NCBI GenBank assembly: GCA_035048485.1
Contig: CM068587.1
Coordinates: 49,746,496 to 49,810,495, forward strand
DNA: 64,000 nt
Direction of reading: 5' to 3'
From: Pteria penguin
Lineage: Eukaryota; Mollusca; Bivalvia; Pterioida; Pteriidae
The notes under the pieces are model-generated. The model ran no database searches and was not told the origin of the DNA. It worked only from the letters and a program-made list of their open reading frames with translations. The position numbers were made by a program, and so were the translations under genes. The stretch's first letter is position 1, and every line of letters starts with the position of its first letter. This document shows, piece by piece, positions 1 through 64,000 of the stretch.

Positions 1-123
1 TAGAATGGGAGGAGAATTGTCTCTTGCACTTTTCTTCTTCAATGATGTCTTTACGCGTGACTGTAGATGAGAGCTTTAGAGGTTGGTGCAAGTGGATATA
101 GATTGAAATTTCCTTCAGTTCTA

Positions 124-398
124 GAAGCCGGCGTGGCCTAGTGGTATCGCGCTGGACTCCTGATCGGGAGGCTGTGGTTCGATTCCCGCTCTTGTCATGA
201 CAGTGTCCTGTCTTTCGGATGAGACAGTAAAAACAGAGGCCCCGTGTCGTGGTATGCATGACACGTTAAAGATCCCTCACTGCTTTGGGTGGGTCCGTTG
301 CAAAGGTCAAAATTTGTATGCCCTGCATCAGGCAGATGCCATCACCATATGCGTGAGATATTCGTGGTGTGGCGTTAAACAAAAATCAATCAATCAAT
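124..398 (+). mobile_element. tRNA-derived SINE, family 1, intact copy
   Basis: A tRNA-like head (A-box-like TGGCCTAGTGG, B-box GGTTCGATTCC) is followed by a conserved body (CCCTCACTGCTT, CACCATATGCGTGA) and an (ATCA)n tail. The 11-bp direct repeat CTTCAGTTCTA at 113-123 and 399-409 is a clean target-site duplication, so both ends are exact. The family occurs at least ten more times in this window in both orientations. It has no coding capacity; the short open frames over it are accidental. Confidence 0.9.
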
Positions 399-409
399 CT
401 TCAGTTCTA

Positions 410-1849
410 CTCCTTGATTTTTAGAGACTGAATGATATGGTTCTTTGTGGTGTTTAGTCCTACTCTAGGATTATATCACCTGTATAGCATCAGCCCATTC
501 TGGTGTTCGATACCAGAGTGCCTAAAGAAAATAACTGAAATTTGGAGAAGGGGGGGGTTATTATTTATCTATTTTATATCATTTTCAGTATTTATACTTG
601 GTTCAATTAAGACTGAATGATATGAAAGTGAGTTTGTGCAAAATGATTGTTCAGTTAAAGTTATAAAACTCTGGCAAAGTGAGAAATTTTGAAGGTTCAC
701 CCAGACTTTTTTTTCTGAGAAGGTGGTGTATATTTTATGAAAAAAAAAATGTAAATGCAAAGCTACTTAGAATAAAAAAATAGATTTATCACACAGTATT
801 CTAGAAGGATGCAGCCTTGTTTTGGGGGAAGATTCTGATGTGAACAATTGACTTATCTATTTTTATTTTTATCATGTGCTTAAAGTGTTCAGGTGAGGGA
901 TATAGGCCCATGAGTCTCTTGTGGTAATGTCTCGGAGTCGGTCCAAACCACTTCAGGCATCAGACACTGAAGATGCACTACAAAGAGTCTTGAAAGGAAA
1001 ATTAACATCGGTTTACGGTTTTCCAGTCCCTTTAAGTTTTGAACCAGTTTTCAAATAGGGAGGGAGGGGATAGGACAACACAATTTACATATAATTATGA
1101 ATTTTTCATAAAATGAAAAAAAAAAATTAATTAAAAATTGAAATTTCAAAAAGTGTTTTCAAGGGTGGGGGTTGCTCATCAGTTTTCAGTTGGGAATTGC
1201 TGCAAATTGTTGGGGTTTTATCCCCCTTTTTATAGGCTTTTCAAGTTTCAAGTCCACTTTTTACTGTAAATGGTCATTAGGTGAAAGTATGACACTCCAC
1301 GTGATGGCTCTTCAGGTTGATTGATGTATACAAATAATTCTGTAGTCTAAAAGTCAAGTATACAGCACATCCGTGTATATGTACAAGTTGTTTTGTACAG
1401 TATCATTGGTGATGAGCTCTCACGTGATTATTGCATCCTCGTCTTTATGGTGGGTGAATGACCACTTCTACACTGGCAACAGTTCATTATCCTGATCTAT
1501 GACGTTTTGGGGGGACATTTTTCTTGAGCTAACTTTTCATTTGCTACCATTTGCAGGATTCCATCTTTGAAAAGAGGGGTGCATCCAGTCTGGTGGTAAA
1601 CGTTACCAAGAAAAAAAGGGTAGATCTACCTTTAAAAAATTTGCAACATCGACATTTTGGTAGTTTTTATCGAAAAAAGGCGGGGTGCAATTCCAATAAC
1701 TTTTGCTGGATCCACCAATGTTATTTTAGTACTGAGTTCTTTAAGATGAAAAAAAAAAAATTTCCTAATTAGCAGTTTTTAGTTCGTCCGGAGAGTTAAT
1801 GTCATCCCTCTTCCCCGGCGTCGTTGTTGTCGTCGGAGTCCGAAGACAA
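410..1849. other. Intergenic, no gene seen
   Basis: AT-rich sequence with homopolymer runs. I found no convincing exon, RNA gene or bounded repeat. The short frames here have no splice context and no recognisable domain. Confidence 0.5.
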
Positions 1850-2340
1850 AACCTTAATCTGGGCTACATGTTTTGAACCACAAAGGACAGGGCTTTGGTG
1901 TTTCTCATATAGATTCCTTGAGATGAGCTTTAATTTAGTACTATCAGAGATACATGTACATAGACGCATGTTACTATGACCTTAAACCCGATGACCTTGG
2001 ACTTTGACCTACTTTTAAAAACTTGAACAAGGACTAAGTCTTTATCTTTTGAACCGTAAGTGATAGAACTTTGATATCAAATTTTCACATACATATTGTT
2101 CAGAGCTTTCATTTGTTACCATGACATTAATTTTGCTCTGGTGACCTTAGATTTTGAGATCTTTTAAAAACATCGTGGGATTATATTTTTAACCACGAGG
2201 GATAGGGCTTTTATATTTTACGTATAGATTCCTTATGATCAGAACTTTCATCTGGTGCTATGACATATGACCTAGTGACCTTGGCATTGGACTTACTTTT
2301 CAGAAACTTGAACCTTGGCAAGGCTTTTGCACAACCACGT
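1850..2340. repeat. Diverged GACCTTGACC-type tandem repeat
   Basis: About three degenerate units of roughly 150-180 bp. Each contains a variant of 'CCACRARGGAYAGGGCTTT', 'TATAGATTCCTTR', 'TATGACCTWRTGACCTTGG' and 'ACTTTTWAAAACTTGAAC'. Similar but not identical arrays lie at 7195-8045 and 60050-60370, and all share AAGGTCA/TGACCTT half-sites. It is old and has no open reading frame. Confidence 0.6.
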
Positions 2341-3180
2341 TTTTTCCCTTAAATACACAAATGAAGGATTATTAAAAGTATAAGCCATGTAACATCTATC
2401 ATAGCGTTACAAATCATAACAGTAAATTTGTAACGCTAAAATGAATTTTACCCCGTATACTTTATCATAGTGCATTTTATTTGGACCATAGTCAGGTTGG
2501 CGAAAATTTGTGGGTAGAATATGCAATCTTTTTAATTATACATGTACATCAACCTCACTCAGGAAGAGTTTACTTCTGTGGTCATCTTTACTCTCAAGGT
2601 GATAACATTTTCCCAAGTATTTTTGGATTCACTTCAGATACAGCAATATCGACCTTTGTTGGTAAATTGGAAATTTAAAGGGAAAGAGATGAAACCTCAC
2701 TCCCCCAATCTTCTTTTGATTCGACATTGATATTATACATATTCATGAAATAAATCAATATCAGTTATAATTGCATGTATCAAAAGTACACGAGAAATTT
2801 CCGTGTGTTACACGTTTATCTGTAACCGACCCCCCCCCCCCCTTCTCCCATTTCCGCCCGATTTTATTAGCAATCAGAAAATGACATTCTGTAATACCGA
2901 TTATCTACAATTCGGGTATGTCCTTCCCATCTAGATGTATTTAAAATCCTTTATCAGATGGGGACAGGACATAACGATATCAGGTCAATATTTTTCTTTT
3001 TTGAAAGGCCTCGATGGCAGAACTTGGGCTATTGATTTGCTCATACACATAATTCGTTACGTTCACTTGACTAATTTTTTCTTCCTGTCTATACTAATAT
3101 CTTTCCACTGGTTCAAATGAGGAAGCACAAGACGACAAGATGCTCTATTATTGACATTTCTACAGATAATGTCATTATAG
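2341..3180. other. Intergenic, no gene seen
   Basis: AT-rich, with a poly-C run near 2829-2842. No supported exon or bounded repeat. Confidence 0.45.
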
Positions 3181-3423
3181 ACAATCGATATTGACCCACG
3201 ACAATCACACTTGCATTAGCGGAGGTATCGACTTCCGATACCGTTTTCTGATTGGTCACTTTGAGAATATCGATTGACGATACTGTTATCTGATTGGCTC
3301 CTTTGTAATGCAAGGAATCCGATGACGCGAGCGAATCATCGATTTTTCCTCTCACACATCCTCCATTGAAGAAACAAGACATATTTAACAGAACAATCAC
3401 AACGCCTGATATTACGCCAGGGT
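3181..3423 (+). promoter_or_regulatory. Candidate promoter and non-coding first exon of the 7B2 gene
   Basis: A 42-bp module beginning ATCGA at 3227 and 3269 is repeated in tandem, and each copy ends in CTGATTGG, an inverted CCAAT box (ATTGG at 3251 and 3293). A CRE-like TGACGCGA follows near 3323. A consensus splice donor CCAGG|GTAAGAG sits at 3421/3422. The first coding exon of 7B2 (ATG at 4436) is preceded by a T-rich tract ending in AG, as expected for an acceptor. I infer a 5'-untranslated exon ending at 3421, spliced into the ATG exon. The start site cannot be placed from sequence alone. Confidence 0.4.
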
Positions 3424-4007
3424 AAGAGAATATCGTTATCTTAGAACTTTTTTTTCAATTTCAGACGAGAGAATAAAGTGTATAAAGACAATATTTATTA
3501 ATAGATGTTCAACAATTCACCATATTTTCAATTCCATGCAGTAGAAATATGAGGTCGAATTTTCTCTTTCGGAGATAAAAATTATTGACATGATTTATTC
3601 ATAATCTATGTGATTCTGTGGAAATTCATTGTAATTTTATATAGACTTGTTCATTTATCGTGACGTCATAAAACGGCCAATGTCGTGACTATTGTCATTA
3701 CTGTCTATTTTATGCCTTAATGGCTAATTTGATTTGACGAAGTTTCTGCGTTGTACATAGCTCGTTTTAATCCCTCGTCCTGGAGGGTAGAAAGGTTTCC
3801 CAATGTGAGAGAATGGTACATAGCCACACTTGGAAATTGAACAAACTTGGGGGAATGACGTTTTGTAGTTGTTTTACTGCCTAATTTAGGTATCCATTCG
3901 TAAGGTTTCAGAAAATGACGCCAATCTGTTATAGATATTTCATAATGTATGAAACACAAATTAACATAATTGTAATGAATGTTAGATTTATAATAGTGAC
4001 TACGTGT

Positions 4008-4126
4008 TTAACCGGCGCTACAGGAGACTCGGACTCGATCCCCTCGGTTTGCGCTGCTCTATTCAAGAGGACAGTAATCTGTGTTTCCATGTCATGATAT
4101 GACTGAAAATTTGTCAAAGCGACCCC
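4008..4126 (+). mobile_element. SINE family 2 remnant
   Basis: A degenerate head (CCGGCGCTACAGG, then ACTCGATCCC as B box) is followed by the family body: TTCCATGTCATGATATGAC, then AAAATTTGTCAAAGCGAC. It lacks the (CCAA)n tail and target duplication seen in intact copies. Confidence 0.6.
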
Positions 4127-4435
4127 CTCCCGCAATAAGATAAAACATAAAAAAAACCACGGAAAAACTAAAACTAATAAATAAATAAACAGAAAAAAAA
4201 AACGCAAACAAAACAAAGCAAAAATAATTATAATAAAATAAATAGATGAATAAAATAGATAAGATATTAAAAAAAAAAAACAAATAAACCCAAAACATAC
4301 CATTATCTAAGTACACACGGAGATTCCGATCCGATTGTAAAACAAGAAAAATGGACTGGCCATTAATTCTGATAATTATTTTTACAATGTTATTTCAAAT
4401 ACACATTATTATTTATTATTTATTTTGAAGGGATT

Positions 4436-4757
4436 ATGGCCCCTTTTTCTATTCTGGTCCTCGCCACGGTTGGATTGGCATACGGTTACGACCTCCAAGG
4501 AGCAGGCGGGGCAGCCTACAACTCTTTATGGAATGACCTTGACCTCGCAGACATCTACCCTCTACGAGAGTTAGGGAGAGGACGCATGGACGATTTCTAT
4601 AAAGACGACTTTGCCAGCAGAAGTTCCCCAGACAGCGACTGGTCGCTGTTGAATTATCGTGACCAACCAGAACCGAATGATATCTTCAGCGAAGCATCGA
4701 TACGCGACCAGGAATACACCGAGCATAGTCCCTTATGGGGCTATCAATCAGTATCAG
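4436..4757 (+). CDS. SCG5: 7B2 exon 1 (coding)
   Basis: Codes residues 1-107 plus the first base of codon 108. The ATG opens the signal peptide MAPFSILVLATVGLAYG and is the only start giving one. Donor CAG|GTACGA at 4758; phase 1. The region after the signal peptide is rich in Asp, Glu and Arg with no known domain, as usual for 7B2 N-terminal halves. Confidence 0.88.
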
Positions 4758-7700
4758 GTACGACGATATCCCGAGTCATATGATACATTAGGGTTCATGC
4801 GCGGATCCAGAAATTTTTGTCAGAGGGTGTCCAACCAAAAAAGGTAAATTTTTCTCTTAGACGAGGGTGGGTGGGTTTCCAACCTTTTTTTGGTAAAATT
4901 TTCGGATGCTAGGGGGGGGGGGGGGTTTCAGACACCCCCACTCTTCCCCCCTCTGTATCCGCGCATGGGGTTTGTAAATTCCTTTAATAGGAACGACAAA
5001 CCTAATATGTATGATGCAGGATTACTTAGAGTAGCATATTACAATGAGAATTACAACATTCCGTGTTTGTATGATTCTGTGTTATTATTTCCCCGCGGTA
5101 AAGTTGTGGAGGGATAATAGCATCGCTTGTATGCGTCCGTGCGTGTGTCTATGTGTATGTGTGTCTAAAACCTTGCTTAAAAGTTACAAGAACGCCAACT
5201 CTTGCATGTGCCATTTTTGATTATGCCATCTTCTGAAGAGACGGCAACCTTAGTACAATGAATACATGTTATTTTGGGTTGCTTGAGGTAGCACACCCCT
5301 CCGAAAGAACAACTTGACAACATCAGTATACATGTTCTTGGGTTATTAAGTTTAGGTGTAACTTTCTATCAAGAATGACAACTGTGTGAATCTCAGTTAA
5401 TGAAGGTAGCACACCCTTTTGTCAAGAACGACAGCCTTTTTATTTATGTTTCGTAAAGTTGAATCCTCCGACATAACGGCAATCGTAGAATGGATAAGGT
5501 ATATGTATTAAAATTCTTTATATGATGCTAAATATGCGATTCTTAGCAACTCAAGACAGCAAGTTACCGTAGTAAAGTAGTGGTAACTCTTATTCCATCA
5601 GTTATGTACGTTCGTTATTTTCTGGTTACAATTATGTCATGCGCGGATACACAGGGGGGGACCCCCTCCCCCCTGGAATCCGAAAATTTTACCAAAAAAA
5701 GGTAATATTTGGGCATTTTGGGGGTTGGACCCCCCTCGTCTAAGAGAAAAATTTACCTTTTTTGGTTGGACCCCCTCTGACAAAAAATTCTGGATCCGCG
5801 CATGTATGTAAAGGTGATTCCTTTCCTAACGATGACGGTTAAACTTAGACGGTAGAGTGCTTGCTTGGCTGGCTCGTCACGTGTCCGAGTCCAGTCGCCA
5901 GCTCGTCGGTTTCCTATTGGACATAAAAACCAAAGACTCGTGTCCCGGTAAATATAACACATTAAAATCCCTAATTGTTTTGGTGGATCCGTCAAGCAGA
6001 TGCTTTCACCATATACGTGCAATAGTCTTGACGTAAAACAAAACAAACAAAAAAACAAAAAACAAAAAACAAAACAAAACAAACATTTTCTTGCGAATCT
6101 AAGTATAAACAATAAGTATATACAATCTCATATTATTTTCTAGGCGGAACCGGAGACGGTAAAGAACATCCGAAGGAAGTGAAGACTGACAAAGTCCTCC
6201 CTGCTTACTGTAATCCTCCCAATCCATGTCCTATCGGATATACAGGTAACCATGACAACACAAAATACATAATATGTAAACTTTTAATGCAAAGATAACA
6301 ATAAATTTGGCGAATTTCAGCCAAGCATGTAGCATGAAAATGAATTTGAAAGTTATTTTGTGTTATTGATAACGGTTTCACCGATCAATTTGCTTTAAAG
6401 AAAAGTAAGTTGTTCTTGTTTCCAACCAGACGTCATATCAGAACAGAAACATAACATAAATTTATAAAGTTATATGCAACCAACCATGTGTATAAAACTT
6501 ATCTCAAGTTGTCTTTGGTGTAGTGGTTAAGCGCTTGTCTTGCGGCGCCGACGATCCGGGTTCGATTCCCGGGTTGCGCCACTATGTTTAAGAGGTTGGT
6601 TACCTCCTGCTTCCATGTCGCGATATAACTGAAAAATTGTTGAAAGCGACGTAAAACACCAATCAACCAACCAACCAACCAACCAAGTTGTCTTTTTTAT
6701 GCTTACTTCCTATGTAAAATGTAAGTTGTTCTGAGATGACGTCACAGTCACGAAAGATGGATATTCGAATTTTATAGAAAAAAACATACGTTTCCATGCA
6801 GCATTTGTCATGCTAAAAATGGTAAATCTTGACTTCAAAATATAATCAGTTTCGATTAAAAAGAGAAAAAGGGAGAAATACATTTTCATTAAATCTTTAG
6901 TAGGTAGTGTCATTATTTATTATAATAAACGAATATTTCTTTCTCCATTTCATAAACTACATCTTTAATGAATTATAGAGTAACACATATACCACACAAT
7001 GAAAATGAGATGAGTCTGTATATAAACGAGCGATTTGAGTACCGCCAATGGCGGAGTAGAGGGTGAGGGTAGGGGAAGGGGGATTAAGATATCTGTCCAG
7101 TTTTGCGTCTTTATCTCAGCATAAAAATCGTCATAAATTATAGAACTATGATATTCTATACATATTTGATCTTTGTCGCTTGTTTTATGGCCTCAGGTCT
7201 ATAGTTCGGAGACATATTATTTTTGATCTGTCTGTTGATGTGCGTGTTGATTTGTCTGTGGGCAACTTTAATATTAGACATAGCTTTCAACAATACCACC
7301 CAGTGTTTCATATTTCACGTTTACCTTTTGGCAAGACATTTTCACAGGTACCGTAATTTATGACACTGTGACCTTGCCCTTCACGTTTAACCTACATTTA
7401 AAAAATCTTTTGATTAGGGCATTGATATGGCACATGTGTGACATCAGTTACTTCCGTATTTTACATTGTGGTCAGACCTTTCCATTGATACCTTAATTTC
7501 TTACCTTGTGACCTTGATCTTCATGTTTGACCTACATTTAGATCATCCTTGGAGGCCAGTGTTTTAATATTTCACGTGTGTGATCCTTGTGGTAAGATCT
7601 TTTCACTGATACCATAATTTATGATCATGCGACCTTGACCGTCAACTTTGACCTACATTTAACCTTTATCATTAGAAATTATTATTGGCTTTAACATTTG

Positions 7701-10700
7701 AAGAATAGGAGATAGGGTATTGATATATGTGTGCTCCTTGTAGCAAGATATTTCCATTAAAACCTACATTAAAAAGTTTTTTGGACTAGGGCATTGATAT
7801 AGCACGTGTTTGATAGTTGTGGTCAGACATTTCCATCGGTACCATAATTTATTACCTCGTGACTTTGACCTACACATTTGATCTTTATTTATAGAATGTT
7901 CACATAACGATAACGTTTAAATTGTAGTTAGTAGAGCTTTCATATTTTATATGGTGAGACCTTTTCATTGTTCCCATAATTTTTTCTAACTTTTTGATTT
8001 TGATCGTTAAGTTTGATCGCTATCTTAAAAATGTCCTCACGAACGGAGAGGGGGGAAGGGCACTTCGCGTTTTAAAACGAAACAAAATCCCCACCCCCTT
8101 TTACACACATTTTTGAAAAGCTTCCAACGTTCTGCCTGTACATAAATGATAATTGCTCAAATATCTGCTAGTTTTGTTTTTGCTAATAATCGGACAAGAA
8201 AGTTTCAGAAACATGTAACAATATGGTGCATTGTCACTTGATTCCATTAACAGCAGGATGGTGTCATCATTCTCTTCATGACGTCAGTTAATAGTCCGAT
8301 GCAATAAGTGCTCATGACCCTTTGGTAAACGATTTCTCATTTTCATACTGAAATCCCTGAGAATGTTTCCGTGTGAATCCAGTGCGAAATCATTTCGCAT
8401 TGGTTAAAAGCGGAATAAATCTTAGCGATTTGAACCATGTCAACGAGGCATAAAGTTGAAGATCATTTATATATTGAGTGTGTACGGTTTTGGACATCAT
8501 TGGTCATTTTTTGGGTATATGAATCGAATGCGAACAATTTTGGACATTTATGGTAATTTTATTGGTAAATATATTGAATGTGAACATTTTTATACTTTTT
8601 TTGTAATTTTGTTGATAAATATAAAAAGAGTGTGTACGTTTGTATTACAGAGGATGACAACTGCCTGGAACAATTTGAAAACACCCCAGAAAATAACGTC
8701 CGCTTAATGAAACAACAAGACTGTCCATGTGACACCGAACATATGATCAATAATTGTGGATCCAAAAAGCGAGCAGATTCGCTTGACAGCGATGATCTCA
8801 TGGGACAACTTAATCTGGTAAGTTTCAATCTGTCATGAACTTTGTAAAGAGGAATTGCGAAAATGTCAATGCAATCTCGAATGAAAAAGTATATCACCAT
8901 GCGCGGATCCAGAAGTGTGCACCGGGGTCTGGGCCCACCCTGAGATTCGGCGAAAATTACTTTTCTCATTTTTCGATGTAAAAAAAGAAATTTTACATAC
9001 AAAACATGAGTGGACCCCCTCTGAGAAAATTCATTGGGGTGGACCTCCTCTAGACTTTCTGGATCCGCTCCTGCATTTAAATATAACTTTATGCATTTGT
9101 TCCTCCTGCTGATACAATTAACCTGTATGGGGTGGTTAAGTGGAGATGGAAATGTTGTCAATGAGGACAGGTGGTCGCTTAATACAGGTTGGGTTTCATA
9201 GACAAATATTGGTATGGAACAGAGAAAAGTTGTCATTAATGACAGACGATTACTTAATACAGGTTACCGTACAAGCAGGTTTTACTTCATTTCTACTTTG
9301 TAAAAATGTACAGCATATACTGTTAAAGAAAATTCATAGAAGTTTACTCTTAGTTTTGTGATATGCTTTGTTGAATGTGAATTCTGATCATTTTTGTGAA
9401 ATAACTGATGCAAGTCCAATTTTTGGTGTTTCAGTTTCTGACAAATAACTGAATATATATATATTATATTATATATAATATATATATAATAAGTTATCAC
9501 GTGACGTGTGGTAAATAAGCTATTTGTCATAGTAACTTCTCCAGCAAATTACTGCAAAATACAAAAAATATAATAAAAAATTTAAAAGAAACCCCAAAAA
9601 CCAAAAACAAAAACACACACACAAAAAAAAAATCCCCACGCTTTCTGGCTGTTTTCTTCAGATTGATACGAGTAGTGCCCTAATATATAGATACAATGTA
9701 ACAAAACGTTAAGCATGGATATTGATTTGATATACCCATGAAAATGGTTGTGTTATTCCTAAACAAACAACTACACATTCATACAGTAATTTTACTGAAC
9801 ATTTGCATCTGTTTCTAGGAAAACAACGCATTCCTGTCCAACAGTGAAAAAAGAGAACACCTGGTTGCCAAGAAACACCAGCATTTTATAAAAAAGAGGG
9901 CAAGTGATTTTGATCATTTAATATAAAGCTTGACTGCCTTTCGATTCAAGTCCATATTTTTGTTGTGTCGACTACACTCATCTGGGAACTCGATCTTGAT
10001 CTACAGCGGTTTATGAATATCCACCAAGATTCGAGTGTCGAGTGTGTTCTGCAGCGACATATATTATATAATTCAGTGGCGGATCCAGGATTTAAAAAAG
10101 GCCATTTTGGTGCCAAATTTTGAGTTTTACTCATGTGATTTGAGTGTTTAATGTGATCATCTATATATGCCTTGTAAATTAGTTTCGAACAGGGGGCCCT
10201 CCCCGCCCCCTACATCTGCCAATGAAATAACCTTCTTTCTCTTTAAAAAGTAGATTTAGGTATGATGTTATCTCTCTGTCAGTCTCTCATACAGAGAGCG
10301 CTACGCTACTCTCCGCGTTTCCCCTCTGGTATCGACTCGAAGCTGTTTTTACAAGATTCGAGTAAAACTTGGGGAAATCCCATTTAATGGTATAAGTGAC
10401 TTACATCAACGGGACAAATACCACCCGCGGCAACAAAGTTCGAAGTATGGCAAAGACCAAAGTAAGGGTCACGAGGTTAATTTTTTTGCCACAAGAAATA
10501 CACGTGTAGTATGAAGGCCTCATCTCTGTTGGTTCAAAAATTATGGCTAAGGTAAAGTTATTCAAAAATAGACCAAAATTTTTGGAACCGACAGACAGTT
10601 CTTGCCACAAGGAATACAAATGTGTAGTATAAAGTCCCCTAGTCTTTTTTTTTTTTCAAAAGTTATGGCTAAGGTAAAAGTATTTCAAAAGTATGTCAAG

Positions 10701-13023
10701 GTCAAGGTCACGGGGTCAAAAATTTTGGTACCAACAGAAAGGTCTTGCAACAAGAAATACACATGTGTAGTATGAAGACCCCATCCCATTTGGATCAAAG
10801 GTTATGGCCAAGGATAAAGTTTTACAAAAGTAGGTCAAACGCCAAGGTCAAGGTCATGGGGCCAAAAATTTTGGTTCCGACAGAAAGGTCTTGTAACACG
10901 AAATGCACATGTGCAGTATAAAGGCCCCATCTCTTTTGGTTCAAAAGTTATGGCCAGGATTAAAGTTATCTGGACAGACAGACATACAGGCAGACTGACA
11001 AACTGAAAGACAGGCAGACGGGACAAGGTGATTCAGATATAACTCCCCCCCCCCCTCCGCCAAAAGAAAACTTCTTTTGCAAGGATATAATTAACCTTTT
11101 AATAGAAAAGCTTTTACATTTGGTACACCATGTAAGTCACTTATAACAGTAAATGGGATTTTCCCCAGTTTTACAAGAATCTTGTGAAAACAGCTTCGTG
11201 CCACTGACAGAGGGGAAAAACAGAGAGTAGTGTAGCGCCCTTTGTATGAGAGATTGATCTGTGTGTCTTGTCAGGCATTTCGTCAATTCGGGTGTGCGTC
11301 GGTTGGCTTTTTTTTTTTGATTGGTGTTTTACGTCGCTTTCAACAATATTTCAGTTATATCGCGACATGGAAGCAGGAGGTTACCAACCTCTTAAACATA
11401 GTGGCGCAACCCGGGAATCTGTCGGCTACGCATCTCTACGTATGAATGATGCTATGTGTGGCTATCATCTCTATGTATGAATGATGCTATGTGTGAAAAG
11501 CATCTCTATGTATGAATGATGTTATGTGTGGCAAGCATCTCTGTTTGAAAGATGGTATGTGTGGCTAGCATCTATATGTATGAATGATGCTATGTGTGGC
11601 TAGCATCTCTATGTTTGAAAGATGCTATGTGTGGCTAGCATCTCTATGTATGAATGATGCTATGTGTGGCTAGCATCTCTATGTATGAATGATGCTATGT
11701 GTGGCTAGCATCTCTATGTATGAATGATGTTATGTATGGCTAGCATCTCTGTATGAATGATGCTATGTGTGGCTAGCATCTCTATGTATGAATGATGTTA
11801 TTCGGGTTAGCATCTTTATATAAATGATGCTATGTGTGGCTAGCACCTCTATGTATCTCTGTGTATGAATGATGCTATGTGTGGCTACGCATCTCTATGA
11901 ATGATGCTATGTGTGGAAAGCCAAACAGGATACGCTTCTTCATCCTGGACCCCTGGGACCACTTATTCAAAACTTTAACCACTAGTTAAGCTAACCAATG
12001 GTTAGTTTGAGAGCCAATTAATTTAATTAATAAGATTTCAGTTTAAATTTCTAACTTACCGTGCTGGTTTCATATACTATTAATGAGTACACAGACAATG
12101 ACTTTAAGTTTTCTTATTTCAAAGATACAGTCAGATGAACTTTAACCATCGATTAGCCTAATCTCTAGTGTCCAGGGGTCCATGAATGTCAGCATAAGAG
12201 ATTTGAGTCGAAATTCATCGGTGGATCTAGAAATTTTTGAAAGGTGGATTTGCAGCTTCCCTTGACTAATGTTTTGCACTATTCGGTCCTGAAAGAGGGG
12301 TTATAAACCTAAAAATGTTCGAAAACGACATTTTTTGGTAAAATTTTTCTGTGCAAAAGGGGGAGGGGTTGCAACCCCTGCAACCCTCCCCCCTTCCTCT
12401 AAATCCGCCCATGAGTTCTGTAGTGATATTTCACATTTTCACATTTTACCTATGATGGTACCTCGGTAACATTGATATTAGACCCGGTGTAGCTCAATTG
12501 GTTATGTGCTTGGCTCCGGATTCAGATCCCGACGATGACAAGTCGGTGTTCTGTTCTCTAGACTAGACATTGAGGAGATCTCTCACTGTTTCGGGCGAAT
12601 CTTTTGCATACATCTGTGCATTGTATCACACAGCTGCCGTCATTGTGTCTCACACAGATACCGTCACCGTGTCTCACACAGATGCCGTCACCATGTCTCA
12701 CACAGATGCCGTCACCATGTCTCACACAAATGATGTCACCATGTCTCACACAGATGCCGTCACCATGTCTCACATAAATGATGTCACCATGTCTCACATG
12801 CCGTCATCATGTTCTACACAGATGCTGTCACCATTTCTGCGCAATAATCTTAGTGTGACGTTAAACATATCAGTAACAACAAACTCAGAGAAATTCCACT
12901 CTTAACATTCTGATAATCTGTCTCTTTTTATTTTAGGAAGCAGAGTTACCGGACATGGATTGGACACCATACTACGAAGGAGAGGTGCGCGCCAAGAAAG
13001 GTTCCTACGACCCTGTACATTAA
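4436..13023 (+). CDS. SCG5: Neuroendocrine protein 7B2 (secretogranin V), five coding exons
   Basis: Joined exons 4436-4757, 6144-6245, 8651-8817, 9819-9899 and 12937-13023 give 252 residues. 7B2 is a secretory-pathway chaperone that binds proPC2, allows its activation, and inhibits PC2 through its C-terminal peptide. Seen here: a hydrophobic signal peptide (about residues 1-17); an acidic N-terminal half; YQSVSGG near 105-109, resembling the vertebrate PQSIEGG; the family core NPPNPCPIG at 131-139; then DDNCLE at 143-148 and ENTPE at 151-155. Cys136 and Cys146 match the vertebrate disulfide pair. Basic sites KKR (180-182), KR (208-209), KKR (222-224) and KK (235-252 region) bracket LVAKK (212-216), which corresponds to the inhibitory VVAKK motif. 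The human protein is about 212 residues, so this one is longer, mainly at the C-terminus. ATTAAA at 13052 may be its poly(A) signal. The family call is from recalled conservation; exon joins keep phase throughout. Confidence 0.9.
4796..4967 (+). mobile_element. GCGGATCCAGA-end inverted-repeat element, copy A
   Basis: Starts CATGCGCGGATCCAGAA and ends CTGTATCCGCGCATG, so the termini are inverted repeats. Flanked by the 5-bp duplication GGGTT at 4791-4795 and 4968-4972. Interior has a poly-G run and no coding capacity. It lies in 7B2 intron 1 only 38 bp after exon 1 and is in the opposite orientation to copy B. A non-autonomous DNA transposon is the natural reading; 5-bp duplications fit hAT5-like or Transib-like enzymes, which cannot be told apart here. 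Confidence 0.85.
5638..5804 (-). mobile_element. GCGGATCCAGA-end inverted-repeat element, copy B
   Basis: Same termini as copy A (CATGCGCGGATAC ... GGATCCGCGCATG) with interior sequence reverse-complementary to copy A. Perfect 5-bp target duplication TATGT at 5633-5637 and 5805-5809. In 7B2 intron 1. Confidence 0.87.
5838..6086 (+). mobile_element. SINE family 1, degenerate copy with (CAAA)n tail
   Basis: The B-box region is eroded, but the body is recognisable: GTCCCGGTAAATATAAC, AATCCCTAATTGTTTTGG, TTTCACCATATACGTGCAA, then GACGTAAAACAAAAC and a long CAAA-rich tail. Ends just before 7B2 exon 2. Confidence 0.65.
6144..6245 (+). CDS. SCG5: 7B2 exon 2 (PPNPCP core)
   Basis: Acceptor TTTTCTAG|GC, donor ACAG|GTAACC. 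Completes codon 108 and codes residues 109-141 plus one base of codon 142. It holds the diagnostic Asn-Pro-Pro-Asn-Pro-Cys-Pro-Ile-Gly stretch required in 7B2 proteins for the PC2 interaction. Confidence 0.92.
6517..6683 (+). mobile_element. SINE family 2, intact copy
   Basis: tRNA-like head GGTGTAGTGGTTAAGCGCTT, B box GGGTTCGATTCCC, body ATGTCGCGATATAACTG and AAAGCGACGTAAAACACC, tail (CCAA)n. A perfect 12-bp target duplication CAAGTTGTCTTT at 6505-6516 and 6684-6695 sets both ends. In 7B2 intron 2. Confidence 0.9.
7195..8045. repeat. Diverged tandem repeat with TGACCTTG motifs
   Basis: About five degenerate units of roughly 120-160 bp in 7B2 intron 2. Each carries some of GACCTTGATCTTCA, TTTGACCTACATTTA, AGGGCATTGATATRGCAC, and GGTCAGACMTTTCCAT. 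It begins with CTGTCTGTTGATGTGCGT, similar to the CTGTCTGTCCG end of the 36.6 kb element in reverse. It may be an old relative of that family. Confidence 0.6.
8651..8817 (+). CDS. SCG5: 7B2 exon 3
   Basis: Acceptor TATTACAG|AGGATG, donor CTG|GTAAGT. Completes codon 142 and codes residues 143-197. Contains the second core cysteine (146), ENTPE, a Cys-Pro-Cys (166-168) and Cys177 not present in the vertebrate protein as I recall it, and the basic site KKR (180-182) where a furin-like enzyme would separate the C-terminal part. Confidence 0.9.
8898..9073 (+). mobile_element. GCGGATCCAGA-end element, copy C
   Basis: CATGCGCGGATCCAGAAG at the left and CTGGATCCGCTCCTG at the right. The interior (GATTCGGCGAAAATTACTTT, TTTTTCGATGTAAAA) closely matches copies D and F, so these three form a subfamily. 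No convincing target duplication remains. Confidence 0.78.
9117..9270 (-). repeat. ACAGGTGGTC dispersed repeat, copy 1
   Basis: Contains ACCTGTATGGGGTGGTTAAG, GACAGGTGGTCGCTTAATAC and TTAATACAGGTTACCGTA. Related sequence on the other strand lies at 44985-45155 and 55290-55435. Origin unknown; no coding capacity. Confidence 0.5.
9453..9492. repeat. AT palindrome
   Basis: A run of about 40 bases of only A and T, nearly self-complementary (TATATATATTATATT ... AATATATATATAATA), in 7B2 intron 3. Likely a hypervariable or cruciform-prone site. Confidence 0.7.
9819..9899 (+). CDS. SCG5: 7B2 exon 4 (inhibitory C-terminal peptide)
   Basis: Acceptor TTTCTAG|GAA. Codes residues 198-224 in phase 0, including SEKR|EHLVAKK, the counterpart of the vertebrate VVAKK inhibitory motif, and ends in KKR. 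No GT donor keeps the frame; GAGG|GCAAGT does, a GC-type donor otherwise matching consensus. Confidence 0.82.
10074..10218 (+). mobile_element. CAGTGGCGGATCCAGG-end repeat, decayed
   Basis: The left end CAGTGGCGGATCCAGGATTT is clear; the right end is degenerate, with a C-rich stretch near 10195-10212. A similar left end, CAGTGGCGTATCCAGG, occurs at 49733. Related by its core GCGGATCCAG to the better-bounded family of copies A-H but with a different first few bases. Confidence 0.45.
10279..11257. mobile_element. Foldback-like element: inverted arms of about 130 bp enclosing a repeat array
   Basis: The left arm (10279-10408) and right arm (11124-11257) are imperfect inverted repeats. Matching pieces, from outside inwards: TCTCTCATAC with GTATGAGAGA; GCGCTACGCTACTCT with AGAGTAGTGTAGCGC; TTTCCCCTCTG with CAGAGGGGAAA; GAAGCTGTTTTTACAAGATT with AATCTTGTGAAAACAGCTTC; ATAAGTGACTTACAT with ATGTAAGTCACTTAT. 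Between them lies an array of about 145-bp units. It sits in the GC-AG intron 4 of 7B2. No transposase frame is seen. Confidence 0.75.
10405..11050 (+). repeat. Fixed-end element with about four 145-bp core repeats
   Basis: The left motif ACGGGACAAATACCACCCGC and right motif ACAAGGTGATTCAGATATAA flank about four diverged units with TTTTGGTTCAAAAGTTATGG, TCAAGGTCACGGGGTCAAA and CTTGCCACAAGGAATAC. The same two end motifs bound the elements at 36613-37017 (reverse) and 57312-59990, which hold different numbers of units. This resembles pearl/HINE-type non-autonomous elements described in bivalves; that link is inference. Confidence 0.7.
11301..11415 (-). mobile_element. SINE family 2, 5' truncated
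   Basis: Reverse copy with GGTGTTTTACGTCGCTTTC, TATCGCGACATGGAAGCAG, ACATAGTGGCGCAACCCGG. It stops at the B-box region, where the 35-bp minisatellite begins. Confidence 0.8.
11416..11925 (+). repeat. 35-bp minisatellite
   Basis: About 14 units with consensus pieces GCATCTCTATGTATGAATGA and TGCTATGTGTGGCTA; a few units are shortened or carry TTTGAAAG instead of TATGAATG. It starts exactly at the truncated end of the neighbouring SINE. Intronic (7B2 intron 4). Confidence 0.9.
11946..12182. mobile_element. Inverted-repeat element, ends TGGACCCCTGG
   Basis: Perfect 11-bp inverted ends, TGGACCCCTGG and CCAGGGGTCCA, enclose 215 bp. Subterminal ACTTTAACCACTAGTTAAGC on the left and ACTTTAACCATCGATTAGCC on the right are direct rather than inverted echoes. 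I cannot define a target duplication. No coding frame. Confidence 0.6.
12216..12413 (+). mobile_element. GCGGATCCAGA-end element, copy G
   Basis: Ends CATCGGTGGATCTAGAAATT and AAATCCGCCCATG. The interior (TGACTAATGTTTTGCACTAT, CGGTCCTGAAAGAGGGG) matches copy H at 45226, defining a second subfamily. Target duplication not evident. Confidence 0.75.
12482..12875 (+). mobile_element. SINE family 1 copy with internal tandem expansion
   Basis: Head GGTGTAGCTCAATTGG and the body GATCTCTCACTGTTTCGGGC are present, then the short GCCGTCACCATA segment of the usual SINE is replaced by a 24-bp array (12640-12835). The copy resumes with GTGTGACGTTAAACAT. Intron 4 of 7B2. Confidence 0.75.
12640..12835 (+). 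repeat. 24-bp minisatellite inside a SINE
   Basis: Eight or so units of the type CCGTCACCATGTCTCACACA plus GATG. Both strands stay open in one frame because the unit is a multiple of three; these frames are not genes. Confidence 0.88.
12937..13023 (+). CDS. SCG5: 7B2 exon 5 (C-terminal extension)
   Basis: Acceptor TTATTTTAG|GAAGC. Codes residues 225-252 and the stop TAA at 13021. The sequence EAELPDMDWTPYYEGEVRAK has no counterpart in the short vertebrate tail that I recall. It follows a KKR site, so it could be released as its own 28-residue (or shorter) peptide. Confidence 0.82.
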   Translation, partial: EAELPDMDWTPYYEGEVRAKKGSYDPVH

Positions 13024-13442
13024 TGTTTTTCTTTTGTTCTATTGTAATGTAATTAAAGCGATATCTTAAAGAATAAGTATATCATGCAAAGTTAAATTTT
13101 AAGCTATATAACTTCTTATTTCTGTATATCTATTTATAACAGTTCCAGCAAGTTATCAGTTTGAATGTTAGCGCTCGTTCAAAGGTAAAATAAGAATGCA
13201 TCATTATTTGTTAAAACAAAAATTGTTATACATATAGAATATTTAAATTAAAGGTGTTGTTTAAGTTCTATTTAGTGTTAGTTATTGATAACCTTGTCAC
13301 TCATCGTATTCATACTAGAACATCCCATTTGAATAAGGTCGACATTTCAGTAATGGTATCACCGTAACTTGCGATAACACACTTTATTTTAAAACTGTCA
13401 GAGTAGTTTCCCTTTTCAAAGGGAAGCTATACCTTAACACCA

Positions 13443-13607
13443 CAAGGCATGATTTTTTATTTACGGCGTCTATTATTGCACGGAGTCTCGTTTTTTCCGA
13501 CTCATCCGAGAAACAGGACACCGACAAATCATCGGTGGGATTCGACCTCGGGACTTTTCAGTCATGACCCTAACACCCCATCTACTGAGCATGAGCTACG
13601 GCGGCTC
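13443..13607 (-). mobile_element. SINE family 1 remnant
   Basis: Reverse tRNA-like head: TGGGATTCGACCTCGGGAC (B box complement) then ACTGAGCATGAGCTACGGCG. Body eroded. Confidence 0.5.
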
Positions 13608-16600
13608 ACTGCCGGATTCAGAAATGGGCACCTTTCTTGATATTTCTCGTTGTTAAGTCTTCACATTTCAGAATCTGACCTTTCTATAAAAATTTCTAAA
13701 ATGGACCTCCTTTGGATTCGCGCCTGGTTACAGAAGTCAATAATCATTTGTTGTTAATTTTAATAAGAAAATCCAACAGAACGAATCTTTTTAATGCCCA
13801 TAGATTCAATAATTCGATGACAAATTTATTATATGGCCTGTTTGTCTGCAACACTTTCATTCTAATAGAACTTGAAAGAATTGGTGACGGTTCTATAATA
13901 CTGCTGGCTTGCTAGCCGATACCTTCATAACAAAATCTTGACCCTCGACCATTGATAACAACGTTTGATATGGGGGCTTTGACTTTTCACCTCGAAAAAA
14001 AAAAAAATAGAAAAAGAACACATTCACAATTGGCCGTTGCCTTTGAATGGTTAGACAAAATGCTTTGATATTTCACGTAGATAATACGTGTGGCAATATT
14101 CTTCCATAAATACCAAATCTGAAAACCTACCGACAATAACCATCACTTTTAAAGATTTTGCTGCCGTAAGAAGTTTCTATTTGCCCTTTATGTTATCGGT
14201 TTCATTTTTTCTCGAAATCGTACATAATAAGGAAGCAACCATTTGATGATAATGGGAGGAGAAGACTTTTGTGAGCCAGAAAAATCATTTTTGCCCATTT
14301 TCAGAGCCGTAAATTGTTTATTCTCCAATAATCAGAGCCGAATTATTTATCTTGCCACTTATCTAGCATACGTAGGGGCAGAAAACTTATTTTTCTTACA
14401 TTGGGAACTGGATTTTTTTTTCTTGCAAAGTCTTCCTGTCCCCTCTTTCAAAAATTAAATGGTTGCTCCTTAAAGGTACAAAATATATCTTGTCTGTTTC
14501 CTTTCCTTCAAACAAATAAATAACAACACAAGAAATCAATTTACATAGTGTATTATGCACAATATTAGATAGACTAATGCTTACAAGGCAGGTTACATAG
14601 GGTGCGCTGGAAAATGTGTACTGAACAAGATTGTGCTAAACAATAGAAGAATGGTTCTCGATACTGACAAACTTCCGATTTACTGTGGCATGTGACGTCA
14701 CCAGCATCTAATCACCAGGTCTGTTTATCATGTGTTCTAGTGTTTTGTAGAGTTCACTTGCAACTTACTTCTGTGTTGCTTTATACTGTATAAATTACAA
14801 TTTTCGAACACTCCATTTCCTCAGTGAACTTTGGTAAGGCATGCAAGATGAAAATACAATCAGATACACATTAGGTCTACGATTTTATTCCTTTGAGTAC
14901 CTTGTTTATTTTATATCATGTTTTCAGAATCATTTTAAAATTTGATGATTATCTGACACTCTCTAACTTCTAAGAGAAAATGTTGTTCAAACAGGGCAGA
15001 CTTGATACTCAGTCCATCGTCATTAATATTCACGTTTTGTTTCTTCATCTAAAACTCAACGACCTCGAACACTCAAAATTTTTGAGTGAATAAAGTGTGA
15101 ACTGTTTACTTGCAAAATGAAACCGGAGAGACTAGCTTATCATGTGAGCAAATGAAACCGGAAAGATTTGTCAGACCATTCTATATTATTATTGTTACAA
15201 AGTAAAGATGTGATTGCTTTGTACAACATAATAAATACATGTATATCATTTGTAAACACAAACTGACTTAACATTTAAAAATTCATAACAAATGAAAGAA
15301 CTTCATACTGCAACAAAATGCGATTACATGAAAATATATGTCTGCGCTAATTTAATAAATTGAGCATATAGGATGAAAAGGTAGGTAGGGTCTGTGCAAA
15401 AGGGGAAAGGGAAATGGGGTGAGAAACTGAGCTTGTTATAGTGCTTAATGCACCAACAAGCCATGGTCCCTGTATAGCACTATACAGTGTTAAGAATGTA
15501 AATGAAAATGCATTTTTATATGTATTTTGTATATACAACAAGTACATACCTCACAAAGAGTGGCAAATTTTGGATAAAAAAGTGGGGTTGAAAATCAGAC
15601 TGTAAAAGCAGGCCTTGGCTGTTTGAAAAAATGAATAAGACTTTTTGGAAATGCCTTTCCCCTTTAGTTTGAAGGGATGAGGGGGCATTTTGTTCTACAG
15701 CAAACCTTCAGAAATACATGTACATCTTTAGGATCTGTTGTATAAAAAACGATAATAATATCTGACTGAAGCACTGGTATTATATATATATATATATGAT
15801 ACCAATTTAAAGAAAAGGTAAAAAATTGCATAGATTTACCAAGGCCATAAGAAATATGAATAAAAAGGTGAATAATTACATCGTGAAAGATACACATCGC
15901 AGTTAATAAACCACAAAAATTTCCGATTTTATTCGAAAAATGATGTCTGAAAGATAATGAACACAATCTTTGTAAATTTTCAGCTTTTACATTAGATACA
16001 TTTCGTTGTTAGAGTAAATGCTCTTTTTCTTTACAATGTCTTTGACATTTTTTTCCTGTGACGACATTTTGTTATTATGAATCTGATTCACTATGTACCA
16101 AATAGATTGATTGTGCTCGACAACACCTGGGTATATTTATGAACATTTAAACGAATAAAGTACAAATTTACAGAAAACATACAATGACGTTCATCTGAGG
16201 AACAAATCATTTGATGACTTTACAAGAAATGAAAATAAATAAATGTTGCCGAAAAAAGTTAAAATCTGTATCAAAGCCTCTACTTATACACTATAAATAC
16301 ATATGTATTTAGCCTGCCTTCAGATTGTATTTGTCTATATATATACTACATATATACAAATATTTATAATTTTACACAATACATAATATTAGAAAATACC
16401 CCCAGCAAGTATGACTAGAATGTTAAACTGGATATTCAAGGAGGATAACTCTGATATATAATCCTTCCTTAATTGGAAGATAACTCTTGTCTTAGATCAT
16501 CCCTTAACGGAATTACAACACTTCAATAGAAAAGGGAAACTCATTTCTTGTATAACAAATTTACTTTCAAGAGCAGACAACTCTTACTTATGATAATCCT

Positions 16601-17049
16601 TCTTACATCTCGTCATGTTACAAGACATCTACAGACATAGCAATGAAGGATAACCCAGATTTGTAGGGAAAAAGAAAACTCCGTGATAATTTTATACCTG
16701 TTTTGACAGACTTTCAATCTGCTTTTTCATCCATTTACTAAAAACCTAAATCTTGCATGTTCCCTTCCTCAGACCTTTTACCGACTGACTCCCTTTCTGA
16801 CCCCTAAGCAGACTGACTTCCATGCTCCTTACCATTAGTTGATAGGCTTCAGTTCTCTGACAGCCTTACTGGCTCCCTTCTCTTGTCTACCCTGCTAGGG
16901 TCATTGATCCTGATGCTTTACCACAGGAACTGATTAGAAGAAGGGGAGGGGGTGATAATTGTTGTTTAAAAGGGCTCTACTGATAGTTTTGAATTATTTG
17001 TACCTAAGAAATGTTGCTATGTCTAAGATGTGTCTTTGACAAGCCTTGA

Positions 17050-17365
17050 ATATACCATTATATGAAATTCTATCCAAATTGGTGTCCCCTTGCAATATTA
17101 TTTCCATACTCTACACCATGCATAATGTAAACTCTATCTAGACTGTTTATCTTATCATGTCATTTTATCCAAATTCTGTATCGGTCATTGCCTAACTTCT
17201 GCCCAGACTCCATATAGGCACATTTTTATTGAAAATTCTATCCAGAATCCATATGGGCACTATGTAAAATTCTATCCAGGCTCCTTTGACTATGCAATAT
17301 AAGATACTTTCCAGACTCTGTATTGATGTTATGTAAATTCTATCGAGACTCTAAGCATGTCTCTG
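17050..17365. repeat. Degenerate tandem repeat in the 3' flank of the CBM48 gene
   Basis: Five or six loose units of 45-60 bp sharing TATGTAAAATTCTATCCAG, then ACTCC/ACTCT and ATATGGGCA. Directly downstream of the stop codon in the - strand gene, so probably transcribed in its 3' UTR. Confidence 0.5.
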
Positions 17366-17464
17366 ACTCACTCATTGTGTAAGATGATCTTTTCCTGATG
17401 TAGATAGGAGGTGATGATAGGAAATGATGTTTCTATGACAATTATGTGGGATCACATGATCAGC

Positions 17465-17518
17465 TCAACACACAACAATGATGTTGTTCTCTAGTCCATC
17501 ATCGGCAACCTTAACAGG
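17465..17518 (-). CDS. CBM48 protein exon 7 (last coding)
   Basis: Acceptor TATTTTTAG|CCTGTT. Codes PVKVADDGLENNIIVVC then TGA at 17467-17465. Supplies the last CBM48 strand with the glycogen-contact Asn646; ends with a C-terminal cysteine. Confidence 0.85.
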   Translation of the reverse strand, partial: PVKVADDGLENNIIVVC

Positions 17519-20500
17519 CTAAAAATAGAAATAATATATTCTGATACATACATAGACAATAAGTGGATCAATTCTCCGAATGGAGCATAATCCAAAATGA
17601 ACTGCTTTAAGGTCTTAGTTGCATGGGTTTATATATTTTTGTTTGAAGATGTCATTGTATTGCGTTTTCATAGAATTCTGTTCAGTAAATTTTTGTCAAT
17701 TACTTCCCAAGCTGGATTTTCCTTGGGTGCAATTAAACCATATGAAATCAGGCTGTGTTAAAAATAGACTTTAAATTCTAGGGAGGTCTGTAATGCATGT
17801 GCAAGACTGTGGAACAAAATTAATGTATATATGCACAGTCAGGTATGAAAGGGGATAAAGTGAAGTAAATGAAGCCTAAAAGACACCCTTGCACCTGTCA
17901 TTTGATAACTTTTCATTTTACTGATCAAAAGTGATCACTTTAATTAATTTGAATATTAATATTGTATAAAAAGTAAACTTTTCTTCTTGACACACCTTTT
18001 GTAATGGCAGATTTGTGGAATCATACAATTTCTTCTTCATAGTTACATTATACAGATGATTTCCGATAAATAGAATCTATTGTTAGGGTATGGTAATGAT
18101 AAAGAAATCCACTAACACGCAAGTGTCAAATGAACTTAATCCATGCCTAGGCTTAACTGCCAAGACATGGACAAGTTAATGTAATAGGAAGGTTTGTGAA
18201 TTACTTATTACCCTTGACCCTAAAGATTGATTTTTTTCTCCCTTTCCCTTCTTTTCAATGAACCGGTTCTTCTTGTTTTTTCATCTGGACGAAAGTAAAA
18301 ACTTTATGCCCCCCCCCCCTCACAAATGCTCATGTAACGTCATAGACACTGCAGCATTATGGCATCATGAAATAATCAGTACATGTCCCGTATCATCTTC
18401 CTTACTGATACCAAGCAAATCGGTCCCTGTGATAACTCTGTGAATATGGGAGACAAATACGGAAAGCAGGCATAAAAACTAGCTGATATGTAACGATCAT
18501 AATCAAAAATGATCTAAGTTTTGAAGTATTAAAAATAAAGAATAAGATTTCTTACGTTTTTCTTGTTGATAAGCCATTTGTCATCGACCAAAAATTTGTA
18601 CAAGTGCTCTCCCTTTGGTAGGTCTAGTGTGACCATAAATACGTTTTCGCCGCTGAAAACAAAAAACAAGTTAACAATGAAATTTAAGGTCACTCAGTAA
18701 AAAAAAGGGCAAAAAAAAGTAACAAGAAAATAAAATAATTCAAAGTCATTCTACTTTCTTTCGTTTCAACTAAATATCATGTATTGAATAGGATTATCTT
18801 TCTTGAATTTTTTTTTTTTCGCAGGAGAGAAAGCTTCCCTTATTGGTAGCATACTTCAGAAAATGAATTTTACTGGCATATTTCCCGGTGTATCAGACTT
18901 TGCCCCAAGTAGTTCTATCTTACAATCCACTTAAGACCTTGGTATCGAGCTTGACCTACTTTTTCTTGAGAGGCACTTGATCCTTCCAGTCGTTGAATGA
19001 CCCAGTAACAAGAACAGTTTCTCCATCTTCTTCCCAGCGGAATTCTGTTGCAACAGTCTCACTCTACAATGATAAAAAAGAAGGGAGTTAAAGACAAAAT
19101 TTGATAAAGAATATGCAAATTAAATAGGCAGCTTCAATTTGTGAGAATTAATGTAATGAAGAAAATAATTAGATGTTCATTTCTTTGGTGACTTACCATA
19201 AAATGTAACTCCATTTTGCTATTGATCCAGACTTTAAAAATATTATTTGATTCTAGTAAAATCCAAAACAGGTCCATGTTTTGTGAATATTCACAATCTG
19301 TGGTCAATTCTATTGAAGGCCATATTTTGCAGCTAGTGACCTATTCTATATTTTTTTTCTATCTGAATTGCATTAGAACAAGGTCCACATTATCACCTGC
19401 TGTAAAGTAACTTAATTCTAATTCAATTAAATGTACCTCTAATACCAGTATCAGTTTTGAATTCAATGAATTGGCTACACTGCTATTTTAAGGCTCTTTA
19501 ATTCAGAAACACAGTCTTTCCCTACAGTCTGCAATTTCCTGAACAGAATTAATGAATGAATTAAAGATCTTAAGTTCTGTTCAAGAGCTTTTCCCCCTTT
19601 TTTCCTCTGCCTCTTTCCCTGAATATGCTAAAGTTTAAACACATTTTGTATCATACTATTTCTTTTATCATTTTCTCTTTTTCCAAACATTGTCGAAGCT
19701 GGTGTGGCCTAGTGGATAAGGTGCTTGGCTCGTGACCAGGAGGTCTCTGGTTCGACTTCCGCACTGGGCGCACCGGTGTTCTGTCTTTCGGATAAGACAG
19801 TGAAAACCAAGGTCCCGTGGCACGTAATAATCCCTCACTGCTTCGGGTGGGTCTATGCCCATGCATAAGGCAGATGCCGTCACCATATACGTGAAATAAT
19901 CGTGGAGTGACGTAAAACAATATTCAATCAATCAATCAATCAAAACATTGTCGAATTCTGAAATTGAAAAAAAATAGATGTGAAACACCTCCATATCTAC
20001 CTCCTTCCTTTCTTTGTGTCTACATATTACTATAAATTGCCATACCTGCACATCTCCATTTTCTACTGGTTTGTCTTCCACTGCTGGCTCAGTTGTCTCC
20101 TCCTTGGGAGGTTCTGTGACTGGCTGTTCTGGAGGGGTATCCTCCTCCTCCTGCGCAATCATAGATAGCAAAGTTCAAATATTGAATACCTCACTCACCT
20201 ATGGTAAAAGCTCATATCTCTAATATGACTTGAAAACAATTATAGTTTACATTATGTAAATAACTTTGCTTTGGTAAATAAAGCATACTATAGAAAAGAA
20301 CGTTTTTTTTTTTCAATTATTCCTTGATATGCTGATTATTCAATTTAATGAATAATTTTTTCAACATTGACATATTTAGTGGTTGGGGGAGCTAGGGGCT
20401 ATCCCAACCCTTTTTTGACTGATTAAACACTTATATCAAATTTCAAATTTAATCTCCACTCAGGCAACCGAAAATATATTGCAAAGTTTTTGCCCTTAAC

Positions 20501-23500
20501 TCCTCCCTTACCATCGATTTGCTTATTTTACCCTTGTAAAAACAAGTGGAAAAATTGAAAGTGCACATAAATGTACATGTACGTGTGCAGCTGAAAATTT
20601 GGAATTAAGCCAACAAATAGTATCAAGAGTGACCTTTTAAAACAAAATATAATATGTTATTATTCTGAAAATTTCATAAACCACTTATTATCTTTAATTG
20701 CCAAGGCTTGTTTATCGCAAGTGCTCGCTCATTGCAGGTGCCCGTCCACCATTGCTAACACTATGCGCTGCATTCATACCCACATGCAGGTCTTATAAAT
20801 GTGTACACCTTCTATGCCATGCAAATGATGAAATAGATGAATCAATGTAATTTTAATTAGCTAAAATAATGTTTTATGAATTAGAAAATACAGTACATTC
20901 TTAACACATTAATGTAATATACGAATATATATTAAGTCAATACACAAAACACGTGGGCGTACAAGCCTTTTACTTCACCGTATAATACTCATGAAACGAC
21001 AAAAAGAAAACAGACACAATTATTGACACCGATATCTTACCTTCTTTTCCTCCACTACCGCCTCTTCTTTCTCTTGAATTTCCTCTGTTTTCTGTTCCGC
21101 TGACGTTTCCGGTTTTGCTTCATCCGCTTCTGCCGGTTTCTCCTCTTCCTTTTTTTCTTTAACTTCCTCGGGTTCTTTCGAGACTTCCGATTGGTCGGCA
21201 TTTGTTTCTTCTGATTGTTCAGGCTTACTGTCTACTGATTGGTCGGGTTTAGCCTCTTCTGATGGGTCAGGCTTTGTGTCTTCCGATTGGTCAGATTTCG
21301 CTTCTTCTACGTTAGGTTCTTCTGTTTTTGCATCATCTGATTTTTCTGTTTGTACATTGTCCGTTTGTTTCACATCCTCTGTTTTCTCACTATCTAAAAC
21401 AGTGTCATTTGTTTCTAATTTTGGTTCACTAACTTCAGAAGATGGTTGTCCGTTAACCGTTTCCTTTTCTTCATTTGCAGGTACTTTGGCTTCCTCTGCC
21501 TTTGTTTCTTCGGGCGTTACCTCCGCGGGTTTTGTTTCCTCGGTCTTTTCACTTGATTCCTCCTATTATAAATTTCATTATTAATGAACATTTTAAGTCT
21601 TCATTTTCATTTAGGAAGGGGCATTCTAATGCTACATATCTATACACTGCAGATATATTTTCAAGAGAAAAGCTTAAGCGTTTCTAAGTACGTAAAGAAT
21701 ACGAAAAAGAAGAGAAAATAGCTTATATCATAGCTATACTCTAGGTAGAAATCCTTGTGATAAAATCTGACAATTTAATATTCGAAAAAGTATTTTCCGT
21801 TTATATAAATTGCATAGTTATCGAAAATAATGAAATTATCTTATCATGAAAAGTCTACAACTAGAAAACCTGAGAGCTTAGTACATTATTTATAACGGTG
21901 CCGTCAGATGTTTCTTTTATCACACTGTCGGCAAGACCTTCATCAGCGGCTGAACTGTCATTGGTTTGATGTACTAATACTGTGTCTGTCGGCTCAACTT
22001 TATCTGTTGGTTCTGGGCATGGTTCCCCGCATGTTTCAGCATTTTCTTTTGTGGTTTCCTTTTCATCTGTTGTATTAAGATCGACCAAATTACTTGTACT
22101 TGTTTCCTCCAACACGGTTGTTGCATTATCTGCAGATTCCGGCAAGATGACTGGTTCACTTGGTTTGACGTCATCGGATGACGTAACAGTCTCCGATATT
22201 TGGACAGACTGGCCTAGATCTGAAGATACAGGATCTGTTTCGACCTTAGCTGACGGAACTTTATCGTTTGCGTTGCTTTCTGGACATATATTATCATTTG
22301 GCGATGAAACAGGTTGTATAACATCATTGTTCGACACCATGTCGGATGTATTGTCATTTAATTTGTTTGTATCAACTGAAACAGTTGTTGAGTTATCGGT
22401 GTTGCTTTCAGATTGGACAGAGGGCGCCACTGGTTCACTTGAAGATTGTTTCTGTTCATCAGATGATTGCACGAACTCATTTGAAGATTGTACAGGTTCA
22501 CTGGGTGGTTGCTCATTTAAAGACTGTCCGGTCACAGGTTCAGAAACTGGTTCTACTTGTTCACTCTTGCACTGTGCTAAATCTTTAACCGGTTCTGTTC
22601 CATTTGAAGAAATTTCTCCCTTTGTGTCCGGCATTTCGTTGGTTTCTTTTTCTGTTGCGTTTGCAGATTCTCTCTCTGGTTTAGAAGATTTATCGCATTC
22701 TGCGTTCGGTTCCTCTTTGCCGCTTTCGTGTCCGGCCTATAGTTTATAGTAAAGTGACAACAACTGAGAAATGAAATGAATCGGTCTTGGCCATGAAGGG
22801 GAGCTAACTCTAATTTGACAAAAATAGTGATGATGGTGATTTTACTTCCTTCTTAGAATGCCATATATAATAGATTAGGTATTTAGAATGAAATTTTTAA
22901 GATTTATACAAGATGCAATCGCCATTCGTGACCAAGAAACCGTCGTATTAAGATGTCAAGAGAAACAAATGCTTTCAAGTAAATTTGGAGATTTTTTTGC
23001 CTTTCTTTTGTACCGTATTGGTTTTGTTTTCTTTGTTTTTTTTCCCATATATTTTCACAAAATTGGATGGATATCAAGTCATATCTAATATTCCATCACC
23101 TCTCAAATATTCAAAATGAGAAAACATTCTGTGATACTGTGTAATCCCTGAAGACGTCTGCGCATGTCGCAATTTTAAGTTACGTAACAGTTCTAAATGC
23201 AGAGAAACAGTTGTTTTCCTCGTTTTCTGCCGAAGAAACTGTGTTTGTAAAGCATTTATTATCTCTATGCTGAAAAAAGATCAGAGAGATAAACAAAACG
23301 ACGGAAGAAAAAGAATCAAATAGAATATTTAGAATTGCATCACCAAGGAAATGAGATGTGAAAAGAAGAGGCTTCTTTCACCAAAAGTTTGCATGCGCAG
23401 ATACTAAAATCTAAATGTTGCAGATTTGAGAGCAAAACAAAACTAAATTTAAGAACCATTACCAAAACTTCAATACCAATGTGACGAACCGGAAATAAAG

Positions 23501-23863
23501 TGACGAAACCTTTACCAAACAACGATTTTAAATTATGAATATTTTGCAATTGTAAACTAAGTGAATCAATTGAGATGTACGTACAACATCCAATTCTTCA
23601 GAGTGACATTCGAACATGCACTTTATCCTGTTACCCCTTAACAATGCACTTACCTTTTTGTCAGGTTCTTTTCCGTCGTCCGCTCCTTCTCCCCCGCCTT
23701 TTTCATCTTTATTTTCATTAGTTTCCGCAGGTTTGTCGTCTGCAGGTTTTTCGGCCGATGCGCCATCTACCGGTTTGTCCTCGACCTTTCCATTGGTTTG
23801 CTTTTCAGTTGCTTCTTCCTCGGTCTTATTTTTCTTCTTCTGTTTTCCACTTTTATTTCCCAT
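17465..23863 (-). CDS. Predicted myristoylated acidic protein with C-terminal CBM48 glycogen-binding domain, seven coding exons
   Basis: Joined exons (reverse) 23863-23654, 22736-21870, 21562-21041, 20150-20046, 19063-18960, 18652-18556, 17518-17465 give 652 residues. The start MGNKSGKQKKKNK fits the N-myristoylation pattern (Gly2, small residue at 6) with a Lys cluster that would aid membrane binding. Residues about 20-568 are Glu/Asp/Ser/Pro/Thr-rich and lack a fold. Residues about 572-652 match the AMPK beta CBM48 domain: FRW 576-578, GSFNDW 589-594, LPKGEHLYKFLVDDKW 614-629, ENNII 645-649. Trp594, Lys622, Trp629 and Asn646 align with the four known glycogen contacts of AMPK beta (W100, K126, W133, N150). 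The protein stops three residues after the domain, so the AMPK beta C-terminal part that binds alpha and gamma is missing; it is not an AMPK subunit. A role in tethering glycogen to a membrane, by analogy with STBD1, is inference. Confidence 0.85.
18556..18652 (-). CDS. CBM48 protein exon 6
   Basis: Acceptor TTTTCAG|C, donor AAAAAC|GTAAGA. Codes the end of codon 603 and residues 604-635, including YKF and DKW with two of the carbohydrate-contact residues. Confidence 0.9.
18960..19063 (-). CDS. CBM48 protein exon 5
   Basis: Acceptor CATTGTAG|AGTGAG, donor AAAAA|GTAGGT. Codes residues 569-602 plus two bases of codon 603: TEFRWEEDGETVLVTGSFND then WKD. This is the N-terminal half of CBM48. Confidence 0.9.
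19698..19942 (+). mobile_element. SINE family 1, intact copy in intron 4 of the CBM48 gene
   Basis: Head GCTGGTGTGGCCTAGTGG, B box GGTTCGACTTCC, body ATCCCTCACTGCTTCGGG, CACCATATACGTGAAATAAT, tail (CAAT)n. Perfect 13-bp target duplication AAACATTGTCGAA at 19685-19697 and 19943-19955. Antisense to the host gene. Confidence 0.92.
20046..20150 (-). CDS. CBM48 protein exon 4
   Basis: Acceptor TGCGCAG|GAG, donor GTGCAG|GTATGG; 105 bp, phase 0 at both ends. Codes residues 534-568, Glu/Pro/Thr-rich (EEEDTPPEQPVTEPPKEETT), the end of the acidic spacer. Confidence 0.82.
21041..21562 (-). CDS. CBM48 protein exon 3 (acidic repeat spacer)
   Basis: Acceptor ATAATAG|GAG, donor AAGAAG|GTAAGA; 522 bp, phase 0 at both ends. 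Codes residues 360-533, rich in Glu, Lys, Ser and Pro, with loose repeats of about 9-10 residues of the type KPDQSVDSKPEQSEE. Likely disordered. Confidence 0.82.
21870..22736 (-). CDS. CBM48 protein exon 2 (Ser/Thr/acidic spacer)
   Basis: Acceptor AACTATAG|GCC, donor TCTCAG|GTTTTC; 867 bp, phase 0 at both ends. Codes residues 71-359, rich in Ser, Glu, Asp, Val, Pro, Asn, with SSNE/SSDE/SSSE echoes. The complementary strand is also open over this exon; that is a compositional by-product. Confidence 0.8.
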
Positions 23864-23896
23864 GATGCACTAATTTATGGTTTCCTTAAAGATTAT
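23654..23896 (-). CDS. CBM48 protein exon 1 with 33-bp 5' UTR part
   Basis: ATG at 23863; codes residues 1-70, Lys-rich N-terminus then Glu/Asp/Lys/Pro. Donor GACAAAAAG|GTAAGT at 23653. Upstream of the ATG, ATGTTATTTCAG|ATAATC is a good acceptor (AG at 23898-23897), so this is probably not the first exon; an untranslated exon lies further upstream. Confidence 0.8.
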
Positions 23897-25570
23897 CTGA
23901 AATAACATGAAATTTCTCCATCAGTTTCAGCAACACCATTTAAACTAATATTTATAGAAAGATTAAATTTCGGGTCAGGAATTCCAGTGAATGTTGAAAT
24001 TTGAACAAGAAACAAGAACAAAATATCTTATGCAATATACCCTCTAAAACTGTGTTCAGTTTTCGAAATGTCTCAAACCCTGTAAATCCGTTTAATAATC
24101 TTTTGTATACTTTTATACGAGTGGTGTTGACGGTGGTAAGAAATAAGAACACATTTTGAAATAGAAAAAAAATAAACAAGTAGTGTCTTAAGGTAAATCC
24201 CGTCCTTGGGAAGAGATGAAGAAATGGATCTCAAAATAATTTAGGATCAATGTCATTCCCATGCATACAATGTGTATGACAGTAGCTTACGTGAACTATC
24301 ACACGGATACAATAGGGTGATGAATAATGTCAGGGCGAAAGGGGGAGAACAAAATTACGAGAAGCGTTATAGGCATACAGCATTATGTATGTAGTAGACA
24401 GGGTCGTGTCTCAATCTGTATTAATAAAGCTGAATAAACATATTGTGTCTGAGTAAGTTCCCGTTTACTATGTAAATACGACGTTAACATTATGAAAAGG
24501 GTCTATAAATCAGAATACGCTCTCTCTGAAACCGCATCTGAAACTGCTGAAATTATTTACGTGTTTGTTTATTATAATCTGGTCGTTTATTGGTTTGTTT
24601 GTTGCCACACAAGGATTATTTTACCTATGCGGTCTAGGCCCAATTTTAAGTGGTGATGGAAACCGGAGTCCATGGCTACAACAACCTACCTTCAGAAATC
24701 ACTATGAAAGACCTTGGTTCGAATCCATGCTTAACCCAGAAAACAAGCTATGTACAGTAACTTCCCTCTCAGCGCATTTCACACACTCAAACTCTTTGGG
24801 CCAAACTAAATTCTTAGTATAGTGAACTTGCTTAATAGTACTCTCTCAGCGCATTTCACACACTCAAACTCTTTGGGCCAAACTAAATTCTTAGTATAGT
24901 GAACTTGCTTAATAGTACCCGTATGGTGTGAACAGGTTACGCCACTGACATAGTGTAGGCTTGACGAATGGTTATCTAAACTGTAATACGTTTAGTATGG
25001 AAGACAGTCTATCACAGAGGCCATACTGAGGAGGTAATGTCCCCGTGTGACGGGTGGGGGTCACCGTTCCCCTTTCAGAGGTTAATCGAGGTAATGACTG
25101 GGATAGCCTTCCCTACCATAGGCGGAACCATATAAAGACCTGGGTGCATCGAAGTACTATGTAGTATAAAAAATTCATTCATCATAAAATGTGGATCGCA
25201 CTTTCTAGATTACTATTTTCTTAAATCTAAGTTCATATTTTTTAAGAAATCGACTATCTGGACGACAGATGCTTGTGGGAGACTACAAAAAACCCTAAAA
25301 ACAAACAAAAACAATAAACAGAAGAATTCTGAGAGTATTGCTAAAGCAATAACTTGCAAGCATGACCAAGAATAGTGCGGAAAACTGATTTTGAACAAAG
25401 GGGAATAACTCTGGAAAAATAGGTCAACCGTGACCAAAGTAGAGCTTGATCTGTAACTCCTCATGGGTTTGCTACCAAGTTTCATCTTGATATCTGTAAG
25501 AATGGATAAAATAAGTCTGGAAAACCAGCGTGATAGACATTGCAAAGCCAAGGTATACTTCTCTACGCGT
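23897..25570. other. Upstream flank of the CBM48 gene
   Basis: AT-rich, with no coding exon supported. Contains a perfect 77-bp tandem duplication (24766-24919). Around 25360-25640 a decayed repeat ends in GACTGACAGACAGACTGACA. Confidence 0.45.
24766..24919. repeat. Perfect 77-bp tandem duplication
   Basis: CTCTCAGCGCATTTCACACA begins at 24766 and again at 24843, and the two copies appear identical through AACTTGCTTAATAGTA. Identity suggests a recent event or an assembly artefact. Confidence 0.9.
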
Positions 25571-25687
25571 CAGAATACCTTGACTTTGCGAAAATGCAAG
25601 ACTGACAGACAGACTGACAGAGTGAAAACTTAGAGTCCCCTCCGGTTTCACTGGTGGGAACTAAAAACGTGACTAAATAATCCACAA

Positions 25688-25704
25688 ATGTACACGCACA
25701 CACG

Positions 25705-25748
<44 letters not shown>

Positions 25749-25785
25749 CGCGTCAGTCAAACTTCCCAAACGTATACGCACACAC

Positions 25786-25818
<33 letters not shown>

Positions 25819-25843
25819 GACACACACACACACACACACACAC
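25688..25843. repeat. Two (CA)n microsatellites
   Basis: (CA)n arrays at about 25698-25744 and 25779-25843 separated by a short unique stretch (AATCGCGTCAGTCAAAC). They keep several frames open without being coding. Confidence 0.95.
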
Positions 25844-26190
25844 AATGAAACTTCTTTGCTCTGTGATAACCGTTTTCACCGCTGATCAAATATGATCTGC
25901 AGCATCATATCTACAGCGACCGTCTGTTACATAATCTTTCTACATTTTACGATCATCTACACACGTGATATAGTCCTATGCTAAACCAGCTGTGGTGAAT
26001 ATTAAGTATCATAAACTAAGGTTGCCTTGAAAAAAACCTCTCTTCACTACATAATTTTAAATCAGCAACAAGGAAACTGTAATTAATTTCCCCTTCTCGT
26101 AATTAAGAATCTTCATTTCGGAAATTTAATATCGCTAAGAACATCAAATGATGCACTAATTAAAATAACGTGTCAAATAATTCGTGAATG

Positions 26191-26340
26191 CAGGTGCGGA
26201 TCCAGAAATTTTGTTGAGAAGGAATGTTTGTTTTTGAGGAATGATTCTTACCATGTAAATTTTCCTAATACATTGTGAAAATTTCCGAGGAAAGTCATTT
26301 TGGCTAAATCTTTCAGAGAGGAAGCGGGGGGGGGGTTCTG
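26191..26340 (+). mobile_element. GCGGATCCAGA-end element, left part only
   Basis: GGTGCGGATCCAGAAATTTT and the interior poly-G are present; the right inverted end is not recognisable. Confidence 0.5.
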
Positions 26341-27454
26341 AATCGGTACCCCCATACAGCTGTTAGATGTGCCCTTGCCGGCCACGGTATGTGTAAGAAA
26401 AACGTACAAACAAAAACATCTTTTGATGTTCCCATATAATCAGTCCTACATATGCCATCTGTGATAGAAATGTGACTACTGCAAGCAGTGACGAAATATG
26501 ATCCAGATTCAAGCGAACAAATGTCAAATTACCAGTTGCCATGGAAACTGAATGGAAAGTAAGGGATCTATCAATAAGTCCCTGCTCCATTTCTCTTAAA
26601 ACATGTGTTTATAAACACGATACATAATGGTTGTTCCTCTGGGGATGGCAGTCGATTGTACTCGTAAACCATTGTCCAATAGAAAGAGATTCCTTCTTGA
26701 TGTATATCGAAAACTCCATCATTTTTCGTTTACTAGAATGCTGTAATTAATTCTTGTCAGGCGCGGTTCCACAAACGGAAATGATGCAGTATCAATTCGT
26801 ATATTCTCTATGACTAAGTAAGGTTAATTATTCTAAAAATTGGTATCCCCTTTCAAAATAAATACTTCTCAAAGGTGTTCAATCATTTCATATGGTATAG
26901 GCTTAAAACAAAAAGTATCCCCAAAGTTTTTCCTTCTCTCTCAGGACAAATCTGGACTCCTTTTCCTCAGTTTTGGAACTGCGCATGCTTCGCCCTGTAT
27001 ATAGGTATAAAACATGCCACATGCAACATCTGATCTTGTTATTAAGAAAAAAATGCAATGGTATGTCCTGCTTTGCTGTCAGAACTATAACATTTCAGCT
27101 GACTTAAGTATACATACAAAGTATACAGATATACAAAGCTGCAAATCCAGGGATACATGTTATGGATAACAACTGGTGCAAGTCTGTGGCTGAACTCTAT
27201 TTTTAGAGAAAAAAAAGGAGGGGCATGAAATGAATCACGGATATTTGAACGTTTAAAACCTTAAGTCGTCTTGTGAACACCAATGGGTGAAAAAGAAGGG
27301 GGGGGGGCGGATCTCTCACTTTTATTCTTAATCAAGAACTGCAATTATTCTTTCAAACTTCTTAAATATCTCCTTAAGTCTCTTTATTTCTGTTTCTGTC
27401 GAAATTAGCTATAATGCTCATCTTACAAACCCTGGTCTTCCCCCGTTATTGAGG

Positions 27455-27628
27455 GGCAGGCGTGGTGTAGTGGTTAAGCGCTTGGCTTGCGGCGCCGACG
27501 AACCGGGTTCGATACCCGGGTTGCGCCACTATGTTAAAGAGGTTAGTAACCTCCTGCTTCCATGTCGCAATATAACTAAAAAATTGTTGAAAGCGACGTA
27601 AAACACCAATTAACCAACCAACAACCAA
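27455..27628 (+). mobile_element. SINE family 2, intact copy
   Basis: Head GCGTGGTGTAGTGGTTAAGC, B box GGGTTCGATACCC, body and (CCAA)n-type tail. The 10-bp duplication CCCCGTTATT at 27441-27450 and 27629-27638 supports the ends, with a few extra bases (GAGG) at the left. Confidence 0.88.
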
Positions 27629-28069
27629 CCCCGTTATTCCTGCTGATGTTACCCATATTATCTTAGGGATAATGATTAATGATATTTTACCACCCACCCT
27701 CCTTTTTTGTCTAGATCATACATCATCTGTATTTGTAATATCTCTCATACATCAAATCACTAATTCTATGACATATGGTGTCCACATATAATGAGAAAGC
27801 TCATATAGCTGTTTACTTTTGTCTAAAGGTCACGATCCGGTCAATAAAAACACATGTCAACAGAAATAAATACACAATGCAAGCCTACCTTATAACACAG
27901 GGGCAGAGCCAGAAATGTAGACAAAAAAAGGGGGGGAGTAACCATGAGGCTAACTAAGTGAAAAATAAGAAGACGATTTATGATTCATTAAGTGCAATAT
28001 TCTGATAAATCTTGTATACTAAGGAGAAGAGATGGACATTTTAGACTCCTTTATGAATTAGTATGTATG

Positions 28070-28297
28070 ATTGATTCTTGTTTTACTTCACACAATGATG
28101 ACATATGGTGACATCTGTCTGATACAAAGCATTAAAATTAAGAACTATGCAACGGACCCACAGGATGTAAATAGGAGGGAACTTTTGTGTGCCATGCCTA
28201 CCTTGACACGATACCTCGGTTTTCGTTGTCTCATAGTCATAACTCTCATCCGAAAGACAGACCATCGGCGGGACTCGAACCCAGAACCTCTCGGACT
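28070..28297 (-). mobile_element. SINE family 1, degenerate reverse copy
   Basis: TTGTTTTACTTCACACAATG, ATATGGTGACATCTG, CAACGGACCCAC, GTGCCATGCCTACC, CATCCGAAAGACAG and CGGGACTCGAACCC appear in the order expected for a reversed family 1 copy. Confidence 0.7.
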
Positions 28298-28882
28298 TCA
28301 ATCAAGCAGCTAAACGAATGTACCTCATTCGCTCTTCTGAATTCGTTACTTGTAGAAGAGTCCATGATTTTAAAAAACATGAACGCCAGGGAGAAAAGAA
28401 GTAGATTATCATTATTTTATGGCATTTGTGATGTACACTGAATGACTATGGCTGTGGAGATCAGAAGTTTGACTTCCTGAAACCATTTCTAAATCACGAA
28501 AACAGAGGAAATACTGTACGGCCACAGGTCCTTAAAATTCCACACTAAAGGATGTCCAGCAAAACTGCCAATATTTATATAAAGTCCAGCAGTGCATCCT
28601 CTCGTTTTATAGGCATAAGGCTATCATGATTTTATGATATTCGTGATGTATACTGATTGACTAGGGTTGTAGCGATAGAAACCCGACTTCCTGAAACCAT
28701 TTCTGACTCCGTCGCTATAAAAGTGGGGCAAAACTGTACCGAGGCGGGTGCTTGAATTTCTACTAAAAGAACTCTAACAAAACTGGCACTATAGAATTAA
28801 TGTTGATATATTCTACAAATTATTTACTATTGTTATGATGCTATTTATAGCGATTTGAACATGCCCTCAGGAAAAAAGAGTT

Positions 28883-29248
28883 TGGTTGCTTGGTTTGTTT
28901 GTTGACTGGTGTATTGCGTCGCGTTCAACAATTTTTCAGTTATATCGCGACATGGAAGCAGGAGGTAACCAACTTCTTTAACATAGTGGCACAATCCGGG
29001 AATCGAACCCGGGGTCCAGCGCCATAAACTGAGAATATACTTAAGTCAAAAATTTCAATTTAATTTATTCCATTATCAAACGTTCAAATAAATTTTAATG
29101 TAGAATGGTTTAATTTTATTTATCAGTAGAATAAAACTAAATAAAATCCAAATCCCAGTTATTAATTCATTGATGACAGAGGTATATGAATTTTTGATAT
29201 TCTCGGCGCCGCACACCAAGCGCTTAACCACTACACCAAGCCTGTCCC
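28883..29248 (-). mobile_element. SINE family 2 split by an inserted element
   Basis: The reverse SINE runs TATCGCGACATGGAAGCAGG ... GGAATCGAACCCGG up to 29012 and resumes CGGCGCCGCACACCAAGCG at 29204, ending ACTACACCAAGCCTG. The intervening 191 bp is a separate element (29013-29203). Confidence 0.85.
29013..29203. mobile_element. GGCGCCATAAACTGAG element, inserted in a SINE
   Basis: Begins GGTCCAGCGCCATAAACTGA and ends GATATTCT. About 80% similar by eye to the element at 37738-37938, but its right end has lost AGTTTATGGCGCC, perhaps by recombination with the GGCGCC of the host SINE. Confidence 0.75.
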
Positions 29249-30204
29249 TAGAATAGAGTATGGAAAAATATATAGCAATACATGTATGTTGTATGCCTGA
29301 GTGTGTCCTGAGGCTGAAATGTTGTCGCATGAATACATACTGCAACACCTGAGAGTGAGGTCATAGGGGTCAAGATATGTATTGATAAATTATTGAGATT
29401 GGCGAATGCAATTTTTTCTGCAAAAGAAGAAACGGCATTTCTTATGTTATATAACAACATACATACATCTCGGGGCAAAAATCTCATGAAAAAATAAACG
29501 CTGGGATTTTCGCAGGTTTTTTTGTTTTTGATTTACAAATAAAACAACAGAAAAAATAACTGTAGTCTAAGGTCTTTTTTACAGTCCAGTAATATATCCT
29601 CTCGTGTTAAATACGCATTTTCTAAGTCAACATAAAGCAGAAATATATGTGATAGCAATATTACCAGTCCTGCAATGCGTAGCTATAGATTTGCAAAACA
29701 ACTAGAGTAATTTTCATAGTCTCTTCTGATCGATCAGTTTGTATTGATCTGAATGCAGACGCATATGTTCTAATTTAACCTCTGGTATGTAAATAAATAA
29801 AAATGACTAAGGCATTATGAGTAACATCTGACATGTATATATACATGTATTTTCAAAGCTACGAGAAACTGCAAATAATTTATAATTAATCGGTATGCTA
29901 ATACATATACTCCGATTGAGCTCCCGAGTAGGTAACTAGATAAATTTGTACGGCTAAGACATGAGAAAGTATTCCAATAGAAAGATAATTTTTTTTCCTG
30001 CGTATAAATCATGACTAATTCCTGAAAGAAAAAAGATTTTTTTCCGTTCCCAGATAAACTTTCCCGAGATTTATTGGTAATTTGCATGATGGAATCGTTC
30101 TGGTGAGTCGGTCGATTTGACATCAATAGAGTATTGACCAAAGGGTACGATACGATACAATCTCTGCTAGAGAGATTCATTGACTAAATGATGAGTAAAT
30201 AATG

Positions 30205-30930
30205 ACACATAAAGCCAGTCAGACGAGACAGGAGCAAACCGAGTGGGATCTTGAGGTCAGGGTGTAGAAAGACAGATGAAACAAGAATAATCCAGGGGAA
30301 ACCTATGGATAGGGACACGGGATACACAAGTAGGGGCCTGAGGAAGGGGCAGGGACACATAAAGTCAGTCAGACAAGGCTGTAGCATTTCATGTATAGGA
30401 ACTGAAAGTCAGGGTATATCAAGACAGATAGACTAAACAGGAATAATCCAGGGAAAACCTCGGGAGAAGGACATGGGATACAAAAGTAGTAGCCTGAGGG
30501 AGAGGCAAGGACATCATAAAGCTAGTCAGACAAGGCTGTAGTATTGTAGCATAGCAAGTATTGGACCTAGGCGATATTAATATAAAAAGCAAGTGAAACC
30601 CGGTGTGGGGTGAGTGGGGCCATATAACACAATCAGACGAGGAAGGATCAAACCAAGTAGGACCTAAGAGTCAGGGCATATAAGACAATAAGACAAGACA
30701 ACAAGACAAGACAGAAGCAGATTGCTGGGATGTTCAGGGACATACAACACACTTGTAAGTACCTTGGGAGGAAGCTGGGGCACATAAAGCCAATCAGACG
30801 ATCCATGTATAATATAGGCTGAACTTGATAAACGGGGGCACAAAAAGGCAGTTCGACGAGACAGAGATAATCAAAATCTGGGACACAGTCAGTTTCCAAG
30901 GTTGTGTCTGTGAGCATTCATACACGTGTA
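30205..30930. repeat. Diverged satellite, about 110-160 bp units
   Basis: Five units starting at about 30211, 30360, 30517, 30625 and 30787. Each opens with ACACATAAAGCCAGTCAGAC-like sequence and carries parts of GTCAGGGTATATCAAGACAG, GGAATAATCCAGGG and AGTAGNNGCCTGAGGGA. No coding signal. Confidence 0.7.
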
Positions 30931-31537
30931 TCCACATTCATCTTATTTGTATCATCAGTTGTTTAATTGTGTCGTCTGTGTATTTTTAATCCCGCATGGT
31001 GGGTGTGGAGGATCAAACAGGAGAGGTTCACTCCTCCAGGCCAAGTAGTCACACCTCCGATATGTGGGGATCCATGAATGCCCACCACAGCACTTTTGTG
31101 GTGAGTGCCACCATCACAAAGCACAAGTCACTTACCATCAAGAGAGTCAAGAACACAAAAGGCCGAACTTTGGGGTAAATCGGGCATAGTGAGAAAAACA
31201 ACAATTAAAGTTCCGTTTGTTGTTTCATGTCATTATCAGATGTTCCACCTACATCATGGAGTACTACCTGTACATACTTTAAATTCTAGCTATGACCTAC
31301 TGAACAGCGCCATGGCTGCGGGCGGCTAGGATCTTTAACCTGCCTATCCTTCTTAATAACAGCGACAGTGAGAGAACACTTTCATGCTACTGTATTTCAT
31401 CCTTGACAGGGGTTCTGCTTTACTTTCAACTGCCAATACAGCATACAGTTTTATATCCATGCCAGGGCATTGTCCGAGTGGCGAGGTCGGCTCGAAATAA
31501 ATAGTCGCAGACTCGATCTGTAACAGACTGTAGGCCA

Positions 31538-31721
31538 CAGGCGCGGATCCAGAAATTTTGTCGAGAGGGGTCCATCCCCAATGTATTTTCCGAGAGGGGA
31601 TCCACCCATGTTTTGAGTGTAAAATTACTTATTATACATATAAAAGAAAACAAGAAAAGTACTTTTCGCCGAATCTCAGGGTAGGTTCTGACCCCCGTCC
31701 ACCCCTCTGGATCCGCGCATG
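31538..31721 (+). mobile_element. GCGGATCCAGA-end element, copy D
   Basis: Ends CAGGCGCGGATCCAGAA and TGGATCCGCGCATG. Perfect 5-bp duplication GGCCA at 31533-31537 and 31722-31726. Interior matches copies C and F in reverse. Confidence 0.88.
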
Positions 31722-31801
31722 GGCCATATCGAATGAATTCCGATGGCTGGGAGAAAGAAATGTTAGTACTGACATTTTGAAGACGCTACAGGGAGTGACG
31801 C

Positions 31802-31865
31802 CACTATAAAGATGAAGATGACCTAACACTAGTGCCGCCACTATAAAGATGAAGATGACCTAACA
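31802..31865. repeat. Short direct duplication
   Basis: ACTATAAAGATGAAGATGAC then CTAACAC occurs twice, about 37 bp apart. Confidence 0.8.
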
Positions 31866-32379
31866 CATCGCTGTTATCCCCTTAATTGGATCTGTTCGGA
31901 TTTTCCTCTTCCTTGAACACTTACGATACTGTTCTTGTTCCTTTTCACGCCTCTAAAATCTCTCCCAAGTCGGATATAGAGGCGAAATGACGACAAATTA
32001 AACATACAAGGTACTCAAAGCGCCGTCTACGGGCACTTAATGTATCTAAGCAGATAGAACACAAAACCATGACGGTCTATTAATACAGATTAAGTGGTCC
32101 TAACAGCATAACAACGCCGGTGTTAGGTCATGTAATCCTGAACCCGAATCCAATTAATGCAATTTAAGTGAAAACTATGATAGAGTCCTGGTCGCTTTTA
32201 CTGATAAGGAAGATCAATTGTGGGTGACGCAACATTCTAGTAAACCGACAAACAGCTTGGTCAGGAAGGCTTTCTTAGGATAATCAGCACGTAAAACATG
32301 GATAGGCGACAACCCAGCAGCTGTTTGCTCAATAGTTAAACTTAAAAACGTGTATGTTATGTCATTATACAACTTTACA

Positions 32380-33330
32380 GAGTTGAACGGTATTCCATCT
32401 TTTCAGAAGCGTAGTCACGTGGAAACACTGTGTCTTAGCCTCCCTTGATGTTATTATATAATCGTTTAGGTCATGTTTGTAATTTCTGAACAAATGATTG
32501 AAAACACATTCATGTACATTCCTCTTGTTTCATAGCAGAGTTGAACAGTATGTCAACCTTTTTTTTTCAAAGTGAGACATCTCTAAATCAAGAAGTTGTG
32601 CGATGTTCCATCTCTAGTTCAGAAAAGTCAATTTCATGTCATTTCTTATCCAGAAATTTGTCTTATCGATCAAAATATCCTCTTGAGTAACCCAACATGA
32701 GACTAACTAATATAAAAAATCATATCAGGATTATAAGAAAAATTGAACTGTCCGACATCATGAGCTTAGAAAGTTGAGCGACGTACCGTTATCGTTATTA
32801 TTTAGTTTATGGAGGCGAGTGATTATTTCTAGGAAGAAGTTTGAATACCATCAAATATGGTTGAAAACTACAAAATCTTTAAAAAGTTGAACAGTATGAG
32901 GTATTACATTTTAGTAGAGGGTTGAACGGTATGAAGTCTTGCATTTAGAGAATAAAGAAGAATTAAATTTTGTATAAAGAGACTGTAAACAGCATGAAAT
33001 CTTTCGCAAAGAAATTTGATATATATGAAATGTATCATGTAGCATTTGGTATTTAGACTCAATCGTAACAACTCGTCCATTTTCGTACGCAATTTTTTTG
33101 GTAAAAAAAAGTGGCGATGGTGTTCCGATTGATTTAGACTAAGAGAATGTAAAAATGCATTTTGAGAGTTGCGCATAATGGAATCTTCCTTTTAGAAGGA
33201 TAAATGGTATGAAATTTTTACATTCATAGACTTGAACAGTATGAAATCATATGTGTGAAGAGTTGAACAGAAAGGAGTATTGTTATGTCGAAAGTTGAAC
33301 ACATACAGAGACTTGTACAGTATGTACTAT
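32380..33330. repeat. Irregular GTTGAACAGTATGA repeat cluster
   Basis: GTTGAACRGTATGAA-like motifs recur at about 32382, 32541, 32751, 32773, 32886, 32931, 33227, 33260, 33295 and 33317, often followed by ATCTTACATTT-like sequence. Spacing varies from about 20 to 210 bp, unlike a simple tandem array. Function and origin unknown. Confidence 0.55.
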
Positions 33331-34263
33331 TGTGCAAGCCCGTGTTTATCTCTACGTGATACGCGCGTCGAGTCCTCTGCATCAGATACTACCGATATGA
33401 AATTCGGGATTTACTCTTGATACAAAACGAGGAAAGCTACGATATGTATATGTCCTATTACATCTACGTTTCCTTGATTTTCATTTACAATCCCGTATCT
33501 ATATTCAAGTATTTCCCGGATCCTAGTTTCCGTTTCATACATTAGTACAGGCTCAATAAAGTCCAACTCTCAATGACGGTACGAAAATCTCAATGTGGGC
33601 GTTTTCTCACAGTTTTGGGGAAGACGGGATAAATTTCGTATTACGTGCAAGGTTGATGCTCCAATGAATTACACATAGATTATACACAGAAATGCTATAC
33701 AATGCAGCATGGTGACGGTGAGACGCCACCTCTCTAATAGAAATCGTATAACTCTTGTAGTAAACATACCCCTCCTCCTTCGTAAGAATCAGTATATATA
33801 TATATGCAGTATGTAGACTGGATTTACTGAATATGACGACCCTCCCCCTCCCTTTTTCCCAACACCCCTTACCAAAATCAGATCAGAAAATGTACTGCTT
33901 GCAAACTCCAGCTTAATCCTCGCTTACCCTCGTATAAAATCATAAAATAAAATGTAGCTTACAGAACATATATACACAATGAGCAGTGCTCATCCCTTCC
34001 AGCTACTACAATCATACCATATAAGTCTGAAATACAGCATTTAAATCGGGTATATCATAAGCATACGAAGTCCCATCCCACTCTTTCATCCCTTCCACAA
34101 AAAAGTCCTAACATGCTACAACACACCACTTAGATGAAATGCATCAGACAAGTTCAAAGTTCAATATCTGGATCTGAAATCTCTTACTCCTCAACATGAT
34201 TATACACCACCCCCACCCCCCCTTTATTGTTCCCTCACTGCGACAATATGAGATACATTACTT
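33331..34263. other. No gene seen
   Basis: AT-rich with short poly-C runs; no supported exon or bounded element. Confidence 0.4.
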
Positions 34264-34390
34264 ACCGACTGTCATCCGTGTACTATCCGCACTGTAACAC
34301 GAGGAAATCGGATTGCGTCTCGTATGTCTTACTCTCGCTACGACGATAGAGTGACCACAGGTCATACTGCGGACACTTCTCACAATACAT
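34264..34390 (-). other. Candidate untranslated exon with consensus donor (- strand)
   Basis: Reading the - strand, GACAGTCG|GTAAGTAATG is a full GTAAGT donor, preceded by CpG-containing sequence more balanced in composition than its surroundings. No frame is conserved into it. It could be an alternative first exon of the CBM48 gene 10 kb downstream on the same strand. The 5' limit is a guess. Confidence 0.25.
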
Positions 34391-34762
34391 TACTCATCTT
34401 CGCCGTTTTCATTAGTTGTTATTGTGAGATATAGTATTACTCGTGAGGCCGTGCTAGAAAAAAATCTGGTGATAGCACAATGGTGGGTGTCGATAAAAAA
34501 GAGAGTGATATGAAGGGGATTCCCCCTCCCTCTTTTCTCTACTTCAAGGCAAATGATCACGCCCACTGTAGGTGTTAATTCATGTACTATAGGCAGGACA
34601 AGTGAGTAGTCATTCGAAGGTTATGAATCAAATATTGAGTGGAAACAGTGCAAGTAGGTTAGACACTCATCTCCCAATATAAAGTAATGGTTAATTCAAT
34701 CAAACGGTTGTAAATTAACCATATGGTTGTTATTTAACCATATAGTTGTAATTTAAACATAT

Positions 34763-34890
34763 GGCTGACCCGAAATATCTCAGTAGGTAGTGTTCGGACA
34801 GAGAATTCCCAAGTTCGATCCCAGCCAGTGATGTGTTCATTTCTGCGTAATGTATCATGAGGTTACATTTACAATATACGTGAAATAATC
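34763..34890 (+). mobile_element. tRNA-like SINE remnant
   Basis: ACCCGAAATATCTCAGTAGG, B box AAGTTCGATCCC, and the tail-side motif ATATACGTGAAATAATC shared with SINE family 1. Confidence 0.55.
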
Positions 34891-36192
34891 TTTTTTTTAT
34901 TATTATTTATTTTTATTATTTTTTTTTGGGGGGGGGGGGTCCTCAAGTAATGACTCAATGATGCACCCACGTTGAAGTACAAAAAATAAAAGGAACCTGT
35001 GTTAGTGGCGTAGGAAACCACAGCGGTCAAACGAATTCCCACAAGTACGTTGTGCCTCGGTAGGACCGGGATCGAGCCCCAAGTTTGTAAAGATTGGGAG
35101 GCAACAGCGGGAAGAGAAACCACAAATATTTCAAGACTACTTCCGTTTACGGGGTCAATTAAGCGTACTAAATACAAGAACATTGTCTCGTTTTTGCGCT
35201 GACCACTAACACGGACACATGTATAATATTGTGTCTATCAGAGTCGGTCAATTTACCGCCTGTCCGTCTATATACCGGGAATCACTAGGTCAGTATCTGT
35301 CTGCCTGTTTCCTAGTTGGATTTAAAGATACCGGTAATAGGTTGCTCTAACTTGCATCTTCCTTTTAGACTACACCATTGTTGAATTAAAAATGTATAAA
35401 TAAAGGCTCAAATTCATGTTAATAGTTTGAACCTAAAATTACACAGCAATACGATATCCGGAATGCAAAATACGATGCTATGCCACTGTGTTGCTACCAC
35501 CAACATACATTTACGGCCTCTGGAAGGTAGAGGCGCGACAAGACCCGGGTGGAGTAAGCGTCTCCCGTTTGGCTAGCCACGTGCACACAAGCGATGAATG
35601 CCTAATATATATACAGTTTACAGAAAAGTTTCAATTCTGTAATCAACAAAATATGTTTACTGAGCAATATTTCTATTCTTTTTTTTTCAATTTTTTGCTT
35701 TCAAAGTAAAACAGTTATCTCACCTTTTTGCTTTCATACGTAATCCCGAAGGTAATGGGGTTCGTTCATTCACTTTGTAGATCTATATAGATTGTTCTTA
35801 TTTCCGTATGATTGCCACTTTAACGATGAAACCAGAATGAATTAAATACCCGAATACCTTCTACAACTCGTAAATACCATTTAGAATTATGGCTGTGACC
35901 TAGTTAAGGCATCTAGTTACATCAAGGGGGATTACTCTGGCTAATATTCAATGCAGACCTTCACGATTGTCACAGCTTGGTCAGTTACAATGTATAACAA
36001 TGTCGGCTGGTATAATACAGTATTATTACAATCTGCGAAACAACATCCAGTATACAATTCGCCTCCCAAGGTCATTCGGCTTGCTTATTATTTACCTATC
36101 TATTTAATCAATTTATCTCCCGTCATTCGATTGCTCTTATTTATATACTGTTAAGTCAGACGATAACGTGCCTGACTCGGGATAAAAGACTC

Positions 36193-36341
36193 ATGGATTC
36201 GATTCCCATAGATAGCATGTCGAAGAAAGAGTCAGAATTCGTAGAATCCGAAGTCTCCGAGATTTTGGCGCCGTTAGATCAACAAAGCAGACGACAGACA
36301 ATCCCGCCGAGTGAAATCATGGCCAGAGTGTGTTTTACCTG
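36193..36341 (+). other. Orphan open stretch, possible exon
   Basis: A frame from an ATG at 36193 reads MSKKESEFVESEVSEILA ... ARVCFT and meets TTTACCT|GTAAAAC, a usable donor. The composition looks protein-like, but I recognise no domain, see no partner exon, and the ATG lies next to a tRNA-like GGATTCGATTCCC. I cannot support it as a gene. Confidence 0.15.
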
Positions 36342-36612
36342 TAAAACCATCAAAGGATATCATGTATTAACATTATTTAGATATATATTTTACGGATATA
36401 AAGGAATAATTAGGGTATGAATGCAATAATGTCCTGCACCGATGCATCTGTGTACATGGTAGTTTATTTTAGTTATAGATTATCTTTTACAAACCAAACA
36501 TCGCATTCAAGTGGCAGATCCAGGATCGTGAGCGGGTACTATGTACAGCTGTAATATCTCTTTTCGGGGGTAAATTATCAAATTGAAGATACCTCTAGGG
36601 GCTGCGCTCATC

Positions 36613-37017
36613 ATATATAGGAATCACCCTGTCTGTCCGTTTGTCCATCAACCTTTGTCCGGGGCATAACTTTTTTATTCTTTATCATATGATGATCATA
36701 CTTGGTACATTTGTTCCTTTGGAGATGCCGGTGTGTCATGACCCTGAACCAAGGTCGTTGGTCAAAGGTCAAGGTCACTATTCACTCTATTGTAAAAATC
36801 TTGTCCGGGGAAAAGTATAGTCATAGAGACATAGGGAGTCCATTTTACATGTGTGTATTCTGTATGACAAGTCCTGTACACTGATACAAGAAGAATTTAC
36901 ACAACCGCCTTGACCTTCACCTTCTTCTCCAAAACTTAAATATTGGTCATATATTTAGTTCTATGCCCTATTCTGAATTTTGGTGCCGCGGGGGGTATTT
37001 GTCCCGTTAGGAAAGTT
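36613..37017 (-). mobile_element. Fixed-end element, short copy with about two core units
   Basis: In reverse it starts AGAACTTTCCTAACGGGAC, CCCCCCGCGGCACCAAAATT, and ends CGGACAGACAGGGTGATTCC, TATATA. Between the ends lie about two units with GGTCAAAGGTCAAGGTCAC. The same ends occur at 57312 and 59990 with many more units. Confidence 0.75.
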
Positions 37018-37737
37018 CTAGTTTTGTAATGTTAATAGTTCTCAGAACGGAGGGTGGTATGGCCGAACGACCACATTTCTGCTAAATATACATGGATCTG
37101 CTCATGGTCTATAGGTATGACTAAGTACAGGTGAATAAGCAAAGTTGAAAAACAACCTGTATCCAAGATTCTTTACATGATTTTGGTTTTAAAAATCGGT
37201 GAATAACAGCAATAAAGGGACCAGGCCTATGTGTATTCATAATCATTCGAATGACAGCCAACCGCAACATCGTATGTAGAGCAAATGACTGAAATATTAC
37301 GACAGGGGGGTGTGTATCTTGTATCTTCAAAATAGTTTGTCTTGTGGTAGAATGCTTAAGTCGGGAAATGAGACTTTTATGTCATAATCATCTACATCGT
37401 TCCTAATCGTAATTTATTTCCCGGCCTTTTACGTACATGGTGACTAACATAGTACAACAGCCATGCGTAGTTCTCAGTACAGGAGTATATACCAAACTCA
37501 TTACCTTGTGGTAAAACCATTATTATATTAACGTCGACAAAGGGATCCACTACGTCATAAGCATCGACATCGGACCCAATCGTTACTACTCGATCATCTC
37601 CGTCATGAAAAAATACGACGGGAGGTGGATCTTAAGGGGACCTCTATGTCATGTATACTATGTACGCATTATTTCGACTTCAAACGCAACTAATCGGCCA
37701 ATTCTATAATCTTACAGCAAAACCAATGTGTTCAGGG

Positions 37738-37938
37738 TCCGGCGCCATAAACTGAGAAAATGCTTAAGTCAATTTTTTCATTATAATTTATTCCATTATC
37801 AAACGTTCAAATAAATTGTTGTGCAAAAATGGTTAATTCTATTTATCGATAGAATAAAACTCAATAAAATCCAAATTCCAGTAAATAATCCATTGTTGAA
37901 CAGAAGAATTTGAAATTTTCTCAGTTTATGGCGCCGGA
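37738..37938. mobile_element. Inverted-repeat element with perfect 24-bp ends
   Basis: 37738-37761 begins TCCGGCGCCATAAACTGAG and is the exact reverse complement of 37915-37938 (24/24). The 201-bp element is AT-rich inside and non-coding. It shares ends and interior with the element inserted in a SINE at 29013. Confidence 0.88.
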
Positions 37939-39689
37939 TCCAGATCGCTTCGACCCTTTGTATATCTTGTATGTATTTAGTGTTGTATAAACATGGTCCA
38001 GGAACAAATACTACGTCACAGTCATAAAGGTATGAATCCTCCTTCATGTCAATACATACATTGTAGATCAGCGCAACTTCTATGTCGTGTGTAAGATACA
38101 ACTACTTTAGTAAAATAAGATGACCCTTCTTCCACCTGACACCTTCCCTTCTATTTAACTATAATTAAGATGCTAGATATGTTACATCGGGGACTCAGTA
38201 GCATTGTTGACACGATTCCGCGCATATTTGTCTGTGGTGTTAAATGACCGGACTAAACCGGAGTAGCAGGTCGTATTTCATACTAGATATGATGGATCTG
38301 ACCTCAGTCGGGTCTGACACTCCTCATCGGCCGTGCAGCTGGCCAGATTACACTATCGCTCAACCCGGACCGTAGCTGGACAGCAGGCGAAGAAACCGAA
38401 TCAAAATGAACTACTACAAAAGAGGGCCCTTGACGTGATGCGATAGATATGGGTAAACCGCTGCCGGTTATGGTAACTGTAGAGGAATTGATTGCGGTTT
38501 GACATCTGAGACGCCGGGTTTGTGCCACGCTACCCTATGTTATTAGACTGACACTCCTGGGGAAAAATCGTGCAGCTGTGTGCTTAGTGGTACGCCGTCG
38601 TTCCCGACAAGTCTAACCTGGATAACAGTAGAGAAAACCGAAACTGGGTCCTCTTTTCCCGAAAAATGCCAAATCTAACCTACGTGCATTCCGTACAAAG
38701 CGCTTTGTCTATTTTTTTTTTTTTCGTGTAGATGTATTTTTCCGCAAAGACGCCACTGCATACTTATACTTTTGCGTACCTTTTTGCACTAAGCCAAAGC
38801 AATTAACAGACATTAATAAGTACAGGTTATTAGTACATGTAATCAGATATAATTAATTATTTTCTTTTATCGTTTTATTTCATTCATTTAGATAAAAAAA
38901 AATGTTAAGCAAATTAACACACACATGTTCGAAAATGAAAATTTATTTTTTGCAGTATGCAAACATTTGTTTTCATTTGCGGGTTTCAATTAATTTTCTA
39001 GTTGTTTTTACCGGAGGATATGAAATGGCAATTCATTGCATTTGCTAACTGTTGACGTATTTACACGGACCCAGGGATACCTTCTCCATAGATCTCCTTA
39101 ATACAGTCTCCCTGTCTCAGCCAGACACGGCACTTGACACGTGGATTTGTCATTTGAAGCAACACTAGAATAATTTTATCAACATGGTGGTGACCAGTGT
39201 TCAGTGGTGTTTGATACCAAAATACTCTTCGAAAACAAGTCAGATTTTCCCATTTGGCCCGATGAGGGACCGAACCCAGAACTGACAGAAGATATCTAAG
39301 GTGAGTCCCACCACAGCTTTACACCCCACTCGGTAACTTCGTACTTTCGCGCCAAAGAGCTCTTAACTACCGTAAGAGGATTACCGGTCTCCTGACTCTC
39401 TCCAACTTGAGGTTTCTTCTTTCTTATCCCTTTCATTATCTCTTCTTTCTTTTTCCGCTTTCCATCCTCCGTGTCCTTTCCCCCTTCCCTATTCTCATGT
39501 CTTCACTTTTTCGACTTTTCTCTTTTTCATTTGTCTCTTCTCACTCCGCTGTGATGGCTACTCCTTTGTGTCAACAGTTTTCATTAGCTCTAGTACTCGT
39601 GATATCAATATAGCGAAAGTGTTCATTTCGACTCCTTTCTTGTATTGAAACGAAAATGACCAAACATTACTTATAGAAACTGATTGGTC
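37939..39689. other. No gene seen
   Basis: Mixed-composition sequence with no supported exon, RNA gene or bounded repeat; a pyrimidine-rich stretch at 39400-39540 is the only notable bias. Confidence 0.4.
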
Positions 39690-40110
39690 TATTTGTTTGA
39701 TATTGTTTTACGTCACTCCAAAGTTATTGCACTTATATGGTGGCGGGACCTACCCAGTGCAATGCTTCATAATTTTGTCTTACGCTAAGGACCCACCATA
39801 AGCAAGCAGTGTGGGATCTTTAACTTGACATGGAGCCTCGGTTTATACCGTGACAAGGGGACTCGGTCTATACATTGACACGGTGATCGGTTTATACCGT
39901 GATGTGGGCCTCGGTTTACACCGTGACGTATGGACTCGGTTTATACCGTGACACGGGGCCTCGGTATATCATATCTCATCCGAAGGACATATACATTTGT
40001 GGGAGTCAAATGACGGTGAATCACCTTAGGAAAATCCGAGGCGATAGCCAGAATCGAACTTAGGTCCTCTGATTTCAAGTCCACTAAAACAACTTGCCCC
40101 ACTCCCCCTG
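39690..40110 (-). mobile_element. SINE family 1 with internal tandem expansion
   Basis: Reverse copy: TTGTTTTACGTCACTCC, TGTGGGATCTTTAACTTGAC, then an expanded block at 39834-39967, then CTCATCCGAAGGACA, CCAGAATCGAACTTAGG. In the expansion CTCGGTTTATACCGTGAC repeats about five times; an ordinary copy has this once. Confidence 0.75.
39834..39967. repeat. Minisatellite of 23-28 bp inside a SINE
   Basis: Five units of the type GCCTCGGTTTATACCGTGAC plus a variable ACAGGGG-like spacer. The unit contains the near-palindrome CGGTTTATACCG. Confidence 0.85.
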
Positions 40111-40225
40111 AAAGGAAATGCATTTGTATTGCTTAGAGAATTTCTATCACATGCATTGAAAGCTCTAAAATTCTACGACAGAGTGGATGAGAGTGAGGAA
40201 GGTTTGAAATATGGCCGCCCAAGAC

Positions 40226-40600
40226 CGCTGGCGCGCTCTGTGGGCGCTTCGTCGCTGGCTCTTTGTGTGCGCTTTGTGGTTGACTACCTGTGGGCGCTTC
40301 GTCGCTGGATCTCTGGGCGCTTCGTCGCGGGCTCTCTGTTGGAGCTTCGTCGCTGGCTCTCTGTTGGAGCTTCGTCGCTCGATCTCTGTGGGAGCTTCGT
40401 CGCTGTATCTCTGTGGACGCTTCGTCCCTTGGATCTTTGGGCGCTTCGTCGCTGGATATCTGGGCGCTTCGTCTCTGGCTCTCTATGGGAGCTTCGTCAC
40501 TGGATGTCTGGGCGCTTCGTCGCTGTGGACGCTTCGTCCCTTGGATCTTTGGGCGCTTCGTCGCTGGCTCTCTGTGGGCGCTCCGATATCCGTCACCATC
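40226..40600. repeat. GCGCTTCGTCGCTGG minisatellite
   Basis: About 16 units of 20-26 bp built on GGGCGCTTCGTCGCTGGCTC, TCTGTGG; CpG-rich against an AT-rich background. Because the unit rarely forms a stop, three + frames and one - frame stay open for over 300 bp. The resulting peptides are repeat translations with no domain. Confidence 0.9.
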
Positions 40601-41671
40601 GAACACTTCATGACCGCCATCATATAGGAAATTTACTCCTGTTGTGATGATATACAATTTCAAAGGAATGTGTATTGACTGATAATGATTGCCTCCTTCC
40701 CATCACCGTAATTATGCAATCATCTTCCAAATGCACGCAACTTAAACACAAAATAAAAAACTCCTAGATCAAGACGATGATTTAGTGGGGCTGATAACTC
40801 TAAATATACACAAATAATCGATCTGGAAATCAAAACACGAGCTGCTTGTATTAGGGTAACACGAAACTCAAGTGCTAAAATTTGTTTTGAATAATGCACT
40901 TAACTGAGAAGAATGCATTCCACTCAATGAATACATCAATATCCTGGACTTTTGATGAGTATTTTCTCGAAACTCCATGGATCAAGCCTGCATCATTGAT
41001 CAATGAATGTATACCATGCAGCGGTGAATCTAGAAAGGCATTTTCAGGGATTGGGGTCATACCTTTTCATCTGAATTTCCATGCATAATGGTCTTATATT
41101 TCAAAATCCAATCTTTGGTAACCCTATCCCATTTTTCTAAAATATTGGATCCGCCGGAGTCATGAATATAAAGTATTTGTCATTGGAACCTCCCATGTAT
41201 CATGGATCCACCCCTTGTGTCTCGTGTCCAAATGGAAATGAAAATCTAGTCCTTGACTCCGCACATCTATTTTAGTCACCCCTTTTCATGGCGATACCAT
41301 TTTACAGTCTCTATATACCTCCATAACATCCCTACCACAGGATCCACCCCTGAGCCATCATGCCATTTGTACAAATGAAAATGGAAAAACATTGGTTCAT
41401 TACAATAACAGAGACAGATGGCGAGTGGTATTTTAACCAGAAATGATGTGGAAATAATACCAAACATCAATCAGTGGTGGACCCGGTGTTAATTATGTGA
41501 TCGTCAAAACATATCCCTTTTCCTGACATAGCCTCCCCCCTCCTTCTTTCTCCTATTTTTTGGCTGACTTTAAACATGATATGCCACATAAAAATCGCCG
41601 CATTTGCCACGAAAATAGACAATATAAGTCCCCCTTTCTTTATAAACTATTTCAATTAATATATTAGTTAG

Positions 41672-41726
41672 TAGTTACAGCACAACGGAGGAGAACCTAC
41701 CGCCTTCCTCCTCCGTGCTGTAACTA
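41672..41726. repeat. Strong hairpin
   Basis: TAGTTACAGCACAACGGAGG and CCTCCGTGCTGTAACTA are inverted arms (about 20 pairs with one 2-base bulge) around a loop of about 16 bases. Possibly a decayed inverted-repeat transposon or a structured RNA if transcribed. Confidence 0.7.
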
Positions 41727-42385
41727 ATTAGTTACCATTCTTTGTACGACTAATATTACATGTCGGGATCTGGGTGCCACTTTTTGTCAACCCTCTAAAA
41801 ATAGTTTCACATACAAATTTTACCTTCGCAGTGGTTATGAAAAAAAAAAGATAATAAACCGACCCCATCCCCACCCTCCTTTTTCTTTCCTTTTGATATG
41901 TTTGTTTTGCTTATGTTAGTTCTTTATCTTATTAACATTACTTCTCTGCGACACGTGGAAACAACAGGCAGTGAATCAATCTATAACACAACAGGGAATC
42001 GAACTCAGGTCTAGCAAGAACGACATCAACAACGACGTCCCTTTCTCTTGAAAACGAGAGTTGATGAGGTATCTCAAATTTCTATGGCATAGTTATGGTG
42101 GCGTAGTATCCATTTTCTTATTTCTTACACAAAAATTATCCAGGCGCTCTGTGTATATCATAGTGAAAAGCTGAAAATCCCAGTCCAGTAAAATCCCAGC
42201 CCAGTATCAGCCTCCTATCCGATCTCTCGACATAGGACTAACCACCAAACCAGTCCACACTCGGACGGAATTCAATACCAGGATTGCATCCAGTCCGACG
42301 AATACTCACCCCAATCTTGTCTATTATTTTCACACAAACTGTTGCCGGAATTCTGATACATAAAATGCACGCTAGATGTACTTAC

Positions 42386-42600
42386 CCAAGCTTCCTTTTC
42401 ACAGACTTTTCCTGAATCTTTAAAGCAACAATCCACTCAACCGACGAGGAAGCAATGAGAGACCCTACAGCGAAGCGTGCAGCAGAAGCCGATTCGAGGA
42501 GTGTTCCGTTCCTGCTCGATGCATCCGAGAAGGATCCGATATACCGCTCACCGAAAAGTCAGTGCCCCTGTCGACTTTAAAACATCTCAGGAATTTCACA
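42386..42600 (-). other. Candidate untranslated exon with consensus donor (- strand)
   Basis: On the - strand GGAAGCTTGG|GTAAGTACATC is a full donor; the preceding about 200 bp is CpG-rich for this region (TTCTCGGATGCATCGAGCAG, TCCTCGTCGGTTGAG). It could be an alternative first exon for a - strand gene; the nearest is the CBM48 gene 18.5 kb away. The 5' limit is a guess. Confidence 0.3.
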
Positions 42601-44984
42601 GGATAAATTAGATACAGTCAACTACACTCATTCTCTGAGCTATAAATCGCAAGATTGCGGTTGTTTGTTGTGATAAAACAGTTCTAGATGCCGAAGGGGT
42701 CCCTTTCACTGTCTGTTTCTGTGCGACATGCGCGGTTCCGGAGAGAGTGTAGTACTGAAACACATATTTAAGAAAATAGGGGAGGCTACAGTGAGGTTAA
42801 GAAGTAAGAACTTCAAAACTATTTACAGCATTTTTAAAGTATATAAAGATATACATTGGAAGTAGAGAGGGAATTGAACACCTCTCATTATCTTTTAAGT
42901 CCGCTGCTGGGATGCTGTTTGAGAGGGATTCTTCGAAAGTGTCTCACATACAGAAACTAAGTGACCGGGTTATGGCATAATGCATCCTAATTTGCGACCC
43001 TGTGTCACGGTAGACACTTCTATAAAATATACCAACTAGATGCGCCTTTAAATAGCATAAATTCTGACATACTTGTAACTGAACATAAAAAATCCAAATA
43101 TCTTAATTTTACAGCAGACATCCCCCTTTCCCCTTTCATCAATTTTTATTTTCATCATTCATCTTCTCTTACAGTACATTTACAATTCAAGTTTATGCCC
43201 TTTCCCTTTTTCTATAAAATTTTCCAACCAGCACTGCATTGAATACACAAAACTCGCGATCTCGTTAGCTGTTTTGTTGATTGAACTTCACTACAGATAT
43301 AAAAGAAACCCCTTCCGCCATCCGCACTTGATAAACGGTATTCACATTACAAGCTTTATTGACTTCCTCTCCGTTTGCTACATGTGTATTTACACGAATG
43401 CAAGAAAATCGTTTCTGAAAAAGCCCTGGTTCTCGAGAGCACGAGACAATTACATGTTTGTCTGACATCCTCTAACAGACAGATAGAGAGCACTCATAAC
43501 TTACAAAAACGATATTATAATGAACATTATATCGTGAAAAATCTCAAAATAGAATAATCAACGAGAGAAATAAAGAAGCAAATTGGTATATGCCCCTTTT
43601 CAAGACGAGAAAAGGGCCGAGATGAGCGTGATAACGACGAGCGAATGTAAACGTTTGACTGCACATCGTCAGTTGTGAGAGATTTAAAGAATAAGTCAAT
43701 AAATAAAATGCAGAATAAGTTAATGCTTAGGTGTTAGCAACTGTTTTGAAAATTAAATCCGACATTCCTGCGCGTGTTCGACTGGTATGAGAGCCTTAAT
43801 ATTCTGAGCGTGTTCGACTAAGAGGGATCAGATATATTTACTGGTATGCGCTCTACCCTCCAACATAAGAATCACTTTTATTGTTTGAAGTTACAAACCT
43901 CTCACATCTGGAACGTATCTCTATAGAATGTATAATATACACTTTATATTTCTTAATACAATTTTCATTACATCTGTATTGGATTCTCGTCAGTGTCAGC
44001 CATGTATGAAGTTATATACAATGTTTTTAACAATGCAGAAAGTTCACAGATGGTCCCCATACAGTGAAGATCCAGTGATTGTGGATCAAAGGGTGGGAGT
44101 TCAGGCCTAAATTGTTAAATGTGTGATTACAAAATGGAGAGGAGTGGCAGCCCCACCCCTTTCCATCCCCATATCAGTTTAAAATGTATTTTGCCATCTA
44201 GTGTCAGTTGATATCCATCTCATTGTTGCGCAATGTTTAAATCTTTTTTGTATTATCTGTATGGCTGTATATTATGTCTGGTGCGATTGGTCAAACAGGA
44301 GATGCCTACTTCTCCCGGGCATCTGGTCTTCCCTCCAAAATCCTAAGGTCCAGATATGTTCACCTTCGTATGTTGTTGAGCCATAGTGACCATTCAGGAG
44401 AGAAATGTGGGCTAAATTTTCAGACCTTCGGACAAAAATGAAAGAATGATATATTGCCCTCTTCAACACAATCAAATACCACATGATAAATTTAACAAAA
44501 TGTTACATTCTCTAAACTGAACTTAACAAATCTCTAAATCCACCCCATCCCCTATGAAATAAATACGTCACCTGACCTAGAGACCTTATATTATAATAAC
44601 ATCAACATTCCTGGTGTCAGTTTCACTGAAATAAACACTCTGTTCCCATTAAGCATGGAGACAATCCCAACAAGAACCGCTCATCTATGTTTATGCTTGA
44701 CAAATTTCTGAGGTAAACAAGAAGCTCTGATAGGTGCAAATCGCTCATTTGATTGTGTTTTTCGGTACTTCCATTATTCATTTTCACCTGTCACAGGTAA
44801 TAGAGAGAGAATCACAGGTAAATATCTACATGCATACATGTACTTTAATATGTACCTGAATACAACACATTTCGATCATCTTAAATCTGCATACATGTAT
44901 GCCGCTGTTTGTAACCTTATTCAGGTCTCATGCCGCTATGGCATGTTTGCAGAAGTTCATATCTAAATAAATAGTCAAATCTTC
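42601..44984. other. No gene seen
   Basis: AT-rich sequence with no supported exon or bounded element. Confidence 0.4.
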
Positions 44985-45155
44985 TTTGAATAGCACCTGT
45001 ATTAACTAATCACCTGTCTTTAACGACCACCTTTCTTCGATCTCTTCGACTTACTGTCATACAAAATCAACCTGTATATAGAGGTCACCTGTCTAAAGTG
45101 GTCATTTTACCATCCTTCCTGTGGTGGTCGCATTAAACAGGTATAACTGTATATG
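44985..45155 (+). repeat. CACCTGTCTNAAGNGRCCAC dispersed repeat, copy 2
   Basis: GCACCTGTATTAACTAATCA, CACCTGTCTTTAACGACCAC, AATCAACCTGTATATAGAGG, CACCTGTCTAAAGTGGTCAT, then TTAAACAGGTATAACTGTA. The same chain occurs at 55290-55435 and in reverse at 9117-9270. Confidence 0.55.
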
Positions 45156-45206
45156 AAATCATTGGTCATTCCCCGCTAAACAACTGTGAACGTCAGTGTA
45201 CTATTG

Positions 45207-45663
45207 ATTTTATTAATTCACTGATCATGGGCGGATCTAGAAATTTTTGAAAAGGGGGGGGTTGCAGTCTCCCGTGACTAATGTTTTGCACTATTCGGTC
45301 TGGAAAGGGGGGTTTCAGCCCTACAAATGGTCGAAAATGACCTTTTTTTGGTAAAATTTTCCGACCAAACGAGGGGAGGGGGTTGCACGATCCGTCAATT
45401 CTGATTATTGTTTCACGTCACTCCATGATTATTTCACGTATATGATGACGGCATCGGCCTAATGTACATATAAATTTATACCTTTGCCACGGACCATCCC
45501 GAAGCAGTGAGGGATCTTTTTACGTGCCACGCCCTACGTGACACAGAACCTCGGTTTTTACTGTCTTATCCAAGAGAATGAACACCGGTGCACCCATGAC
45601 TGGAGTCGAACCCGAGCCTCCCGGTCACGAGTCGAGCACCTCATCCACTGGGCTACACCGGCT
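45207..45663 (-). mobile_element. SINE family 1 interrupted by copy H
   Basis: Reverse SINE with a perfect 14-bp target duplication TCAGTGTACTATTG at 45193-45206 and 45664-45677. Its tail begins at 45207, is interrupted at 45226-45400, and resumes with ATTATTTCACGTATATGATG ... GGCTACACCGGCT. Confidence 0.88.
45226..45400 (+). mobile_element. GCGGATCCAGA-end element, copy H, inside a SINE
   Basis: Begins CATGGGCGGATCTAGAAAT, ends GATCCGTCAATT (decayed). 5-bp duplication CTGAT at 45221-45225 and 45401-45405. Interior matches copy G. Confidence 0.85.
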
Positions 45664-45844
45664 TCAGTGTACTATTGTAATAACTTCTAACATTGTTATG
45701 ACTGAAGAAAGCACATGTCTCGAAACGGTGTCAGAATCCTTGAGGATTCAGAGTGAAGTTAGTTTTGAATGGAATCCATCTACAGCTGTATCAAGAAGAA
45801 TACGGTGTGAACGAACCCCAATATGACGTCATAAGACTGCACAA

Positions 45845-46021
45845 CACGGGCGGATCCAGATTACTTTTTCCAGGAGGGGGTTCCAGTCCACCCAGTGGGG
45901 TCGAATCTATGGTTTTAAGTAGATCATAAGGGAAAGGGGGGAAATGCATTTCTGACGAAATCCGCGAGGTTGAGTCCCAGATTCCCTGACCAACCCATCA
46001 TCCCGGCTAGATCCGCGCGTG
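45845..46021 (+). mobile_element. GCGGATCCAGA-end element, copy E
   Basis: Ends CACGGGCGGATCCAGA and TAGATCCGCGCGTG with perfect 5-bp duplication CACAA at 45840-45844 and 46022-46026. Confidence 0.88.
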
Positions 46022-47139
46022 CACAATCACTTATTTATATCTAAACTGACAACTCATAACTGAAATGTAATTCCTAATTGATTAGCTATATCAGGCAGGA
46101 AACTATGATGGTTTGTAATGACATTGACCCGACTTGTTCGCTGAAGTTGTACATGATTACAGAATAATTGAAGTCTATAGGTGCTAGAGGCCCAGAGAAA
46201 AACAAAGGGGGATGTGAGTCATATTGAAAGACAAAGCACACCGGAACCAATACTCCGAGCGGGGCAATCGATATAGGAAAACATGAAGTTCAATTCCTCT
46301 GCGTAACCTTGACCTTGTCATTGGTGTGCTTTAGATTGAAGTAATTAATATCAGACTGCATTATACTTAAAAATAGTACAAATGTATTATGTATGATCTA
46401 GCATCAAGGGTCATATTGATGTAAAGCATTTAGGGAAATGAAATGAAGAGGGTAGAGGGGTTTTTGGCAAATGATTCCTTATACTTCCTTCTGTTATTTT
46501 GTTGTCATTGAAAAGGATGTGAAGAGGGCAACGTGTAACCTTGGACATGGTGATTAAAATAAACGTTCCAGTTGCATATCTTATTTCAATTAATTCTATT
46601 TTGATAACATTGTCGAGTTAAGCGCCCCCCCCCCTTTTTTTTTCTCGTCGGTACTTCACCGCGAACTAAAATTTTCAGCGGTTGTATGTTAGTTCATAGC
46701 TAAAATTGCTATCATCGATCTCTTTTTAAAACTTGGCTAAATATGAATAAGATATGGAGTAAGGCGACGAAATTGGGAAGGGGTGGGAGTATCAAAACGG
46801 TCAGTCTTCCTAGAATAATAAAGTATAAAAATAAAAATATCACCAAAATACCCCCAACCAGATTAATTATCAATCTGTTTTCTGACAAAAAAAGTCTTTC
46901 GTAAAATGTATGGCATACGAGCAGTTGTATTTTTAGAAGGGCGTGGTCAGCGAACATACCTAGAGTATCGAGTACGACATTGAGCGCACGGTAATGAATA
47001 AAATATATATATATAAACCTGTAGATTGATTCGAGGTGCCTTTTCTATATACAGAAGACTTCATTTGTCGAGCAAAAAAGGGGGGATATCTAGTACATGT
47101 AGATCATGCTTTGAAATTTCAAAGGACCGCGCCCTTTTT
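46022..47139. other. No gene seen
   Basis: AT-rich with a poly-C/poly-T run near 46625-46645; no supported feature. Confidence 0.4.
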
Positions 47140-47325
47140 CATGCGCGGATCCAGAGGAGTGGACAGGGGGTCTTGGCCCACCCTGGGACTCGGCGAAAAT
47201 TACTTTTTCTTGTCATTTTTCGATGTAAAATTAGTAATTCTAATGCAAGAACATGGGTGGGTCCCCTCTCGGAAAATTCAGTGGGGATGGACCCCCTCTC
47301 GACAAAATTTCTTGATCCGCCTCTG
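47140..47325 (+). mobile_element. GCGGATCCAGA-end element, copy F
   Basis: Begins CATGCGCGGATCCAGAGG and ends TTGATCCGCCTCTG; flanks TTTTT and CTTTT are a possible imperfect 5-bp duplication. Interior matches copies C and D. Confidence 0.8.
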
Positions 47326-48024
47326 CTTTTAATACACTCAACAGAAATGTACCTCTTTCACTCGTTCAACTGTTTCCAAAGCACTGTCTATTCAACGCTT
47401 ACCTTTAGCTTCACTTTAAAATATTTTGCACAAGGGACTAAACTACCATGTTTACGGATCAAATGCTTATTTTTGACAGGTGCGATATAGAGGGACACAT
47501 CAAGTGGTCCGTGCCCGAACCCAAGTCAAGTTATAATGCATAAAAAGTACATGCAAGTAACAACTGCCCTGTAAAAACGGGATGAAAGTTTATCTTACTG
47601 ATGCACGTCATAGACTAGTTCATCTACGGGATAACTGCGTACGTATATCTACTAGGTGCATTTATTTACACATACATTGTTAATATCTATTTATTTAAAT
47701 ACTTGGAGCGACAGTGGATCTCCCAGACACCTGTTGATGCACGAGATACCGGGCCGACAAAACCCTAGCATCTCGATCTTCGTCCTCCTCTCGCACGGTT
47801 GCATGTTTCAAATTATGTAATACAAAATCTGAAAACTTCTGCAAAATGAACATCATGAAATGAGTAAAAAAAATTACTTACATGATGAAGGAATGTGGCA
47901 GGGTCTGTAAACCTCGGAAGTGTACTCGGTCCACGATTGATCACTCTCTAGTTCAGGGCCTATGCTGCAGACCTGATCAACGTGCGTCTCTTAGTCATAA
48001 AGCCTAGTCTGTCACATACAACAA

Positions 48025-48600
48025 AGAGGCGCGGACCCAGAGCAGTCCGTCAAATCGAGGCGCGCGCCCAGGGAGGTCAAATCAATACTGCAGTGTCCTA
48101 TTGGGTCGCAGTAAGAGAGATGAGGGTGAATCTAATGCACGCCACATATAGTCTAGCCTGTCACCTTTGAAGGAGGTAAATCAATATGACCATGTCTGCA
48201 TTGGTAGCTACTATAAATTGTGATAGTTGCCGAGAGGGGGAGGGGTATATTAGAGAATCTATAGCATTTAACACCTAGGAGTGGACCCAGTGAGGGAGGT
48301 AAAGGCAACACGACCATGTACATGTATACACATGTTCTAACACTGCCTCGTGATAGTCGCCGAGAGGGGGAGGGGTGTATTAGGGAATTTGTAGCATTAT
48401 ACGGCAAGGAGTGGATCCAGGGAGGGAGGTAAAAGCAACACGAACACTTATATATGCTAACACTGTCTCGTGATAGTCGCCATGAAGGGAGGGGTTGAGA
48501 CCATTATAGCTATGTCTACACTAAGGCGCAGCACCAGGGTAGGAAAGAAAATCAACACGGACATGTACACGTAGATTGTAGATAAATGCGCAATGGTCGT
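48025..48600. repeat. Diverged satellite of about 125 bp
   Basis: Four or five units with GGAGTGGACCCAGTGAGG, GAGGTAAARGCAACACGACC, CTCGTGATAGTCGCC and GAGAGGGGGAGGGGT; GGAGGTAAA at 48171, 48295 and 48424 gives the spacing. The GTGGAYCCAGNGAGGG part resembles the GCGGATCCAG transposon ends. Confidence 0.7.
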
Positions 48601-49077
48601 CTGAGGGGGTGCACAATAGGGTTCTCTTTTCGACATGACGTCCACTTATTTATTATCAGAAAGGATGAAAATTTGGGACACTATTAAGATAGAAGATGGG
48701 GGATCCACCATATTCCTGGATCCGCTGTCGTCACTATAGTGTACTCTATGCTTAAGTATTATGTTTATCGAGGATGGGGTACATTGTCTAGTCTAAGGCA
48801 CAGAACTAAGGCAATGTTGAAAGCACTTTTACTTAAATGGGCGTGAACTCAGGTAGACTAAACTAGATCTAATGGCAGGGAGAAAGAATATTTGTCTGGT
48901 AGTTGAAAGAAAAACCACGGCTATATGATAGCTGTATGTTTATGATATAGTATCACATATCAGTACTTTGTTGTTAAGTGAGGGAACATTCAGTGACGGA
49001 TCTACAGTAACAAATCCTTAACTGTTGATTGTCACAGGGACTCTTCTAGATATATAGTCGTAAATAGGCATGGATTA

Positions 49078-49354
49078 AGATTGATTGATTAAATTTTTTT
49101 TTTTATGTTTTACGTCACTCCACGATTATTTCACATACATCGTTTTGGCATCTGCTTGCTGCATTGTAGAGAAATACAACCTTTGCACTGGACCCAACCG
49201 AAGCAGTGAGAGATTTTTTTACGTGCCACGCCTACCGTGACACAGGAGCAAGGTTTTTACTGTTTTGAAGAACAGGACACCGATGAGCGCACAGCGGGAG
49301 TCGAACCCGGGACCTGTCGGTCACGAGCCGAGCACCTCATCCACTGAGTTACTA
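49078..49354 (-). mobile_element. SINE family 1, reverse copy
   Basis: TTTACGTCACTCCACGATTA, CGAAGCAGTGAGAGATTTTT, GTGCCACGCCTACCGTGAC, GGGAGTCGAACCCGGGACC, CACCTCATCCACTGAGTTAC in order; nearly full length. Confidence 0.85.
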
Positions 49355-49359
49355 AAGGA

Positions 49360-51140
49360 GAAACAAATTGTTACTTTGCTTGGAGAGTGAGGAAAGGGTT
49401 ATATGGTAATATTATAGCCATTGGTGCGACGCGTAACCAGGGATGAAAACAGTCTTCTTTATAAGTCTTTCCTGTAATGCAGATGAGTGGGCGGAAATGG
49501 TCAGTTTGGAGATGGATCATTAAAATTTGCAAGCGAACATTTTTTATTTCATCCATCACGTTTGCGACAACTCATTTGGCTGGCGGGAATCGTGAAAAAC
49601 GAAAATTAAACAAATGGCTATCGACCACAATTTATCTCTTAATTAGACATTTTAAAACGTTATATTGAATAAACTTTACTCTAAAATAAGGTCATGTACT
49701 TGTCTTTCAATGTCTGATATTTTGTACAATTCAGTGGCGTATCCAGGGTTTCCGAAAAGGGAAAATTTTTTGATACATGCCAAATATGAAAGCTTAAGCT
49801 GTGACAATGTATTAGATATGGTCAATGTTAGACGGACGGACTGACAGAGTGATTTACTCTACAGGCCCGTAGGAAGCTATCCAGAAGTGGAGGGGTCAAT
49901 CTTGTAAACTCAAACCAAAATTGGCAATATGATATCACTGTTTTAGCCACTTTTTGAGCCAATGCAGCCTGTCATGGCTACTATTTTCCACCACAGTCTG
50001 GAAAGGGGGGTTTTACAGCATTGAAAATGTTTGCATAAGTAAATGATTCCAGCGCCCGAACACTTTTAATCTTTGCATGATGAAAAGTAGTATTAACGTT
50101 CAAAAAGAAAAGAACAAATTTATACATACTGCTGCAATACAACTTACAAGATTGCAAATCAATTGCATGTTAAGAATAATCTAATGAAAACAATTTAGTA
50201 TATTAAATAACAACCTATGAAACAATTATGATTGGCCAAAAAAGTGGGGGTGTCCCCCTCCCCCGGTTCCTACGGTCACCCGCTTAAGAAGCCGGACCCT
50301 AACAAACAAATGTATTTATATATAGGGTGCCTTTGCAGCTTGTCAAAATGCTGGTGTCAATACAAAAATTCATTGATCACTCGTAAAAACTTGACAAAGT
50401 CCGGTAAATTACGCCGTACCATCGAGAAATTAGTGCCATTGATATGCACTGTTGGACATGACAGACATCGGACACGTAATACTGGACGAATGACGTAATC
50501 GACATTCGCTCGCGTTGCCTCTCCTTTCCCTTGATGGCTATCTCCTGTGGTTAACTACTTCTTCACCTGTATAGCTTCCTCCGGTGCTTTACTCCCCGTC
50601 ACAAATTTTGTCGAGGATTGACATGGGTATCTATTACACCGTACTTCATTATAGCTATACTCGATATAAGGCGCACGAACGTCGTGTAAACAGCAATTAT
50701 AGAGAGAAAAAAAGACCAATGTCAAAATCGATAGGTTTGTTTATCCAAAGATACTATGTTCACGAATTGTCCACTTTGTACAGTGGCGGCACAATTCATT
50801 ATTTTTATATTCATTGCCACATCCCTTATCTGTATATTTATATATCTGTTTCAAATGAATCGATTGCTGTCAACGATTAAGTTGACTTTGTCACGGAGCT
50901 GCGATGTTGACCGATTTATTTTTACATTTCGAATTGGCCTTGACACCGCAATTACTCTCTCTCTCTCTGCTTAGACATGATTTGAACCTTTATCCATGTT
51001 TTCTGTATTTAAGCACTTAAGCATACACACATGTATATAATTCTTAATATTTATGTCAATCTCTCGTCTTTCTTCTTTTTGTCAAAATGATCAATTATTG
51101 TTTCTACTTCAATATTTTTTATCCAGAATCTTTAAAATTC
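49360..51140. other. No gene seen
   Basis: Contains only a decayed CAGTGGCGTATCCAGG repeat end at 49733. No supported exon. Confidence 0.4.
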
Positions 51141-51144
51141 TCAG

Positions 51145-51410
51145 TTGCAATGCAGTACTACTTACCCTGAATCTCTGAAGTCCTTGGTTGACATGTGATT
51201 AAAAAACTTACCTGGAATTGCTGATTCCTCGGTTGTAACTTAATATAATCTAACTCTCTTATATCCTCGGTTGCAATGATATAAAAAAAATTTCGATTGT
51301 AATTCTATGCTTGGGTGTAATGCGATATAAAATGCTGTCCTCGGTTGTAAATCAATATCTGTGTTGTCCTCGGTTGTATTTCAGCATCAATTACAATCCT
51401 CGAAATAATA
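51145..51410 (-). repeat. Degenerate 45-bp repeat carrying splice donor-like sites
   Basis: Six loose units each with TCCTCGGTTGTAA or a variant. In reverse, two adjacent units contain ATTCAGG|GTAAGTAG (51166) and AATTCCAG|GTAAGTTT (51212), both consensus donors. Confidence 0.5.
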
Positions 51411-52199
51411 GATGCTCACCGAGAACTATATGCCAATTAGCTTCCGTTTTCTTCTTGTAACGTGGCGTAAAATTGAAAAGTCAAAGAGCATCCGTGCTGC
51501 ACATAAATGTGTATATATATAAATATATATCTGTGATAGAGATTACTCTCTGCAAACTGACTCTGACTGCATAAATCAAAATATTTCCTGCTAGAAATCG
51601 TCATGTGATTCCTCTCGTTTCTCGAGAGTTTGATATATATATATATATATGGAAAGTGATTTCACTTATAGCCTAGCAAAACTTGATGAGGGCCAATTAG
51701 TCGCCTTCCGTATGAATATTATAGAAATGTTCATGTCATAATTGATACGAGTAGAAAATGTGTGAAATTACGAACAGAAAATGTGTTGTCTGTTTTATTG
51801 AACGTCATAGGGACATCACAATTGTATTTATACATGTGCTACCTTCATTTTTCTTTCTAAATATGGCTGTTGTATGATTGTTAGAAATCCATCCACGTTA
51901 AATCAGAACGCCTTTTTAAAAACGACAAAAAATAAAGCTAAATATAGATAATGTACAGGTTTACTTTGAACATATGAATATAATTGGGGGGGGGGGGGGG
52001 TCCAAATACAGCCCTGGATCTCCTCCTGAGAGCATGTGTCGTGTTAGACCTGATTCAGTCGAATTTTTCAACAACTCAGAAAAGGAAGTAAATGAAAATC
52101 TCTGTATTTGTTGAAATAAGATGATAGAATTGGGCCCGTACATGCCGACATTACACGAGTACATATATTTGACACATGGAAGTTGTATTTACAAATAGG

Positions 52200-52445
52200 T
52201 TGATTGACAGATTGAGTATCGTTTACGTCATAAATTCACGTACATGGCGACGGCATCTCCTGATGCATTGCGTAGAGATTTATACCCTTGCAACTAACCC
52301 ACCCGAAGCAGTGAGGGATCGATACGGGACATGGGTTTTTACGGTCTCATCTAAAAGACAGAACACCTGTGTGCTCATGGCGGGAGTCGAACCCGGGACC
52401 ACTCGGTCGTGATCAGGGCACCTCATCCACTGAGCTACACCGGCT
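52200..52445 (-). mobile_element. SINE family 1, reverse copy
   Basis: TTCACGTACATGGCGACGGC, GAAGCAGTGAGGGATCGATA, GGGAGTCGAACCCGGGACCA, CCACTGAGCTACACCGGCTT. Body slightly shortened. Confidence 0.82.
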
Positions 52446-52757
52446 TACTAATAATTTTACCAATCTCCATCTTTACTCTAGAATGCATTTGCAATGGAAA
52501 AAGTAGAAAAGTTACCACTAAGATGTCTCTGGAAGCATTGATGAATGATGCAGCACATTTAAACAATATAGAAGCATTTTAGTTAACGTTAAAATTTCAG
52601 TACGTCTTATTATTCATGAAAATATCTATATCATTAGAATCAGAAACTTTAAGTGAGGTTTTAAAGTTACTGAAATATAGTTGACAGACTAACTGTTAAC
52701 TGGTCATGAGTATTGGTCAGATGTGTACAGTATAACACGAATTCCTCTCAGTCAATG

Positions 52758-52842
52758 TAAGCCGGTGTGGTCCAGTGGATGAAGTGCTCGGCATATGACC
52801 GAAAGTTCCCGAGTTCGACTTCCGCCATGGGCACACCAGTGT
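52758..52842 (+). mobile_element. SINE family 1 head fragment
   Basis: AAGCCGGTGTGGTCCAGTGG, CGAGTTCGACTTCCGCC, GCACACCAGTGTTC; then the match stops. Confidence 0.7.
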
Positions 52843-52896
52843 TCAATCGTAACAACTTGTCCATTTCCATATGCAAATAACTCGTATGTGCTACGT

Positions 52897-53021
52897 TTTT
52901 GGTGGGTTGGTTGGTGTTTTACGTCGCTTTCAACAATATGTCAGTTATATTACGACATAGAAGCAAGGGGTAACCAACCTCCTAAACATACTGGCGCAAC
53001 CCGGATCGTCGGCGCCGCGTA
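52897..53021 (-). mobile_element. SINE family 2, truncated reverse copy
   Basis: GGTTGGTTGGTGTTTTACGT, CAACATGTCAG-like body, GGCGCAACCCGGATCGTCGG; head missing after GGCGCCGCG. Confidence 0.75.
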
Positions 53022-53436
53022 ATAAGTAGTCAGCCATTGGGACTACTTCCAGTTGTTATGTAAACACACATGACCACGCCTGTTTGGCGACATGTTTGCA
53101 CGAAAAAAAAAAATAATATGGCAATTATGGTCCTTGTACACGTGCTTTTGTCTGTATCTGTTTTAATTATTTCATGGCGAAGCCTACGCACGTGCACATT
53201 TTAAAAGTCATTTCGAGTTTCCTCTGCTTTGTATCCAATATTCTAACATTGAAAACAAATGTGAAAATTCGCATTTATTACTTTATAATTATGTAAAATT
53301 CATTAAAAAAAAGTGAATTACTTCTCATACTGAACTTCTCATATCCTATAAACGTTTTTTCGTACCATTTCACACTGTACTCCTGAGAGGAAAGCCGAAG
53401 AATTGAAGCGATTCGGTGTATATCGCTGCGCCGTGG

Positions 53437-53613
53437 TTGGTTGGTTGGTTGGTTGATTGGTGTTTTACGTCGCTTTCAACAATATTTCAGTTATACTGCG
53501 ACATGGAAGCAGGAGGTTACCAACCTCTTACACATAGTGGCGCAACCCGGGAATCGAACCCGGATCGTCGGCGCCGCAAGCCAAGCGCTTAACCACTACA
53601 CCAAGCCTGCCCC
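53437..53613 (-). mobile_element. SINE family 2, intact reverse copy
   Basis: Tail (GGTT)n, TTTTACGTCGCTTTCAAC, GGGAATCGAACCCGGATCGT, CCAAGCGCTTAACCACTACA. Perfect 13-bp target duplication CGCTGCGCCGTGG at 53424-53436 and 53614-53626. Confidence 0.92.
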
Positions 53614-53677
53614 CGCTGCGCCGTGGAGTTTCCAAGTTTATTTTTGTTTAAAAAAATGGCGATGGTGTCCCGATTGA

Positions 53678-53823
53678 CCAGTGTTCTGTCTTTCGGTAAA
53701 AACCGAAGTCCCATGCCACGGTAAACGTGGCACGTAAAAGATCCCTCACTGCTTCGGGATGGTCCGTTGCAAAGGTATACATTTCTGTGCAATGCACCAG
53801 GCTGATGCCGTCGCCATAAACCA
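53678..53823 (+). mobile_element. SINE family 1 body fragment
   Basis: GACCAGTGTTCTGTCTTTCG, GATCCCTCACTGCTTCGG, GATGCCGTCGCCATAAACCA; cut at the left end of the inverted-repeat element at 53824. Confidence 0.75.
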
Positions 53824-54046
53824 GGGGTCTTATTCACAAAAAACCCCTTAAGTCCAAGTCTAACAATTGAGACCTAAAATACCATTGGTCATTATTCTAA
53901 GAATTTGTCGAAAGTTTGCCTGTAAATAGCTTGTCAGATATACTGTTTACAGAAACTTTTTATTAATTCTTAGAATTAAGACACATGCTACTATATAGGC
54001 CTCAATTCTTAGACTTAGACTTAAGTTTCTTTGTGAATAAGGCCCC
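53824..54046. mobile_element. Inverted-repeat element, ends GGGGYCTTATTCACAAA
   Basis: Left GGGGTCTTATTCACAAAAAA, CTTAAGTCCAAGTCTAA, CAATTGAG pairs with right CTCAATTCTTAGACTTAGAC, TTAAGTTTCTTTGTGAATAA, GGCCCC: inverted repeats of about 46 bp with a few mismatches. 223 bp, non-coding. Confidence 0.82.
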
Positions 54047-54844
54047 AGAGTAATAAAACATAGTGTGTGCTTGTTATCAATGATAACATTATGTATGCTT
54101 TCTTGATATCATCAAAAAATCAAGTTTGTTCATATATGTTATTATAAAATTTTGAAAACAACACACAAACAGCATGTATAGCTAACAATATTTTACTGAT
54201 TTTCATAAAACTATAAGACACACGGTTTAATGTCATCCACACCCACGTTTTCAGTTACCTTTCTGGTAACAAAAGAATAATTGCTTCCGTTACAATACAT
54301 CATTAGAGCATATTCAGGTACGGTATAATACATGTTTTCCCAGACAAAAAACGTTTCCATAGATCCTCTACAAATACCCCTTAATGACAATGCCGCAGTT
54401 GAGTGAAAATCAATATCTTTTATTAATACAATAAGCATGTCCAAGCCTCGTGAAATCTGCGATACCACCAGCCAACAGCAAAGGCGGGGTCGTTCACTCC
54501 CGTCTGAACTCACTGATCTGAACATTTTACCTTTTCTTTTGAGGTATCCGATTGGATGCATCCGCAGAGACGTGCACCAATCATGTTACAGGTACCTGAC
54601 ATCAACCACTCAACGAAGAAGTAATTTCAATGCATTATACCATTTGATTGGATAGGGTACATTTCGATACAATGTACTATACACGTGTTTCGTGTATACA
54701 TCTCTCATCAGCGCTGCTAATAAATCAAAGTGATCTTTAAAAATAGGTCTGACGATATACTGCCAAACCTGTATTTAAAGACCATCTTTATTTAAGAAAA
54801 AAGAGGAGTTACTGGCTCAGTTATGTGGCAGAAGTCACCATGGA

Positions 54845-55106
54845 AGCCGGCGTGGCCTAGTGGTATCCTGATCGGGAGGCCGGGGTTCGATTCCCGCTCT
54901 GGTCATGCCGGTGTCATGTCTTTCGGATGAGACAGTAAAAACCGAGGCCCCGTGTCGTGGTATGCATGGCACGTTAAAGATCCCTCACTGCTTCGGGTGG
55001 GTCCGTTGCAAAGGTCAAAATTTGCAAAAATTGCAGGCAGATGCCGTCACCATATACGTGAAATATTCGTGGTGTGACGTTAAACAAAAATCAATCAATC
55101 AATCAA
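54845..55106 (+). mobile_element. SINE family 1, intact copy
   Basis: Head AGCCGGCGTGGCCTAGTGG, B box GGGTTCGATTCCC, body, (ATCA)n tail. Perfect 13-bp target duplication AAGTCACCATGGA at 54832-54844 and 55107-55119. Very close to the copy at 124-398, so probably a young subfamily. Confidence 0.92.
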
Positions 55107-55289
55107 AAGTCACCATGGAGCTATACAATACATGAATATAAATAATATACTAGAACATATAACACATTACAAAAATATTTTATTGTAGTGCAATTACGAT
55201 TCCGACTTAAGACGATCATTTAATTTGACAAAAGCCAAACAAATGCTGTGGTTAAACCGGTTTACGGGCCCACCTTCCCACTCACGGTA

Positions 55290-55435
55290 ACAGCAGAACA
55301 AACACCTTCTTAAGTAACAACCTTTCTACTCACTTTTTATACAATATCAACCTGTATTAAAAGACCACCTGTCTTATGTGACCACTTTCCCATCTGTTCT
55401 TTTGCGGTATCTGAGCACAGGTTTTACCGTATGTA
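55290..55435 (+). repeat. CACCTGT dispersed repeat, copy 3
   Basis: AATATCAACCTGTATTAAAA, GACCACCTGTCTTATGTGAC, GAGCACAGGTTTTACCGTAT; parallels 44985-45155. Confidence 0.55.
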
Positions 55436-56074
55436 TCCGCATGACATTATTTATGTCGTTAATCTTCAAATTAAATGCACGACAGGTCGACGAGAAACCG
55501 CACTTTGACACACCCAATTCATTGGTTACTGGCCATGTACTTCAAGAGGCATAACTCGTACTAGACGATCAGTTATCCCGTCTTAATTACTTCTCCGGGG
55601 CATCTGGCTGAAGTTTCAAAAGAGAGTTCGCCTAGACTAGAGCCAAGTTGGTCAACTTACCTTTCTGATGATTTCTTATAAATCTATATATACATTTTTA
55701 TATATACATTCACCTATGTATGTCAACATACTCCCTTGTTTTCTTTATTGAATTATTATACCAATGAAATGAAAGTTTGACCAAAATTACAACAGGCATG
55801 GTGTATTTTCCTCCATTGAACTCCGTGCTCGTGTTTCTCTCTGTTTTCCATTGTCCATGAATGTCCATCGTGGTACATTGTTGTGGGAGACATTGTAGCA
55901 TTGCATACCATGCTTTCACAATTAGCATTACAATTCATTTCGGTTTTTATTCCGGTTTTAGTCCTACTCTTGTTTTACTCCATACAAAGATTATTTGTGA
56001 TGACGGCATTTGCATTTTACACCGCAAAGAACTTTAAAATTCAACAAACCCAACCGAAGCAGTTAGGGTGTTGA

Positions 56075-56197
56075 ACGTTTCACCACCTACCGTGATGGCG
56101 ATCGAAAGACAGGGCACCGACGTCCCGCCGATGGGATTCAAACCCGGGACCTTTCGGTCACAACCCGAGCACCCTACCGGCTAAGCTACTCCGATTC
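56075..56197 (-). mobile_element. SINE family 1 head, reverse
   Basis: GATCGAAAGACAGGGCACCG, GGGATTCAAACCCGGGACCT, CACCCTACCGGCTAAGCTAC. Its body may continue left to about 55955 in eroded form. Confidence 0.65.
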
Positions 56198-56332
56198 GAA
56201 CTGGTGACAACATCAGCTTGATGCACCACACAGAAGTTTAGACCTGTGTAACAAACCCATCCGAAGCAGTAAAGAGGGGCGGGGGCTCCAACTTCCTACC
56301 CTAACCTCTGTTTTACCGTTCAACCCGGAAAA

Positions 56333-56494
56333 AAAGTTGGTTGGTGATTTACGTCGTTTTCAAAAATTTTTAACCACACTGTGACATGGAAGCAGAAAGA
56401 TACCAACCTCTTAAACATAGTGGTGCAACCTGGGAATCGAACCCGAATCATCGGCGCCGCAAATCCAGCGTTTAACCACTACACCAAGCTTCCC
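56333..56494 (-). mobile_element. SINE family 2, reverse copy
   Basis: GTTGGTTGGTGATTTACGTC, GACATGGAAGCAGAAAGATA, TGGGAATCGAACCCGAATCA, TTTAACCACTACACCAAGCT. Diverged, no clear target duplication. Confidence 0.8.
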
Positions 56495-57598
56495 CCCCCC
56501 TTCCCTGGGGAAAAAGGACTCGCTTTCTGTAACAAGCCAAGCATGCTTCCTAGTGATATATGATGTCTATAATCTATTTACGAGTAAAGATGGATGATTG
56601 CACTTTGAATGCACCGCAATCATTAGATAGCGTAGATGATGTAAACCGCATGCATAATTACCAATTCTGGCTCACGTGTTCTCGCTAACTCGCGTACTAA
56701 TCATCTGATATCACGTGTGTCTATATTTCTTAATCACTTATCACATGCATCATATCTATCTTATTTTTATGTCTATTATTACGCAAGTAAATCACGTGTA
56801 ATCGCGTGCATGTTATCATGCTCCGTGTAATCTTCCCTACAAATTTTATCAACAAGAGGCCCAAATGTCCCTATATTGCTCCCCTGAGCACAATTTGCTC
56901 GTTCACAAACAATTGACTGCCTGAAACACTTCAGAAACATTATCTTGATAATTGTGTTTTTGACGAATGACTGTTTACTTGCTTTTGTATATTCAATCAA
57001 ACATTCTGGTGAAAACCAGAATATCAGTTACTGATGGATGCTCCCCAAGCTGCATCACACTAACGACGATTTGCCTGTAGAATTATTATGAAATGTCGGT
57101 AAATTACTGAAAAATGAAGGCCATTTCTAATATTTAAGATTGCGCGACTTAGAGCGAGTGTTGCCCTGACCAAAAGCACCTAACTACAACATTGTATCCC
57201 CCCTTCTTTGTAGCCTAACCCGAAAACCGAGGTCAAAGTAGCAACGAGTCGGGGAATGGGTACATTATTGTAGGTACAAGCAACCCTGTCCCAAGGAAAA
57301 TTAGTATGAACTAGAACTGTCCTAACGGGACAAATACCCCCCGTGGCACCAAAATTCAAAATAGGGCATAGACCAAGGACTAAAGACCACGGTCACAAGG
57401 TCAAAAATGTTCGTATCGACAGAAAGGTCTTGCCACAAGGAATACACATGTAATATTAAGGTCCCATCTCTTTTCTTTCAAAAGTTATGGCTAAGGTTAA
57501 TGTTTTTAAAAGGTAAGTCAAAGGTCAAGGCCAAGGTCACAAGGTAAAACATTTTGGTACCAAAAGAAAGGTCTTACCACAAGGAATATACGTGTAGT

Positions 57599-57872
57599 AT
57601 GATTGATTGATTTTTGTTTTACGTCACGCCATGAATATTTCATGTATATGGTGACGGCATCTGCCTGATGCGGGGCATACAAATTTTGACCTTTGCAACG
57701 GACCCTACCGAAGCAGTGAGGGATCTTTAACGTGCCATGCATACCACGACACGGGGGCCTCGGTTTTTACTGTCTCATCCGAAAGACATGACACCGGCAT
57801 GACCAGAGCGGGACTCGAACCCCGGCCTCCAGATCAGGAGTCCGACATGATACCACTAGGCCACGCTGGCTT
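57599..57872 (-). mobile_element. SINE family 1 inside the 145-bp array, first copy
   Basis: TTTTGTTTTACGTCACGCCA, GAAGCAGTGAGGGATCTTTA, CGGGACTCGAACCCCGGCCT, CTAGGCCACGCTGGCTT. Flanks GTGTAGTAT and GTGTAGTTT are a likely target duplication within a satellite unit. Confidence 0.9.
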
Positions 57873-58891
57873 AGTGTAGTTTGAATACCCAGTCTCTTTT
57901 GGTTCAAAAGTTATGGTTAAGGTTAAAGTTTTTAAAAAGTAAGTCAAATGTCAAGGCCAAGGTCAAAATTTTGGTACCAAAAAAAAAGATCTTGCCACAA
58001 AGAATATACATGTGTAGTATGAACACCCAGTCTCTTTTGTTTCAAAAGTTATAGCTAAGGTTAAAGCTTTTAAAAAGTAGGTCAAATGTCAAGGCCAAGG
58101 TCACAACGTCAAAAATTTTGGCACCAAAAAAAAGGTCTTGCCACAAAGAATAAACATGTGTAGTATGAACACCCAGTCTCTTTTGGTTCAAAAATTATGG
58201 CTAAGGTTAAAGTTTTTAAAAAGTAAGTCAAATGTCAAGGCCAAGGTCACAAGGTCAAACATTTTGGTACCAAAAGAAAGATCTTGCCACAAAGAATATA
58301 CATGTGTAGTATGAATACCCAGTCTCTTTTGGTTCAAAAGTTATGGTTAAGGTTAAAGTTTTTAAAAAATAAGTCAAATGTCAAGGCCAAGGTTACAAGG
58401 TCAAAATTTTGGTACAAAAAAGAAAGGTCTTGCCTCAAGGAATATACATGTGTAGTATGAATACCCAGTCTCTTTTGGTTCAAAAGTTATGGCTAAGATT
58501 AAAGTTTTTAAAAAGTAAGTCAAATGTCAAGGCCAAGGTCACAAGGTCAAAAATTTTGGTACCAAAGAAAGATCTTGCCACAAAGAATATACATGTGTAT
58601 TATGAATACCCAGTCTCTGTTGGTTCAAAACTTATGGCTAAGGTAAAAGTTTTTAAACAGTAGGTCAAATGTCAAGGCCAAGGTCACAAGTTCAAAAATT
58701 TTGGTACCAAAAGAAAGATCTTGCCACAAAGAATAAGCATGTGTAGTATGAACACCCAGTCTCTTTTCTTTCAAAAGTTATGGCTAAGGTTAACGTTTCT
58801 AAAAGGTAAGTCAAAGGTCAAGGCCAAGGTCACAAGGTAAAACATTTTGGTACCAAAAGAAAGGTCTTACCACAAGGAATATACGTGTAGT

Positions 58892-59172
58892 ATGATTGAT
58901 TGATTGATTGATTTTTGTTTTACGTCACGCCATGAATATTTCATGTATATGGTGACGGCATCTGCCTGATGCGGGGCATACAAATTTTGACCTTTGCAAC
59001 GGACCCTACCGAAGCAGTGAGGGATCTTTAACGTGCCATGCATACCACGACACGGGGCCTCGGTTTTTACTGTCTCATCCGAAAGACATGACACCGGCAT
59101 GACCAGAACAGGACTCGAACCCCGGCCTCCAGATCAGGAGTCCGACATGATACCACTAGGCCACGCTGGCTT
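58892..59172 (-). mobile_element. SINE family 1 inside the 145-bp array, duplicated copy
   Basis: Nearly identical to 57599-57872 with the same flanking satellite bases; differs by a longer (GATT)n tail and a few substitutions (for example ACCAGAACAGGACTCGAAC against ACCAGAGCGGGACTCGAAC). It arose by duplication of the block, not by a second insertion. Confidence 0.9.
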
Positions 59173-60049
59173 AGTGTAGTTTGAATACCCAGTCTCTTTT
59201 GGTTCAAAAGTTATGGTTAAGGTTAAAGTTTTTAAAAAGTAAGTCAAATGTCAAGGCCAAGGTCAAAATTTTGGTACCAAAAAAAAAAAAAGATCTTGCC
59301 ACAAAGAATATACATGTGTAGTATGAACACCCAGTCTCTTTTGTTTCAAAAGTTATAGCTAAGGTTAAAGCTTTTAAAAAGTAGGTCAAATGTCAAAGCC
59401 AAGGTCACAACGTCAAAAATTTTGGCACCAAAAAAAAGGTCTTGCCACAAAGAATAAACATGTGTAGTATGAACACCCAGTCTCTTTTGGTTCAAAAATT
59501 ATGGCTAAGGTTAAAGTTTTTAAAAAGTAAGTCAAATGTCAAGGCCAAGGTCACAAGGTCAAAAATTTTGGTACCAAAAGAAAGATCTTGCCACAAAGAA
59601 TATACATGTGTAGTATGAATACCCAGTCTCTTTTAGTTCAAAAGTTATGGTTAAGGTTAAAGTTTTTAAAAAATAAGTCAAATGTCAAGGCAAAGGTTAT
59701 AAGGTCAAAATTTTGGTACAAAAAAGAAAGGGTCTTGCCACTAAGAATAAACATGTGTAGTATGAACACCCAGTCTCTTTTGGTTCAAAAGTTATAGCTA
59801 AGTTTTTAAAAAGTAGGTCAAATGTCAAGGCCAAGGTCACAAGGTAAAAACTTTTGGCACCAAAAGAAAGGTCTTGCCACAAGGAATATACATGTGTAGT
59901 ATGAATACCGAGTCTCTTTGGGTTAAAAATTTATGGTCAAGGTTAAAGTTTTCTGGACAGACAAGACAGACAGACGGACAAGGTGATTCCTATATACCCC
60001 CGCAAACGAAGTTTAGAATATAGTAAAATTCTGATTAATCGTATGAGAT

Positions 60050-60370
60050 ATGCTGGAATCAAAGCATTTCCAAATATTTCAGAGGTATGTGCTGAGTGAC
60101 CTTTACCTTGCAGAAATGACCTTGAGTGACATTTGTCAAAATGTCCGTTTCAAGAAATATGCAATTCAGATGAATAGTTCAAGAAATATAAGGTCTTTTC
60201 CAATACTTTAGTGGTATGTGCTGAGTGACCTTGCAGAAATGATCTAGAGTGACCTTTTTCTAAGAGTCCTTTTTCCAAGGAGCATTTGGATGAATGGTTA
60301 AGAGAGATGAGGCCTTTCCCAGTATTTTAGGGAAATGTGCAGAATGACCTTGCTTCCAGAATTGACCTCA
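60050..60370. repeat. Tandem repeat, about 120 bp, GCTGAGTGACCTT units
   Basis: Three diverged units with CAATACTTTAGTGGTATGTG, CTGAGTGACCTTGCAGAAAT, GACCTTGAGTGACATTTGTC, AGATGAATAGTTCAAGAAAT. Confidence 0.65.
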
Positions 60371-60782
60371 AATGCCTCTGGCTTGGGTGAGATTAAGACA
60401 CAAAACACAGAAATTACTACAATCTCATTCACAGACTAATACATGTATATCGTTCATGTAAAACATATAATCACATCAAGAATTAAAAAAAAAGATTTGA
60501 AAAACACCGATGCCTCAGTCAGCAGTAAATATTTGTTTTTGAGCTAAGAGTCAAAAGTCATACAATAAAAATATTTTAGTTTTAGGAAAAATAAAGATTT
60601 TGTCATAAGGAATGTGAATGTGAAATATAAATGCCCTTTCCCTTATTATTCACATTATGAACATAGTTAAGTGGATTGTCCGAAAATGACCAAATTTCAT
60701 ATGATCTCTAATCTCCAAACTTAAAACAGTATGTAAATACTCCTTCTAAATGACGACTAGGCTTTCACTTGGATTCAGAGCT

Positions 60783-60870
60783 TAAGAATCACGAGCACCC
60801 CAATATACATTGTATGACCATGAAACAGAGCACCCCAACGTATGACCATGAAACAGAGCACCCCAACGTA
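60783..60870. repeat. 27-bp direct repeat, three units
   Basis: AACAGAGCACCCCAACGTAT plus GACCATG recurs; the first unit is diverged. Confidence 0.8.
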
Positions 60871-61037
60871 TGACCTGAAGCAGGAAGAGATCTACTACAA
60901 GCTATCTTCTATTGTGACACAGGAACTCGGTACTCACCATCTCATCAGAGAGACACCGAGAAAAACTTGGTGGGACTCAAACCTGTGGCCTCTTGGTTCA
61001 AAGTCGAGCATGTTATCAACTAAAATATGTTGGCTTG
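60871..61037 (-). mobile_element. SINE family 1 head, reverse, decayed
   Basis: GTGACACAGGAACTCGGT, CTCATCAGAGAGACACCG, GTGGGACTCAAACCTGTGGC, GCATGTTATCAACTAAAATA follow the reversed head order. Confidence 0.55.
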
Positions 61038-61189
61038 AATAAAATGTCTAATACACCAAGTTTGATCAACACTGCTACAAAAACATATCTTCAGAAGTAT
61101 CTACAAGGCAAGGAAAACAGCAACCTAAAAACAAGATGTATTTGTGAAACATGAATGCCCCTGGCCACATTAAAACCCAATTAAGGCAA

Positions 61190-61435
61190 ATTTTGAAATG
61201 TAGGTCAAAGGCCACGATCAAAGTCACGAGGTCAATGACCATGGTGCAACCTGAAAGGACTTTATTAGTGGAATATAAATGCCAAATGTGAAGTCTCTAC
61301 CTCTCACGGTTCAAAAGATCTGGCAATGGTTAAATTTTACAACAGACAGACAGGACAAAAACAATATGCTCCCAACCTACCAATCTAAAGGCATAACAAG
61401 AGGCCCAAGTGGGCCTATATCGCTCACCTGAGTAC
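61190..61435 (+). repeat. AAGGTCA repeat remnant ending in the TCGCTCACCTGAG motif
   Basis: GTAGGTCAAAGGCCACGATC, AAAGTCACGAGGTCAATGA, GGTTCAAAAGATCTGGCAAT, ACAACAGACAGACAGGACA, then AACAAGAGGCCCAAGTGGGC, CTATATCGCTCACCTGAG. A related tail occurs at about 56850-56890. Confidence 0.55.
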
Positions 61436-61708
61436 CTAGATGACCAGTCATGCATGAAGGAAGAATTCATTTATTTTTGCATTAATGTGACTAAGTCAAC
61501 ACAGATGTTGAAAATATGTCAAATTTTATTTCAGGCTAGAATAAAAAACAACACTTTTTTGCACTTCCACTCAGGTGATTTTGATATTAAGCATTTCCTT
61601 TGTCTCTGCAAGATGTCATTCAGGGCAACAAGTTAGTCATTTTCTTTAGGTGGGGCCTTTTGTTGACTGATTTCAAGTCTGGGTCATGAACAACAATTGT
61701 TTCAAATA

Positions 61709-63150
61709 TTGTCCAGATCTAACTTAAAATTGCCTAATTTCATATGTTGAGTGTTGAGAAACATCTAAAAACTTATTTAGATGTGTAAAGAAATGAAAAA
61801 AAATTTTTTGACCACAGCTGGATTTGAACCGCTACTCTCCGTATTTCAATTACCAAGTGGTATATGTACTATTGTGAGAACTGCTTTTTAGACATGGTGA
61901 CATTATCTGTTAACCAATTTGGATGAAATTTACCATATTGATAGAGGACCTTTAGTACTTCATGTATTCCATGTTTCATTAAAATCTTTCATGCGGTATA
62001 ACAGCAGAAGTGAAAAATGTGATTGAATTGTTCCTATACACCCTCATTTGGAAGTCTTAAAAAATTCATAGAAAATCCAAAAATTGAGATATTGACAAAA
62101 TTCTTTCAAAGTAACAATCCTTACCATAATTATGATCACAATAGTCCATAAGAAATCATCATTATCACTTAACTAGGAAATATGACACTTTTTTTCTGCA
62201 TTGAATCACCAAGTCCAAAGAAATGTCGAAAAAAAATTCTAAAATTTGATTTTGGAAGGGAACCAAAATGACAATACGTCTTCACTCATCCCTCTAGATC
62301 ATTTCTATGCATTCTGTTTGTCTCTGTATACAGCCCGTATGAAAAAGAATATTGTTAAAGGAGGGAACTCTTTTGTGACCTACTTTTGACTATGGTGGCG
62401 CCACCTGTAAAGAGGTCTGGACAAAAACAACAGAATTTGATCATAAGTGACTTATTTCTACCAAGATTTATTAAAATCCTTCAAACAGTTTTGTAGAAAA
62501 AGTTGAAAAATGGCCTCCCCCCCCCCTTTTTTTTTTGGAAGTCTTAAATGTAAAATTCCTAATTTCATATGTTGAGTGTTGAGAAACATCTAAAAACTTA
62601 TATAGATGTGTAAAAAAAAAAAAAAAAATTGTCCAGATCTAACTTAAAATTGCCTAATTTCATATGTTGAGTGTTGAGAAACATCTAAAAACTTATTTAG
62701 ATGTGTAAAGAAATGAAAAAAAATTTTTTGACCACAGCTGGATTTGAACCGCTACTCTCCATATTTCAATTACCAAGTGGTATATGTACCATTGTGAGAC
62801 CTACTTTTTAGACATGGTGGCATTATCTGTTAACCAATTTGGATGAAATTTACCAAATTGATAGAGGACTTTTAGTACTTCATGTATTCCATGTTTCATT
62901 AAAATCTTTCATGTAGTTTTATAGAAAAAGTTGAAAATGTGAAAAATGGCCAACCCCCCCCTTTTTTCTGGAAGTCTTAAAAAATTTTTAAAAAATCCAA
63001 AAATTGAGATAACGACAAAATTCTTTCACAATAATATTCCTTACCACAATTGTGATCAAAATAGTCATTAAGAAATCATCAATATTAATTAACTGAAAAA
63101 CATGACACTTTTCTTCATTGAAATGACTAAGTCCAGAAACACGTCAAAAA
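61709..63150. repeat. Tandem duplication with 920-bp offset
   Basis: 61709 and 62629 both start TTGTCCAGATCTAACTTAAA and run in parallel for about 500 bp: CATATGTTGAGTGTTGAGAA, ACCACAGCTGGATTTGAACC, GGTATATGTACTATTGTGAG, GATGAAATTTACCATATTGA. A third short copy of the start lies at about 62550-62615. Within are older relatives of the 63.3 kb satellite unit (GAGGACCTTTAGTACTTCAT). Confidence 0.8.
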
Positions 63151-63337
63151 AGCGTAAATTTCTATTTGACGGATCTTAACCCCGAACACAATTTTTAATA
63201 ACCCATCTTTATAGATTGTTGAAATGCAATTAGTTTCCCCATTTATGTACTGGTTCTGGAGAAGAAGATGTTTGAAGAGGGGTACCCTTTTGGGCACTTT
63301 TGGTCCCGCCCTGGATCCACCCCTGAGGGAATCTGAA

Positions 63338-64000
63338 TCCCGAACACAAACTTGGTAGAGGACCTTGAGTACTTACTTCCTATGAGGTTTGATGAAATTC
63401 TGTGCAGCCAATCTGGAGAAGAAGTTGAAAATGTTTCAACCAATCAGAGCCAATGGTGGCCATCTTGGATCACGGACTGGCATAAAAAACACAAACTTGG
63501 TAGAGGACCTTGAGTACCAACTTCCTATGAAGTTTGGTGAAATTCTGTGCAGCTTTTCTGGAGGAGAAGTCAAAATGTGTCAACCAATCAGAGCCAATGG
63601 CAGCCATCTTGGATCACGGATAGGCATAAAAAACACAAACTTGGTAGAGGACCTTGAGTACTTACTTCTTATGAAGTTTGGTGAAATTCTGTGCAGCGGT
63701 TCTGGAGAAGAAGTCGAAAATGTGTTAACCAATCAGAGCCAATGGCGGCCATCTTGGATCACGGATCGGCATAAAAAACACAAACTTTGTAGAGGACCTT
63801 GAGTACTTACTTCCTATGGAGTTTGGTGAAATTCTGTGCAGCAGTTCTGGAGGAGAAGTCGAAAATGTGTCAACCAATCAGAGCCAATGGCGGCCATCTT
63901 GGATCACGGATCGGCATAAAAAAACACAAACTTTGTAGAGGACCTTGAGTACTTACTTCCTATGAAGTTTGGTGAAATTCTGTGCAGCGGTTCTGGAGGA
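63338..64000 (+). repeat. 145-bp satellite with CCAAT and YY1-like motifs, continues beyond the window
   Basis: About 4.5 units, spacing 144-145 bp (CCAATCAG at 63440, 63584, 63729, 63874). Each unit: CACAAACTTGGTAGAGGACC, TTGAGTACTTACTTCCTATG, AAGTTTGGTGAAATTCTGTG, CAGCGGTTCTGGAGAAGAAG, then AACCAATCAGAGCCAATGG, CGGCCATCTTGGATCACGGA. Units are much more alike than those of the 145-bp arrays elsewhere. A 137-residue open frame over it is a repeat translation. Confidence 0.9.

Follow-up and report, generated by a model that had tools for sequence, protein, structure and literature searches.

A Candidate Glycogen-to-Membrane Tether with an AMPK Beta-Type CBM48 Domain in Pteria penguin

Gene Structure and Coding Frame

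The window, as we call the whole 64-kb stretch of Pteria penguin DNA analyzed here (G000:C8:49746496-49810495; the genome searched was an 838-Mb assembly of 49 contigs), carries on its minus strand a predicted gene that runs from 23863 to 17465 and encodes a protein of 647 aa in seven exons. The joined frame begins with an ATG at 23863, is interrupted by six GT-AG introns, contains no internal stop and closes with a stop codon that ends at 17465; an in-frame TAG lies immediately upstream of the ATG. This layout, together with its start and stop, had been proposed in the preliminary description of the locus and was confirmed.

Exon 1 (23654..23863, donor GTAAGT) encodes aa 1-70, which comprise the N-myristoylation-like, lysine-rich start MGNKSGKQKKKNK and the beginning of an acidic and lysine-rich spacer. 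The spacer continues through exon 2 (21885..22736; aa 71-354; acidic and Ser/Thr/Glu-rich) and exon 3 (21041..21562; aa 355-528; Glu/Lys/Pro-rich), in which Tandem Repeats Finder detected degenerate 24-nt (8-aa) tandem repeats at 21184-21308, and its final part lies in exon 4 (20046..20150; aa 529-563). The CBM48 domain is distributed over the remaining minus-strand exons: the first part, with Trp589, is encoded by exon 5 (18960..19063; aa 564-597 plus two bases of codon 598, followed by a phase-2 intron), the middle, with Lys617 and Trp624, by exon 6 (18556..18652; one base of codon 598 plus aa 599-630, followed by a phase-0 intron), and the end, with Asn641, by exon 7 (17465..17518; aa 631-647 and the TGA stop). 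An AATAAA at 17225..17230 on the same strand, 234 nt after the stop, is by its pattern a possible polyadenylation signal. Both candidate donors of exon 2 look weak; the model used here is the shorter form of 647 aa, and splicing at the other donor would lengthen the exon by 15 nt (to 21870) and insert the residues VLSSQ, which fits the residue numbers, five higher than ours, that had previously been given to the four aligned glycogen contacts.

The coding frame is free of stops in both exon 2 (852 nt) and exon 3 (522 nt), compared with 10 and 34 stops in the other two sense frames of exon 2 and 7 and 18 in those of exon 3. In random first-order sequence with the composition of the window, the frame stayed open in 0 of 20,000 cases for either exon; with each exon's own composition, it did so in 0 of 20,000 cases for exon 2 and 14 of 20,000 for exon 3. 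Long open frames, of 259 aa and 168 aa, also occur on the opposite strand in the spacer exons, so openness alone is no proof of coding, and stronger grounds for coding come from the splice frame, the CBM exons and a database protein of the same layout (P0003, see below). The gene appears to be real and present in a single copy.

Other features were observed in the window. A repeat-like stretch in intron 4 (19696-19943) has a tRNA-like part (tggcctagtggataaggtgcttggctcgtgaccaggaggtctctggttcga...) and ends in TCAA repeats, and looks like a tRNA-derived SINE. On the plus strand, a 135-aa open frame at 4376-4783 with a signal-peptide-like stretch (MAPFSILVLATVGLAYGYD...) may represent one exon of a gene for a secreted protein. 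No match to Rfam was found within the 64-kb window.

Start and Acidic Spacer of the Protein

The N-terminus of the predicted protein contains six lysines within residues 4-13 and a serine at position 5. With Gly rather than Ser at position 6, the start MGNKSG departs from the stricter MGxxxS pattern, to which P0003 conforms; it matches the looser PROSITE-type pattern for myristoylation. Approximately 550 acidic, low-complexity residues, only one of them aromatic, separate the start from the CBM48 domain, somewhat more than the 500 or so that had been estimated for this spacer. The whole protein has a pI of 4.2 and a net charge of about -100; within it, the pI is 4.05 over aa 71-354 and 4.10 over aa 355-563. 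The spacer is probably disordered. A hydrophobic membrane segment is absent from the whole protein, in which the peak 19-residue hydropathy is 0.7, at residue 602.

The CBM48 Domain and Its Sugar Contacts

Profile search placed a Pfam AMPK1_CBM match at aa 567-646 (84 bits against a cut-off of 26.8; E 8.9e-24), ending one residue before the stop, which bears out the C-terminal CBM48 of AMPK beta type recognized in the preliminary description. The best sequence relative in the PDB is the CBM of AMPK beta2 (E 6.2e-19). The core residues of the domain are intact, and the VDG of AMPK beta is represented by VDD. In AMPK, phosphorylation of Ser108 stabilizes the drug site between the CBM and the kinase (PMC4995730); this serine of the drug-binding ADaM interface corresponds to Asn598 in the window protein.

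Trp100, Lys126, Trp133 and Asn150 of beta1 have been named as critical for sugar binding (PMC4032982), and the window protein retains all four, as Trp589, Lys617, Trp624 and Asn641. Leu146 and Thr148 are further sugar contacts of beta1, and mutations of contacts markedly lowered glycogen binding, incompletely in the case of L146A (PMC2642990). The claim that the aligned glycogen contacts are kept therefore holds for the four, and these two further contacts are altered, to Asp637 and Leu639, with Ser and Gln in the corresponding places of P0003. Glycogen binding by this CBM48 is likely, as judged from the aligned residues, and it may be weaker or different because the Leu146 and Thr148 contacts have changed while the four critical ones are kept.

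Probable Kinship with AMPK Beta

The genome's own AMPK-beta gene is located at about G000:C8:11.303-11.327 Mb, and its CBM is the closest to human (48 of 77 residues identical to beta1). The CBM of the window protein is identical to that of this gene at 34 of 78 aligned residues, and both CBM introns are common to the two genes in position and phase: the phase-2 intron falls in the codon of Asn598 in the window gene and of Ser in AMPK beta, and the phase-0 intron precedes the Pro of PVKVAD and PTVAND, respectively. The likely first exon of the AMPK-beta gene encodes MGNTSSAK, so that the MGN start is also common to both proteins. Since both CBM introns agree in position and phase, we consider common descent of the window gene and AMPK beta probable. 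It had been described as non-AMPK, which may hold for its function; by descent, as judged from the CBM introns and the MGN start, it is rather a relative of AMPK beta. The window protein and P0003 form a pair in the tree of CBM domains, in which 7 of the 10 inner branches are open and the point where the pair joins AMPK beta is accordingly not shown.

The two proteins share the AMPK1_CBM-type CBM48, the Trp, Lys, Trp and Asn contacts and a variable stretch ahead of the CBM, which measures about 100 residues in AMPK beta (PRKAB1/2) (PMC4995730) and about 550 in the window protein. They differ in their starts, in that animal AMPK beta subunits begin with MGNXXS (PMC4995730) and the window protein with MGNKSG, and above all in their C-termini. 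In agreement with the preliminary description, profile searches of the window protein did not find AMPKBI, the C-terminal domain through which AMPK beta binds the alpha and gamma subunits. When the AMPKBI exons of the true gene were compared with the window and the next 6.5 kb downstream, no counterpart was found at E <= 0.3, the best matches within the window having E 0.37 or worse. Genome-wide, an exon-by-exon search, which missed the other C-terminal exons of the AMPK-beta gene and so is not exhaustive, gave one AMPKBI match, which lies at C8:11,326,987, 38 Mb from the window, and belongs to the true AMPK-beta gene.

The AMPK-beta gene itself contains two tandem CBM-middle exons, both 94 nt long and identical in phase (L007:7242-7335 and L007:7975-8068; about 11.316-11.317 Mb), one encoding YKF...GQW and the other YRF...GNW, in which the Lys126 contact is replaced by Arg. 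Given this length and phasing, both cannot be used in one frame; they are probably mutually exclusive, and such a choice of exons could tune glycogen binding.

A Second Protein with the Same Layout

Three protein searches at E <= 0.001 turned 54, 8 and 53 candidates into 2, 1 and 6 matches, counts from which the rarity of the layout is not readable, as the database may hold few animal proteins. The combination of an MG start, a spacer and a terminal CBM48 was found in one independent protein among these candidates, P0003 (363 aa), and the layout proposed earlier thus has a second case. P0003 consists of the start MGGKSSKQKKNKK, an acidic spacer, the CBM48 and the end, and a single 1516-nt contig encodes its two ends in the same reading frame. 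Its CBM pairs with that of the window protein with a support of 97/97; 48 of 82 positions are identical and 34 differ, and the two proteins agree at each of the four critical contacts. Its spacer is different, being about 270 residues long and Ala/Pro/Glu-rich, with no evident sequence likeness to that of the window protein. The N-termini match at 9 of 13 positions; when the same lysine-rich letters were shuffled 200,000 times, P0003 was matched equally well in 4,835 cases, so the likeness beyond MG is modest.

The other candidates were set aside. P0001 and P0002 (2 of 54 candidates) have several CBM-type repeats each, P0001 being named a glycosidase; among the six matches of 53, which include P0003, P0004 is a CBM array and P0006 and P0007 carry the AMPK C-terminal domain. 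P0005 and P0008 (200 and 229 aa) are low-complexity proteins without an MG start that end in CBM48 (..NNVITV). These two soften the novelty, in that an unstructured N-terminus with a terminal CBM48 occurs elsewhere, although both open frames may be cut off at exon boundaries. In bacterial and archaeal genomes, 53 stretches fitted the pattern and one, in a bacterium, was a relative by tblastn (35% identity); in viral contigs, 21 pattern matches included no relatives.

Comparison with STBD1, Abl1/Mdg1 and BASP1

STBD1 resembles the window protein in combining an N-terminal membrane anchor, which is predicted in the latter, with a C-terminal glycogen-binding module. It differs in using CBM20 instead of CBM48, the CBM20 family not being listed for the window protein at E up to 1, and in having an N-terminal hydrophobic membrane segment, which the window protein lacks. 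Outside the CBM of the window protein, no LIR-type pattern was found. Mouse Stbd1 is described as N-myristoylated and resident in ER membranes, with its CBM20 at the C-terminus, and in HeLa cells it gave rise to ER membranes with glycogen between them, the membrane stacking being independent of glycogen binding (PMC5358331). This N-myristoylation of mouse Stbd1 strengthens the comparison. The same Pteria penguin genome has CBM20-type exons at two places (G000:C7:47713148-47713333 and G000:C11:8745956-8746117), which may belong to laforin-, GPCPD1- or STBD1-type genes.

A precedent for an AMPK-beta CBM without the AMPK C-terminal domain is provided by the fungal proteins Abl1 (Magnaporthe) and Mdg1 (yeast): both have a glycogen-binding domain of the AMPK-beta kind but lack the AMPK-beta iteration domain. 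Abl1 has been reported upstream of TOR, and Mdg1 has been described as membrane-bound and as a component of eisosomes (PMC5266329). The excerpts of that study considered here do not mention a myristoylation-type start for either (PMC5266329), whereas the window protein has such a start. In addition, the glycogen-binding domain is N-terminal in Abl1 and C-terminal in the window protein.

BASP1 (BASP1/CAP-23/NAP-22) has an acidic chain and is not known to have a carbohydrate-binding domain, whereas the window protein ends in CBM48. In published descriptions, BASP1 is anchored by a myristoyl group, its positive effector domain is bound to acidic lipids, Ser5 is phosphorylated and the chain is disordered (PMC3758512). 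It is similar to the window protein in its myristoylated Gly (predicted in the latter), the positive cluster at the start and the long acidic disordered chain. Searches with exon 1 and P0003 at E up to 10, and with the whole window protein at E up to 1, listed no match to the Pfam BASP1 family.

Proposed Function and Alternatives

We lean, with modest confidence, towards a glycogen-to-membrane tether made from an AMPK-beta-related protein that lacks the alpha/gamma-binding domain. After removal of Met1 from the translated product of the presumed transcript, Gly2 would be myristoylated. Myristate alone holds membranes weakly, and an adjacent lysine cluster strengthens the hold; myristate and the six lysines at residues 4-13 would together keep the N-terminus on an acidic inner membrane leaflet, a hold that might be switched by phosphorylation of Ser5. 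The acidic spacer would form a long, flexible arm, with the glycogen-holding CBM48 at the C-terminal end, so that the protein would work like STBD1 with an AMPK-beta module. As the CBM lies at the far end from the anchor, holding glycogen at a membrane would be its simplest use.

It is rather unlikely that the role is mainly one of signalling, with the CBM reading glycogen or glucose status at the membrane and the protein braking or guiding the TOR or AMPK pathway, e.g., as a competitor of AMPK beta for glycogen. We counted 27 S/T-x-x-D/E patterns of CK2-like type in the acidic spacer, which could dock partners in such a role; no RVxF-type docking pattern was found in a pattern scan of the protein that covered few other motifs. 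Abl1 and Mdg1, which share a CBM without the iteration domain and are reported to act upstream of TOR and to be membrane-bound, respectively (PMC5266329), offer a model for signalling, from which the window protein departs in the C-terminal position of its domain.

A membrane organizer of the BASP1/MARCKS kind, in which the CBM48 has lost glycogen binding and become a protein-binding or structural cap, is improbable. It would account for a start and composition of the BASP1 kind and for the two sugar contacts that have changed in both the window protein and P0003, but these proteins agree at the four critical contacts even though 34 of 82 CBM positions differ, and at E up to 10 the Pfam BASP1 family was listed for neither exon 1 nor P0003. 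Lastly, the CBM exons might belong to another transcript or to a decayed AMPK-beta duplicate, the acidic exons forming a separate gene. The model is a prediction from genomic sequence, the exon 2 donor is weak and the opposite strand also has long open frames; against this, P0003 joins both ends in one frame on one contig, and the frames, splice sites and CBM core residues of the window gene are intact, and we consider an error of this kind very improbable.

More tentatively, the window protein might represent an undescribed family, in which a duplicate of AMPK beta shed its kinase-binding half to become a lipid-anchored glycogen receptor, convergent with STBD1, for kinase-free glycogen storage at membranes. 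If the tether is real, it would offer one testable gene for membrane-held glycogen outside the STBD1 family. The AMPK-beta glycogen-binding module would also have been freed from the kinase in the lineage of the window gene, as already described in fungi (PMC5266329), so that the label "AMPK beta-like", when given only for the CBM, would not make a protein a subunit of AMPK.
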